DNA of 64,000 bases from Cloeon dipterum. Lineage: Eukaryota; Arthropoda; Insecta; Ephemeroptera; Baetidae. The translations under genes and the position numbers were made by a program. Shown piece by piece: positions 1 through 64,000 of this stretch. The notes beneath the pieces were generated by a model. It was not told where the DNA came from and did not search any database. It saw only the letters and a program-made list of their open reading frames with translations. How positions within the stretch are numbered: position 1 is the first letter of the stretch; each line of letters opens with the position of its first letter. The DNA lies in assembly GCF_949628265.1 (NCBI RefSeq), contig NC_088786.1:25627681-25691680 (forward strand). Direction: 5' to 3'.

Positions 1-2070
1 ATGAGCAATTATGGTCGCCGATTTCGCGAAATCCAGATTAAGGCAAATCTTGGTTTAAAGCGACTTTTTATTTGTACCGTTTTCCTTCTGTGGTTTCAGA
101 AACCACCATGGTTCGATACGTGACCACAAACAAACGCACCACGCAGTTCAAACAAAACGCCGTGACCCAGTATGAATTAATGTGAATAATTAATCGGCGC
201 ATATATACGCAGTAAGCGCGTTGGTTGCTGAATTTTATTCCTTCTGGCATCATAAAAAGTTAATTACTTTCCTCGTGCGAGACCGATAATTAAACGATTT
301 TCCTGCTTCGATTGAACTATCCCGGGGACCGCCCGCCATGATTAATTTTAATTACAGTAATCCACGCGCGGCTTGCTGAACGACGTCCGATCGATTGATC
401 GCCACTCCGCGAGACGTGCACGCGAATATGACTTGATTATCGGAAAAATATTCCGGCTTAATGGCGCTTGGCTGGCACAATCGACGTGCCCGCCGCCGCT
501 TGGATGGTTTCAAAAAGCGACGCGTCACAAAAGACTTTCTTTATCTCTTTGTAACGAGTGCCAAGCGTAATTTTTACTTTTTGTTTCACAAGAGCAGAGG
601 TGAAGTGGTGAATATTAAAAGTGGAGAGCATGCATGCACAATGCCGACGTTGGGGGCTTGAAAAAGGTTACGCTGCCGGGATAATATACACGCAATTGTC
701 CCGCTCGCCGCGTGCATGACAAGTCGCATTGGCCGATTTTCGCGCATTACGCAAACTCGAGAGGGTGCATCTCTTGTTTGAATTCGCGAGACGTGCCGCG
801 GCGGACAGCTGGGATTCGGCTCAAGACAATTAATCTCATTATTGCGATACATGCTGAGAAATGCACAATCACCCGTCGGCTCGAGAGAATATGGCGCGGC
901 GGCATTATTTTACAGCTCGCCGGCAACCCACACGACACACTGGATTTCCATTAGAGAGTAAATAATAAAAGCCATTATTCGTTGTTTGTTTATCGTGCAG
1001 CTCATTATGCCCGTGTCGAACAGCACTCTTTTATTTTTTCACCGTTCGATCACCGTGTATGTACACGGTATTGACGGTCCGTGTGCATGCAACTAGAAAG
1101 AGTCGCGCTCTTTCTCTCTCGTGCGCGCGGCGCGCACCGACTGCGCCTGCCTCTATAGTGCATGCTCTCGCGCATAATAATTAGTGTGGGCTAATGCATG
1201 GCAACTTTTATATTATTTTACAACAACTAGCTCCTCTCTCTCATTACTGCCTGCGTGTGATCGCGAGAGATTAGCTCCGAAAGATGCTTCTCGTCCGACT
1301 GGATTGCAAAACTCGTTTTATATCCAATTTTCTGATAAAGTTTTGTTTAAATCCACATTCTGTAAAATGAAAAAAAATATTAATTTCAGATGACCTCGTT
1401 CTATATGAGCCTCCCAAAACCAAATTAGGGGTCAAGGACTGACAAGCCAATTCAAAGAATATATTTTTTTAATACTGTGTGCGGGATTGAAAAAAAAAAT
1501 CAAAGATTTTTGAAAAGTACACGTTTAATTTTTGCAAGATTAAGATATACATGGAAATTAGCTGCATAAATTGATCTTTGTTCTTCATTTTCCTTTCAGG
1601 TCACAGAAACTGATAAATTTCATTATTTTGACTTTTGATATTTGATACTGTGATAAATTTGCTCAGTTTTTTTTCAAATCCCAGCAGGGATTGACTATGA
1701 AACTGGAAATTGGCCTTTTCACAGCAGACATGTATTCACTCGCCTGTAATGGCTTCCAATTTTCATTTGTAAGAAAAAACTATTTATATTAAAAAGCATC
1801 TTATGACCATGTTTTAAAAACTCAATGCTATAGGATATTAAAATTAAATTCAAAGAATTTAACATTGACTTTTAATCCAAAAAAATCCAAACCTGACCAA
1901 CCATTATCTAATCTGACAAAAGAGCAACCGTAAATTAATATAACTTGACATTTCTTGCATCCCTTTAACAGTGCAGCTCGCATTTGGCGTGAAATTAAGT
2001 TAATACCATTGACCCGGGTAATTTTTTTAACGGGAAAGAATTAAAAAAGCGTAAAAATGGCGTGTGCGAT
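1..2070. other. Noncoding stretch, no gene seen
   Basis: No open frame here shows splice-linked continuity or similarity to a family I recognise. The first 1.2 kb is moderately GC-rich with scattered AATTAAT motifs, then it becomes AT-rich. If the Drak-like exon at 5.9-6.1 kb is correctly identified, this stretch lies inside that gene's intron. Confidence 0.5.
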
Positions 2071-3486
2071 CTACAGTTGCGAATTCAATTTGTTTATCTG
2101 CATTGCGAGTCTTTGCTGCGTGAATCTGAAGAGTTCGATATCCATTGCGAGGACTTTCATCAGCTTCTTGCGCACCCTAGGTGGAAGCACCGCCTCCACA
2201 TCCAGGCCTAGATCTACGCGATTGCGGAATAGCAGAATGTCATTGTTGGCAGGGGAAACCAAAAAGTCAACTTGCTTGATTTGTGGTGCACGGCGCCTTG
2301 CATGAAGAGAGGCAGATACGCCTGAAGGGCGCGCAACGTGTCGATTTCCATGCCGACCACCCCGACCACGGAGAAGAACGACTCCATGTTGCGTTTCGCT
2401 TGCTCGAGCGCCACTCTGCTATGGTGGACCCTGACGATTGCGATTGGAGAAGCTTATTTTTCTCGGCACACGGAGTAAAAAAATAAACTCGCCTGCACTC
2501 GGGAGCAATGCCGCAAAAATGAGATACCATAGACGTTCTGTTAGTTCCTCGCAGCGGCACGCATTCTGGGTCGTCCGTCATGACGCAGTCGTTAAAGACC
2601 TTTTTTTCCCACTTGACGTCCAGGATTTTCTCCATGTGCCGCAGCCGGTCCTTCTCGGGGATCTTTGCCACGCGCACTTGCCAATATTTGACAGTGCGTA
2701 CTTCTTTGAATTCGTTCACGAATCTATTAATTGGATCGGAGACAAAAGAGGCATACGCTGGACGAGGGATCAATGCCACTCTATGCGAATATGTAAATTA
2801 TTTTATAACTTTAACACCGTCGTAAAGCAATTAAAATAAATTTGGTTGGGTATTTACAAACTTGCCTTTCGAAATCAATGAACGGCTTGTACGTGTCATG
2901 CACAAGCGGCGTTTTTAGCCTCTCGGCTATTTTAGAGATCTCTTCTGCGTAAACCTTGCCTTTTTCCTCGTTCAAAATTGCATCAGTCTCGGTTGTTGGC
3001 GACGTTTTGAGCGTGAAATTATTCAATGCAGACATGCTGCATAATATAAATATGCCATTTCTTAATTTTCGCCTGCAAAATTAAATAATCCGTATACCGC
3101 TTGAGAAGAGCTCTCACGCTGTCTTCTCTGGGTCCGTGAGGGACCGAAGTAAATATCAGGGTCCACGTGTAATCGGGCGTTCTGTTTCGGGCGAGAGCAC
3201 GCTCCGCCAATTCTGTTTTGAGAATTAATTTATGAGCGAGACGAAAATCGCTATTTTCGCGACACCCACCGGCCGAGAGGTCCTGAGTGGAAGCCTCGTT
3301 GTCGTCCGAAATGATGAAGTGTTGATTGACGCGGGGGCGCAGGCCGAAGTGAATGCCGACGTAAACGGCAATTGTTATGGTCGTCGGCCAGAACCACGTT
3401 GGCCATCTCATCGCGCGCGGCCTGCACTCTCCACAGCTGCTTCCGCTTTGGAGTGAGTGCACTGCCGAACCCTTCCGTTTCGCCAT
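2071..3486 (-). pseudogene. Uronyl/heparan 2-O-sulfotransferase (pipe)-like gene, frameshifted and catalytically degenerate
   Basis: Four minus-strand exons join in frame: 3486-3098, 3036-2866, 2780-2493 and 2430-2071. Exon 1 starts at an ATG in good context and encodes a short cytosolic tail, a membrane segment (PTTITIAVYVGIHFGL) and a stem, the layout of a type II Golgi sulfotransferase. Family landmarks follow: LIFTSVPHGPRE (5' PAPS-loop position), PFIDF, SDPINRFVNEF (3'-phosphate loop), FNDCV, HFCGIAPEC, VALEQAKRNMESFFSVVGV, LPLFMQGA and a C-terminal helix ending near QQRLAMQ. The enzymes normally use PAPS to sulfate 2-OH of uronic acids in glycosaminoglycans. Here the loop lysine of RVPK/RVGK is His, Arg of RDPxxR is Ser, and the HxH-type histidines are missing. 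Intron 1 is GT-AG; introns 2 and 3 fit only as GC-AG. Near 2280-2295 the frame changes with no possible intron. I infer a decaying gene; an assembly error at the frameshift is the alternative. Confidence 0.68.
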
Positions 3487-5882
3487 CCTGGTCGAGGCAC
3501 GTGACGTTCGAATTGAATTTATTTATGATGTGTGTGTAGCAGATTTGGTGGCTGTTTACAACGTCATCTGACACGCAGTCCATATTGCTTTGTTCCCACT
3601 GGCGGCTGGCGCCAAGCATTTTTGGCATCTTTGAGCCACATCGGGCTTTGAAGATTAAGTACATAGAGGTATAAGAAGGTTGGTTACAAATATGATTTTC
3701 CGTGGCACACTATAGAGAATTGCATAGTTTCCATTATGCGTTATTGGAATTTTTATCTTCTCTTTTTTCGACTGAATTGATTTAAGGATATTAAAAAAGA
3801 TTTACAACAACGGATTCCATCTATTTAACTGTAGCAGGTAATTCTAAAAGTTAAACGAACACATAAAATCGAAAAAGCGAAGAAATTAGTTTTGTATACA
3901 TTGTTTTTGAAGATTCTCTGCTTCAATCAATTCTAATTGTTTAAATTTCAAACTATAAATTTAAAAAGCTCTCTTTCCTTCTCTCCCACTCCACAATTCC
4001 TAAAAATTGTAATATGAGCTTAAAGTCAATTTTTGGCACAAACTAATAAATCTAGATTATCCATATAAGCTCTCTATTCCAATTTGTCGGTTTGAACAAG
4101 GTATTAATAAAAAATATTAACACATTTGAGAGTCAAATTTCCTCTGCCTTTAAACACGCGAGTTAAAACATAAATATTCAAAATTAATTATTGGGCACTA
4201 TTAAACGCGTGGGCTTCAAACACGATTTTGGCTGTTTCCAGACAACTTGATCTTCACAAGCATTTTAAATATACTCTTTATTATGATGTAGATTACACAG
4301 AACGAATAAAAAACAGCGAGTCGTAGATTTTATGCTGTATTTATTTATTCATCTGTGCATTATTTATTACGTCGTCCGGCGATAAATCAAAAGTGCTTAG
4401 TAGATACTGTGTATAGCATTTGCATTTCGCGCACTCCTCTGCACTGGCGCGGTGTTGAAATCCGAGATTTCTGGATCAAACACGTTTGCTTTCAAACGCA
4501 CGTGAAAACATAATTCAGCGCTTGGATGAAAAAAGCGCCTGTGTGGTTGACGCCATTTATCATAAAAGTGGCGACAAAATTCTCTTCAGTGTGCACAGCC
4601 GAGTATTAGCGTGTGTCTACGGCGCGGCGGCAGCATTATTAAAACAGCGATTAACAAGTCGTAAGCGCTCGGACCGCTGCATTATCAGCTTCCAAATATA
4701 GCAAAAAGACGCGGCCGCTTTCAGAGAAAACGTGAAAGAAAGCGCCGCGGGGACGTCTGTAAAAGCAGAAGCGCGAATATTTTGATTCGCATCAGCGTCC
4801 GAAAATGGCAACAACCAAGATAAACAAGAAACATAAAGACGGGTTTATTTGGCGCCAGACTTTTCTGCAACATCCGACCTGCAGAGCGTTTTATGTCTTT
4901 AAATATCACCGCGTGCTGCTCAGCAATAGAGTGAAATGCGTGAGTATACAAACTACGCCCGTGAAGATAGAGTGACCAATTCGGGGCGCCTTCGTGGAGT
5001 TCTTGCGGAGGATATTTTTTTAACGGGCGCGATACATAAAAAGCAGCGATGCTGGGATAGAGAGGAAGGTGATCGTGAGCATAGCTGGTGCGGATTATGT
5101 GATTAGAGGCATGTGGGAGGCACGCATGACTCACAAAAGCAGCCAGCCAGCCAGCGACTCACGAAAATAATAAAGCGCGAGCGCGTGTGGGTCGCCTACG
5201 AACCGCTCGCTCGGGCAATTTTTCGCTCCTGGAATTAATTGCAGTGACCGCACATTGCGCGCAAAATCGACGAGCTAATTAATAAGAAACGCCGCCGAGT
5301 GACACCCGTGGAAATCTCGATAAACTGAAATCGCGGCGCGCGGCTCTTTCTCTCCCGTAATGGCAGTGCTAAATTTATTTGTAACAAACACTCCCCGCCG
5401 CGTGCGAGATTTATATTATTTAACAGGCGCACCAATCATAATTCAATAAAGGGCGGGCGCTCTCCGATTGTGAGCTATAACTCTTCCACATTGGTCGCAC
5501 ATAAAGCACCTGTTGATTAAACGGCAGAGAGAGTGCAGTGAAATTGCCGGCCGCGCGTTCAAAAGGGTGACAGATTGATGAATAATGCCGTGTTTCCATT
5601 TACGTTTCACACGCAGATTCCAGAGCTCGTTTCTGTATAAAGCGATGCGCCCATCATTCAAGTCACTCGCACATAAACGCTCGGCGAGCGGCGGAAAGAT
5701 CTTATCAGAAATTCAGATTACCCAGCAGAGCACACAGTACAGTGTACGTAAAATCTGGAGCTAACGGACGGAAATTATTCAGAACGGCTGGATTTTCGAA
5801 AGTTGCTCGGCTCAAACCCACGATAGTTTTGTCTCCTGGTTCGACGTGTGACGAATTCAGAGGCTAAATAAGAATAACTAAA
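3487..5882. other. Noncoding stretch, probably intronic
   Basis: The open frames here lack coding character or domain similarity. In particular I searched both strands for the kinase-domain exons expected after the Drak-like exon and found none. The part from 3.7 to 4.4 kb is AT-rich. Confidence 0.45.
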
Positions 5883-5888
5883 ACTCAC

Positions 5889-6112
5889 GTTGCGAACGGC
5901 GCTGGGTCCATGTCGTAGTACTTCTCGATCGGCTCCCTTTTGATGAGTTTGGCGAGTTGCGTTTCGTCCACGATCACCAACCCCTGCTGCACATTCTGCT
6001 GCCGCCACTGCACCACCTTCTTGCTGCCGCCCCGCATGCGTCGCACCCTGCCACCCCCGGAGGGGCCGGGGCCGTCGACGGCGGCGGCGGATCCACCAGT
6101 TGGGAAGATCAT
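5889..6112 (-). CDS. Drak: Drak-like serine/threonine kinase, first coding exon (partial gene)
   Basis: The exon runs from an ATG at 6112 (context GCTGACC-ATG) to a consensus donor GTGAGT at 5888-5883, giving 74 codons plus two bases (phase 2). The N-terminal half is Gly/Pro/Arg-rich. The last 25 codons contain AKLIKREPIEKYYDMDPAPF, which resembles the segment just before the glycine-rich loop in insect Drak (pattern LIxxEPIxxxYxxxxxPFA). Drak belongs to the death-associated protein kinase family and acts on myosin regulatory light chain in epithelia. The kinase domain itself is not in the window, so it must lie further left beyond an intron of more than 5.8 kb. A possible acceptor (GGTCTGCAG) sits just upstream of the ATG, so a 5' UTR intron is plausible. 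The identification rests on about 20 residues. Confidence 0.5.
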
Positions 6113-9100
6113 GGTCAGCACCTGCAGACCAGCATCCACCGGACCAAGGACAGCAAGACGCTCCGACTGTTAGCCTGGGTAACCTCGGAGCTTCAGGTCT
6201 CGAGCGCGAGTGCCGAGTTGCCGGCCCAACGCACCGCGGCAGCCGCACGGCCCCCACCTTGCTCCGTGCGCGATTTGTTTGTTGCCTTTTTCATATTGTG
6301 GCACACTCAGGCTCCGCCTAATCGCTCCTGCCGCGCACAGCCAGACGCAAAATTGCTGCGCTTTTCATTCAGACGACTCAAATCCACCGTCTTAAGCAAT
6401 ATTTTGCTAATTAATTCGTCCCACAAGAAAAATCACTTTAATTTGTTTTTAATAATCCAGGAATTGAATACGGCAAAATAATCTTTGAAAATTTAATGAT
6501 ACTTGTATTTCATACTTTCTTGCTCTCTATTTAATTGTAAAATATATCATTTTAATTGAAACATTCACAATGACAAAAAAAAAATGATTTATCTCGTCTG
6601 TTGTTTATTTTTCCTCAGAACCTCTGCTCATTGTCAGCACATTCCGTGGGCTCACCGGGTACCTTGGCACAATGTGGCTATCTTTTCGCATCCCCGCACC
6701 GAGGTCTCTTATTGAAACGACAGACATTTGTCCCTAAAACCGCTGGAAAGGTGCGAAAAATAGCAGGTCGGTGCGCTTCCCAGCCCGTTGAGTTATTTGA
6801 GCATTTTGAGTCACTCGGGATCAACCTTTGGTATTTAATAAAGCTTTCATTTATTCGTAAAAAAGGTGAACGAATAAATCAAAATGCATATTTAATAAGA
6901 CTTATTGTTAGACGTATAAATTATTTCTAAATTATAATTGAAAATTTCCAATTTATTTTTATATAAGTACCAATTCAGGAAGAAAGCGCTTAAAATTAAA
7001 AAAATGTTTTGCCTTACTTTGAAAAATAAAATTTAGGCGTATTTTTAAGTTTCTCAACTTTTAAAATATTTTATTAGAAAAATAGCTAATTTACATGTAT
7101 TGTATATTTTTGTAAACAATATAGAGGCTAAAATCTACTTAAATTAAATAAATGCATTCTTTTGATTTGTTTTCTACAATGGCACTCTTCGTGTCAGGAA
7201 CCATACCGAGCGTTGACCTATTATTTCATTCATTTGAGGTAGGCCTGGGAATGGTAGGGTGAAAAGGATTACAGCTATTCGTCCTTGCTGGGTCAATGAA
7301 GGTGATAAAGATCCTTTGAGAGGGGCACCTGCATCAGGAGAGGCAGGAAATGTGTGCGTCTAAAATGGGGAAGCGGCAAAGAACATTAAGTAGTAGCTGT
7401 TAACTGCGTTACCAAAAAGAGATTTAGAAGAATACCTAAAGCAGTGCGCTCGACAGCAATTCTTGATGTACAGCATGTTCAAAATCATATTATTAGTGTT
7501 GACTCTATTGGTGAGATTAATTTTTTTGCTCTGCATGTTATGTGGTTTTTCTCTCGGTGTTTTTTCATGCATGAAAAGAGAGTATTGAGTAATTATAATA
7601 TTATACATGAAAGATTATATGCATACATCAAACAATGCTCGATTATAATATTAACTAGATGTTAACCGCCGAATTATTATTTAAGAAAATTGAAAGTTCC
7701 AATAACAAGGGTAAGAATATAGCCTGATTGCCACAAGCTAATATGTCACTATAATATAGTTTTATTTATTCTTAAATCAATGATTGATTCATATAAAAAA
7801 CATTTTGTTTTTAGACATTCTCTTGCTGGGGTCAACATGAATACTCTGTTCAAAATTATTTGAATCACGTGAAGTACCAGTATCCTCATCACCACTGCCA
7901 CGGAGACGAATGTCATCATCAGAATCTCAAAGAACATCAATTCACACGATTCGTTCAATTGCTCAAGTTTTACGCACTCCAGTATTTGAATCAACCTACA
8001 AAATTGTGTATAATAATCCAAATTTTGGCGCATTTGATAAGACCTATATCTGCATTGGCTGTTTTTATTTCAACGTAAGTTGGAAGATGTCCTGTGTAAA
8101 AGAGTAAAGAGCTTACAGTGATTATAACATAAATTTTAATAATGTTTGATAGCCACCTGGCTAAAAGATCAAAATTATATATTCAAAGGTTTTAACTAGC
8201 AATAAGCAACCGCAATCAAAGAAAATCTTCAGTTTGAAAATTTTACTGCTAAAAAGTATTTTGAAAATATATGTATGTGTGATGTTGAATACAAATTAAA
8301 CTTTACCTTATGGATAATTGTACAAGCATATATTCATAAAGAATGCAATGGGAAATTATAAATGTAGAGCTGGAGAATACACAAGTTTTTACCTAGATTT
8401 CAATTAATGTTTCTGAAACTGATATTTTGGCGAATGTAAATGAAAAAAATCATAAAACTATATTCGAATTGATTTATGTTAAAGGCTTCATTATGAGTTT
8501 CGCAACGCAATATAATATACAGTTGCTGCTTAGCGCTAAACAGGTATTTCGCAAACACAGCCGAAGCCAGAATTTTGCAAAACAAATAAATGTTTTATTG
8601 TTGCGCTTGGAGTGTGCAAATGTGTGAACATACACGGGTGGCCTTGTCAATAAAGCATAAATTGCTAACGCACCTCGCTAAGAGCACGCAAATCAAATAT
8701 TAAAATGGTTGCATTCCTTTGAGGCTCGCCGTCAGCGTTAATAGAAAGAAAATCGCAGACAAACTATCCCTACCGCAGGTTGTGCGTGTTGCCGACACTT
8801 TGAAATAATTATTCCACTCTCTCGTCGCTAAAAGCTAGGCTTGTTTTCTTTACTGGCGCCGCTTTTCCGCGCGCGCATTTTTTCCATTTTTGCAATGAGA
8901 ACCGTGCACGCGCGTGTATCAGCAGACTAATTAATTACTCATTGTGTACATAAACGACTGATTTTCCCATAATACATATTTAAAATGTTGTCATTGCGCA
9001 CGGGATACAACGACGCTTGGCGCGGCGCGTTGAAAATGTTGCGGCGCACATGAGTGCTCGTGCACCGCGATGTCATTATGCTGACTTTGACCGCTGGAAC

Positions 9101-12100
9101 CTGTGCATTAAAAAGCGGCATTACTTCCCGTAATTATGCAATCGCAAAGACAACGCTGTTTTCATGACAAAGTGGACAAGCGGAACACTACCGCGTGTTT
9201 GGTTCATTGATGTTTTCACTCACATTTTTACTTCCTCCTGTTTTGTAACCCTTATCAAATTTTAAATTTAACATAAATCGCATTTATAAGACAACAAATT
9301 GGGCTTTACCAGCTTTTTATGACGTTTCATCGTCGGGCTCACAAATAGGTTGAACAAATTATTCATAAAGATAATTAATTGCAATTTAATTAACCCCATG
9401 ATTGTTTCATAGTCTGTTTTTTTTCAAAAGTGAATTTTTACAGGCGCATTATTTAGCATATATTGCCATATTTTTAGGAATTTCAATTCATTTGCGCGAC
9501 TTCTTTGATTTTTTTAGTTCGTTATTATGATTTCACTGGAAAATTTTCGACTATTTTCGATGATGAATAATCAGACTTGACCCAAAAGTGACAATCTCTG
9601 ACATTATCCTGCTTAAAATTGTCGCTGGAACTCAACTTATCTACAGTATCAAATTTATTAAATCTGTTAGTACTTCAACTAAACCATTCTAATTTTTCTG
9701 ATTATTTACATTTCCCTAAAAATGTGTCAAAGTGCATTCTCTGTGATCTTGTTGAACATGTGTTAAATGTTGCTGAACAGGTGCAATAAATGCTGACAAT
9801 AGAAGGAAAAATTGCCATGGAAAATTCTGTTGCTAAATTACAAATATTTAATTCCATATATTGATAGCTACTTGTTCCCTTTAAGTGCATTCATTAGAAT
9901 GCAGTCAATTGTTTTCCTCCACAAGCAGAGCAACATAGCGCAACAAATCTCTGCCACGTGGTGAGTTAGATCCTCAGCTTGAAATGTGGATATTTATTTT
10001 TTCAAAGCAAAAATACAATATTTGTATTAACTTGTGTCTCTTACCCTCGATCTATTTGACACTCAGGTAGATCTCAGACGCAGGGAACAACAAAGGGATT
10101 AGCCTGTATCGCCAGGTGGTGTGCAACAATCAGTGAACCCTTACTGCACCTTCTCCCCCACTGCACAATCAGACTCGCACGGAAGCAGTCACAACAATAA
10201 GTTCTCTCTCCGGCTAGGATGAGATTTGGTGCGAGAATATTCTAGAAACCTGATCTCAAATTAATCAGACCCGCACTACGGGGTTAAGTGTCATAATTGT
10301 TTATATTCGAATGTTATGTTTTCATTGTTATAATCATTTATTGTATTTGTGATTTTTGATTATTCATGCAATTTCACGGTCTTGATTTTACTAATACTTC
10401 AACCACGACACTTGAATAAAAGACGCATTTCTGTCAAGGCTCCACGTACCCACAGCAGTATCCTTTTGTTGCTCTGCGTTGCTTTACATTTTTCTGTCTC
10501 CCAAAGTTAGTCTTCACCCCTTAAATTTGCCCTGCATTATATTCAGTGCGTCATTGCCAGATTTATTTTTTGTGGTGCAACATTTTTACTACAAAACCGT
10601 CTCTGTCGCACGTGAAACTCCAACCGTACCAGTCATAACAACTGCTGCGCGCTATATGAATTGATGATGTATTTTGCTACTATTTGACGGTTAGTTTTTC
10701 TTTATTACTTATGCTTGATTGGTGGATGGGTGCCTTATGCGAACATATCAAATCAGTTGAGATATTTTAAACAATCGTTTCATCTATAGGCAAAATAATT
10801 ATTAAATTATTTTAGATTTCACAATGGTTTATTTGGAGCGTAATATGATATTTTTGCCCTTGATTAATCACTTTTATGGGCGTTTTGCCGTGGATTTGCA
10901 ACAGCAAGCTTATAACTGCTTATAACCAAAAAATCCAGCTAAGCTGCAACAAATAAGCAACAGCAGAGTATTGTGTCTATCCAATGTTACAATGTTGGGC
11001 AAACTCTTCTTTTTAGCTCTTATTTTGAGAGAAGGGGGAAGGGACGATACCTTGAAAGGGACAAATTGATTGTAAGACTTACCATGTTGGTAGGAAAAAA
11101 ATCAAAAAGCAAAAATATTAAATTAAAAAATGACCGTTGGAAAAGGTTGTAGCTAACCGTCTGCATCATTCAGAAGCAAGCTGTTCATAATGGAGCGCTC
11201 TCAGTTAATTTTGATTACGATGTAGGAAAAAAGTAGCAAATTTTAATAAAACAACAATTATTTACTCGGTTTGCATGCCATAGATTTTTGTCAGGGGTTT
11301 ACCTGACGATATTACGATCAATATTATTTGTAACGAGGCAATCAATGTAAAATATTCGGGCGCCCAAAGGGGAGCGTGGAGGGAGAGTCTCAGGTTATAC
11401 AATCACCCCTCACGGAGGGGAGCGCTCGCACACACACCCGCGACGGCTCTCTCGGTCTTTCTCCTGCTGGCGGCAGACCGGTCAAGTCGGGCCACGTGCT
11501 CTAGCTCTCCCTTGGCTCATCCCAATAAACCGCCATAGGTATGGATTTCAAACCACCGACCCTTCTTTCCTTTATCGACTGGCTAAATACGCAGTCGAAC
11601 CTTTTCCGTAGTAATGGCTAAGAGAATAAAGCTCAGACTCGTGAGGAATATGCCCTGCTGACAATTTTGTTCTGTGTCAATCAAATGTATCGTTACGAAC
11701 CCCAAGATCACACCATCTCTGGTCAGTGCGGAAATTGTTTAATTGTTTTAATTGCTGAATATGTAACAATTTGTAAGTAATGTAGATTTTGTGGTGCGCT
11801 GTGTAAAAAGTATCATATTTTGAAATGTTCAACAAAAATAATTAATAGAAGCAGCAAAGAATTGTAAAAATTGATACGGATAATTGTAGGCCCTCAATTA
11901 GTGTTGCACGAATAATTGCGTTTAGTAAATTATTCATATATAATACGACGATTTGACACCTATTGATTTTCTTTTCAAAGTTTCAGAGCTGAATTACGGG
12001 TTGCAAACTCAAAACTTTGGGAAGAATTTGTAATTTTGCTCGAGCAAAACAATTAAGTCATCGAACGAAAAATTTCAGCCCGGTCATTTTTTACGCACAA

Positions 12101-12300
12101 ACAGAAATCATTTATGCCGTGATCAAAAGACATTTCTCAGCCGTGGCAGATCTTTAATTATTATTTTACCCCGGCACTGCCTGACAGTAAGTCTGGCCGC
12201 CGTGAGAGAAATCTCTATCTCACACACGCACAGAGCCTGTTGCTATAATATATGGTTGCTATGGTTGTGAAGCTGGCCCCTGCTAGGCACGCTGGCCCGC
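6113..12300. other. Long AT-rich stretch without a recognisable gene
   Basis: GC-rich sequence next to the Drak-like exon (to about 6.35 kb) is probably its promoter and 5' UTR. Beyond that the DNA is AT-rich with only short frames. Two islands of higher GC stand out, at about 10.06-10.28 kb and 11.34-11.72 kb, but neither gives a coding frame or an RNA gene I recognise. A minus-strand frame at 7749-8033 has one hydrophobic stretch but no supporting exons. Confidence 0.45.
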
Positions 12301-13014
12301 AGAGCGACGATCAGATTGGCTCGGCTGCTGCCTGCTTCACAGGCGCGTGACGTCACCGCTACTCAAGAGCCGTTCTCACTGTCAGCTGTTGGGTTGTTTG
12401 CGGCACGGACGGTGGACGGCGACTGCTCGGGACGAAGCCCTCGACGAAATGGACACGAGCCGGACGCGCTCGCCGCCCTTCTAGCAGACGCAGGTACCTT
12501 GTACCACGCTCGGGGCCGCCGCGGCGCCGATATCGGGCCCACAAAGTCGGCGTTCTAACGGCATTGGCGGAGCATTGACCCGGCCAGCTGTCATTTCGAC
12601 CGCTTGCTCGGCCCCCTGAAGCGCAAAATTTTTCGGGTTTCGGCTGCTTTTCGACCGGGACCCTCGCTCGTTTGCAGTTTTTCCAATTGAAGTGGTGAAA
12701 AACTCGCCATCTTGTGCTTGCCTGTCGGCACGAGCAGTGGGAAATTTCCCATTTCGGCAGTAATCGGATGTTGAGGGCCGTGAACAAGCTTTGAATCGCG
12801 ATTGAGCTCGGGCACGTCTAATAACACAACCGGCGCGGAGATAATTTATTTTAAGTTGCGTAGATGTCTAAAAAAACGTCACCAAAAGTTTTAAACCTCC
12901 AACGGATCGACATTATTGCCGCGTCTGTAAGCAACTTTCGCTCGCTGTAATCGCTTGTGATATTTTGATTTCACAATGAACGGATGACATAATGACAACA
13001 ATTTCAGGGGCCCG
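12301..13014 (+). promoter_or_regulatory. GC-rich promoter and 5' UTR region of Sgf11
   Basis: GC content rises sharply between 12.2 and 12.6 kb, in contrast to the AT-rich flanks. A perfect palindromic CRE (TGACGTCA) lies at 12348-12355. A splice acceptor (CAATTTCAG) ends at 13007, eight bases before the Sgf11 ATG, so a noncoding first exon probably lies in the GC-rich block with a 5' UTR intron following. The transcription start is not defined by the sequence. Confidence 0.4.
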
Positions 13015-15691
13015 ATGATCAACATGGACGAGTTAATAAACAAGTTGTCTGCGACCATCCTTGACGATTTGATCGACGATGCCTCGCTGGGAGTCATCTT
13101 TGGCGTTCACCGGGCCAACAAACTGGGCTACCTGGCCATCGAGGATGGATTTAAGGGCAACAATGGCGAGCATAGTGAAGGCCACCCTATCGTAATTGCT
13201 CCCAACATGGACGTCTTTGGACAGGTAGCCATGAAGAACAAGCAGCACGAGTGCGTCTGTCCTAGCTGCAACAGGAGCCTTGCTGCGTCCAGATTCGCTC
13301 CGCATCTTGAGAAATGTGAGATTTTCATTGCACGTCTTGATTAACATAAAGGAAAAAAGCAGTGATAAGAATTTAATTGGACAGCCGAGATGAAGGATTA
13401 TTTGCCTGTGCCCTTTTTTAGTGGCGAAGGCACTGCATAAAACATATTCACTATTCGCTTATTTGTTGATTGTGTGCCTAATTCAAATTTAAAGCTGGTG
13501 GGAAAACTGCCAATTATATTTTCGACCAAAGTGTCTACGACGCACAACACACAATACATGTAGATAATAGATGCTTGAAAACGGAATTTAGCGCTCATAA
13601 ATTAATAAGTGATTCAATTTGAAACCACAATGATGGAAACAAAAACCGAAAACTACTCATTTCGCATCAATTAACAGCTCACCCACCTTAATTCGCTCTG
13701 TACCAAAGTGGAGTGGCAGAACAACTTTTGCCACTTTTCCAGTTTTAGCTTGCCTAATGTGAACTGACCATCTGCTTGACAGGCATGGGCATGGGCAGAA
13801 ATAGCTCTCGCATCGCGAGCCGCAGGATTGCTAACAGCAGCAAGGAAGGCAACGGCAATGGCAACATCGCGTCCGGAACGGGGGTGAGTGACGACGATGA
13901 TGACGCTGACTGGACGTTTGGTGGCAGTGAGAAGAAAAGGAAGCGGAAGGACAAACACAGCACAAAGAAGAAAAACTCTAGAGTAAGAATCCTGCTTTCA
14001 GCCTTCTTCATAATTTGCAATTTTTGTGTTGTCCAGGTCAAGAATGGTGGTGCTGCCGCTTCAACTGCGGTTTCAGATTCAACATATAACTCTTTAGAAG
14101 GTAACATCAATTCTGGAGAGCAAGCTGCTCCCGTGGTCAATGGTGCTCCTACTTTTGATAGCCTTGGAGCAGCAGAAAAAAAGACGCTTCTTTTGCAAAT
14201 CTGTGGAGTAGTTTCGGAACATACTGGGAAATTGTGCACCAGGACTTTAAGGTATGGCAACTTTAATTTTCTGCCTTAAATCTGACTAATATGAGTCGTT
14301 ATTCTAACAGGTGCCCTCAACACTCTGAAGAGCAAAGGAGGAACATCAGGTTGGCTCTACTAGGCCAAAACTATGAGCATAATCAAGTTATAGGGACTTA
14401 TATTAGTAAGTATTTAATCCAACTTATGAACATAAAGGATAGAGGACGTCTTTTGTTATTCTAGGATTAAATATTCGATAAAAATTCAATTTTTTTCCTT
14501 AAGTAATGAACAAATTGAGGAAGTTATATTTTTTCTATTACATTCAAGAGTAAAAAATTTAAATAAATTTGCTGCACACGGAGAGAAAACATAACCAAGA
14601 GGCAATAGGCACTAATTAGGAGACTGCTGGCGGTTTTTCTGTGACTTTCGCTTTTCTCTAGAAATTTTTTTAAGTCATTCCAAACGCCAGTGTGTGAGAC
14701 AGTGTTTTCAGAGCCAGTTTCAACTCATAACCGTACAAACAAATTGGAAATTTTGCCCCCTGGAAGTCGAAATTCATAAGATGGCATATCTTATGAATTA
14801 CCTTATTTTAATGTCATTCTTAATTAGTCCGTAAATTCATAAATTCCCAAGCAAAATGGCGATTAAAAGGTCATTAAAAATTGGCAACAGTGAGAGGTTT
14901 CCAGTACAAATGAAACACATGTTTTATAAAGCTGTCTTTTTTAAACATCACGCAAAGGCCTAAACAAAGTGCTATATAAATTTACACAGCACAAGTTATT
15001 CTCACTCAGAATCTCTTACTGAGGATTCATCTAGTCGTTAATTTTGCAACCTTCTGTCGCAAAAACGGCATTGACCAAAGATATAATAAATTTCAATGCA
15101 TTTCTCGTTTGAAGATATTTTTTTCTATTTTTTTTAATAAATCATTTGATTTATCAAGACGTTCAAGTTAATCTAACCCAACTACATTTATTTAATAAAA
15201 TTCAGTTATTTTTGGTAGCTGATTGGGATCATGATTTTAACGAAATTAGGTCTGGTCACAAAGGCCTACATTTTTAAATACACAATTGAAGTGCTTGTTT
15301 GCCAGAAAGAAAACCACATTTTCGCATTTAATGAATCACTGTGTGTTCTAATTTTGAATTTAGCTTTACTCAACCATTTTACGTTTTGTTTGTAATTGCA
15401 GAGTCTGAGCCGATGGATAGTGATAACGTAGGCAACGTTGATGTAGATTCGTACGAAGACGGGGATAGTCAAGCGGTGAGGGAAGCGCTGACCAGAGGCG
15501 CCAGTTGGGACCAAGCGACTGAGCACTCGAGCACATCCTCGCCAGCAGACTCAACGTCCACCACCAGCTCCTCATCAAAAAAGCCAACCACTTCCAAGGG
15601 TGGCAAGAAAGGGAAAAAAGGCTCTAAAAATAGCACACCTCCGAGCAGCATTGCTGGTAGTGCTGCGCTTGAGGATTTGTATTCCCACTAA
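13015..15691 (+). CDS. Sgf11: SAGA-associated factor 11 (ataxin-7-like protein 3)
   Basis: Five exons join in frame: 13015-13315, 13783-13982, 14037-14251, 14311-14405 and 15402-15691, giving 366 residues. The N-terminal helix (residues 1-40) is the part that packs on the other deubiquitinase-module subunits. Residues 80-101 form the Sgf11 zinc finger (CPSC...HLEKC), followed by GMGRNSSRIASRRIAN and an acidic then Lys/Arg-rich linker. A second zinc-binding SCA7 domain spans about residues 214-252 (ICGVVSEHTGKLCTRTLR, CPQH). The C-terminus is Ser/Thr- and Lys/Gly-rich. The protein activates the ubiquitin protease Nonstop/USP22 within SAGA to remove ubiquitin from histone H2B in the nucleus. 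Presence of the SCA7 domain makes it ATXN7L3-like, not the short yeast type. Intron 4 (996 bp) is much longer than the others. An AATAAA near 16.11 kb could end the transcript. Confidence 0.93.
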
Positions 15692-16609
15692 TTTTTTTTT
15701 TGTTAAGCAGTATTCCGTACTTAATTATCTGTTAAGCCAAAGCTCATTGTGAATAGTAGCCATGTAAGTCCGACGTCTGCTCCGATTTGTACTTATTGTG
15801 TAAAGCGAAACCAACAATTGATTAATTGTTACAAAGAAATACAATGTAAATCTACCGACTAGACTCAGAATCTTTTAAGTGTGGCAATAATTGTAATATG
15901 TGCATACAATGAATGATAATTTATCGCGGATTTTTAAATTGTGTGATATACTTTGAAAACATGTCCAGTTTCCTCTCCAAATGTGTAAAAAAATATGATT
16001 ACTATAGAGCACGCCGTCTGAATATTCAGCAAAACAATGCTCATCATTGCGACTGATGTCTCCTATAATGTTTAAATTGACAGGAATAAGATATAATTTT
16101 GTCCGTGCGTATGAAAATAAAATTCAAGTGTAATTTAAAATCACATAGCCAATTATTCATTGTTGAAACTCCTTTTTGCTTTGTTAGTGTCGAGCTTATG
16201 GTGGTAGAACTGGTAAGCTGTGTCAACAAGCTCAAGGCCATTATTTGAGAGCTTTGCTGATGAGAGCCATTGAGCATCGAGCCCCCAAGCCACTATTTGT
16301 AAACAAATTTTAAGTAAGTATCAGAGCCAAATTAAGATTATTGCTAGGAAAATAATGAATAAATTTATCAGAAGTCAAATTAACCCTTGAAAAATGACTG
16401 GAGTGTTTAAGTGGTGGTCAGCGTTCAAGTTAAAAGCGCAACCGGCTTTTTGCTCCTAAAATAGTTTTTAAATTTGATACAGCGTTTTATCTCTTAAGAT
16501 GCCAATAGCTTATGATTATGAAACTTATTTTAATTCACCTTTTTAAACTTAAATTAAATTTATTTTTCCTTTAGTCAGGCGTAGCATTCTACACTTCAAG
16601 TGAGAAATA
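15692..16609 (+). other. Sgf11 3' UTR and short intergenic gap
   Basis: AT-rich sequence with an AATAAA signal near 16.11 kb, followed by about 0.5 kb before the SDR start codon. A TTTAG about 35 bases upstream of the SDR ATG could be a 5' UTR splice acceptor. No coding frame is supported. Confidence 0.45.
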
Positions 16610-17986
16610 ATGGCAGCAGTTAAAGTAGCTGTGGTGAGTGTTAATTTGTTCGACACCACATAATCCATTCTAATTTTAATCGATATTTTGTAGGTGACCG
16701 GCGGAAACAAGGGCATTGGCTATGCTATTACTCAGGGCTTGTGTGACAGGTACAACGGAACTGTCTATCTGACAGCGAGGGATGAAAATCGAGGAAGGGA
16801 GGCTGTTGCCAAGTTAAACAAGGTCCGTTTTAAATCTTCTCAGTTTGGCACTTTCTTACTAAACGCATAACAGTTGCAAAATACTGATGACATCATTAAT
16901 TTCAGCTGGGATTCAAGCCCCTTTTTCACCAGTTGGACATCGAGGACCAGGGAAGCATCAACAGATTTAAAAGGTTCATCGAAGAAACTCATGGAGGTCT
17001 TGATGTTCTGGTGAACAATGCTGCCATTGCCTACAAGGTAATTCTTTCTTGATATCATCAGAAAATATTTTTTTTGACAACTGTCTATAATTATTGGCTA
17101 TAGATCCTTATAATTTGACATAATTGATTTTGTCTAGTTAACAATTCTGAACATTAAGGGATATTTCTTTCTGGAATTTCCCGTGTACGGCAGCTTTTTT
17201 AAATCAACAATTTTTTTATGAATAATGAATTATTATTGAATAACTATTTCCAGAATGATGCCATAGATCCATTTGGCAAGCAAGCAGAGGACACAATCAG
17301 GATCAACTTCTTCGGTGTTTTGAACACCTGTCGCGCCCTCTTACCCCTTATGCGTTCTCACGGGCGTGTGGTCAACGTCTCCAGCTCATGTGGTCATCTT
17401 CTTAGGATCAACGGCCAAGAGCCTCAGGCTGCAGAGCTCCGGACCAAGCTGTCATCACCCAGTTTAACTGAAGAGGAACTCTGCGATATCATGAGGAACT
17501 TTGTCAAGTACGTTTTTGAATTTAAAATATCGATGTCTCTACAACCAAATTAATTCCACGAACGAATTTGATGTTGTTTTTTTTGTTTCAATAGGGCTGC
17601 TAATGCTGGCAACCACTACGAGCTGGGCTACCCCAACAGCTGCTATGTGGTTTCCAAGGTGGGTGTCAGCGCCCTCTCGCAAATTCAGCAGCGCACGTTT
17701 GATAATGACACCTCAAGGGTTGATATGGTGGTAAACCACGTTCACCCTGGCTACGTGGACACCGACATGACCAGCCACAAAGGGCCTTTGACCATTGAAG
17801 AAGGTACAAGTTGCAAAGAAAATTTGAAGTTTGAAAAAATAATAATTTATCTTTCTTCCAGGGGCTGTTGGTCCACTGTATTGCGCGCTTCTGCCTCCCG
17901 ATGTCAAAGAACCAAGAGGACAGTTCATCTGGAAAGATTGCTCCATCGTGGACTGGGTCAACGGCCCTACACCATCTTCAGTTTAA
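16610..17986 (+). CDS. Carbonyl reductase (NADPH)-like short-chain dehydrogenase/reductase
   Basis: Six exons join in frame: 16610-16633, 16694-16822, 16906-17037, 17254-17507, 17595-17803 and 17862-17986, giving 290 residues. The cofactor loop TGGNKGIG is at residues 10-17, followed by a Rossmann strand pattern with ARDENRGREA. NNAAIAYK is the SDR NNAG-type motif, NVSSSCG carries the catalytic serine, and the active-site YxxxK is Tyr197-Lys201 (YVVSK). Length and the 40-residue insert before the catalytic Tyr match the monomeric CBR1 branch, which reduces carbonyl compounds with NADPH in the cytosol. The PGYVDTDMTSHKG segment is also typical of CBR1. Exon 1 encodes only eight residues. AATAAA at 18122-18127 is a good polyadenylation signal. 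The exact substrate cannot be told from sequence. Confidence 0.9.
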
Positions 17987-18394
17987 TAGAAATCATTCCA
18001 GGGAATTCATACTTCAATGAGTGCATACAAATTATTTTCATATAATTTAAAAAAATATATTCTTTAAAATTTTTTCACTTAAGCTCTTGTGACGGGCTCT
18101 TAGAAGTAACCGTTAAAGTGAAATAAACATGAAAGCACAAATATTGATCCTGTGTTTAATTCTCAACATTATATAGTTTTACTCTGAACTGCCTAGCAAC
18201 AAAGAGCAAAAAATACTAACAGTCACGCTCTGTTTGACATCACCTCACATATACCACGTTACAGGATCCACGCAGAGCGCCATGTGGGAATTCATTTAAA
18301 ATGTATTCTCAGTGCAGGAATGAGGCGCACGATGATGTTTAATTTTTTAACAGTGCAGTGCCAACCATTACTCTAATTTGGTTGATTAGGAGAG
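17987..18394 (+). other. SDR 3' UTR and gap before the galactosyltransferase array
   Basis: Holds the SDR poly(A) signal (AATAAA, 18122-18127) and, closer to the next gene, a TCAGT initiator-like pentamer at 18309-18313 about 85 bases before the next ATG. Nothing else is recognised. Confidence 0.4.
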
Positions 18395-20054
18395 ATGGCA
18401 AAATATAAGAAAACGAGCAACAATAGTGTGAATGTGATTGAACGATGTCTGTGCAACTTTTATATCGTGTTCTTTTTGGGTTTTCTGCTTGGGTTATGTA
18501 TGTCCATGGTAATGATAACTTCTTTTGGGGCATCTAGCATGCTGAAAAACTACATGCCTCCAAAAGTGCACGGAAATGAAAAACAGGAGCATCTCAAGTA
18601 AGGTTGGATTACCATTCTAAAATTTGCTTTAATTCCTTCAAAAACAGGGAGGAACTAAAATTAAAAATTGACGCAAAATTTATTCGAGAGGTCTCCAGTT
18701 CAAATCTGACGCTTGCAAGGCAGTTAAAGAACAGTATGTATTTTTACGACAGCAAAAAACACAATGTCTTTTATGAATTTATTAAAAGTGAATATTATAA
18801 TTTTCTTTACCAGCCGCACGCAGAATCCAAGGCATTGCAATGGCAAAGAAAATGCGAATCCTCTGTTGGGTGATGACGGCGAAGCACACGCACAAAACAA
18901 GGTCTTTGGCAATCAAAAGAACGTGGGGACGTCATTGCGACAAAATTCTATTCTTTAGTGAATCAGAGGGTATTGATTTAAAATAAATAAAAATCTGTAA
19001 AGTAATTATTACACTGAATGTGCGCAAATAAATTCACAGACACCGAAGTTCCAACGATCCAGATAGAAAATGTACCGCCTAATCGGAGCGGTCTATGGAC
19101 GAAAGTGGTCGGCGCTTACAAACACGTCTACAATTACCACCGAGATGAATATGATTGGGTCCTGCGGGCCGATGACGATACGTAACCAATTCTATTTTAA
19201 ACGAAATTCAAACGATTTCTAATTATACTTGAATCAGATTCGCCATAGTTGAAAACATGCGGGAAATGCTTTTACCTTACAGTCCAGATCAACCTGGATT
19301 TTTCGGCTACAGATTCATTCCCCATTCTCCGCGCGGGTACTTCAGCGGGGGCGGCGGTGTGACTTCACCGTTTTATTATTTTTGATCAAAACTAAGAGTT
19401 TAAAATGAAATTTAGGTGTGCTTACGAGCAGAGAAGCGGTTGAAAGGGTGGTGACGAGGGCATTTGATGATAAAAATCGAGACTGCGCCAACACATCGAA
19501 ACCTATTACAGACGACGATGTGAAGATTGGTAAAATTATCAATAATAAAAAGGTTTGGCATCTCTAAAACCCCGAAAATAAAAGCCCAGTGCTTGTATGC
19601 TGTTGGGGTCGAGCCAGATGACTCGCGAGACTTTCTGGGTCGCAGCCGAATGCACTGCTTTGATGATCAGGCGCACATAAACCCAAATGTTGTCAATAGA
19701 GACTGGTGGTATTGGCAATACCTTTGGTGGCCTGTCAAGGGGGTAAAGAGATTTATATATCGTATTGAGTCTGTGTTGCGAAAAGAATGTCAAACAAACA
19801 TTTTTTAATTAAGTGGTAGTGCGTTTTATATAAATACCTCCTTACAGGGACTGGCATGTTGCGGTGAAAATGGAATTGCGTGGCACTATATCTCACCGGA
19901 AAAACAGTACATGCTGCATTACCTTTCTTATCATGTGCAACCGGAGAGCGTAATTTTCGTGGCGAAGGCGACTGTTCCCGAAGGAGGCATTCCAAAAACA
20001 ACGGAGAGAACCACTTATGAACCAATCGGATATCCAATTGAAATTGCTCGATGA
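18395..20054 (+). CDS. C1GALT1-like beta-1,3-galactosyltransferase, array copy 1
   Basis: Eight exons: 18395-18597, 18648-18733, 18814-18969, 19040-19181, 19238-19356, 19416-19529, 19585-19742 and 19848-20054; 394 residues. The N-terminus is a type II membrane anchor (YIVFFLGFLLGLCMSMVMI). The glycosyltransferase domain follows: MRILCWVMTAK, a TWGRHC motif, the metal-binding DDD at residues 193-195 (DWVLRADDDT), FFGYRF, SGGGGVLTSREAV, and the C-terminal WWYWQYLWWPVKG then ACCG and HYxxPEKQYMLHYLSYHVQP. Core-1 synthases add galactose beta-1,3 to O-linked GalNAc in the Golgi lumen. All landmarks I can identify are kept, so it is probably active, although the substrate may differ from core-1. 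The acceptor of exon 7 (AATAAAAG) lacks a pyrimidine tract. Poly(A) signal at 20203-20208. Confidence 0.9.
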
Positions 20055-20528
20055 AAACGATTAAATAATTTATGTACTCTGACATACAGAAGTATTAGTT
20101 AAATAATGTAAAAAATAATAGAGATTTTGTCATCTTCCTTAAAAAAAAGTCTGGAGAGTAAATTTAATAATCACAATAATTACGCATTATATCATACAAA
20201 TCAATAAAGGCGCTTTGATTTTTAAGGTTTCAAAGCATATATGTTAAGTGAATAAAAAAATCCTATTCCCAGTTTTCTCAGGATATTTACTTCTTTTCGC
20301 GATGCGCTACTTAGTTGAAAGCAGGTTTGTTATCAAGAGACACACGTTTTATGATAATAAAAGGTTATAATTGCGTTTAAAAAAATATTTTATTTTTTGG
20401 GTATCATTGGGTGTGACAAGCTCTGGTCATAACTAGAGGACTGAATTGGAGAGACTTTAAATTTAGCACGGTCCATTTAAATAGCAAGTTAAGTTGCTTC
20501 AAATTGTTACAGAGACAGAAAAATTAAT
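20055..20528 (+). other. Copy 1 3' UTR and intergenic gap
   Basis: AT-rich; holds the poly(A) signal of copy 1 (AATAAA, 20203-20208). No coding frame is supported before the relic copy. Confidence 0.45.
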
Positions 20529-21447
20529 ATGTGTATAAAATATTGTAGGCAATTTATCCCCCACACGGTCCCTGCGTGTACGTTTTTTCCTGGAGTCACA
20601 GTTGGTTTTGTGATGTGCACTTTACTGGTAACACAATTATCATATAGACAACAATAATTTTATTTCAGCTATTGCTATTACGTACCGCTCAGTTGATCTT
20701 GATTCGTGCTTGTAACACTAATGATTCAAAGTCATAAAAACAATTCTGAATCTATACAGACCGCTTACAATTAGAATTAAATTCATCATATGTATACATA
20801 TGATTTACTCAGATGTAAAGTGGATTAAGATTTTTAATTTTTAGCGATTACTAAACAATTGTTCGGGGACAAATGAAATGAATGCGAGGAAACTTGCCGA
20901 AATAATTAAAATTTTGTGCCTTTTGTGATTACGACTGGAACTAAACACCAGACTGCGCACGGCAATCCATGTGAGATGAGAGCCACTTGAGGCAGTAGGC
21001 ACTGCAACCAATCACTTCACTAGCAACACAAACGGTCTTTAGAATGTTGCGCAAAAAACATTTTAAAATTAGTGTATATATTTATTACTTTTAAGACTCG
21101 ATGATTTTATCTGCACTCACGGGACGCCAAGGGTTGAAACAGATTTTTTCCCATCTGATGCGGAAACACTCAAACCCGGACGCAACTCAAGAAAATAGTT
21201 AGTGCTGGTGGAACCACATTTACTGACCTCAAGGATCTGTAAGTTCCATGATATTATTTGATCAAATTACTTCAAAGTTGTCTTAAGTGAATCAATTGCT
21301 GCTATGACGAGCCAGTTTCGTTTCACTATTTGGACAAAAGAAAGATGTACCATGATGGACTTTTTAGTGTACCACACGTGTCAAACCGTGGAGCAATTCA
21401 TTATTCCATCAGCACCTACTACTGTACACTCAATCTTGGCTAACTAA
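20529..21447 (+). pseudogene. Disintegrated C1GALT1-like copy between array copies 1 and 2
   Basis: Four pieces in the right order recall exons of the neighbouring genes. At 20529-20656 an ATG opens a 42-codon frame whose hydrophobic segment (GVTVGFVMCTLLV) matches the membrane anchors of the array. At about 20875-21025 the DNA is close to exon 4 of copy 2 (ARKLAE, then KILC), but frames change and the TWG tryptophan is a TGA. At about 21130-21240 RFFP, HSNP and IY-stop-P recall the exon encoding RFFPFAVDNHVNP...WWYWDYIYWP, again with stops; it still ends at an intact-looking GTAAGT donor. At about 21300-21447 DEPVSFHYLDKRKMY then, in another frame, MMDFLVYHT match the last exon. Exons for the DxD and glycine-rich regions are missing. 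Several stops and frame changes make it a clear relic. Confidence 0.8.
20785..20804. repeat. Perfect 20-bp palindrome
   Basis: ATCATATGTATACATATGAT reads identically on both strands. It lies inside the relic galactosyltransferase copy, between its anchor exon and its exon-4-like piece. Function unknown; it could be chance in AT-rich DNA. Confidence 0.7.
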
Positions 21448-21708
21448 TTTTATGCAATAAGAAGTTTATAAGTGAATGTATTTGATGAATGATTTTTGTG
21501 GATACTTAATTGATTGTTTTAAGTGAAACGCCGCAAGAAAGGTTTTTTATTACTAACGCATATCAAGATCATACAAAGTTATTTAAGTTGTACGCTTATC
21601 ACAAAACCACTTGTCTTAATGATCAATAGAAGATGATATAAAATCACCGCCGCTTCAAAATTTTGCATGCATATTTCTGGTGCGCGGTGTCCAGTAAAGA
21701 CGCTTCAA

Positions 21709-21742
21709 TTTAAATTAAGTCTTTTCTCTCCGCCAATTCAGT
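21709..21742 (+). promoter_or_regulatory. Candidate core promoter of array copy 2
   Basis: A TTTAAATTAA stretch at about 21709-21718 lies roughly 30 bases before TTCAGT (21737-21742), an arthropod initiator-like sequence. A start here would leave only about six bases before the ATG at 21746, so initiation at the later in-frame ATG (21923) would be favoured. Confidence 0.3.
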
Positions 21743-21922
21743 ATCATGCGCTCTCATTTCCAAGATAAAAAAGCGGCCGGTATTTGCCTTCTGATTAGCA
21801 GGTTATGGCGCGGTGTGTCTCGCTGTTATCACCTAGCTCAGTTATTCTTTTTAGCAATAGTACGTGCTGCGGACCTCTTGCCGGCAAAAATATTTCGCCT
21901 CCTTCATGTTTTGCAGCAAAAG

Positions 21923-23594
21923 ATGATCAAACTAGATGCAGGTTAGTGTGAAAGAATATATACATTTTACAACTTTAAAATTTGGATTCATGCAGGAGCA
22001 CTTGGTTTGAGGAATAGAGGTTCCAATGCCAAGACTTTGTGCGTTTTCGCTGTTGGCATCGCAGTCGGCTTTGCAGCGTCCTCACTTTTTGTTTCCCATC
22101 GATTTTTGGAAGAAAATTACTTCGTCAAATTTGTAAATTCTCAAAATGATTCTAAGTAAGTGTGCGGACTTTTAAAACGAAACCGCAATTAATTGTATAA
22201 TATTCTCTCTTATTCATTAGGGTTGAATCAGAGAGTGTGTTTCAAAAACCATTTAAATCCATAGTACAGCTACATCGTGACATGGAATTGAATCATTCGT
22301 ACACGTTAGAACTACTTCATAGTAAGTAAATTCAACAAATAATGATTGATTGACAACGAGTATTTTTAAGAGGCTGAGGAAATGCACGCGAGGAAGCTTG
22401 CCGAACAAATCAGAATTTTGTGCTGGGTGATGACGACGGAATCAAACCATAAGGAAAAGGCGTTCCACGTCAAATCCACTTGGGGCCGGCACTGCAATCG
22501 ATTGATTTTTATCAGTGACGCTGAAGGTACGGGCAATTGTTAACAGTGCAAAGTATATTAATTTGACAGACAGAGAACCAGCTAACGCAATAAAATAATT
22601 TTTTTCCAACAGATCACTCGTTGCCGGCCGTAAAACTGGACGTGGCTGCTAATCGTGCAGCTCTTTGGGCCAAAACTGTGGGCGCATTCCAGCATGTTTA
22701 TGAGCATTATAGGGATGAATACGACTGGGTAATGAAGGCCGATGATGACACGTGAGGAGTTAATTTGACGTATACGACGATAATTTGAAATGTAGGCGAG
22801 TACAGATACGTCTTCGTGGAGAATCTGAGGACGATGCTCATTCCCTACTCGCCAAAAGAGTTGATTTACTTTGGATCTCGGTTTAAAATAGGGACTCCAC
22901 TAGGATACATGAGTGGTGGTGGAGGTTCGTTCGATAATAATTACTAAATTACATATTTCATTGATTTTAAATATTTATTAGGTTATGCGGTTAGCAGAGA
23001 CGCTGTGGAAAAGGTGGTTAATGAAGCATTTGATGGCAAACAATCAGATTGTCCTTTATCAAGCGATGACGGGCCTGAAGATATTTTGATTGGTAATAAA
23101 CGCATTATCAAGAGGAAGTTTGATTGACAATTAGACGCGCCTTATCAGTTGAAAAATGATTTTACTGAAGTGTCCTATCAAGGTAATAAAAAAATGTTAA
23201 ATTTCAGCCAAATGTCTTCATTCAGTTGGTGTTATACCTGGAGATTCAAGAGACTCAAATGGAAGGGGCAGATTTTTCCCATTTGCTGTGGACAATCACG
23301 TGAATCCAAACCAAGAGCCTAAGGACTGGTGGTATTGGGACTACATTTACTGGCCAATAGAAGGGGTAACCGTCATTTCATATAAAAAATTACTTGATTA
23401 ACTGTTGATTTTAGGGATTGGATTGCTGCTCCAATCAACCGGTCTCATTTCATTACGTGACCCCGACGCAAATGTATATGATTGAATTCTTAGCCTACAA
23501 AGTGAGACCATTCAGCGTTAATAATTTGCAAAAATGGGTAAATCCAACCATTCCCCCTACGTCACGGGCAAATACTACGGAGAGTGGTGATTGA
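21923..23594 (+). CDS. C1GALT1-like beta-1,3-galactosyltransferase, array copy 2
   Basis: Nine exons: 21923-21941, 21996-22155, 22221-22321, 22371-22526, 22613-22751, 22806-22924, 22982-23092, 23208-23365 and 23415-23594; 380 residues. The start at 21923 gives a short cytosolic tail before the anchor (TLCVFAVGIAVGFAASSLFV), as in the family. An in-frame ATG at 21746 would add 59 residues (439 in all). Catalytic landmarks are complete: ILCWVMTTE, STWGRHC, DDD at residues 189-191 (DWVMKADDDT), YFGSRF, MSGGGGYAVSRDAV, WWYWDYIYWPIEG and GLDCCSNQPVSFHY. From the second exon on, intron phases equal those of the other copies; the extra 5' exon is unique here. Expected role is Golgi galactosyl transfer to O-glycans. 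Poly(A) signal AATAAA at 23625-23630. Confidence 0.9.
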
Positions 23595-23850
23595 AATAGA
23601 AAAAAATTCGAAATTAATTTTTCTAATAAAAGTCTCAGAGCACCACAAGACACAAGAATTTCATTTTCATTAATTTTATGTACATATTATGTTTTTGCTT
23701 TACAAGTTCTTTATCAATGTTCAAATTAATATTAAATATGGTTTATTCAATGTTTCTTATAACCATGAAAAAATTCAATTTTCAAAAAAAATTCACACAG
23801 CTGACTGAAATAAATGCTTAACGCGGTGGACGACACAAATTGGCTGTGTG

Positions 23851-23875
23851 ATTTAAATCCGGGAGACGTGTCAGT
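23851..23875 (+). promoter_or_regulatory. Candidate core promoter of array copy 3
   Basis: ATTTAAAT at 23851-23858 followed by a TCAGT initiator-like pentamer at 23871-23875, 70 bases before the copy 3 ATG. The arrangement resembles that in front of copy 2. Both motifs are short and could be chance. Confidence 0.25.
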
Positions 23876-23944
23876 GTCATTTTCCCCAGTCTGCTTTCGT
23901 CGCGCCAACCATACAGAGCACAGAGCGCGAGTCGAAATTGTATC

Positions 23945-25397
23945 ATGGAGCGGCGATTGCGGTTTGACTCGCCGTCATTTAGCTATCAATACATCTTTAC
24001 TGTCGGCCTCTTTACCGGAATTATCGCTGGCTTTGTTGCAGCAGTCCTCAGGATAAATCCAATGTCAAAAAATTTCGTTTTGCCATCGGAATATGATAAG
24101 TAAAATGCGTTGTTTTGAATATTCGGCTGGATTTTAGTAAATTTGCAGATATGCGGAGAGCGATAAAATTCAGAAATCACTTTCAATGGTCGCCAATTAC
24201 CAGCTACGGCCAGAATCGACCATTCCTCGGGATCTGCTTCAAAGTTTGTGCGAAATTCTTGGCTTTTCTGGGGTGGTGAAACTGAAATTTCAGGAGCCGA
24301 GGAGGATCTGGCAAAATTAATAGCAAAGGAAGTCAATATTTTGTGCATGGTGATGACGAACGCGACGCAAAGAGCAGCATCTGAGCATGTAAAACGCACT
24401 TGGGGCCGGCATTGTAACAATTTAATCTTCATGAGTGATATAGATGGTATTAAAATAAAATTAACAATATTAGAAACTTTTTGTAACTTTTGTTAAGACA
24501 AATCACTGCCAAGTGTAAAAGTTGTCGACAAGGCAAAGAGAGAAGGCAGGTGGGCAAAAACTATCAACGCATTGAAGTACGCTTACAAAAACCATCACTT
24601 TGACTGGGTTATCAAAGTGGACGACTCAAAGTAACGCATTCCAATGTCAGTTTTAATCACAGGCTCAACGCTTTAAAAAGTTTTGTGTTCGTAGAGGATT
24701 TGCAGGAGATGCTTCTACCATATTCACCAAAAGAGCCCTTGTATTTCGGCTTCAGACTCAATCCAGTTCTCCCTCAAGGCTACATGAGCGAAAATGCAGG
24801 TTGTGAGGCGATTTAAACACGAAAAAAGTTATAATATTTTAAAACAGGAACTGTCCTCAGCAGAGAGAGTGTGAAACGGCTGGTTAAATCCGCTTTTGAC
24901 GGAGCCAGCAAAGAATGTCCGAAATCGGACGATAATTTTCCACCCGATGTTGATTTAGGTTCGTGTGCGGCAACTTAGTAGTCTAAATTGACAATTTAAA
25001 TTTTAGCTTTGTGTTTGGCTGCCGTTAAAGTGGAGGCCGGCGACTCTAGAGATTGGGAAGGCAGACACCGATTTTTCCCTCTTGACGTCGCGGCGCACAC
25101 CTTCGCGGAGCCAACTAAGTACAAGTGGTTTTGGTCGTACACATTCTGGCCGGTTTTCATAGTGAGCTAATATCTTGAAATGCGATTCAGAATTTAATTT
25201 ATTTTTCACAGGGAATCGAAGGCTGCGCAGATAAGCCAGTCTCTTTTCATTACATAAAGCCGGCAGCCATGTACATGTTTGAGTATTTGGCCTATTACGT
25301 GCGGCCGTTTGTGGTCAACTCTTTAGAAATCAATACTCCAGCACCAACAATCATGCCCCCGCCGAATGTGACCTCGTCAAGTACTACTAAAAAATAA
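23945..25397 (+). CDS. C1GALT1-like protein, array copy 3, altered active-site motifs
   Basis: Eight exons: 23945-24099, 24149-24243, 24294-24446, 24498-24630, 24681-24799, 24848-24958, 25007-25161 and 25212-25397; 368 residues. A type II anchor (YIFTVGLFTGIIAGFVAAVL) is followed by VNILCMVMTN, RTWGRHC, FVFVEDLQEMLLPYSPKEPL and SFHY, which place it firmly in the family. The aspartate triad is changed to D176-D177-S178 (VDDSK), so the DxD metal-binding pattern is gone. The GGGG stretch is SENAG and the Cys pair is GC. The frame is nonetheless intact through eight exons with clean splice sites, apart from the exon 5 acceptor (TTAAAAAG). I infer a pseudoenzyme or one with changed chemistry. A partner, chaperone-like or lectin role is possible but not shown. 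Poly(A) signal at 25416-25421. Confidence 0.88.
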
Positions 25398-25877
25398 AAT
25401 TGTTTATTTGTTTGTAATAAAGACAATTTTTTGAATAAATTTTATGATTTTTTTTTACAATTTAGGGGGTTTCAAGTTGTGCCCAATGACTTTACTTTTG
25501 AATGATTTTTAGACTGGCAAAGGTCACATAATATGTAATTACCACCTTTGCGTATATAATACTTCGTATTGGAAAGCTTTCAAATACACTTTTCTTAATC
25601 ATCTAGGTCACATTTCAGAGAGCATTTTGCTGATTTCCCTTTTAAAATATTAATAACAAATATTGCCTGACATCTTCGAGAAGCTCAGTTTATACTTTTT
25701 CTATTAATTTGAAAATCAGTGAATACAAGTTAGAACGGTGTCACGCATGACACCAATGTCGGTAAAAATGAAAAGTGGGACGTCTGTCAGCTGAGCTGGC
25801 TGTTGTCAGGATGTGAGTCGGCACACACGCTAAAAAATTAAATTTTAAATCGCGACACGCTCTCATCGCCACGGACC
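25398..25877 (+). other. Gap between array copies 3 and 4
   Basis: AT-rich; contains the copy 3 poly(A) signal (25416-25421). The last 140 bases are GC-richer and probably form the promoter and 5' UTR of copy 4. No coding frame is supported. Confidence 0.4.
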
Positions 25878-27985
25878 ATGTACGAGGATAAAAAGATGAT
25901 TTTGCCGCTAACAACCAAGATGCCATCAAAGAGGGCAAGTCTGCCGCGGATTGTGTTCACCTTTTCCCTCGGCCTCTCGTTCGGCTTTACCTTATCGACT
26001 TTAATATTGTCCCCCTACTCTTCACGCAGTGGCCCAAGCCTAGGCCCTTTTTCCAAAGTTGCGTTCGTCCAGCAGGAAACGTAAGCGTTTTAAAAGTGAA
26101 CCGAAATTATTTAACAGATGAATTATCAGGTCTTACGTCAGCCCTGAATTCTTGTTTAAGAGTGTTCAGGCGAAATTTGAAATGGATTTGGACCTGAATT
26201 CAACGTTTGTGCACGAGCTCCTGAGAAGTATGTTCAAGACGGAAAGTTGAAATTATCCTACCTTTAACAAATGCTGTAGGTGCCGAGGAGGTGGCCGCCC
26301 GAAAGTTGGCCCAACAGGTGCGCATCTTGTGCATTGTGATCACCGTGCCTAAGAACCACAAGGACAGAGCTGAACACGTGCGAGAGACTTGGGGAAGGCA
26401 CTGCAACAATATTCATTTCATCAGCACCAAATATGGTGATTGCGCGTACTTGCAAAATAAAGAATTAAAATAAAATTAATTAAAGACGCTGCACTGCCGA
26501 CAACGAATGTTAAAATTGCGGAAGGCAAGAATTTGGAGTGGGCAAAAATGGAGGGCGCATTTAACTACTTGCACGAAACAAGACTGAAGGACTTTGACTG
26601 GGTCGTGAAAACCGACCATGAATCGTAATTTCTTTCTTGTGGATTTATTTCCAAAATTTTCACATATGTAATTTAATAGTTTTATCGTTGTGGAAAACCT
26701 GAGAACAATGCTGACTAGCTACTCGCCAGATGATCCGATTTATTTCGAATTGAGCTACGGTGTCAACGACAATACCACCGGCTCAAACACTGCCTGTATG
26801 ATTTAGAATAATGTAGTGCAGCTAAAAATTCGTTAATTCGTAAATTTTTAGCCTACGTACTAAGCAGAGAATCGGTTATTCGTCTGGTGATTGAAGGATA
26901 CAATGGGTCGAAGCATGCCGACTGCAGCGGGAAAGATATAAAGACTCAGCTTGGTAAAACTGCATTAAATATCTGACTCAATTCTAGATTCGAGTATGTT
27001 TTGAACTCTAGGCAGTTGTTTCAAGGCACTTAAACTCAAGCAAGAAAGCACGCGAGACGAGCTGAACAGAAGAAGGTGCCTCCCATTTCACCAGGCCGAG
27101 GATCTCAAGGATATTCAAAATCTTGAGGGTGACGAATGGTGGAAGAATGATTATGTCTACTGGCCCATGAATGCGGTACAGTGCGTTTTTACGGGGTCCA
27201 TATTTTTAGTTAATGAGACGAACTATAATGTTTCCGAAGTTTTTGTTTCTATGCTAAAATACGAAAAGGACGAGCAGCATTGGGACGATTTTATCAGAAT
27301 AACTGACATGATTATTTTTTAATTTGATTCGTATTTTGTTTTAAGTAAATTAACGAAGATAAAAAGCAAGTCCTATATTTGAAACTCAATTTTTATATTT
27401 TAAAACAAAAAAGGGATAAAGTAGAAAATAGGAAAAACACTACTTACTTCAAATCAGTCCTATGAAACGCACTTTGAAAGTAGGTTAAAACGTACTTATG
27501 TTATATTACCTTTACAGGGTCTGAACTGCTGTTCCTCAGAGCCGATTTCATTTCACCCAACCCAAGTGTCCGCCCTCTACATGCTGGAGTACATGATATA
27601 CCACGTCCGTCCAAACAGTGTGATGAGACACACGAATATCAAGCTGCCGGAAGAAAAGATCAAGGACTCCGCATCCACCCCTGCAGCAAAGAGCTCGTCA
27701 ACACAGTCGACCGTCAAGCCTACGTCTGAAACTACCCCAAAACCAACTAGTTCTTCACCACCATCATCAACAACAACAACCACTATTAAAGCGAGCAGCC
27801 CGCCGTCGTCAGCTGGTCCTGCAGGCTCCAGCCCGGCCCCCACTACTCCCAAGAGTGACCAAGGAACAGCAACTTCCGCAACTTCCACTGCGGCTAATAC
27901 GAGCATGACTGGGAGTAGCGCGTCGTCTGTTGCGAATGTTACTTCAGCTACTTCTTCTGTAGCAGCAACAGCTAAATCAAAATAA
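25878..27985 (+). CDS. C1GALT1-like protein, array copy 4, DxD lost and mucin-like C-terminal tail
   Basis: Eight exons: 25878-26080, 26130-26227, 26280-26435, 26486-26624, 26680-26795, 26852-26953, 27012-27175 and 27518-27985; 481 residues. The anchor is IVFTFSLGLSFGFTLSTLIL. Family landmarks are VRILCIVIT, ETWGRHC, FIVVENLRTML, VLSRESV, WWKNDYVYWPMNA and GLNCCSSEPISFH. The metal site reads D196-H197-E198 (KTDHES) in place of DDD, the glycine-rich stretch is lost, and FG of YFG is FE. The last 110 or so residues, after the usual family end (YHVRPNSV), are almost only Ser, Thr, Pro and Ala. Because the C-terminus of a type II protein faces the Golgi lumen, this tail could itself be heavily O-glycosylated. 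The seventh intron (342 bp) is the longest. Probable pseudoenzyme or mucin-like derivative; the function is unknown. Confidence 0.88.
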
Positions 27986-28747
27986 GAAAAATGCGCAGAT
28001 ATGAAGTAGTTAATTTTTAAACTACGTTTCATTGTTAGGTTTTGTTCATGTATGCGATTTATATTTTGTGATATTTTTATTTATCATTATGACGTGTTGT
28101 GTTTGATGCTTGGAAAAGAAGCGCAACTAAAAACAGACTTCAGTTATTAATTCTTCTTCTATTATTCCAATTATGTTTTTCTCCAGCAATTTTACTCAAT
28201 TTAAATCACAATTTCCCCTTTTATTTTATGATAAAACTACCTCACACGTAAAATTATTACTAGCCCTATTCGTTTTCAGACTTTGGAAAATATCCTCTCA
28301 AAAGAAAAGATATTTATCTAGACGGGCCACAACAGAAACTACACATTAGAAAACTTCTCTCCAAATTCTATAGAGCCTTTTTTCAGGTTGTAAAATCACT
28401 CAGCCTTTGCTGTCGCACTTATCAATAAATATAAAATGTTTCGTCAGTATAAAACAAAGCGCAGATACATATAATAGAAGTTAATAAAATAAACTGCATT
28501 ATCAAATTAGTGCCTGATTCTGACTGACAATTTTAAAAGAAATTATATGCTGTAAATATTTTCCCAAACTTAAAAAACTGGAAACAAAAAGAGAAATTAT
28601 TATTTCATTGCATGTTGGTTTTATTGTCTCCGAGACATAAAGATAAAATTAAATCAAGTCACCCACAATTCACCAAGTTTGTGCAAATGTACAGAAGGTA
28701 AAATACTCCAATTTCCCAATGGTCCCTCTGCACATAGAATGAGGCCT
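27986..28747. other. Convergent intergenic gap
   Basis: AT-rich region between the 3' end of array copy 4 (plus) and the 3' end of the His-rich gene (minus). It would hold both 3' UTRs. No coding frame is supported. Confidence 0.45.
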
Positions 28748-29900
28748 TTAGTCCTGCGGTTTCGTAAGCGCCAAAGCTTCTTTTGTTTGTTTGGCCAGCG
28801 CCGGTGCGTGCAGGGCTTCCCGGCGGTGCATGTGGCCGTGTGGGTAGTGGCCAGCATGATGGTCGTAGTGGTCGTAATGGCCGTGGTGGTGGCTCCCCGC
28901 GTGATACCCTCCGTAGTTGTATCCGCCGTAGTGGTGTCCTCCGCCGAGATGGTGTCCTCCGTAGTGGTGCCCACCGTGGGGGTATCTGTCGTGAATGTCA
29001 ACGTGGAGGCCCCCCAAGTGCGGCGATGCTTCGCGCCGGTGAACCAAGTGGTGGGGATTCTCATGGACGCCGTGATGAGGGTTGTGGACACCGTGATGAG
29101 GGTTGTGGACGTCGTGATGAGGGTAGTGGACGTCGTGATGAGGGTCGACGGGAACGTGGTGTTGGTCCATCAATTCATGGGAGAGGCTCTCGATGAAATC
29201 GTGGTACATCATTGGCAACAACAGCCTTTTCGAACGCACATTTCCTGCTTCAGGTGTTTTCGTTTTGGGCTGACCAGTAGCTTCAAGATCATTTAGTTGG
29301 TCTAGTTTTTCGATTGAGTCTTTCCTTAATGTGGCCAAGAACAAAGTGCCATCCAAGTCTGAAAGTAGAGTGAATTGCATTTGAAAAATATAAACTTGAA
29401 AAATGGACTTGATATATATGTTAAAAAGTAGATGGAGGTACAAAAAATGTTAGCATGTTACGGCAGAATAGGCAAAAATATTTGGAACACCAAGAAATAT
29501 AAGAGAATTTGAAGAACTCACAGGCTGGAATTTATTGATGAAAGATTCTCATAAAATTTTAGGCACGTAAGATATGAAAAAATATACAGAATTCCACAAA
29601 TTTCAGTTAAAAGTAAAGATTCTCTAGAGGAGAAAAGTTTTTACTTGGTTTAATTTTCTTTACCTTGAGGAGCGTTTGCCATGAGGAGCGTATCTTTCAG
29701 GGCATCACTTGGGTGGTCTAGAAACGGTCTGTGGACTTGTTCAAAATTCAACCCTAAGTGAAAGGCATTGACGACAAAGCCGTAATTCACCTACGAACAA
29801 TGAAACAAAAATCCAATCAATCTAATTAAATCATACAGCAAGTTAATCAATTAAAAATTACAATTGTGAGAGCGAGGAAAACAAATTCCAGACGATCCAT
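28748..29900 (-). CDS. Secreted histidine-rich repeat protein, function unknown
   Basis: Three minus-strand exons: 29900-29862, 29790-29664 and 29358-28748; 258 residues. The start gives a hydrophobic signal-peptide-like N-terminus (MDRLEFVFLALTI), split by intron 1. The middle is a plain leader (residues 20-110) ending in RSKR, a furin-type site, then LLLPMMYHDFIESL. Residues about 125-165 are repeats of the kind NPHHGVH. A His/Gly/Tyr-rich region (YGGHH, HYGGY) follows, and two HRREA segments look like further basic processing sites. High His content suggests metal or pH-dependent binding, or a cuticle/matrix role, but I recognise no family. The plus-strand frames opposite are shadows of this gene. 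The splice phases agree (0, then 1). Confidence 0.8.
29071..29154 (-). repeat. Four tandem 21-bp repeats in the His-rich gene
   Basis: Four head-to-tail 21-bp units begin at 29071, 29092, 29113 and 29134; plus-strand units start CGTGATGAGGGT. Units 1 and 2 differ only near the end, unit 4 has drifted most. They encode the His-rich heptads on the minus strand, so repeat number is likely to vary between individuals. Confidence 0.85.
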
Positions 29901-32900
29901 CGTGGCAGTGAAGCTTTTAGAGTCTTGGTCAGGACTCTCCTGCTGGGTACTGAATAATTATGCGACAGGAGACTGCACTCAGGGGATCATAGGTTCAAAG
30001 AGGGGATATTTTTTATGGGAAGGGGCTGCTCTGTGTGGGGCCAAGAGCTGTCATGTTTGTGCAATGCTATCCTACAGCCACCTAAACAGAAAATCCTTGA
30101 CAGCTTTTACAAAATGTTGAAAATAATAAAGTATTTTTTATAAATATAAATATAGAACATAAATATATGTTTAACTCTCCGCTTTTTGAACCTGATTTAT
30201 TCATTGAAATATTAACAGACTAACTCTTTTTCTCATTTTGGATGATTGATGCTTTTTTATGACTAGATAAGATAGTTAGATAAATTAATAGAATTATTGG
30301 TGCTTTTTTTAATGGGTTTATTTGACTATTTAAATTTTTAGGAAAAGACCAAGACTTATCTTGTTTGGTGATATATGTCCTTATTCATTCATGTGATTTA
30401 TTACGACTGAAATAATCACAAATTAAACTATGGTAAAAATGATTCAGGGTGAAAAAGAGGAACTTTTGAGTAATGGAGAGGATGTTTTTAGAATACCTTC
30501 CTAACAAAAACAAAGCACTAATTACATTCTTGCCACATTGACTTTTATTTGATAGTTTCCAGGTGTGATTCATCTGTTCTTGATGTTTGGCCGAAATTCA
30601 AAAGATAACAATTCTGATTGCGCGCGTTCATGTTCATCATTGTAGCTAATAAAGATAACATTGATTGATTTGATTGCTTAAGATGAATTCACCTAAAAGG
30701 CAGGGAGTCATTTGTCATGTTAACATGTCTTGATATTATCAAAGCAAATGACTTGTTTTCTTTTCAGTCATTTATATATATCCGCGGGGATCAGGCCTGA
30801 GGAGAACGAGGCAAACCTTAACCCATCCTGTAAGGGTTGGATAATGAAAGAAGAATATCCCATATTTAAAAAAGTTTGCAAATATCATTCGAAAAAAACA
30901 AGATATTATTTAGATTATATGCATATTAACAGGTTTATTTTCTGAAGTTGTTTCCTTGTTGCTTGAGTGTGAGATTTTCTTTGACGTTAAGTGCGGACGT
31001 GCAAACATCTCGCACTTGCCAAGTCGAAATGCAACTTTCCTATGGGAATCTAAGTCACTATCTCGTTCTATCATCGATCCGCTTAACATTTTATTGGGAA
31101 TTTCTCAAAATAATTCACAAGGTCGTCCGTGCATTGGAATAAAAGAAAACATACAGAGAGTGCGAGAGAACCGCGCGGGAGAAGAAGCCACGCTCGGCAC
31201 GTGATCTGCATCGCGAATTGCACATTAATAGTCGCTATTCATTGAACGCAGCGTTTTGCATGCGCACCAAGATTACGGGACGAATTCACACACGCACAGA
31301 AAATGGCCAAAAAGGAGAAAAAAGAGAAAAAGAGGTGTGTTTGAGAAAAACGAATTGTGTGTCAAAGGGACGAAATTCCGGAGGGCGTCAATAAATCAAA
31401 AGTCGCCGCGAGTTTGAGAGGCGTTTTGGCAAGTGACGAGCGACGGTTTCCGATAAAATCAAGTAGCAGGATGGGGTTGATGGCCAATAGCCAGCAATAA
31501 AAATCGCAGCCTCTTTGGTGCATGGAAATAAAAATATTTTCAGCGCGCGAAGCCCTCGCGGGTTCCCACGCATAAAGTATTTTCAGAGCGGCACTCGTGC
31601 ACATATGTAATACATAAAAATGAATTGTCGAGTTGGGTCACGTCGCAAGCGGCGAAATTTGTGCCTTAATATATTTTAAATTTCCCGTATTACAGGCGAC
31701 AGCGCGGATCCATCGTCGGACCGCGCCAATAAATCAATCAAGCACATCATCACACTGGATTTAAGACTCTCCTCGAAAGGCGAGATAATATTCCTGACAA
31801 ATGTTTCTTACTTTGTATTCAGGTGCGCGGATTATTTACGTATATTGAACATATTCATCACGCAGCTCATGCGGATGACGAAAAATTATTCAAGCTAACT
31901 TCCGTGTGCGTGTAATTAAGTAAGGCAATTATTGGCATTTACCGCAAACAAGGGGTATTTATCATAAAACAGTAAAACTCGGATTGTGAAAAATTAAAAT
32001 ACATTTGTTAAAAGAAGATCAATGATGCTAGAGGCCCCGTGAATCCTTGTTACCATTGCTTAAACCTGAATTATTGCTTTTAATCCAAAATTTAGCATTG
32101 GTGTATTTTGCATGCTTTGTCTCCCTTCTTGAGATTTTATTTCGTTAACGTTGAGGCAAACACTACTGGATAGACGCCGACGAATTGCAATCATCTTTAG
32201 AAATATGGATAAAAGCACAGTCAATGTCAGAGAAAATTAGCTTTGCGTTTTTTTTCCTACAGCATAAGTCCACTTCTAACATTCTTCTGCAATTTATTGT
32301 TTCAATGTTTCAATTAACGATTAATTTTTTCAATTAATTTTTCAATTAACGATTAATTGAAAAATCAACCCAGTTAACCGGTTGCAAAAGCAAACAATAC
32401 AAATTATTTTCAGTTTCGATCCAATTTTAAATATATTATATTTATCACATAGGATTGGTTAAAAAATTTACAAAAGCAGCCGCCGGTAGAGCACAATATG
32501 ATGCAACTGTCTAAGTATAACCGATATCATTGATGAAATATTTTCTTTGCGGAACAAAATATGCTAATTTTAATATTTATGAGGAAGAAAAATTATTTTA
32601 TAAAATATGAGCTATTTGGTTTGTTTAAAAACGATTTTTTTAATATTTGTGATGTTTTTTACGTATCACATATACAAATACATGTATAAGAAATTATAGC
32701 TTTTATTAACTTTAAATGGATGCAAATTTGAAAATATTGTATTTCATTTAAAGTGTAATAATAAAAACCAAAAGTAAACATCGTAAATAGAAATAGCACT
32801 TTATTTTTTTTAGCATAGGCAAACACATGTGAAGGTATTCAGCTGCAAACTATAAGAGTTTTGGCACACCATTAAAAAAATCGAGACCGTTAGTAAATAG

Positions 32901-33827
32901 GGATATAAAATTTTAAGTTTGAAACATATTAGCCTGCATATTTCATTCCCAATTATAGGCAAGACATTATTTTGGGTCTGCTAAGTCTATCTGCACATTT
33001 GGTAAAAATTAAAATTTAAATAAAAAATTTCATGGCATAAAAGGATGCATGATGTGAATTCTCTGCTCTTGACAATGAGGTGAATGTAAAATTGATCAAT
33101 TTTCAATTTGAGCCACCTTTTTATCTGCATGTGTAAAGAGAAAAACGAATTTTCTCAATTTTTCTTTGATTCGAATTTTACATTTTCGTAAGGCTGTTGC
33201 ACTGCATGACTGCATCGCTGCTCAACTGCCCCTGAATAATACTGTAAGCGAAAAATAATACACAATATAATTTACACTGATGCAGCAACGTGGAATGTGA
33301 ATTCAAGAGAATCATCAGAAATAATAGATTATTATCTCAGATTTATTTTTAGGAAGAAACATCATAACGTCAGCGAGCAGCTTTTCTTCTCGCAATTGCG
33401 ATCTTGTGAGCAGCAGTGAGCGCACTGGAAATACACGATGATTTAAGCCGCAGTGCAAGATGCATGGGCACCCACTCTGCGGGTGATGAACAGTTATACA
33501 ATCAATCAAGACTGCATTCCTCGGATTATCTCGCTGTACAGAGCTTTTAATGCACAACTTGCTACTTTTAAACGAATATCTCTCAGCCGGCTGTCGAAAA
33601 TAAAAAAAATCTCGCTGACAGAGAGAAGAAGAAGAAGCGAGAAGGCAATTGCAGCGATTGCGTTTTCTGCCCTGAATATACACGCTCCGCAACTGGACAG
33701 AGTGGTGAAGAAGAAAAGTTGCACTCACCTGTGGAATTTTAATGCTTGCAAAAAGATTTTGAGCAGCGTGTGAGTGGATTACATCACAAGGACGACGGCC
33801 ACCACTTTTATTTAGAGCCCATCTCGC
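29901..33827. other. Noncoding stretch, no gene seen
   Basis: Mostly AT-rich intergenic DNA. The first part should hold the His-rich gene's promoter, but no clear core motif is seen. A duplicated homeodomain-type motif lies at 32309-32361. GC rises after 33.4 kb toward the promoter at 33.83 kb. No frame has coding support. Confidence 0.45.
32309..32361. repeat. Duplicated TTCAATTAACGATTAAT motif cluster
   Basis: The 17-mer TTCAATTAACGATTAAT occurs twice about 30 bases apart, with another CAATTAAT between the copies. Each holds two TAAT/ATTA cores, the binding core of many homeodomain proteins. It may be an enhancer piece or a local duplication. Confidence 0.5.
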
Positions 33828-33983
33828 TATATAAAGGCGGCAGTGAGTCACCGCAGGCTCCCACACCAGCTCCAGCAACAGCACCGAGGAGGCATCTCTC
33901 TCGCGCGTACTCACTCCACTCAGGGTCCCCCAGCCTCCCTGCAGCATTCCTGCGCCGCGCTCACTCGCAACCTGACAACAAAG
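33828..33983 (+). promoter_or_regulatory. TATA promoter and noncoding first exon, probably of the Cys-rich gene
   Basis: TATATAAA at 33828-33835 is followed by GC-rich, pyrimidine-rich sequence without a long frame and then by a donor (CAACAAAG|GTACAA) at 33983/33984. The next gene downstream on this strand, at 35930, has a splice acceptor (TTATTGCAG) four bases before its ATG and so needs an upstream noncoding exon. This one fits. The link is inferred, with a 1.9-kb intron. Confidence 0.45.
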
Positions 33984-35929
33984 GTACAAATCCCGCTTAC
34001 AGACCATTGTTTCGTTGCATTCTGAACCTGCTTAAATTTAATTATTGTGCAAAATCAACCTTTGAGGATGTGTTAAATTTATTTTGAACTTTCTATCAAA
34101 GAAGTCACTCGACGAATGTTCCATTGTTGACATAAAAACCGGACATTGTGTTTCCTCGTTGTCAAGAGCAGGATTTTTATTTTCTGACTGGTCTCGTCTT
34201 AACGTCTGAAGCCCTCTCTCATTGTAAAAATATTAAATTAGTACAAAAGTTAATTTTTATACTCAAATTTATTTTATTTTTATTTTTCAATTTACATTAA
34301 AAGTTGCTGCTTCGTTGAGTAGCAAGCTTTTTACTTCAGCTGACAATTTTGACAAACTGCCGTGTTTCGCAACAATTATTTCAAATTGTTTAAGTGTCAT
34401 GTACTCAAGGGTTAAAAAAATGCAATCCCTTGTTTTTTCTGAGATAATTTTCAATTAAATTTTTACTAGGCCTTTGCGAAATTAGGGCAATTTTTGAAAA
34501 TAAACTCAACAATCATTTAGATAATTCTGAGTAACAAAAGATTCCTAGTGATAAATTTCAATCCATCAAATTAATTTTTTCTCCCTTTTATTTTATGCAA
34601 ATTGGACTCCAGTTTCTTTCTGCATCAGCATCAAACTAAGTCAGGATTCATCTGCCGTGCGCAGAAAATAAAAACGAAAATCAGTTCAAGTGTCTTGCGT
34701 TCCCACTTACATGTTCTGTGTCCAGCAGGTACACAGAGAGGCGTTCAATATAATGTATAGCGGGAGGAATTCACGGAATGCAGACCCTATTTCACGCAAT
34801 TGCCTGCGGCGAAATTCACTCAATTCACAGCTACTACTCGACAGACGTGTATAAATATAAATATTTCATTTTCATGTGCATGTATCCGCAGTCAGCGGCG
34901 GCCGGCGCGCACACATTATTTTATTAGCGTGTGTGAGTGTGCAATTACGTGAGGTGCCGCGGTGACGCCAGCCTCATTAAACGCGCTTCAGTCAAGGCAT
35001 GCACGAGCTCCAGCATGCAGATTATCACAGCAATCGTTCATGGCCGGCTCTTTCCAGCAATTTTAACTTTTCCTGCCCGCACAATTAATTTTGTAATTAC
35101 AGCCTTTGATTTAGGTTGTTGAGCTTCACAAATGTTTTACACGTAGCTAATAATTTACTAATCACAGACTTCACATTTTTTTATAAGATTATAGGAACGA
35201 TATTCAAAGCTTGGAAAAGCATAGTGTTGTTTTTAACAGATCCTTTTCAATAGTAAATATGTGTGTTTATCCATAAAGCGTGCATTATATTTGATATTTG
35301 CAACTCTGGTGCATCCTAGTGCTTTTTTATTTCTATCAAGATTAATTAATACATTGGGTTAAGTGCATAAAATATTAAAAAAAAATTAAGGAAAGTCCGC
35401 AAGAAAGGTTGACTACAAGAGTAAACTTTCTATTTTTATTCATTTTAAATAACAGTTAATTCTAGTGTTTAAAGAAACCAATCAAATAAAATTATGTTCA
35501 TATTATTGACGAAATTATGTTGATTATCATTCTTGCCAAAATATTTTTGCATTTTAGCACATCTTTGGAAGCTCCTTAACGATGCAGAGAAAAAATCCTA
35601 AACAACGCATTCATAATTTTTTCTGTTTTTCTGAATAAGGCTCGCTCGTCTAATAACAGATGTTAGTGACTGAGATACTAAGGGAATTGTTATAATGCAA
35701 TGAACCATTAAAAATGTTCTTTATTAAATGGACAAAACTAATCCCAGGAACTGAAGGCAATGATTTTTCAGAATTTGCAGAGAAATCGAAATTACTTCTC
35801 CTTTATAATAAAGCAAAATGTGATGAGTTTTTTTCTTACTTTTGAAATTAATTTATGTAGCTCACGTGTTGCATGACAGTAAATGGAATCGATGGAGTTT
35901 ATCTACAAAACATTTCCTTATTGCAGGCG
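33984..35929 (+). other. Probable 5' UTR intron of the Cys-rich gene
   Basis: AT-rich sequence without coding frames, apart from a GC-rich patch at about 34.85-35.1 kb. It begins with a donor and ends with a good acceptor, which is the basis for calling it an intron. Confidence 0.35.
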
Positions 35930-36637
35930 ATGGCTTTAAGACTTTATTTTTTGGCACTCGTCGTGATTTTGGCAGCTGTGTCGAGCTCAATCTTGGCCTC
36001 CACACTGCCGCGAGGTGACTGCGTAGAAAGAAGTCTGGTAGGAACAAAATTTATGGCGTAAATGCCCCCTTCTACACACGCATAAATCGCCTTTTTAGTG
36101 CTACCACTCAACAGATTGCTGCAGTGGGTGTTGTGAGGATAATCAGTGCATCACACTGGGTGGGTAAAAATATTTTTTCCGCTAGTTTAATTTCATAAAA
36201 TAATATTTAAAGAAAACAGTTAACCTGTAAGAGAGCAATGTAAAAAACAAATTGTAATTTCAATGAGTTTTTATAAAACTGGCGGTCATTATGGTGAAAT
36301 TGAAACCAAAAAAATCAGTTACAAACCATGCATCGTGTACGTTATGCAACTTCTTGGCGTTCGTGTCAAGCCGGTTGCATATATTCCTGTCTCCTGCTCT
36401 CTGATTACTTACATCCGGATTTTTCGTTTAGAAAACTCGACGTCTACCCGGCAATGCAGTGACCACAAGGTGGCCCGTGATTGCTCCACCCTGAAGTGCC
36501 AGGAAGGGCAGGAATGCCAGCAAGAAACGCGCTACTGCCTAATCGCCCCTTGCCCACAGCCCTTGCCGAAATGCGTCGAGAGCTCTGGAAAACTCCCAAC
36601 CGAGAAGACGGCCGTGCCTTTGCCTGTTAATTTTTAA
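35930..36637 (+). CDS. Small secreted cysteine-rich protein
   Basis: Three exons: 35930-36037, 36099-36159 and 36432-36637; 124 residues. Residues 1-24 are a strong signal peptide (LYFLALVVILAAVSSSILAS). The mature part starts with a cysteine cluster (residues 31-53) spaced C-x6-C-x5-CC-x2-CC-x4-C. The order DCCSGCC recalls the colipase/dickkopf-like or knottin-like disulfide folds. A second cluster follows (CSTLKCQEGQECQQETRYC, then PCPQPLPKC) with extra cysteines. Each cluster has its own exon, a common arrangement in secreted disulfide-rich proteins. I cannot assign a function: extracellular binding protein, protease inhibitor or defence peptide are all possible. Start chosen as the first ATG after the acceptor, directly ahead of the signal peptide. 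Confidence 0.8.
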
Positions 36638-39511
36638 GTGAAACGGTGTATCGGAATGCAATTCCAAAATGATCTTCGAAACCTTGAAAAAACAAATGTA
36701 ATGTTGATTCATGAGTGTTTAACTTAAATTGTAGTTTTAGAGTGTTTATAGCATGTAGAAATTAAAAATCATGCGTATTTAATGGTCCTCTTTGATTTTT
36801 ACTATACCCGTTTGCCAGAATTTCATAATTTTCCGCGGAAAAGAGCGAAAGCTTTAAAAGCACCCCTCTTTTCACAAACGCACGCAGTGAATATTAAATT
36901 ATTTTCTTCGTATCGGAGGTGAACTAAAATTCCTTGGAAATGTGCGTGCTCGATCGCGTCTTGCGCTGCTAACTTTTATCTCTCTCATTAAAAAGGCAGC
37001 AGGAAATAATGATTGCCATTGGGAACATGTACAAGCGGCAGAACCCTTTGGAAAACAGCAGCAGGTAAACAACGCGTGGCTCGGTTTTTCCGCGTGCTCT
37101 TGGCACAATATTGAAATAATAATCGACGTGTGCGGCGGCGATCAAGAGGCGTTATCACAATAATGATGTCTCCAAATGAGAACACCTTGAGGAGGCAGGG
37201 CGAAATATTCTTCGCGCCGTTTGGTAAAGAGGTGCGAGACACACCGCATGCACTCTCGAAAGAACAGTTTGCCGTGTTTTCTCGCTAATGGCTCCGCTCC
37301 AACGATTAATCTGTCGCCGCGTATTTCAAGAGAGCCTATAACAGATCACGCTCGCAGCTGGTCCGAATTCACCACTACGCGTTCGACGAGGAGAAAATAA
37401 ATTGCAGTTAAAAGATTTTCAATGACGGCTTTCCAGATGGCGTATCTTTTACCAGTTATTTTAGATTTTATTGTGTTGAATTTTGATTTGAAAGAAAAGA
37501 TCAGCTCACAATTCCAAAGGAATGATTTTAATTTAAAGATGGATTTAAGACATAATGAATAAGATTCACAAAAAACGTTGTACAATGACATGTGTTAATT
37601 TGGGAACATTTCAGAGCGCTGGTATTCTTTTTTAATTTCGATAAACTATATATACTTCAAAAATCGAAAAAGCATCGCAGGTTATAGCAATCAAAATTTG
37701 CAAAACAGACTCGTCGCTACCTACTGAAGGGTTTAGAAGTGCTTTTTTTCAAAAAGAAAGCAACAAAACTCTAAATATGTTTTGAGCTTGCATTTTTAAG
37801 TTGTTTTCCTCTTCGAACGTTGTTATTTTATTTGCCGATCCGGTTGCCATTTTTCATAGTTTGTATTTACCTAAACTCCTCAGGATTTCCTTCTTAGAAG
37901 TCTGGTTATATGATAGGGAAGATAATATGAGCATTATTAATGCACGTTAGTTAGTGTTGTGAACATCTTATATTCAGTTTAAAATCGTATTTCAAAACCT
38001 TAATTAAATTACGTTTTCCCAATTTATCCAGATTCTCAATTTTAATGCCTAAAAATGCTTTGTTTATAAGAACATCAAAGACTTTCGTGAACTACATATT
38101 CAACCATAATGAAATGAATTGCCTTACTCAGAGGTGTCATGCAACCAGCGAAATTTTCGCAACCGCGGAGCCTCTCCGCTCGTGGTTTGCCGTGCATATT
38201 TAACACGGAGGCATTAAAAATTTAATCGTGTGGCAGAGGAAACGCGCGCGCGAGAAAGAGGAAGACGTTGCCTCAGCCAGCTCTCGGCGAAAATGGCTTT
38301 TCAGAGGCGGAACGCTCTCGCTCACAATAAATGCGCTCGCTCCGCGCCGCACAAAAGGCGACGAAAGAGAAAATTTAATAAACTGTCTCTGCCGAGTGTA
38401 TGCAAATTGAATCCTCTTTGGTATGTGGATCAATTTATTGTAACCCTGTTGAAAATATCCGCAGGCAAGGGTGAAAATATCTTGAGGGTGATTGGAATGT
38501 CACACTGCTATAATACACCCTCTCGCCCTCGCCGCCGGCACAAGGGTTGCTTCGCAGTGAGGGTGAGAATTGGGGACGAACGACGATAGAGAGCGGGCGA
38601 GCGAATTTGGCGCTGGCGAGCGAACGCTTCTTTCACTTTATTAACTTTCCTTCAATACAAGCAGCCGAGAATTTCGCACCATTTCGAGATAAAAAGAGGC
38701 GGATGGCTGCATTAATGGAGAGAAGGAAGCAGTTAACTGACTGACAATCGAAATTTATCAATCATAATTACGCACAAAAAACTAGCACACTATAGCATTA
38801 GCTGTGCACTTCAATCTGTTTTATTTACTTTCAAAGATGGAAAAATCAGGGTTGAAGCTACATTCCAAATCATGTCAGGTAATTTTCCTAATAACAAACT
38901 TTAAAATAAAATTTTAGTCATTTCATTATGTGTAAGTACAAGCATGTCAACTTCTATTTCTGTCAATGCTTTTATTATTTAACGCATATTAAAAAAATGT
39001 CGCAAAAGCTTTTTATACATTGACAATGTTGAATTTCAAAATTTAAATAATGTTTACAATTCCTTATTTAACATGATATATTCAAAGATTTTATCAAATA
39101 TAATTCTATAAATTATTTATTAATTTTTATCTCATTCACAACATTGAACCATTTAAAACAAACTCAAACACGTAATTTTTCTATGAGAGATATATTGTAT
39201 AATTTATATGCCGCAGTATAAAAAAGTGAAGGAGTGAATGAGACCTAATTAGTGATAAAAAGGAAGCCGATTAGCTTTAAGTGCCAATGCATGAAACCTT
39301 GTCCGGCTGGATTGGCCTAAATTTTTTGCGGCGTTGGCTGCAATGACTCTTTCATCCCTCGGTCGCACTGACTCGTTCTAATTGCAGACAAAGAGTGCGG
39401 CGCGCAATTAATCGCATGATAAATAATAGAATCGGTATAGCGACAACACACTCACTGGTGTCTATGCACGATACGTGCTCACAACAATATATTACACACG
39501 TATTATACTTG

Positions 39512-39559
39512 CAGACGGCCAAATAGGGCTCTCTGCCTCTCTCTCTCTCCGGCCGTCTG
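39512..39559. repeat. Inverted repeat, 9-bp GC-rich stem
   Basis: CAGACGGCC at 39512-39520 is the reverse complement of GGCCGTCTG at 39551-39559, with a 30-base CT-rich loop. Such a stem could form a small hairpin. It is too short for a typical microRNA precursor. Confidence 0.5.
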
Positions 39560-41401
39560 TCAATAGCAGCCGTGGCGCAGCCAGAGGGGGATGACGGGGG
39601 TGGGACTCGGTGGCTTAGTTTTCTATGAGCAGCATTGTGTGTAATTTATATTATGTACCATTGTGCAATAGCTTAGCTGTGTCTCCGCGTTATTTATTGT
39701 ATATTAGTGAGCGAGCGAGCGAACGCTGGCAACTGGTTCGATATTGAGCGCGCTCTCTAGTTTTGCCGCATTGTATTCATATTTGACGCGAGCATTCACA
39801 GATCAAATGCCTGCTGAGCCAACCGACCGACCGACACAACCAGTCGTCAGGGGGTGGATGTGTTTCCACCCTGTTTGCTTTTATTTTTATTATTTCATTT
39901 ATTCAGTGAAACCGCCCCGTCCGATCTGTTTGAGCTGTTTAAAAAGTGAAGTCACAAAGGGAAAAAAGGTCTTTTTAAACGGATGGATAATTGCAATTGA
40001 AGTTCAGTTAGTGAAACTCGAGTCAATTTTACCCTCAGATCTATTCATATGATGTTTTAAATTGAAGAGTGCTTGATTAAAATCATCAATTTCTCGGAGG
40101 TATAAATTTGGAAACGCTTCCAAAATAACAAATGGTATACAAAAGTTTGAAATTTAATGCTCTTGTTTTTTATATTAACAAATCGGCTGCTAGTTTTTGG
40201 TTCAAATTATTTGCAGTTTTATATGTATGTGAGAATGGCTATTCTCGTTTGAATAAGAAATGGGAACCGTATTTTAAAATTTCCTCTATAACAATAACAA
40301 CGAGTAGCCCCTCTGGCGAAGTGCGGAAATATTTTCTCGTGTTACAACATATCATTTCACAAAAATGAATTATTGTATACTTTGTTATCGCTGAGAATTA
40401 CATATTATGATACTCTATTCCTTTTGAGCGCGCACGATTCATATTTCAAACAACTGCTCGCATACAAAGGGAGCATGAGTAGTGTGATATTAGGTGCTTA
40501 AGTGATACATAATGGTAATATAGTGTCACAGGAATACACGCTTTTGCGACAATGACCCCTGCATGGCTGAAAAGGGATTTGTTTGGAAGGTGCTATTTAT
40601 CCGTATTAGCTGTAAAGGGAGAGCAAAAGGAGATCAGGGCCGTGAAAGAGGCCTCATTTTTTACATCAACCAATGCTATTTCATTGATTATTAAAAGACG
40701 CATTAAAAAGGATTTTACGTAATATTCAGAATAAATCAGGGATGCTGTAAGTGCAGATTCCAAAAATTCCAAAATTGATAGAAGCATTTAAAAATATAGC
40801 ACTCGGGGTGTTGTGTTGCATTCTTCACAAACTTTATTCCCGTTATTATAAAGAGGGTCGGCGTCCCAAGTGCATAAGTCCTGATGGTGGATTTTTTGCT
40901 CATTGTTTTATATGGATAACGTGAATGAAATGGACAGCCAAGGAGAATTCAAAAAGCATAATCCAACAATCGCTATAACTCTCTACTCTTTGCCACCCTG
41001 ATTGCAACGAGTGATAAAGTCCATTTTTCCAGCACTTTTCCGCTAGCTAAAACTGTTCAGTTAATTACTCAGAAAGTAAAATTAAGTTTATTTTCTAATG
41101 TTTCTCAAAACCACAATGAGAACACACAAACAAAAAGCCTAATCCTAACCCTTTCCTGGTTTAGATTAATTTTTAGCAAAATCTATTCTACAAAATGCTT
41201 TCAAAACATATTTGTTTCATTTTTAACTTATTATTTGATTTTCCGTCAAAAATGGCTTTATTTCTCTCTTTTCCTGCGAACAAGAATGTGATCGTTTTTT
41301 TCCTGCTTTCCAGGAAAATTTGAGGGAGGAAATGTTGTATTCAACAGGGAAACGTGATACCAATCGAAACTCGGCTCTTCTTGTATGTAGTGCAGAAATC
41401 C

Positions 41402-41426
41402 AGGGGCTAGGGCGACCGGGGTGGGG
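41402..41426 (+). other. G-quadruplex motif in intergenic DNA
   Basis: Four runs of three to five G with loops of 3, 5 and 1 bases (GGGG CTA GGG CGACC GGGG T GGGGG). This satisfies the usual G-quadruplex pattern. It sits in a GC-rich island about 3 kb upstream of dmrt99B. Confidence 0.6.
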
Positions 41427-43988
41427 GCTGTTCGGGTGGCCTGGGCGCCGGAGCACAGTTGCATGAATGTGTTTCATCTGCCTGCTATGTAGTAACATTA
41501 TTGATCGGCGCCGGTGCCTCTCTGCTGGAACTGTAGCTGCGAGCGCCGTGTGTCTGTGTCGCGCTGCCGAGCGCCCGCCGGATAGGCCGCCTGCATCACT
41601 CAGAGGATGGAAACACAGTTTCTAACCCCGCCCTGGCCGCTCAAAGGATTGGATACATTTTCGGCTGTAACATGCGCGGCGCAGCCGCCGCCGATTGCAA
41701 CAATTTCTCCATTGGCTGCGTCGCTCAAGAGTAGCAATAAATTCGCCATTCGCCAGAGTGAGCACCACGCGTGAGCGCGTTTTCCGAGACGAGCTGAAGC
41801 CCTATTGGTGCATCCGAAGCCCTTTCATTGTGAAACGATTAGGTTTTAATTTTAAACTGGATATTCTGTTTATTGGACGAGAGCAAAATGAGAGAGAAAA
41901 GTTAAATTCTAGAGATCCGCTAATAAAATAATTCCTTTCCGTTTTAAATGTTGTAAGAATATATAACATATATACCATTCCGTTGAGAAAAAAAACAATT
42001 GGAATATTTTCGTAACGATATTCCAGATGGTTGTGATGGCATTTCTCACTTATAAACAAAATCAATGGAAAATTAGGATAGCAGAGGTGAAGAAGAGCCA
42101 TATGGATTCATCCGTGAATCCCATCTTTAATGTTTAATATTATAACTCAAATTAAAAGAGCTGCACAAACAACTTATGCTCCACTCCACACCTGTGGAAA
42201 TTAAAATAGATTAATAAATTAATTTTTGCAATTTCGCCGTTACTTATTTTCACGTTGAGCGTTTAAACAGATAAATTTTATCCAGTTACAGGCGTGTATG
42301 GTTAGTTTCTATAGTTGAATATATACAGATAAAGCAAAAAATAAAGGGATTTTGAGATACATTTTGTCAATATAACAACTCCAAATCGCTGTGATAAAAT
42401 TTTAATTTCTCAGCATACGATTTGAATAGGCTTATTAAATTTCTAGGGATTAAAGTTTAATTTAAAAATATTCTTGACAACCTTTTAATGAAAAGGGTGC
42501 GACCATCTCTCAATCAAGTTATCCCTTTCATTACTGCCTATAATACCTGCAAAACTGCCGTCAATAATTCAACATGCACCCTTTTTAAGATAAAAATCGC
42601 GAAAAATTCAGTTATAGGTTTGGTGTACTGAAAAAACTGTATGAAAATAGGAAATCGTTCTCAAGCGGTCATCGTGTCAGTAAAAGACAGATGATGGCGT
42701 AAAAAATGAAAGCAGTCGGCCGCGCCAAAATGTGAGCGAGCGCGAGAGATAACGATATTTGAATGTGCGCTTTATCAGCATAAATATCTGTGGCCAGAAG
42801 GGCGATTTGCCGATGTGAGTGAATTTTGAGCAGCCACATTAGGCAGGGAATAGATCGGAGAGCCAGCCGCGCAAAAAAACGAGAATATCCCACCTCCGTG
42901 CTGCTGCATAACTGTTGAATTATACGCATCTGTAAGCCTTTTATGCGTGCGAGACTGGGAACAAAAAGCGGCGAGAGTCTGCCTGCCGCGCGCGCTTTTT
43001 CTACAATATTATAATATCGAACGCGCAAGATAATATATCCGACTCAACAGAAATGATAATAACACACTCGGCGCGCATTTTTATTTGTGTCTTGAGCAAC
43101 GCAAATCTAGAGCGCAATCGATGCGAACAGAGCACGCTAGAGTTGCCGTGAAATAAAGAGTGCGTTTCTCCCCCACAGGATGGCAAACACATGATATGCA
43201 AATAATGCCGCTCGCGTATTGTGAAAAACTAAAATTTCTGATCTTCCTGATATATACTCAAGAATCGTTAAATCATCTGTCATACTCAAATGGTTCTCCC
43301 GAGCTAGGTTATTCTATTAATGCATAAGTTGCTTAATAAAATACGAGCATTAGAAACACACCTGCCATTAGAACAAAGAATTAATATGTACAGCGGAAAC
43401 ATGTCTGACACTTTGCAATTCACGGATTTCACCAAAATTTGAAACTTAGTGACAGGTAGCACCATCATTTTCTGAAATGAGTGGTTGTGTGTGTGCAAAT
43501 TGTGCTATGAAAAATATTGACCACGAGTTCAATCTCCCAAAACAATTAAAACTGTTCAAGGCATAATCTTAAAGGAATATAATTTAGTCTTAGTTTTGAA
43601 CTAAACAGTTAGATCAAAATTGAAAGGATACAAGAATAAAAAATGGAAATTTAAAATCATTAGCTTTTTCTTTCTATGAAATGATATTCATTCCATTGAA
43701 GAAATTTCCCCGCAGTCGAGACGATGGAAAGCAATATGCGTTCCGGCTGAAAGGATTGATTGCACGAGTCACGAGGTATGCAACCGGCTAGACGTCGGTG
43801 CATGGCACGCTACAGATTGCAGACGCTTCAGGCGCACCGCCAGACCATCGTCGATAGGATAAATTGAAATACAGATTCATTTTATCAAAGAGGGCGTTCA
43901 CATTGGATCAGTGGAAAAGCTCGATATTCCGCTGGAGAAGCATAAAAACGCGCATTTATAAATATATCAGTGATTACTTTATGAACAG

Positions 43989-43996
43989 TATATAAT
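43989..43996 (+). promoter_or_regulatory. TATA-like box upstream of dmrt99B
   Basis: TATATAAT about 500 bases before the dmrt99B ATG, at the junction from AT-rich to GC-rich DNA. If used, it gives a 5' UTR of roughly 475 bases carrying the GA/CT tracts and the G-quadruplex motif. Other start sites are possible. Confidence 0.3.
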
Positions 43997-44119
43997 AGAG
44001 GGAACCGCGCTCCGTGAATAGCGAGCGCAAGCAAGCAATTCAATTTGCCCGGATAATTGAGATGTCAGTGTGGAAAGCGCGCGGTGAAAAGAGCCGGCTC
44101 GCTCGTTCGCTCGCGCGCG

Positions 44120-44225
44120 GAGAGAGAGAGAGAGAGAGAGAGAAACATTCACTTATAATTCTGTGTGTCTCTCTCTCTTGCTGGAGCCCTCTGCGCGGCT
44201 CTCTCTCTCTCTCTCTCTCTCTCTC
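44120..44225. repeat. Paired (GA)12 and (CT)13 tracts before dmrt99B
   Basis: A GA run at 44120-44143 and a CT run at 44199-44225 face each other across about 55 bases, with a shorter CT run at 44168-44178. On DNA such tracts are sites for GAGA-type factors at insect promoters; in RNA the two long tracts could pair as a stem of over 20 bp. Confidence 0.75.
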
Positions 44226-44375
44226 CCGCTTGCTCTTCTGACACTCGGCGTAAAACCCAATCGAAACTGAGGCCCCGCCTATTGCGACCAATCCACGGGC
44301 TGAAAATTAAACTATGTGTCAAACCGCGGGCCGCCATAGGTTCGCAGGTCGCAATAAGGTACACTAGCCGTCGTC

Positions 44376-44397
44376 GGGGTTGGGGGTGGGGGTGGGG
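44376..44397 (+). other. Strong G-quadruplex motif in the probable dmrt99B 5' UTR
   Basis: G runs of 4, 5, 5 and 4 are separated by loops of only TT, T and T. This is close to the most stable class of G-quadruplex. It lies on the coding strand about 100 bases before the ATG, so it could form in the mRNA and affect translation. Confidence 0.75.
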
Positions 44398-44494
44398 TGC
44401 GCCTCGTGCGGCTGGCTCGGGAGGCGACCTCGGAAGGGCACACACTCGCACACGCCGCACGTTGCCGACGCGACGGACGGAGGTGCGGACGGAG

Positions 44495-47400
44495 ATGAGT
44501 CTGCCGACGACGACGACAGCCTCCGCAACGATGGAGCAGCTCAACTCGAACCGTGACGCCCTGGCCCTGATGTCGCAGCACCCGGTGCTGGGCGGGCTGC
44601 CGCCGGCCGCCTTCTTCCTCAGGGCGACCGAGCGGTACCAACGCACGCCCAAGTGCGCCCGGTGCCGCAACCACGGGGTCGTGTCGGCCCTCAAGGGCCA
44701 CAAGCGCTACTGCCGCTGGCGGGACTGTGTCTGCGCCAAATGCACGCTGATTGCGGAACGGCAGCGCGTGATGGCGGCCCAGGTGGCCCTCCGTAGGCAG
44801 CAGGCGCAGGAGGAAAACGAGGCTCGCGAGCTCGGCCTCCTCTACCCTCAGCAGCCGCAGCCGCCGAGCACCCCCAGCCCCGGCGAGCCATCAGCGGCCG
44901 CCCCCGCCGCCTCCGGCAACGCGTTCCCCGGCGACCTGAGACGCTCGCCACCCTCGCCGCCGGCCTCTTCCTCCAGTGGTGAGTATCTTGCACCTGTTTA
45001 GCCGAGACCGATTTGCGCACCGTCGTCCGCGCTGGCGTTCTCCAACCAGCGTGCATTCGGCGCTCGCATTCTCCCGTCCCAGTGGTACTCGCTCTTGTAA
45101 GTAGACACTCTCACCCCCCAGACGAAAAAGGTTCACCCCCTTTTTGCTGGCTCCCTGTCGTTGTGTCTCCTTCTTTGTGTCTCTTCTCGTTCCTCGTGTG
45201 CCTGCTGGACAGGAGACGAGTTATATGCCCTTTTTCGTTCCACCTTTAGAACATTTTTAGTTCGTACAAGAGCTTGCCATTTTTTTGCTTCGTCTTCTTT
45301 GTCACTTTCACGAACTACGTGTCCTTGTTATTTATAAGTTTTTTTATTATTATCATACATAGTGTTAATTTTTGTAAAAACTTTTTTCTATTTTCTTTCA
45401 AAGCGAAGACAAAATCTTTGGTTACGGTCCAAGTGATTAAATATTTTTATGTCAATGTTTTAAAAAAAATAGTAGATATTGAGGAAAGGTAAAAATGTAT
45501 AGTAAAAAGCAACTGTATGCAGCCGCACAAAAAAATAAACTGCAGAAGGCAAAATTGTTTACCTAAAAAGAATAAAAACAAAAATAAAATAATGAATCCT
45601 TCATGCCAAAACCAAATTCTTCAAACACAAAATAATTGTGCGTATATATACAACCAGATTTTTCAGTATTAAGAGACTAGATTCTTGAGGCAAGCAAAAT
45701 TTTATGATTATTTTGTATTACCTAACAGGGAATGATACAATTTTAAAAGTCGTAGACTCACGGTGAATATTTCTTTACTTTCCACTGTAAAAAGAAATGT
45801 TGTAATATGTCATTCACTGCGCTCTATAGAGTAGAAAATTGATTTATTTCCGAAGCGCTGATAAAGCAAACAATGAATCGCAGCTTGGCAAAACCTAAAA
45901 AAAGCGAAATCCGAGTCATCGCTGAATCCATTTAAAGACGCGCGAGAGTGATGTGACTCACACACAGCTCCAACGTTTTTGATACACAGTCTCTGATTAC
46001 TCGCGGGGGCGAGTTCATTGAAAACGAGCGGCTCCCCCTGAAATTACGCACGCTCTATTGCACCAGCAGAATCGCTACATTCCCTCGCGGAAGAAAGATA
46101 ACATATTCCTCCCTTGAATCTTGCTGTAACAGATCTCTTTTCACCCACATTTTATCTCGGCTGACCTCGCGGCACTTGACAGCAACGCTCCCCTCGACCC
46201 GCCGAATTGAAAAATGCGTGTTTGCGCGCTGCATGTAAGTGAAACGCGTGCTGAAATGCTGTCCGAATTGGATTAATTAAAACATTAATTACGGCAGAGC
46301 TGCGGTGCGTTCAATGGCATCGTAATTTGCTCTTTTGCGTGAAACTGCCTTTCCTGCCGCGATAAATTATAAATTATACAACGTGACTGCGCTGTGACTT
46401 TTGCGAGAGAAAGCATAAAAACCTGGTACACGTTTGTCCAGCACTTTTCAAAAACTCTTTGTACATATTTGCGTGTGCCGAGCCCGGCAAAAGTAAGCCG
46501 GTGCGCGTTTTGTATAGTTGGTTTACTTTTTTGAGAGTTTTTAATGAGATCAAAGCGCGCGCGCTCTCACTCACTCACTTATTCTGTGCGCGGTGGAATA
46601 AGTTTAACTTTTGCGTGCACTTTCGGTGCAAATTATATTTATGGTGAAAATAATGCGCGCCTTTTTTATTAAAAAAGCTCACGCCGCTTACTGTGTGTGG
46701 TGGTGGCTGTGAGAGGGATGCCGACGAGGGCTGTTTTTCTCTCAATTTCACCCGCGCGCACTTCATTAATTCTCGAGTGAGAAGAGAGAGAGAGAGAGAA
46801 CATTCAAACGAATGCTTTTGCCAACCCCGCAGCCACAGTTACCGCCGAGTGTTATAATTTGCGAGCCAGTCAGCCAAACTATGCGACGAGGCCTCGCCGG
46901 CGCAATAATGCACTATACATATATTCTCGTAATTATAATACACACGCCTGCACCAGTCGATCCCCTCGTCCGTGAAAATGATTCATCGAGGCAGAATTCT
47001 CCGCTTGATCCTTTCCATCGCCCCGTTATTAATTGACATTTGCGGCTCAAAAAGTATTTGTTAATGACTTTGAACGCGCCAACTAACGACTATATTATAA
47101 TCTTTTCCCTCCTCACATGCATGGTTGCTAAACTGTCTGATAATCCTCTGACTCTAACTAAATCTAAAGTATGACGAATGTGGTGGCAATTCATTCCATT
47201 TGTTACAGTTTGTTAATTGTTTTTTTTTTATTAAATTTACGAAGAAATTAAAGTATTAAAAGTAACAATAACCTTTTTTAAAAATAAATAATGTTCCAGA
47301 AATTTATGGCTTAAAATGGTTTGAGTAACTGTTACAAAACTTAAATACGTATTATAGTTGCAAGTGTTTTAAAATTTATTTTTGAATTATATTGGTGGGA

Positions 47401-47981
47401 AGTGATAATTTCTCGTTATCTTGCATAGTTAGTTTTATTTCTGAGCGATTTGTTAAGTGCAAAATGTATTGAGATTATTTATTTAATTATTTCTCAGAAC
47501 ACTCAGCTATCAAAACGGAAAGTAACTGAAAACAAAATTTCTTCTTTCCATGCCCTTCTTTTACTCTGATATAATTTTCCGTTTCCAGAAAAGCAAATCT
47601 GATACCCCTGAATGGAAGCCATTTATTTGCATATTCGGAAAAAACAAATCGATTGCAAAGTTTCAACAGAGTTGCGGCAGTGGAAAAAAGTCAGCATCTA
47701 TCAAATCAGAATTTATGAGGCTTCGCAATCATCCGCGCATCAATTTCGTTTAATTCATCTTGGCCAAACACCGGTGGCTTTTTCAAAACGCACAAAATAA
47801 CAAGGGGAGCTGCGTGCACGGGCAGCGAGAGAGCAAAAGCAGGCAGGGGCTTAATTAAATCAGCGAACAAGTTTGAAACTCGCCGGAATATTCTTTTCAA
47901 TGCAGCGATATTTGTTGAATAAAATGATTTCATTTGAGACCCCTGCGTGCTCTCGAGGTAAAAGGCCAGTTAAGTGGAGGT

Positions 47982-48061
<80 letters not shown>

Positions 48062-51000
48062 TCGTGGTCAGCAAATTAAATCTGTTTTTTTTTCTGCTCA
48101 CTCTCTCTCTCCCAAGTTCGAGTGCTCCGCCGCCGCCGTTGCTTTTTTAAATACTATTAATGGCTCGTAATTGCAATATTGTTGGTATCCATGTCAAGTG
48201 TGCAATTAAAGGCTGCTTTCGATCTATACAAATATTATACAAATGCCAATCGACGAGGATGCCGAATAAATGGCATGGCGAAGCGCAGACACGCGTGCCT
48301 GATGCAACGTTGGAAAGTTTTGCGCGCGCGGATTACAAAGGATTTGTATTTCCCTGCCACTGCTGAGCTTGAAGGGTTTTCGCTCGTGGGACACACTTTG
48401 TTTATTCGACTGCGACCCGTGTGTTTCGCTAGCTGCACTTCAATTTCCTTCACTCACGCCTTGCTTAGCAATAATTGTTGCTGCTTTGACTTCAGTCGCA
48501 GAGTAAATCGTGGCCTGAAGCGAAACCGCTCGTCGCTTTGACAATTACACACTCAAAAACACTCTATGGAGGAAGAATCAATTTATTTGTTTGCGTGTTT
48601 TCGGAAAAAGGAGAAGAATGGACCCAAAACTAAATTTTCTATTTAACTTGAAAATGGGGGTAAAACTAAAGGATTTTTAGGTCTAGTTGATTCATTAGAG
48701 TTGATTTGGCGGCTGGGAAGATGGACTAACTTGCTTTCAAACAGAAAATTACAAGGTAAAAATCGAAAAGCACGTCGTCTATTTGTGCAAATAAAGGGCT
48801 AGGAAGAAATTTCAAAAATGAAATACAAATTAATGATTTCTACATCCTTCGTCTCTTCCACAAATAAATTTGTCCACTGGAACTTTTCATTTAATTCTAT
48901 GCCACATCATTATTTAAATAATAATTAAAAGTGCATCACCAAAATAAATTTAAAACCTCATCTAAAAAATAATTAATTAATGCAAAATGTTGAAGCTTTT
49001 GATCGTGAGTTGAGACCGTATAATTTGTCTGTGTGTCTATTGAAACGTGCGGTGCTGCAATATATAATTTAATTCGGGCGAGCAGGAGGGCTCTGGCACA
49101 AATAAAATTAACACAATATGAAATCGCGCTATGAATTTCGTTCTAACTGCTGTGCATGGCGTTAGCAGCAGGGATGGGCGGGCCACCGAATGAAATACGG
49201 CGATTTGCGCGCCTTTCAACACTGTATAAAATAATATCTCTCACGCGCAGTGTTCGGCGCCGGTGCGGCCCCTCTTTTGTCTCCAAATCTTTAAATTGCT
49301 TAATAATTCACGCCGGAGCAATAATTTCAAACTTTATCCGCGCGAGCGAGAGCAAGCGAGAGCGGATGCCGACGAGCGCTGAATTATTGATATAATTTTC
49401 ATCTGCGCATGGTGCGTGTTTGGAAAATGAGTTTAAAAACAATGGAAAGGATTAATCCTCGACGAACCATTAGGAACTCTTTGACAAACTTTTTCAAGTA
49501 TATATGAAAAGAAAAACTTGATATTCCTTTTTCCTCTCTTTCGTTCGTTCTCTGTGTTTCTGCCCCCACTGCTGCTGGAACAGACTATTGTAACCTGATG
49601 AAAGAGGAAAGACAATTCCAGACAAAAGTGGGGACAATAGTTTTCTTTCCTTTTCATCTCTCACATGCACACTCCTCACTTCCCATTAAAAAGTTCCCGA
49701 GATCGCCAGCGCGTAGAATTGTTTTCAGACCGCTCGTCGGCTCCGATTTGATTCAATCTTTGCGTTGAAGAAAAAATTTCATTCCAACTTTCAGGTCTTG
49801 TTGAAAAATGCAAAGATTATTGGTTTCATTAGGAAGCGTTTGCGGACGAGGAGCATTGCAGGTTGCATAATGGGGTGGGAAAACGATGTCTGCTGTCGTC
49901 TGCTGGCTGCGTCATTAATTCACGTTCGCACCATTTATTCCTTTGTTTGAACGCAGTGTGCCGTATTCTTGACAGACTTGCGACTATTTGTTCATATCGC
50001 CGTGATACTTGAATCCCGTTTATTATCCCGCTTATTATACGCGGCGCGGGCATGTGATATGCTCTCTTGCTATTCATTATTACGCTCGCTCTCTTTCTCA
50101 ACCCCACGACGAGAGCTGGCGCGCTTCATTGAGATGAGAGAGAGAGAGAGATTCCACCCCCGCGCTGGCGGCCTTTCTTTGGCCTTAATCTCGGTTTAAT
50201 TGCCGGCTCACGCAGTTGCAAATCATAAATATCTCTCTTTTGTGCCGTGAACCTTGGATACTAACTTCATCCGCGATGCATGCGTTTTTAATTTTTGTTT
50301 ATTTGTTTGAAAACACAGGGCAGAGGTTTTTTTATTAAAAAAAGGAAACCTTTTGTTCGTGTCAAAAGTCTCCTTGCGAATGAAAGAAGTGCGATGTGCA
50401 GGGGCCGAAGAATGTGAGAGTGATAGGAGCGAGAAGAGATAAAAAGAGTGAGAATGGAGCGTTGTGCGAGTGTCTACTCTGCCACCCTCATACCCCTCGC
50501 CGTCTTTCTCTCCATTGTAACCTGCTGTAAAATGATGATGGCGACACAAAAGGAGGCAATAACAAATTGTTTGTGTCGCATGATTAAAAATTCTTTCGCC
50601 AAATAAAGCTCAGACAATGCGGGGAGTAAAGTGATATTTTGGCAATAAAGGTGCCGCCGCTTCCGACTGCGTGCAAGGTTGGCTCGCTTGTAGATATTTT
50701 ATTAAATTTTCGCCACACTCTTTTGAGCTTTATTTTATTTCAGCGCTCTCTTTACGGATGTTTTCTGTCAAGATCCCTTTGACAGAATTTTATTAATTTG
50801 GCAACCTAGAGCTGCTGCTGGCTGCGTGCGGCGTCTATGCCGTTGCTTCTTATTGGGAATTGAAAACAAAACATTTTGCTTTCAGGAGGATCAAAGAAAA
50901 GGGCGCGAAGCTCAAGCGAAGGGAACACCTCTGAAAGGGTGAAATTCGAAGAGAACGAGTCGGACGAGGAGCACGGCGTCAACCTTAAGTCAGCCAGTGA

Positions 51001-53194
51001 CCGCGAGTCACCTTTGCCATGCAGCAAATCGACCAAATTGCTGCCAGGTCAGTGTTTTGACAATTTAATAATCGTTAATTATCTGCAAATCATTTCAATA
51101 TCCAAGACACAAATAAATTTTGCATAAAAAAACTCGGATCCCATATGCTAACTCACGATACACGCTGTAATGGCACTGATTGCTTGGGAGAATGGCTTAT
51201 TTTATTTTAATTTCCCGCAAATAATATTGCAAAAATGAAATACGTAGGAAACTAAATGTAATTTGTCTCGAATTAAAGCTCTCTGGCTGAGTATACCCCT
51301 GCTGCTTGCTTGTCTAAACAAGAAAATTACAAAAAAAATCTAAAGCAATTTTTAAATATGAGCAGTAGTGTGTTCCTTCTTCCCCCAAACAGCTGCAGGA
51401 AACGTTTTTACTGATCACCTCTGTTTGTTTGGATTTTGCGTAGTTAGTGGAGGAGAATCAGAGGACTCCTCAGGCGGTGTCGACCGCGCCTCACCTGTGC
51501 GCAACTTGAGCGGCCGGGAATCGAGAAGTCCTTCTCCAGAAAACCTTTGTCTGCCTAAAAACGGTGGGCCAGGGGCCAGTCCTCAGTATCCTTCGTCGCC
51601 AGGCAAGGCTGTCGCCCCTCAAACCACAGGTTTTCCATCGCCCTCTGCCATCCAGCATCAGCATCTCACGGCCATGTTTCATCAACACCAGCAGCAGTAT
51701 CAGGTTAGTTTGTTAACGAAAACACAATTATGTTATGTCTAACTAACTGCCGAGTACCTAATATAGAATGAGAAATTTATCCTAAAAAAGCAAAATACAT
51801 GCTAATATGCGTACCGATGTATGAAAATAAAAATTTGTTATTAACTGAGACGAGAATGAAATGAATGGATTGATCGCACTTTCCGTGGAGAAATAGCATA
51901 TTTAATTCATTCAATTTTTAGATTTGATACAATACAATTAATTACAAACTGCTAAATCTGGATGCTATTTTTTATTAGGTTGAACCAAACTTTGATATTA
52001 ATTCGCACTGTTTAGACTGATATTGATTGATTTATATGGTTAATTACTTAAACGAATCTCTAACGCTCATATGGAGCAAGTAATAAAATCATTTTGGGAT
52101 ATTATGTAACTCAAGAGTAGTGTAAATTACATAATGAAACGGATGAGCCATGATAAGAAAATGTCGTTACATCAAATTTATTACTAATTATATCTTAAAA
52201 AATTTGATCATGAGTTAATTTTTTTTTAAAATGTGAAACTTTATAAGCTTAATATAAATTTTAATAATTTAAAAACGCTTTAAATGTTAAATAAAACTAT
52301 TTAAAATATAAATTGCAAAATACTTAACAAAATATTTTATATTTGAAAATATTTTTCAATATATAAAATATCATATTATTATATTTAAAAAAATAAAAAT
52401 CCATTTACATAAATATAAGTTAAATTACAAAAATTACTAGTTCTTTATTTTTTAATTTAGCAAATATAAACAAATATCGAGTTTTTTCAATTTATACTTA
52501 TTTTTAAAATTAATATCAATACGGTACACGTTGATTTCATTTTTCCTCATACCACACACATATGTTATGGTACTCGCGTGAAATCTGCAAGCATCTCGGG
52601 CCGCAACAGATGCCATTATTTTAACAGTCTGCTTTTTTTCTGCACAACTTGCAGCGCTCGCCGATCGACATCCTGCTGCGCGTGTTTCCCAACCGCAGGC
52701 GCTCGGAGGTGGAAGTGGTGCTGCAGCGGTGCAAGGGTGACATCCTGCAGGCCATCGAGATGCTGACCAACAGCGCCGCCGCCGCCAGTCCGGCGGCCAC
52801 GGCCGCCGAGCTGCTGCACCCGGCGGTGGCGCCGACGTCGCCCTTCCACGAGGACCTCAAGTCGGCCTTCTCGCCGCTCGCGTTCCCGGCCGGCCTGGCG
52901 GCGATCGCGGCCGCGGCCTCCGGCTCGCCCGGCGGCCACCACCGGTACGGGGCGGCCAACTCGGGCGGCCGGCGCTTTCTGGCCGCGCCCTACTCGGGCA
53001 CCGGCTACCTGCCCACCATCATCCGGCCGCCGCCCGACTTTTCGGCCTACGCGGCCAGCATCGGGCTGAGCAACAGCGCTCCCTCGCCGCAGCACTCTGT
53101 CATCGATTACTTCGGCGTCGACGCCATCGGCGTCAAGGCGGCCGCCTCGCCCGCCTCAAACGCTGGCTCGGACAAGACCTCCTACTCAGACTAG
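44495..53194 (+). CDS. dmrt99B: Doublesex/mab-3-related transcription factor of the DMRTA class
   Basis: Four coding exons: 44495-44978, 50886-51047, 51444-51703 and 52655-53194; 481 residues. The DM zinc-binding DNA domain spans residues 48-101 ([20 protein letters not shown] then [12 protein letters not shown]), with C54, C57, H60, H69, C73, C78, C80 and C83 in place. It is followed by [20 protein letters not shown]. The DMA domain starts at residue 303 ([20 protein letters not shown], then [15 protein letters not shown]). DM plus DMA, and [13 protein letters not shown] instead of the KYCKFKDC-type, identify dmrt99B, not dmrt93B. It acts in the nucleus in neural and sensory development. The ATG is the first in its frame. 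Exon 3 has a second in-frame acceptor at 51392, adding 17 residues. The last exon is very GC-rich, with Ala runs. AATAAA signals follow near 53.38 and 53.54 kb. Confidence 0.92.
44979..50885 (+). other. First intron of dmrt99B
   Basis: 5.9 kb between consensus GTGAGT donor and TTTCAG acceptor, without any coding exon I can support. It holds the long CT microsatellite at 47984-48059, GA runs near 46.78 and 50.13 kb, and several GC-rich patches. Large first introns of developmental genes often carry enhancers. Confidence 0.7.
47984..48059. repeat. (CT)38 microsatellite
   Basis: Thirty-eight uninterrupted CT units. It is the longest simple repeat in the window and lies in the first intron of dmrt99B. 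Absence of interruptions suggests recent expansion. Confidence 0.97.
51704..52654 (+). other. Third intron of dmrt99B
   Basis: AT-rich intron; about 52.18-52.53 kb is extremely AT-rich and lies directly before the GC-rich DMA exon. No exon or RNA is seen in it. Confidence 0.65.
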
Positions 53195-56100
53195 GCACAT
53201 TTTTAACATTTTTTGCATGTGTACCATACAGATAATTATGCCAGCGCCCAAGTCTTTTTTACTTTAATTTATACACACAAATATTTATTTACTCTCGTGA
53301 GTTTTTCTTGGGCCTCAATATCCTTTCTCGCATTTAGGAGTAGCAATTGCAGTCCTAGATGAACAATTATTAAATGTATAAAATAAATGTTCAGAAAATC
53401 AGTGAATGTGAAAATGTATGTCTTTAAAAGAGATGAAATCTCGCCAATTATTCAATTTCGCAGCCGCAGTTGCTGAATTATAGAAGTCATTTTTGCTAGT
53501 ATGATAAAAATGGCGTAGCGAACGATTATGTACTTGTGTAAATAAAAAGTCTATATAAAGTGTACATCAAAATGGAGACTGCAGCAGTTTTATTTTGACG
53601 AGAGTGTTCTCGAAAACCTCCCCTCCTGCACCATTATGCGCGCATATCAAAAACGGCCAACACAATTTTACAATTGCGCCGTGCAAACAGACTTTTATTT
53701 ATTCTGACACTCAAACGTCCACGCAGAATAAAACATCATAACAAATGGAGTATGTGTACTTTTGAATTTCCGATGCACGCCGCTGTGTTTCAACAATTGC
53801 CAGATATCGAGGAAGAATGCGCCCCCCGCTAGCACACGACCAAGTGTACCCTGGCGGCTGGGGATAATGGGGTAGCATTTAGCATTCATCGCCACCGCAC
53901 AATGCACTCGCAGACTGCACAAAAGCCAATAAGTGAACTCGAAATCAAGTATATAATGTCATAAAAAAGTACTTCTTTACCAATAAAAAGCAGCTTGGCC
54001 TTTGTTCGCGGTTAAAGACATTTTTATTCGCGTGCCAGCAGGAGACCAATTGATGCTGAATATTACTTCTGACTCACTGACTGTACTCTATTCAAAGAGG
54101 CCTTTGCGCGCACACTGGAAAGTGTCTGCAGGACACAAATTGAGATATATAAATGCTGACTCGCAGCCATTGTGACTCTGTTGTTTGTCACTGCAGAGCG
54201 AGATGGTCCTGCCATTTATAGTCATTCTTTCGAAATTTCAGATAGATTGGACACTGATGAGGGAAACACTTTGCAGGCGTTTGTTTTCTGTTCGTATTTT
54301 TCGGTAGCATGTTTTTGCTGTGGCTGCATCCGTTTTTTAATCATTTTAAAACGCTGTGTGTTTGTTCAATTAATTTTTGAAAATTTGGTTAAGAATGTTG
54401 TAGAAACAATCTAATAAAAATGTAAGTCAAATTTTGCACAACTAGTTTGCAATGGAAACATCTGCAAAGGAACGGAGAGAAAGAAATGGGATGCAACGAA
54501 AATTGCTTTGTTTTCAAATTTAACGTCAGTTGAAATTATGAGATGACCGAAATTGAAACAAATGTTTATTATATATAGTTTTTTTCCGAATTTGAACTTT
54601 ATGGGTGGCTTAAGACAGGATTTTATTATTTCAATTTTCAATTGAAGCTCAAATAAGGCTTGAATTTAGCGTTCCATATATATGAATTTAAATTCTTAAA
54701 AGTGGAAATCTCTCGGCCTGGAAAATGTTGTGCGTTACAAAATGGTAAAATAACAAAGATCGTGGAAAAGGGGTTGCGTGTGCGGCGGCGAGTTATTATT
54801 TTTCACATTTCGCAAGAGCCGCCTTTGTATCAGCAGGGAGGAAGTAAACGGCGGTGGGCGCCGCGCGGGTGGCGGCTAAAAGGGCGAGCGGCGCTCTCCC
54901 GGCATCACTCGCTGCTCTCTTTCGCGTTTTTTAATCGCAACTAAACCAGAAACATTTAATGATGTTGCTAACTTGACTGTGAGCAACAAAATGTGTATGA
55001 TGTTTTTGTTGTGCTCCAACCCTTGCTTCCACTGCGCGCGGCCGTTTTCTGCTTTGCCAGTTTCTCTCCGCCTCTAATTTTGCTCACTGTGTGAAATGTT
55101 TTGTACTTTTGCATACGTGCACACAGAGCAGCGCGCGCGTTTCACAATCTAACAATATATCTCTGCTCTTTTAACACTCGACCTTTTGCAGCACAAACGC
55201 ATCTAACGACATGGCAACAAGCCAGGGATGAAAAATGCTGCGCTCGTTATGCTCCTTTCGCATAGAGAAACGCACAAAGGGTATACGACTGACCTGTGCA
55301 GACCTTCTAGCGTTGGCACGAACTCCTATGTTGTATTTCACAAATTTCTCTAATTAGAAGGTTTTTAATGTTTGTTGGATTTAAAAAGAATCTAGTTTTT
55401 CTTTTCAAATCCATTTTCAAGCTTCTATAGTATAGTTGAGAACTATTCATGCAGAAATATTCCTTGCTCATTAAAAAAGACAGAATATTTACTCAAAATT
55501 GTCAGTTTTAAGGCGAGAATTTGGTGATCAACTATATCCCTCATTTTGCAATTATATCGTAGCAAACAAATTCAGATATATCCGCTGTTTTCCTCTTCGA
55601 TCTATTAAAAACAAATTCGTTGAACCGATTCGATTTGGTTAAATCAAAAATATTAAATGCGCTCTCTACTCGATGTGTTGGCAGGAGAAGAAAAAAAAGT
55701 TGTAAATTTAAGCGAAAATTAATTCTAACAATGTTGTTCTATACAACTGTTGTACTTCTCTCATAGACAGGTTTTTAGAGGCCACATCAGCAGTACTTAA
55801 ATTAATTAAAGATAATAAATTTTTGTAAAACGCCGTTCCTCGCCCTCTTTGAGACACATTTTCCCCTCCTAAAAATTCACAATCAGCAAAATTCCGTCCT
55901 TTTTACTTTCGAGCAATTTGGAAGATAAAATTTGATTTGGCACTATAGTGTGGTGTGTGACTTTAATCTATTAAAAAGAGTGAAATTTTATTACATTTTT
56001 GAAAATCTCAAATTATATTTTGAATTCCCAAATTAGTGTTTTGAAGCGCTCTTTTTGCGAGTAAGAAATAAACGGTTAAATGTTTTCACCTTGGGCTTAA

Positions 56101-59100
56101 TTGAGCTTCGAGGAAATGAAGTTGTGAGCGGTTAACAATGCAGGTTGCTCTTCTTCTTCCCTTCGCCCAAGGGTTGGAGGAGAGAAAAGATCAAAGAGCA
56201 GCTTTTAGCGCAGGGATGAGTTTTGTCTCGAGCATCATTCATTCCATTGTCGGCGCGGCATCATCTCTACAGTATACAAAATTGTTTTATTGTCTTGACA
56301 TTTCTGTGTCTCCGTGAACATTTATACAATGAACACATCTCTGCAATTAGATAAGACGCGCGCAGGAGAGCAAAAGCGGGCTCTGTTTTGTTCTGTCGTC
56401 GTCTCGTCTCTTGTGCTTAAATTCCCGGCAAATAACTTGCGTCTGTATATCCACTTAATTAACTTCTTTCGAGACAAACATCTTTGCTCAGCCAGCCTTG
56501 ATTAACTACTGCGCGAGCTCACTTTCACAGAAACTTAATTTCCTTTGCTTCGACGAGAGCATGAGTTTAGCAATAAAGGATTTTCGGATGATTCGCGAGA
56601 AAAAAATGACCGCTTCTCTTGAGAGGATTTGGACAATGCGCGCCGCGAGTGACCTGAAAGAAAGGCAAATATTTGACTTGAAAGCATCAGTCTCATCGGG
56701 GAAGAGTAAAATTTGCAGCTTGTCGGATTATTTGATTAAAATAATAGAGAGGGAATGCGAGCCTGGGTAAGTATGTTCCAAGTATTTCTTCTGCGCGCCG
56801 ACGAGGTAATGTGTATATTTTATTTGTGTGTGACTCAGCTGTTTGCCGAAACCGAAGAATAAATTTCTCGTGCAAATAATACCGCACACACGTTAGTCGG
56901 CTCACACTAATGAGCGATTTCGAGCGGACCAAAATTTGTCAAGAGAGCCTACAAAGCGCTATATCGCTCGGGGATTGAGGAGAGAGAATCGGCAGCGCGG
57001 CCGCGCGGCGATGCACAAATGATATTTATTTGCCTCTCTCACAAGGCACTCGAGAAATGGCCCATCTGCTTCAATATTGATATTGTCCTGTATCCAAAAA
57101 AGTTGCACCATCATTAAGCCCGTTTAATTTACCTTGTGTTCCGTCATCTGAAATTTTATGTTTGCTCTGGCCGAAATCCGAGACGTGCCCGCAGAGCGAC
57201 GCATCGATAAAATACAAAAGTCGTCACTAGTCGACGCGTTTTTTGGATTTTATATTTCTATGTGTTTTACTCTTATGCACTATTTGTTCTGAGGGCAAAA
57301 AACGTGACGCAGTTGAAAGGAAGACGTCCGCCACGACTGTTTCAAAGTTAAAAGCATTTTCGGTTCCATGCGTGAGTGTCTCGGTCGTTTCTGTTTTTTC
57401 TCACAGTCCCCGCTTTGTCACATTAGGCATTGTTTTACTCATCAAACAAGAGTGATCAAGCACCTTGAGCACAAAAAATCAAGAGTCTTTGGTCAAACCG
57501 ATAATAATTCACTTGTTATAGCTCATTTTAATTAATATAGCAACCGGCAGAGTTCAATGATATATTTTCCTGACAGGGATAAATGTAAATTTGAACCAAA
57601 CAAATAAATGCGTATGTGTTCAAAAGTTAGTTTCCAAATGATATCTCTTTTAGATGTGGGGATGTATGGGTTAAGCTAAAAAATAAACGAATTTTGAACC
57701 TAAAATGAAAGACTGGTGAAAAAACCTGCAATCTTCTTATTCGAAAGAGTGGGACAATGCTCTGGCATCTGGGTAAGATTTCTTCTTGATATAGAAATTA
57801 AAAAATACAGCATTGCTCAACAATATAAAAAGCTCAATTCCGGCATTTGAATTGAACTGACGAACAACGCGGAAGTTTCTCAGACGCGCTGACAAAATTG
57901 ATTCTGGCTTCAAGTCATTCTGAAGTGGAAATTAGCATCAGTGTGCGAAATTAGTTTGTTTGTGAGGTCGGCACGAGGGCGGTTGAGAGGGCAGAAGCAA
58001 AAGCAAAAGCAGAGGAGCGCGCACGCGAGGCCGGGCTGGGGAAGGATATTGCTATTGCAAAAGTTGCTTCATCGTTTGTTAATTGCTTCTCTGGGTGGAT
58101 AACTTCTCAACAAGTTGGCATGTCGTCCGCAGACTTGATAACAAATAGCCGAGTGGAATGGTGTGCGCCATTGTGTTGCTGGAATCGAGCAGAGCGGAGC
58201 GGAGCACTTCCCGCAGCCGATATTGCTCTGCTCTCTCGCTAGCTCGCGTCGGGCGTGTTATTATTGCGCCGCGACGCTGGCAGCGCGTGCATTCGATTCG
58301 AGAACGCTTTTGCATGACAATGCTCTGCCAGCATAGAAACTTATTGCACACACGGAGACACCCTCTGCGATATATATCCCCGTCGGCACCTCGCATGCGG
58401 ATCGCTCTACAGCTTGCAGCTACACGACTTTGATCCTAGACGATTCGAATTTGAGAAATCGCGGGACTACTTTTTATACTAGTTCATTAAGCATTTTTGA
58501 TTCTTCTGGGTCAGTGTCAGTCGATTCCTCAATACTAAAAATATTTAAAAAAATGTTTATCTTCTACTTACAAGAAAAATTCATGTTCTCCACAAGCACA
58601 AAATCTTCTAACAGGGAGAGTATATATATACTTAATTGTAACAGTTTAAAGTTATTAAAACAGCATCTTTTAATTTAATTGCTTCTGTTTATCTATGTAA
58701 TTTAATTTTTATATACAAATAAAAATAAAATTGCATTGCTTTAAAGTTGAAATTAAATGCTATTAATTGTACTTTCTAAATTTTTAACTATTTCTTTTAT
58801 AATAACCCGTATATTATTTTTTGTTAGTTGAAACTGATTTAAGATCAAAATTAAATGCAATATTCCAATTTTACCTGTTTTGAAGTTGAAAAATCCCATC
58901 ATGGAAGTGGAAATTTCTCATTTGATGCTTGTACGGCCAGAAAGAGATGTTTAGAATTTGCTCAAGGAGAACAATCATGCAGATAATCAATTGATGCACC
59001 CTGGATTGTATAATAGCTATTTTTGGCTAATCCCGAACCGCACTCACCCTTTAGAAAATATTGTTAGGTCAGTCTGTGTGTGCATGTGCCAGGCGACTGG

Positions 59101-62100
59101 TGGGTATTTCAAAAAGCCAGATTTGCTGACTAGGGATTAGCCGAAGGTATTTCAATTGATTCTGTGATTGTTCTCCTTGCAAAATTTTTAAATTTTATGT
59201 TTGACCGTAAAAGCAAATGAGAAATTTCCCCTTCCATCAGGAATTTCTCCGACTGTAAAAAATTTTGTTATGAAAAAGTATATTAATATTTGAACATTGG
59301 TTATTGAATAAATTTTTGAAAACATTCGTTTATGGTTATATTTAATAAACTTATGTATTTGTAAGTGAAAATTTTAATTGATTTTCATTTTGTGAGAACT
59401 ATAGATTTAGATATGTATAAATAGTCATTCGATTTTATCACTATACGCAAAAACTAACCAAATATCTAGGAATGGGGAATAGAGAAGGCCTTCATTTTTC
59501 TAAAATCTCAAAAGACCTATTTGCGCTTTTGCTTTATTCAAGTAAAAATCATAAAAGATCTTTATATACATATAAATTTAGTTTAATTCCAAATTTTGTG
59601 CCGAAACTGCACAGCATAACATATTATATTCATGCGGCCTTATTGCCAGTTGAAATATATGAGAAACAGATGTGCCGGGTTCAGAGGAACAAACGGATTT
59701 ATTACTGACAAAAACGGCGTAATTTAATTTATCCGAGCTCGTCTGACATGTCCATCATATAGCATCCAAGCAGGAATGATTCGTTTTTGTCGAGAGATGA
59801 GACTGAATAGGCCAGGCGATATAAATAAAATATTTCACGCCACTTTGACGCTCGACAATCGAACCAATAAAATAAAAATGGAGCGCTCTCGGATGCTGCT
59901 GAAACTATTTATTTGTTCATCCCATCATCCGCGCCTTTGTAAATGTTTGTTTCGAGGCAGGAATAAAAAACGTATCACTTGGCTGTCAAGCCCGACAATG
60001 GCCGCGTTTTGTCTGTATTATTTTTATACACAGCAGCGAAATGGAAGTTTTTGTTGCGCGGAAGAGTTGATTCAGAAAGAAAAAGAGCGCGGCTTCAATT
60101 CTCCGCGTTGGTTTCTCTTGCCCGAATTTGCATTTGAATCGAGGGCATCGTGCACACACTTCTTGAGGAAACTCTTCGAGCGGCAGCACTGCACACACAC
60201 GTATACATCATACAAATAATTTTTATTTATCTGCAGCCTCTCCTGCAGCAACTCAACCGGGAATCCTTCATACTTTTGTCCAACTGATCACAATTTCATT
60301 AAGCACTGACAACTCACGTGGTTTCTCGATGATTCACTGTGCGTTTTCAAGAGTCACTACAAAAAGAAGCGAGTGTGATTGATCTTCAAGGCCAATTACA
60401 GCTGCGTGGCGATACGCAATTTCACTGAATGAATTTCGTCTATCAAAAGTTGAACAATTTCTTCTGTTACTTAATGTGTACAAATTTAATACGGTTCAAA
60501 GCAGAGTTTGCTAATTTGCCAATACAAAAACAACAGGTGGAAAAAATTGCTTTCTATAACAGCGTTTTTCAAACTTTGACCCTACAAAATACATATTTTG
60601 CATTCTAATTAGACAGTGTTCAAACAAAATATCAAATTTTGAAATCAGATGAAGCAATATTAATTCTGTGAAGTCCATTATTGGTTGTCCAATATCTCAT
60701 TACTAATTAGTTAATGGTTGTACTATAATTGCATGTGTATTTAAGAAAGAATGCGAAAAAGTGAAGAAAAATTGCGGCAGTGGGATTTTTCTAGAAAAAA
60801 AGCGCGAGCTTCTTGCGGATGCTAATTATTTTCTGCTGTAATTTTCTGAAGAGCATAAAATTAAGCACAAGAAGTGTCCAGCAGGCTATACAGAGAGTTT
60901 TCACTTTCGCTGCTTGAGGCGTATTTGGGGAAACAGTTGTTGAGGAAATTAAAGAAATCGCCGTGTTTGTCACTAGAACGTTAGCAAATATAGACAACTT
61001 CACTAATAAGGTCAATTTCGTAGAATAATCAAGAATTAAATTTAAAAATAAATAACGAATATTACTTGCACGAAAAGAACCCTCCAGCGAAAAATTTATT
61101 TAAAAATTACTCAATGCTGCGAGTGCCGAAATCGTTCTAGTTATGCCCGTAAATAGCGCCAATAATTTAGACTTGCTGAGAAATACGCGAATACCTTGTA
61201 AAAACTCAAAGATTTATTTAACGGTGTGCCCTGCCAAAATAATGTTGTGCTGCCAAATACCGTTTAGCCACCGATTGTCAAAACACGGGAGAGAAAGCCT
61301 ATCCAAACTAGCGAAGCAAACATCCCGGGCTGGTAACGCTGCTTTTTGTGTTCGTGCTGTGTAATATGGGCGCAAGCGGCCAGGAAAATCAATTGCAGCG
61401 TGTGTAATTTAATATAAGTGTTTCTTTGTGAGCAGTTTTATTTGATTCAGCAAAGCTGCTTTCAATCGACGGCAGGAAAGAAAAGCGTCACGGTCTAATA
61501 CCTGCGCTCGCATCCCCTGCATGCAGTGCTAGGAATAATGCAGTCAGCGCGCAGCTATAAATAATATTAAATTTCCACTTTATTGGATTTGCTAGTTACA
61601 AATATAAGGTTACCATTGAAGCAACCAGGAGGAGGGAAATTCGGCGAAGGCCAAAAGCAACTCTTTATTTTCACCAGATACATCTCACGGATATTATTGT
61701 GTGGTTTTGACGATATTATTTCAACAGTAATTTTAAATAGCTCACAACCGAGTCTTTCTCTCGTCCTTTGTCCGCTTTGAATAAGACAGACATGGTGGTG
61801 GTGTACTCGCTCCAATGAAATTCGATCAGCATCCCCTGCCTGCCTGCTGCTGCTGCTGCTTTTCATGCCATTCGGTCTGGCCTTGATCATTAAATTTGTC
61901 AAATCACAGTCTGCGTGTAAAAAACACGAATGTTTGAACATGCAACTTCCTCTCGTCTAGGCTGTTATACTGAGAGGATGAATACATTCTTGATTTAAGC
62001 GTCGAAATCATCCCAGCAACAAAAATCAACTTATTAATATACTCTTCGCATGCATTATATATAATTGGGAAAAAAGTTTGCTTTCTTGAAGGGAAATTAA

Positions 62101-64000
62101 AAATAATATTCATCTATCCTCGTTACAGAGGTTTTATCGTGTGTTACTTAACTTATTCAGTTTGCTCTTGATACGGAGAGTTCAATCATTAACTGGAAAA
62201 ATTATAAATCCAAAATTAACTGTCACTTGTGGAACGAGGGATTTGCAATTTAAATGGATATATAATCGTTCAACTAATATTTTAAATAAAACATCAAGCG
62301 GCGATCAGGTTGATTGCACAAAACTATATATATTTTTTATTTTTAAATGCGATCTCTCCTTTTTTCTTTCTTTCTCGCATTGAATGCCTTTTGCAAGAAA
62401 GAAGGATGATCATGATGAGGAAAGAGGAAAGTTGAGAGGTGTATCTCTGCGCGAGTCGGACTGTGAGGGTTTTGCAAGAGTGTGCACTTGAGTCGCAAAT
62501 AATAAAATATTCTTGTCAAAAAGACCAGCTCTCCCTTTCAGCGTCTTTTCTCCTCGCATCCCCCACGCGATCACATTCTGCGGATCTTTTAAATTGCGAT
62601 GCACCGACATCTCTTTTTCCAAAGAAATACGTACAGAACGAGATGTTTGCGACGACGTCGGCGGCGGTTTTCAGCCAGTGCAACAATTACCAAAGTGTTT
62701 TATTCACTCCCGGCGCGGGGCCAAAGCGATCTTCTCGTTATCTTGATCGTTGGATTTATCCTCAAGTGGCCGGCACTTTGTACCCACATGTCTCTGCGGT
62801 GGGGTTGCGTTTGAGATCGCTGCTGTTAGATACGTATATGTTTCCAATTGAAACCCCCGCACGTTACAGAAAGTGTATTATATAGTTTTGCTACGAGGAC
62901 AGGTAGATTTTCACTAGTGGCGTTGATAATGATACTGCTCTTTTATAAATGTTTGGAACAGGGTTACTTGCGCTACATTAATTCTTAAAGGGATTTATAG
63001 CTAGCTGTATTTTATTTGGGGGAAAACCGAACAGGTGTGTTGTTAGCAAAGAAATTAAAATGAATTTGTTTTTAATAAGACAGAAGAAAATATTTGATCT
63101 ATAGAGAACATTTCAGGCACAAGCAATTAAACAAAAATATTTTTCATTGCTCGTTACTGCAAAAGCTCAGATGGTGCAGAAGGTTAGTTGTTTACAATTT
63201 TTTTAATTTGTTTCTCTAAGAGGCTTTTTTCAAATTTTAATGTGGATCGGCACCCCATACATCTCCAAATTCAAAAGGAGTAACAAATAATTTGATTACA
63301 CTTAACTAAAAAGAAAAATATGAATTTAATTATGTACTGATTTTACAATGGCTACACATCCAAACAATCGGGCAAGGTCGAAAATTTGTAAAACAAAATT
63401 AATATCACACGTTAGCCATTTTTCGACTTGTTTGCCTTCCATGCCTGATTTTTTTTGCTTGTGGGAGTAGCCATAGAAAAATCAGTAATAGAAGAGAATT
63501 TGCAAGTGATAATTTCATGAATGGCTCGCCACGTGGGAAATTTAATCATTTGATATTTCATGATTTAAGCGTGGGACCGGCCGGCCATATATACAGTTGA
63601 TAATAGCGGGTGCAGATAAATGAATAGTAAAATGTAGAAGTGCGGCGAAACGGAATGATAATTGTGGTTCTACACGGGCATGAGAGGCCACTCGAAACGA
63701 ACCCATCGTTTGCAGCCGCAGGGACATCAAAATAAATGCACACATACACATATAAACTCTCTGCATAATGCGTGTGCAGAGGAGAGGGCGAGTGCGCGGG
63801 GTGCAGAGCGCGCGGCTAAAAAAGAGAGTCCGTTCCGCGCTCATTCAAATGGGAAAAAGATGTCTTGTCGTTGCAACATTCCAAACTGTAGCCACTTCTC
63901 TCACAGACTATTATGTTGCATTTCAATTAAACCGCCATTAAACGCGGCTGCCCTCCACTTTTGAACTGCGATCAAGCATCTGCCTTTAATTTCATGCCAC
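53195..64000. other. dmrt99B 3' UTR and long noncoding stretch
   Basis: The first 350 bases hold the probable 3' UTR of dmrt99B, with AATAAA near 53.38 and 53.54 kb. The remaining 10 kb alternates AT-rich DNA with GC-richer islands (about 54.8-55.3, 57.9-58.4 and 59.8-60.2 kb). Open frames here are short and lack both splice-linked neighbours and recognisable domains. Small CTG/CCTG runs occur near 61.84 kb. I see no RNA gene. Confidence 0.45.

Follow-up and report, generated by a model that had tools for sequence, protein, structure and literature searches.

Tandem arrays of glycosyltransferase genes raise the question of what becomes of copies that lose residues of the catalytic centre. In Cloeon dipterum, an array of genes related to C1GALT1 (glycosyltransferase family GT31) contains two copies with an altered metal motif, which may be enzymes with modified properties, genes on their way to extinction or proteins that have adopted a non-catalytic function. 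In vertebrates, T-synthase relies on Cosmc, a paralogue that is itself dead, and invertebrates are said to have no such protein, according to one statement of the field in a passage of PMC11005171. Expanded sets of C1GalT genes are already known from insects; the Drosophila family comprises eight genes, as given in a passage of PMC8024498. Among open-licence papers, no published report of such an array or of invertebrate paralogues lacking the DxD motif was found. Maintained C1GALT1-like proteins without DxD, situated beside intact ones, would allow one to ask whether non-catalytic relatives arose repeatedly and which role they play; if the two copies are merely altered transferases, the array would represent an ordinary family expansion that provides useful natural active-site variants.

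Organization of the array

The window, i.e. the whole stretch of DNA analysed, is 64 kb long (C1:25627681-25691680) and belongs to a genome of 190.1 Mb in 10 contigs. At 18395-27985, it carries four C1GALT1-like (GT31) genes, each of them complete, together with a broken relic; all are arranged head to tail on the plus strand (Table 1). This arrangement had been proposed in a sequence-only reading of the locus, and both the gene models and the similarity of the relic to copy 2 bear it out. Searching the entire window by tblastn revealed no copies beyond these.

Table 1. Features of the C1GALT1-like array (window coordinates; E values refer to the match with Drosophila C1GalT1, 7q4i)
Feature	Position	Strand	Description
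Copy 1	18395-20054	+	8 exons, 394 aa, type II membrane topology; DDD at 19171-19179; E 6.1e-74; Pfam Fringe 57.1 bits
Relic of a copy-2-like gene, between copies 1 and 2	20875-21350	+	Frame broken; exon-4-, exon-8- (marginal) and exon-9-like stretches
Copy 2	21923-23594	+	9 exons, 380 aa; DDD at 22741-22749; E 2.2e-95; Pfam Fringe 59.4 bits
Copy 3	23945-25397	+	8 exons, 368 aa; DDS at 24620-24628; glycine loop GG to EN at 24790-24795; Cys pair GC; E 8.2e-69
Copy 4	25878-27985	+	8 exons, 481 aa; DHE at 26614-26622; NTAS replaces glycine loop; Cys pair kept; E 6.4e-56
Ser/Thr-rich C-terminal tail of copy 4	27665-27982	+	Coordinates counted back from stop codon

In the gene models, the exon boundaries of which were placed by hand to give GT-AG junctions, all 29 introns are of the GT-AG type and there are 0 internal stops, in agreement with the clean frames and splice sites claimed before. 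A spliced aligner, which also demands GT-AG, recovered the internal exons of copies 1, 3 and 4 identically when copy 2 served as query. The closest solved relative of all four copies is Drosophila C1GalT1 (7q4i); the homology of the catalytic domain (E values of 6.4e-56 or lower) places all of them among the C1GALT1-like members of GT31, and each also has a Pfam Fringe-like match above cut-off. Hydropathy indicates a single strongly hydrophobic stretch per copy, starting at residue 17-25, as in a type II membrane protein. An AATAAA follows the stop codon at a distance of 149 (copy 1), 31 (copy 2), 19 (copy 3) and 439 (copy 4) bases.

Within the relic, the exon-4-like stretch (20875-21007) is 95/119 identical to copy 2 (score 69; the best of 100 shuffles reached 25) and the exon-9-like stretch (21291-21350) has an E value of 0.003; the exon-8-like stretch (21140-21228) is marginal, scoring 30 versus 29 in shuffles. 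The 106 residues of the tail of copy 4 comprise 30 S, 23 T, 12 P and 17 A (82/106), a composition that could make the tail itself a target of O-glycosylation; a shorter Ser/Thr-rich tail is found in g030, a paralogue elsewhere in the genome.

Two neighbours of the array were observed in addition. Upstream of copy 1 (window 16700-18000) lies a short-chain dehydrogenase-type gene, one exon of which matches PF00106, and at 28751-29449, on the minus strand, a His-rich open frame with repeated HHDVH/HHGVH-like units, a 210-residue part of which gave no Pfam match at 0.01.

Active-site residues

Aligned to 7q4i, the metal motif of copies 1 to 4 reads DDD, DDD, DDS and DHE, exactly as in the sequence-only reading, and the glycine loop GGGG, GGGG, ENAG and NTAS. 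The further claim that loop and vicinal Cys pair decay in parallel holds for the loop, which is lost in copies 3 and 4, but not for the Cys pair: it reads CC, CC, GC and CC, i.e. it is lost within the array only in copy 3, and there is thus no parallel decay. Cysteines 103, 127, 246 and 261 are present in all four copies. D181, the base D255 and the metal-binding H324 are retained in copies 3 and 4 as well as in the dispersed paralogue g032 (D255 of copy 4 adjoins a two-residue indel), and W300 and Y304 in copies 3 and 4. The DxD motif of an active C1GalT1 is hence found in copies 1 and 2, and it is absent from copy 3 (DDS) and copy 4 (DHE).

The comparison was based on the 16 residues to which a passage of PMC9065035 assigns contacts with UDP, the metal or the glycopeptide in the fly enzyme. 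These contacts are not conserved across the array: copies 1 and 2 keep 13/16 each, copy 3 keeps 11/16 and copy 4 9/16, compared with 16/16 in the dispersed paralogue g029. In copy 3 (D183S, L155R, E150A, G151K and, in the loop, G221E/G222N), 5/6 of the acceptor-only and 2/2 of the shared contacts persist, versus 4/8 of the donor-only ones. Copy 4 (D182H, D183E, L155E, Y218T, R152K, Y213V and Y325P) keeps 5/8 donor-only, 4/6 acceptor-only and 0/2 shared contacts. For the fly enzyme, a passage of PMC9065035 reports that the Y218A mutant is inactive and that R152A, Y213A and Y325A are down 15- to 25-fold; copy 4 is altered at all four positions (Y218T, R152K, Y213V, Y325P), at none of them to alanine. 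Overall, the copies share with Drosophila C1GalT1 the type II membrane anchor and the Cys framework, except for C208 and, in copy 3, one residue of the vicinal pair. They differ from it at E150, G151 and Y213, which are already altered in copies 1 and 2, by the absence of D183 and the glycine loop in copies 3 and 4, and by the additional tail of copy 4.

Retention in the active site versus the rest of the protein was compared by Fisher's test over residues invariant in the fly enzyme, g028 and g029. Relative to the remainder of the protein, the active site is better preserved in copy 1 (14/17 versus 59/120, p=0.017) and in the dispersed paralogues g030 (p=0.0025) and g033 (p=0.034); it is no better preserved in copy 3 (11/17 versus 66/120) and copy 4 (9/17 versus 57/120), neither value being significant. 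Several genes with an intact DDD show no significant preference either (copy 2, p=0.40; g031a, p=0.45; g031b, p=0.13). The idea that copies 3 and 4 lost their active sites preferentially, beyond the protein average, was dropped, as the Fisher tests are not significant.

Descent of the array

Searches of the genome with copy 2, copy 4 and g034 as queries, which yield lower bounds for locus counts, revealed at least 12 C1GALT1-like loci: the four of the array and g028, g029, g030, g031a, g031b, g032, g033 and g034. The models of the dispersed loci cover the catalytic domain, and those of g031b, g032 and g033 are without resolved N-termini. The array is part of an expanded C1GALT1-like (GT31) family, an insect-type paralogue expansion like the multi-gene C1GalT family of Drosophila. 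Closest to fly C1GalT1 is g029, which lies outside the array; its identity of 71% together with the complete set of contacts makes it the likely core 1 synthase. Since this canonical gene is located elsewhere, the array appears to be an expansion beside it, not instead of it. The loci g031a and g031b form a second tandem pair, 85% identical, in which the vicinal CC has changed to QQ and DDD is kept.

The introns of all four copies have the phases 2,1,1,2,1,1,0, copy 2 possessing one extra 5' exon, and the sequence-only reading took this as a sign of local duplication. When introns were mapped in seven genes (g034 was left out), the same positions and phases turned out to be common to the dispersed paralogues: column 215, phase 2, in 7/7; columns 263, phase 1, and 372, phase 0, in 6/7; and column 306, phase 1, in 5/7. 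Intron phases in the catalytic domain are thus largely family-wide and provide no evidence of local duplication, as a mark of which they were rejected.

In the tree of all 13 rows, copy 4 groups with g032, which is located on contig C5, with support of 98/96, and pairing copies 3 and 4 fits worse (p-AU 0.0146). A clade of the four array copies likewise fits worse on the 13 rows (p-AU 0.030), but it is not rejected on reduced rows and columns (p-AU 0.12, or 0.172 under LG+G4). In the reduced tree, from which g033, g034 and 22 active-site columns were removed, copy 4 and g032 are joined with 92/96 (not starred), and the best tree implies two changes for the loss of D183. A single clade of copy 3, copy 4 and g032, the branches of which are long in these trees, is not rejected on the 13 rows (p-AU 0.363), so that the loss may go back to a single event shared by the three. 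Like copy 4, g032 (C5:24072912-24074254) has a DxE motif; the glycine loop and Y218 are lost and Y325 is replaced by Q, and it is the probable sister of copy 4 on another contig. Of the graded loss from left to right that had been suggested for the array, the order of the motifs therefore stands, but a series within a single lineage is not supported: as copy 4 groups with g032, also a DxE gene, the order is probably no simple decay series.

Selection and maintenance

Codon models were applied to 11 genes and 259 codons, Dm7q4i (no DNA) and g034 (too distant) being excluded, and gave a one-ratio estimate of 0.21. The branch of copy 3 has a rate ratio of 0.30, and a ratio of 1 is rejected with p=0.0061; a second topology, in which the array is kept as one group, gives p=0.00063. 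On the branch of copy 4, a ratio of 1 is rejected with p=5e-7 on both topologies; the synonymous rates of copies 4 and 2 are saturated, and their ratios are thus without meaning. The rejection is marginal for g032 (p=0.049), and neutrality is not rejected for g030 (p=0.10). Pooling copy 3, copy 4 and g032 on the array-together topology yields 0.23 versus 0.21 in the rest, a ratio of 1 being rejected with p=3e-14; each of these tests yields a branch-wide average that takes in the time before the motif changed, and is silent on the period since.

In a substitution-only neutral simulation (400 runs each), every run for copy 3 and for copy 4 had acquired a stop at 0.2 substitutions per site, and at 0.1 substitutions per site frames survived in 1% of the runs for copy 3 and in 0/400 for copy 4. 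In exon 4, identity to copy 2 amounts to 74% for the relic, 73% for copy 3 and 69% for copy 4, i.e. the relic is broken at a similar distance; the pairwise exon alignments copy 1-copy 2, copy 1-copy 4, copy 1-relic, copy 3-relic and copy 4-relic are degenerate, covering few bases, and were not used. Signs of a pseudogene, i.e. broken frames or splice sites and a neutral rate, are confined to the relic, copies 1 to 4 being intact. The earlier view that copies 3 and 4 do not represent simple decay, against which a rate ratio near 1 had been named beforehand as evidence, is upheld by the rejection of this ratio on both branches, and the neighbouring relic shows what decay produces.

Function of copies 3 and 4

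The best explanation for copies 3 and 4, in which we place about even confidence, is that they are maintained, probably non-catalytic paralogues; copies 1 and 2 are probably still transferases. Both altered genes are intact, with conserved fold-level sequence, the Cys framework and one N-terminal membrane helix, both have lost D183 and the glycine loop, and neutrality is rejected for both. They would no longer perform the C1GalT1 reaction and may act non-catalytically in the secretory pathway, presumably in the Golgi; they might, for instance, associate with active paralogues or bind proteins that carry GalNAc. Chaperone-like or lectin roles had been put forward in the sequence-only reading. 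In favour of this reading, copy 3 retains most of the GalNAc-peptide pocket while half of its donor-only contacts are gone, and copy 4 is altered at positions where substitution by alanine inactivates or severely impairs the fly enzyme. Against it, D181, D255, H324, W300 and Y304 persist in both copies, the Glu that replaces Asp in copy 4 is still a carboxylate, and the contrast in retention is not clean, the DDD genes copy 2, g031a and g031b also being without preference. Moreover, the fly enzyme reportedly does not bind one glycopeptide without UDP (a passage of PMC9065035), which counts against a donor-free binder. An analogy may be seen in IRX9 of plant xylan synthesis, a glycosyltransferase relative the activity of which is stated to be unneeded for its function (PMC4132061), although it belongs to another family, in plants, with another partner complex. 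Unlikely as it stands, a more specific variant would make copy 3 a pseudo-transferase with a split pocket, the GalNAc-peptide side being kept and the donor and metal side lost. It would then recognise Tn-bearing proteins or associate with active paralogues in the absence of sugar transfer, and would represent an arthropod invention parallel to, and distinct from, Cosmc.

The main rival, less probable but to be taken seriously, is that copy 3, copy 4 or both are active transferases with altered use of donor, acceptor or metal, DxE taking the place of DxD in copy 4 and g032. The residues D181, D255 and H324, kept in copies 3 and 4 and g032, are consistent with this, and the DxE shared by copy 4 and g032, which pair in the tree, suggests a stable derived motif. 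In other GT-A families, DxD varies or is absent, as in the DxH of GT27/GT60 and in the metal-free GT14, which uses basic side chains (a passage of PMC7185993). Copy 3 has gained the basic residues K151 and R155, but these are situated at uracil/uridine contacts and not at the pyrophosphate, judging by a passage of PMC9065035; in addition, copy 3, copy 4 and g032 all have other residues in place of the loop GGAG, and Y218 and Y325 are lost in copy 4 and g032. That copies 3 and 4 are non-functional genes, decaying too slowly or too recently to show it, is very improbable: active-site constraint is relaxed in both, and the relic demonstrates that copies in this array do die, but frames have stayed open and splice sites conserved along long branches, a ratio of 1 is rejected, and the pooled ratio with g032 is close to that of the rest.

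It is rather improbable, too, that copy 3 or copy 4 is an equivalent of Cosmc, i.e. a chaperone dedicated to the folding of those C1GalT1 paralogues that are active. Relatedness to C1GALT1 combined with a damaged metal motif, without DxD, follows the Cosmc pattern, and both copies retain Y336, the tyrosine of the dimer helix. However, fly C1GalT1 reportedly does not require Cosmc (a passage of PMC8558370), and Cosmc lost both DxD and xED (a passage of PMC7185993), whereas copies 3 and 4 keep, by alignment, the base D255 (in copy 4 beside the indel) and the C-His, H324. On the best reading, the printed description of Cosmc would set them apart from Cosmc itself. In a tree that includes an unverified human Cosmc sequence, the grouping of this sequence with copy 4 is absent from the best tree, and it is not rejected (p-AU 0.196).

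A further DxD-less locus, g034 (C4:1068544-1071102, minus strand), is C1GALT1-like (E value 1e-33 to 7q4i) and has an open start, MKRVQWPLL, and a hydrophobic stretch. P-E-D stands at the position of DxD, H324Q, Y325G, W300S and Y304R are found, and D255 is kept. As a Cosmc orthologue, g034 was rejected: the support for the pairing is 49/25, there is no BLAST preference and both branches are long. At H324/Y325, it resembles the unverified human Cosmc sequence and is in this respect more Cosmc-like than copies 3 and 4, which may serve as a lead only.
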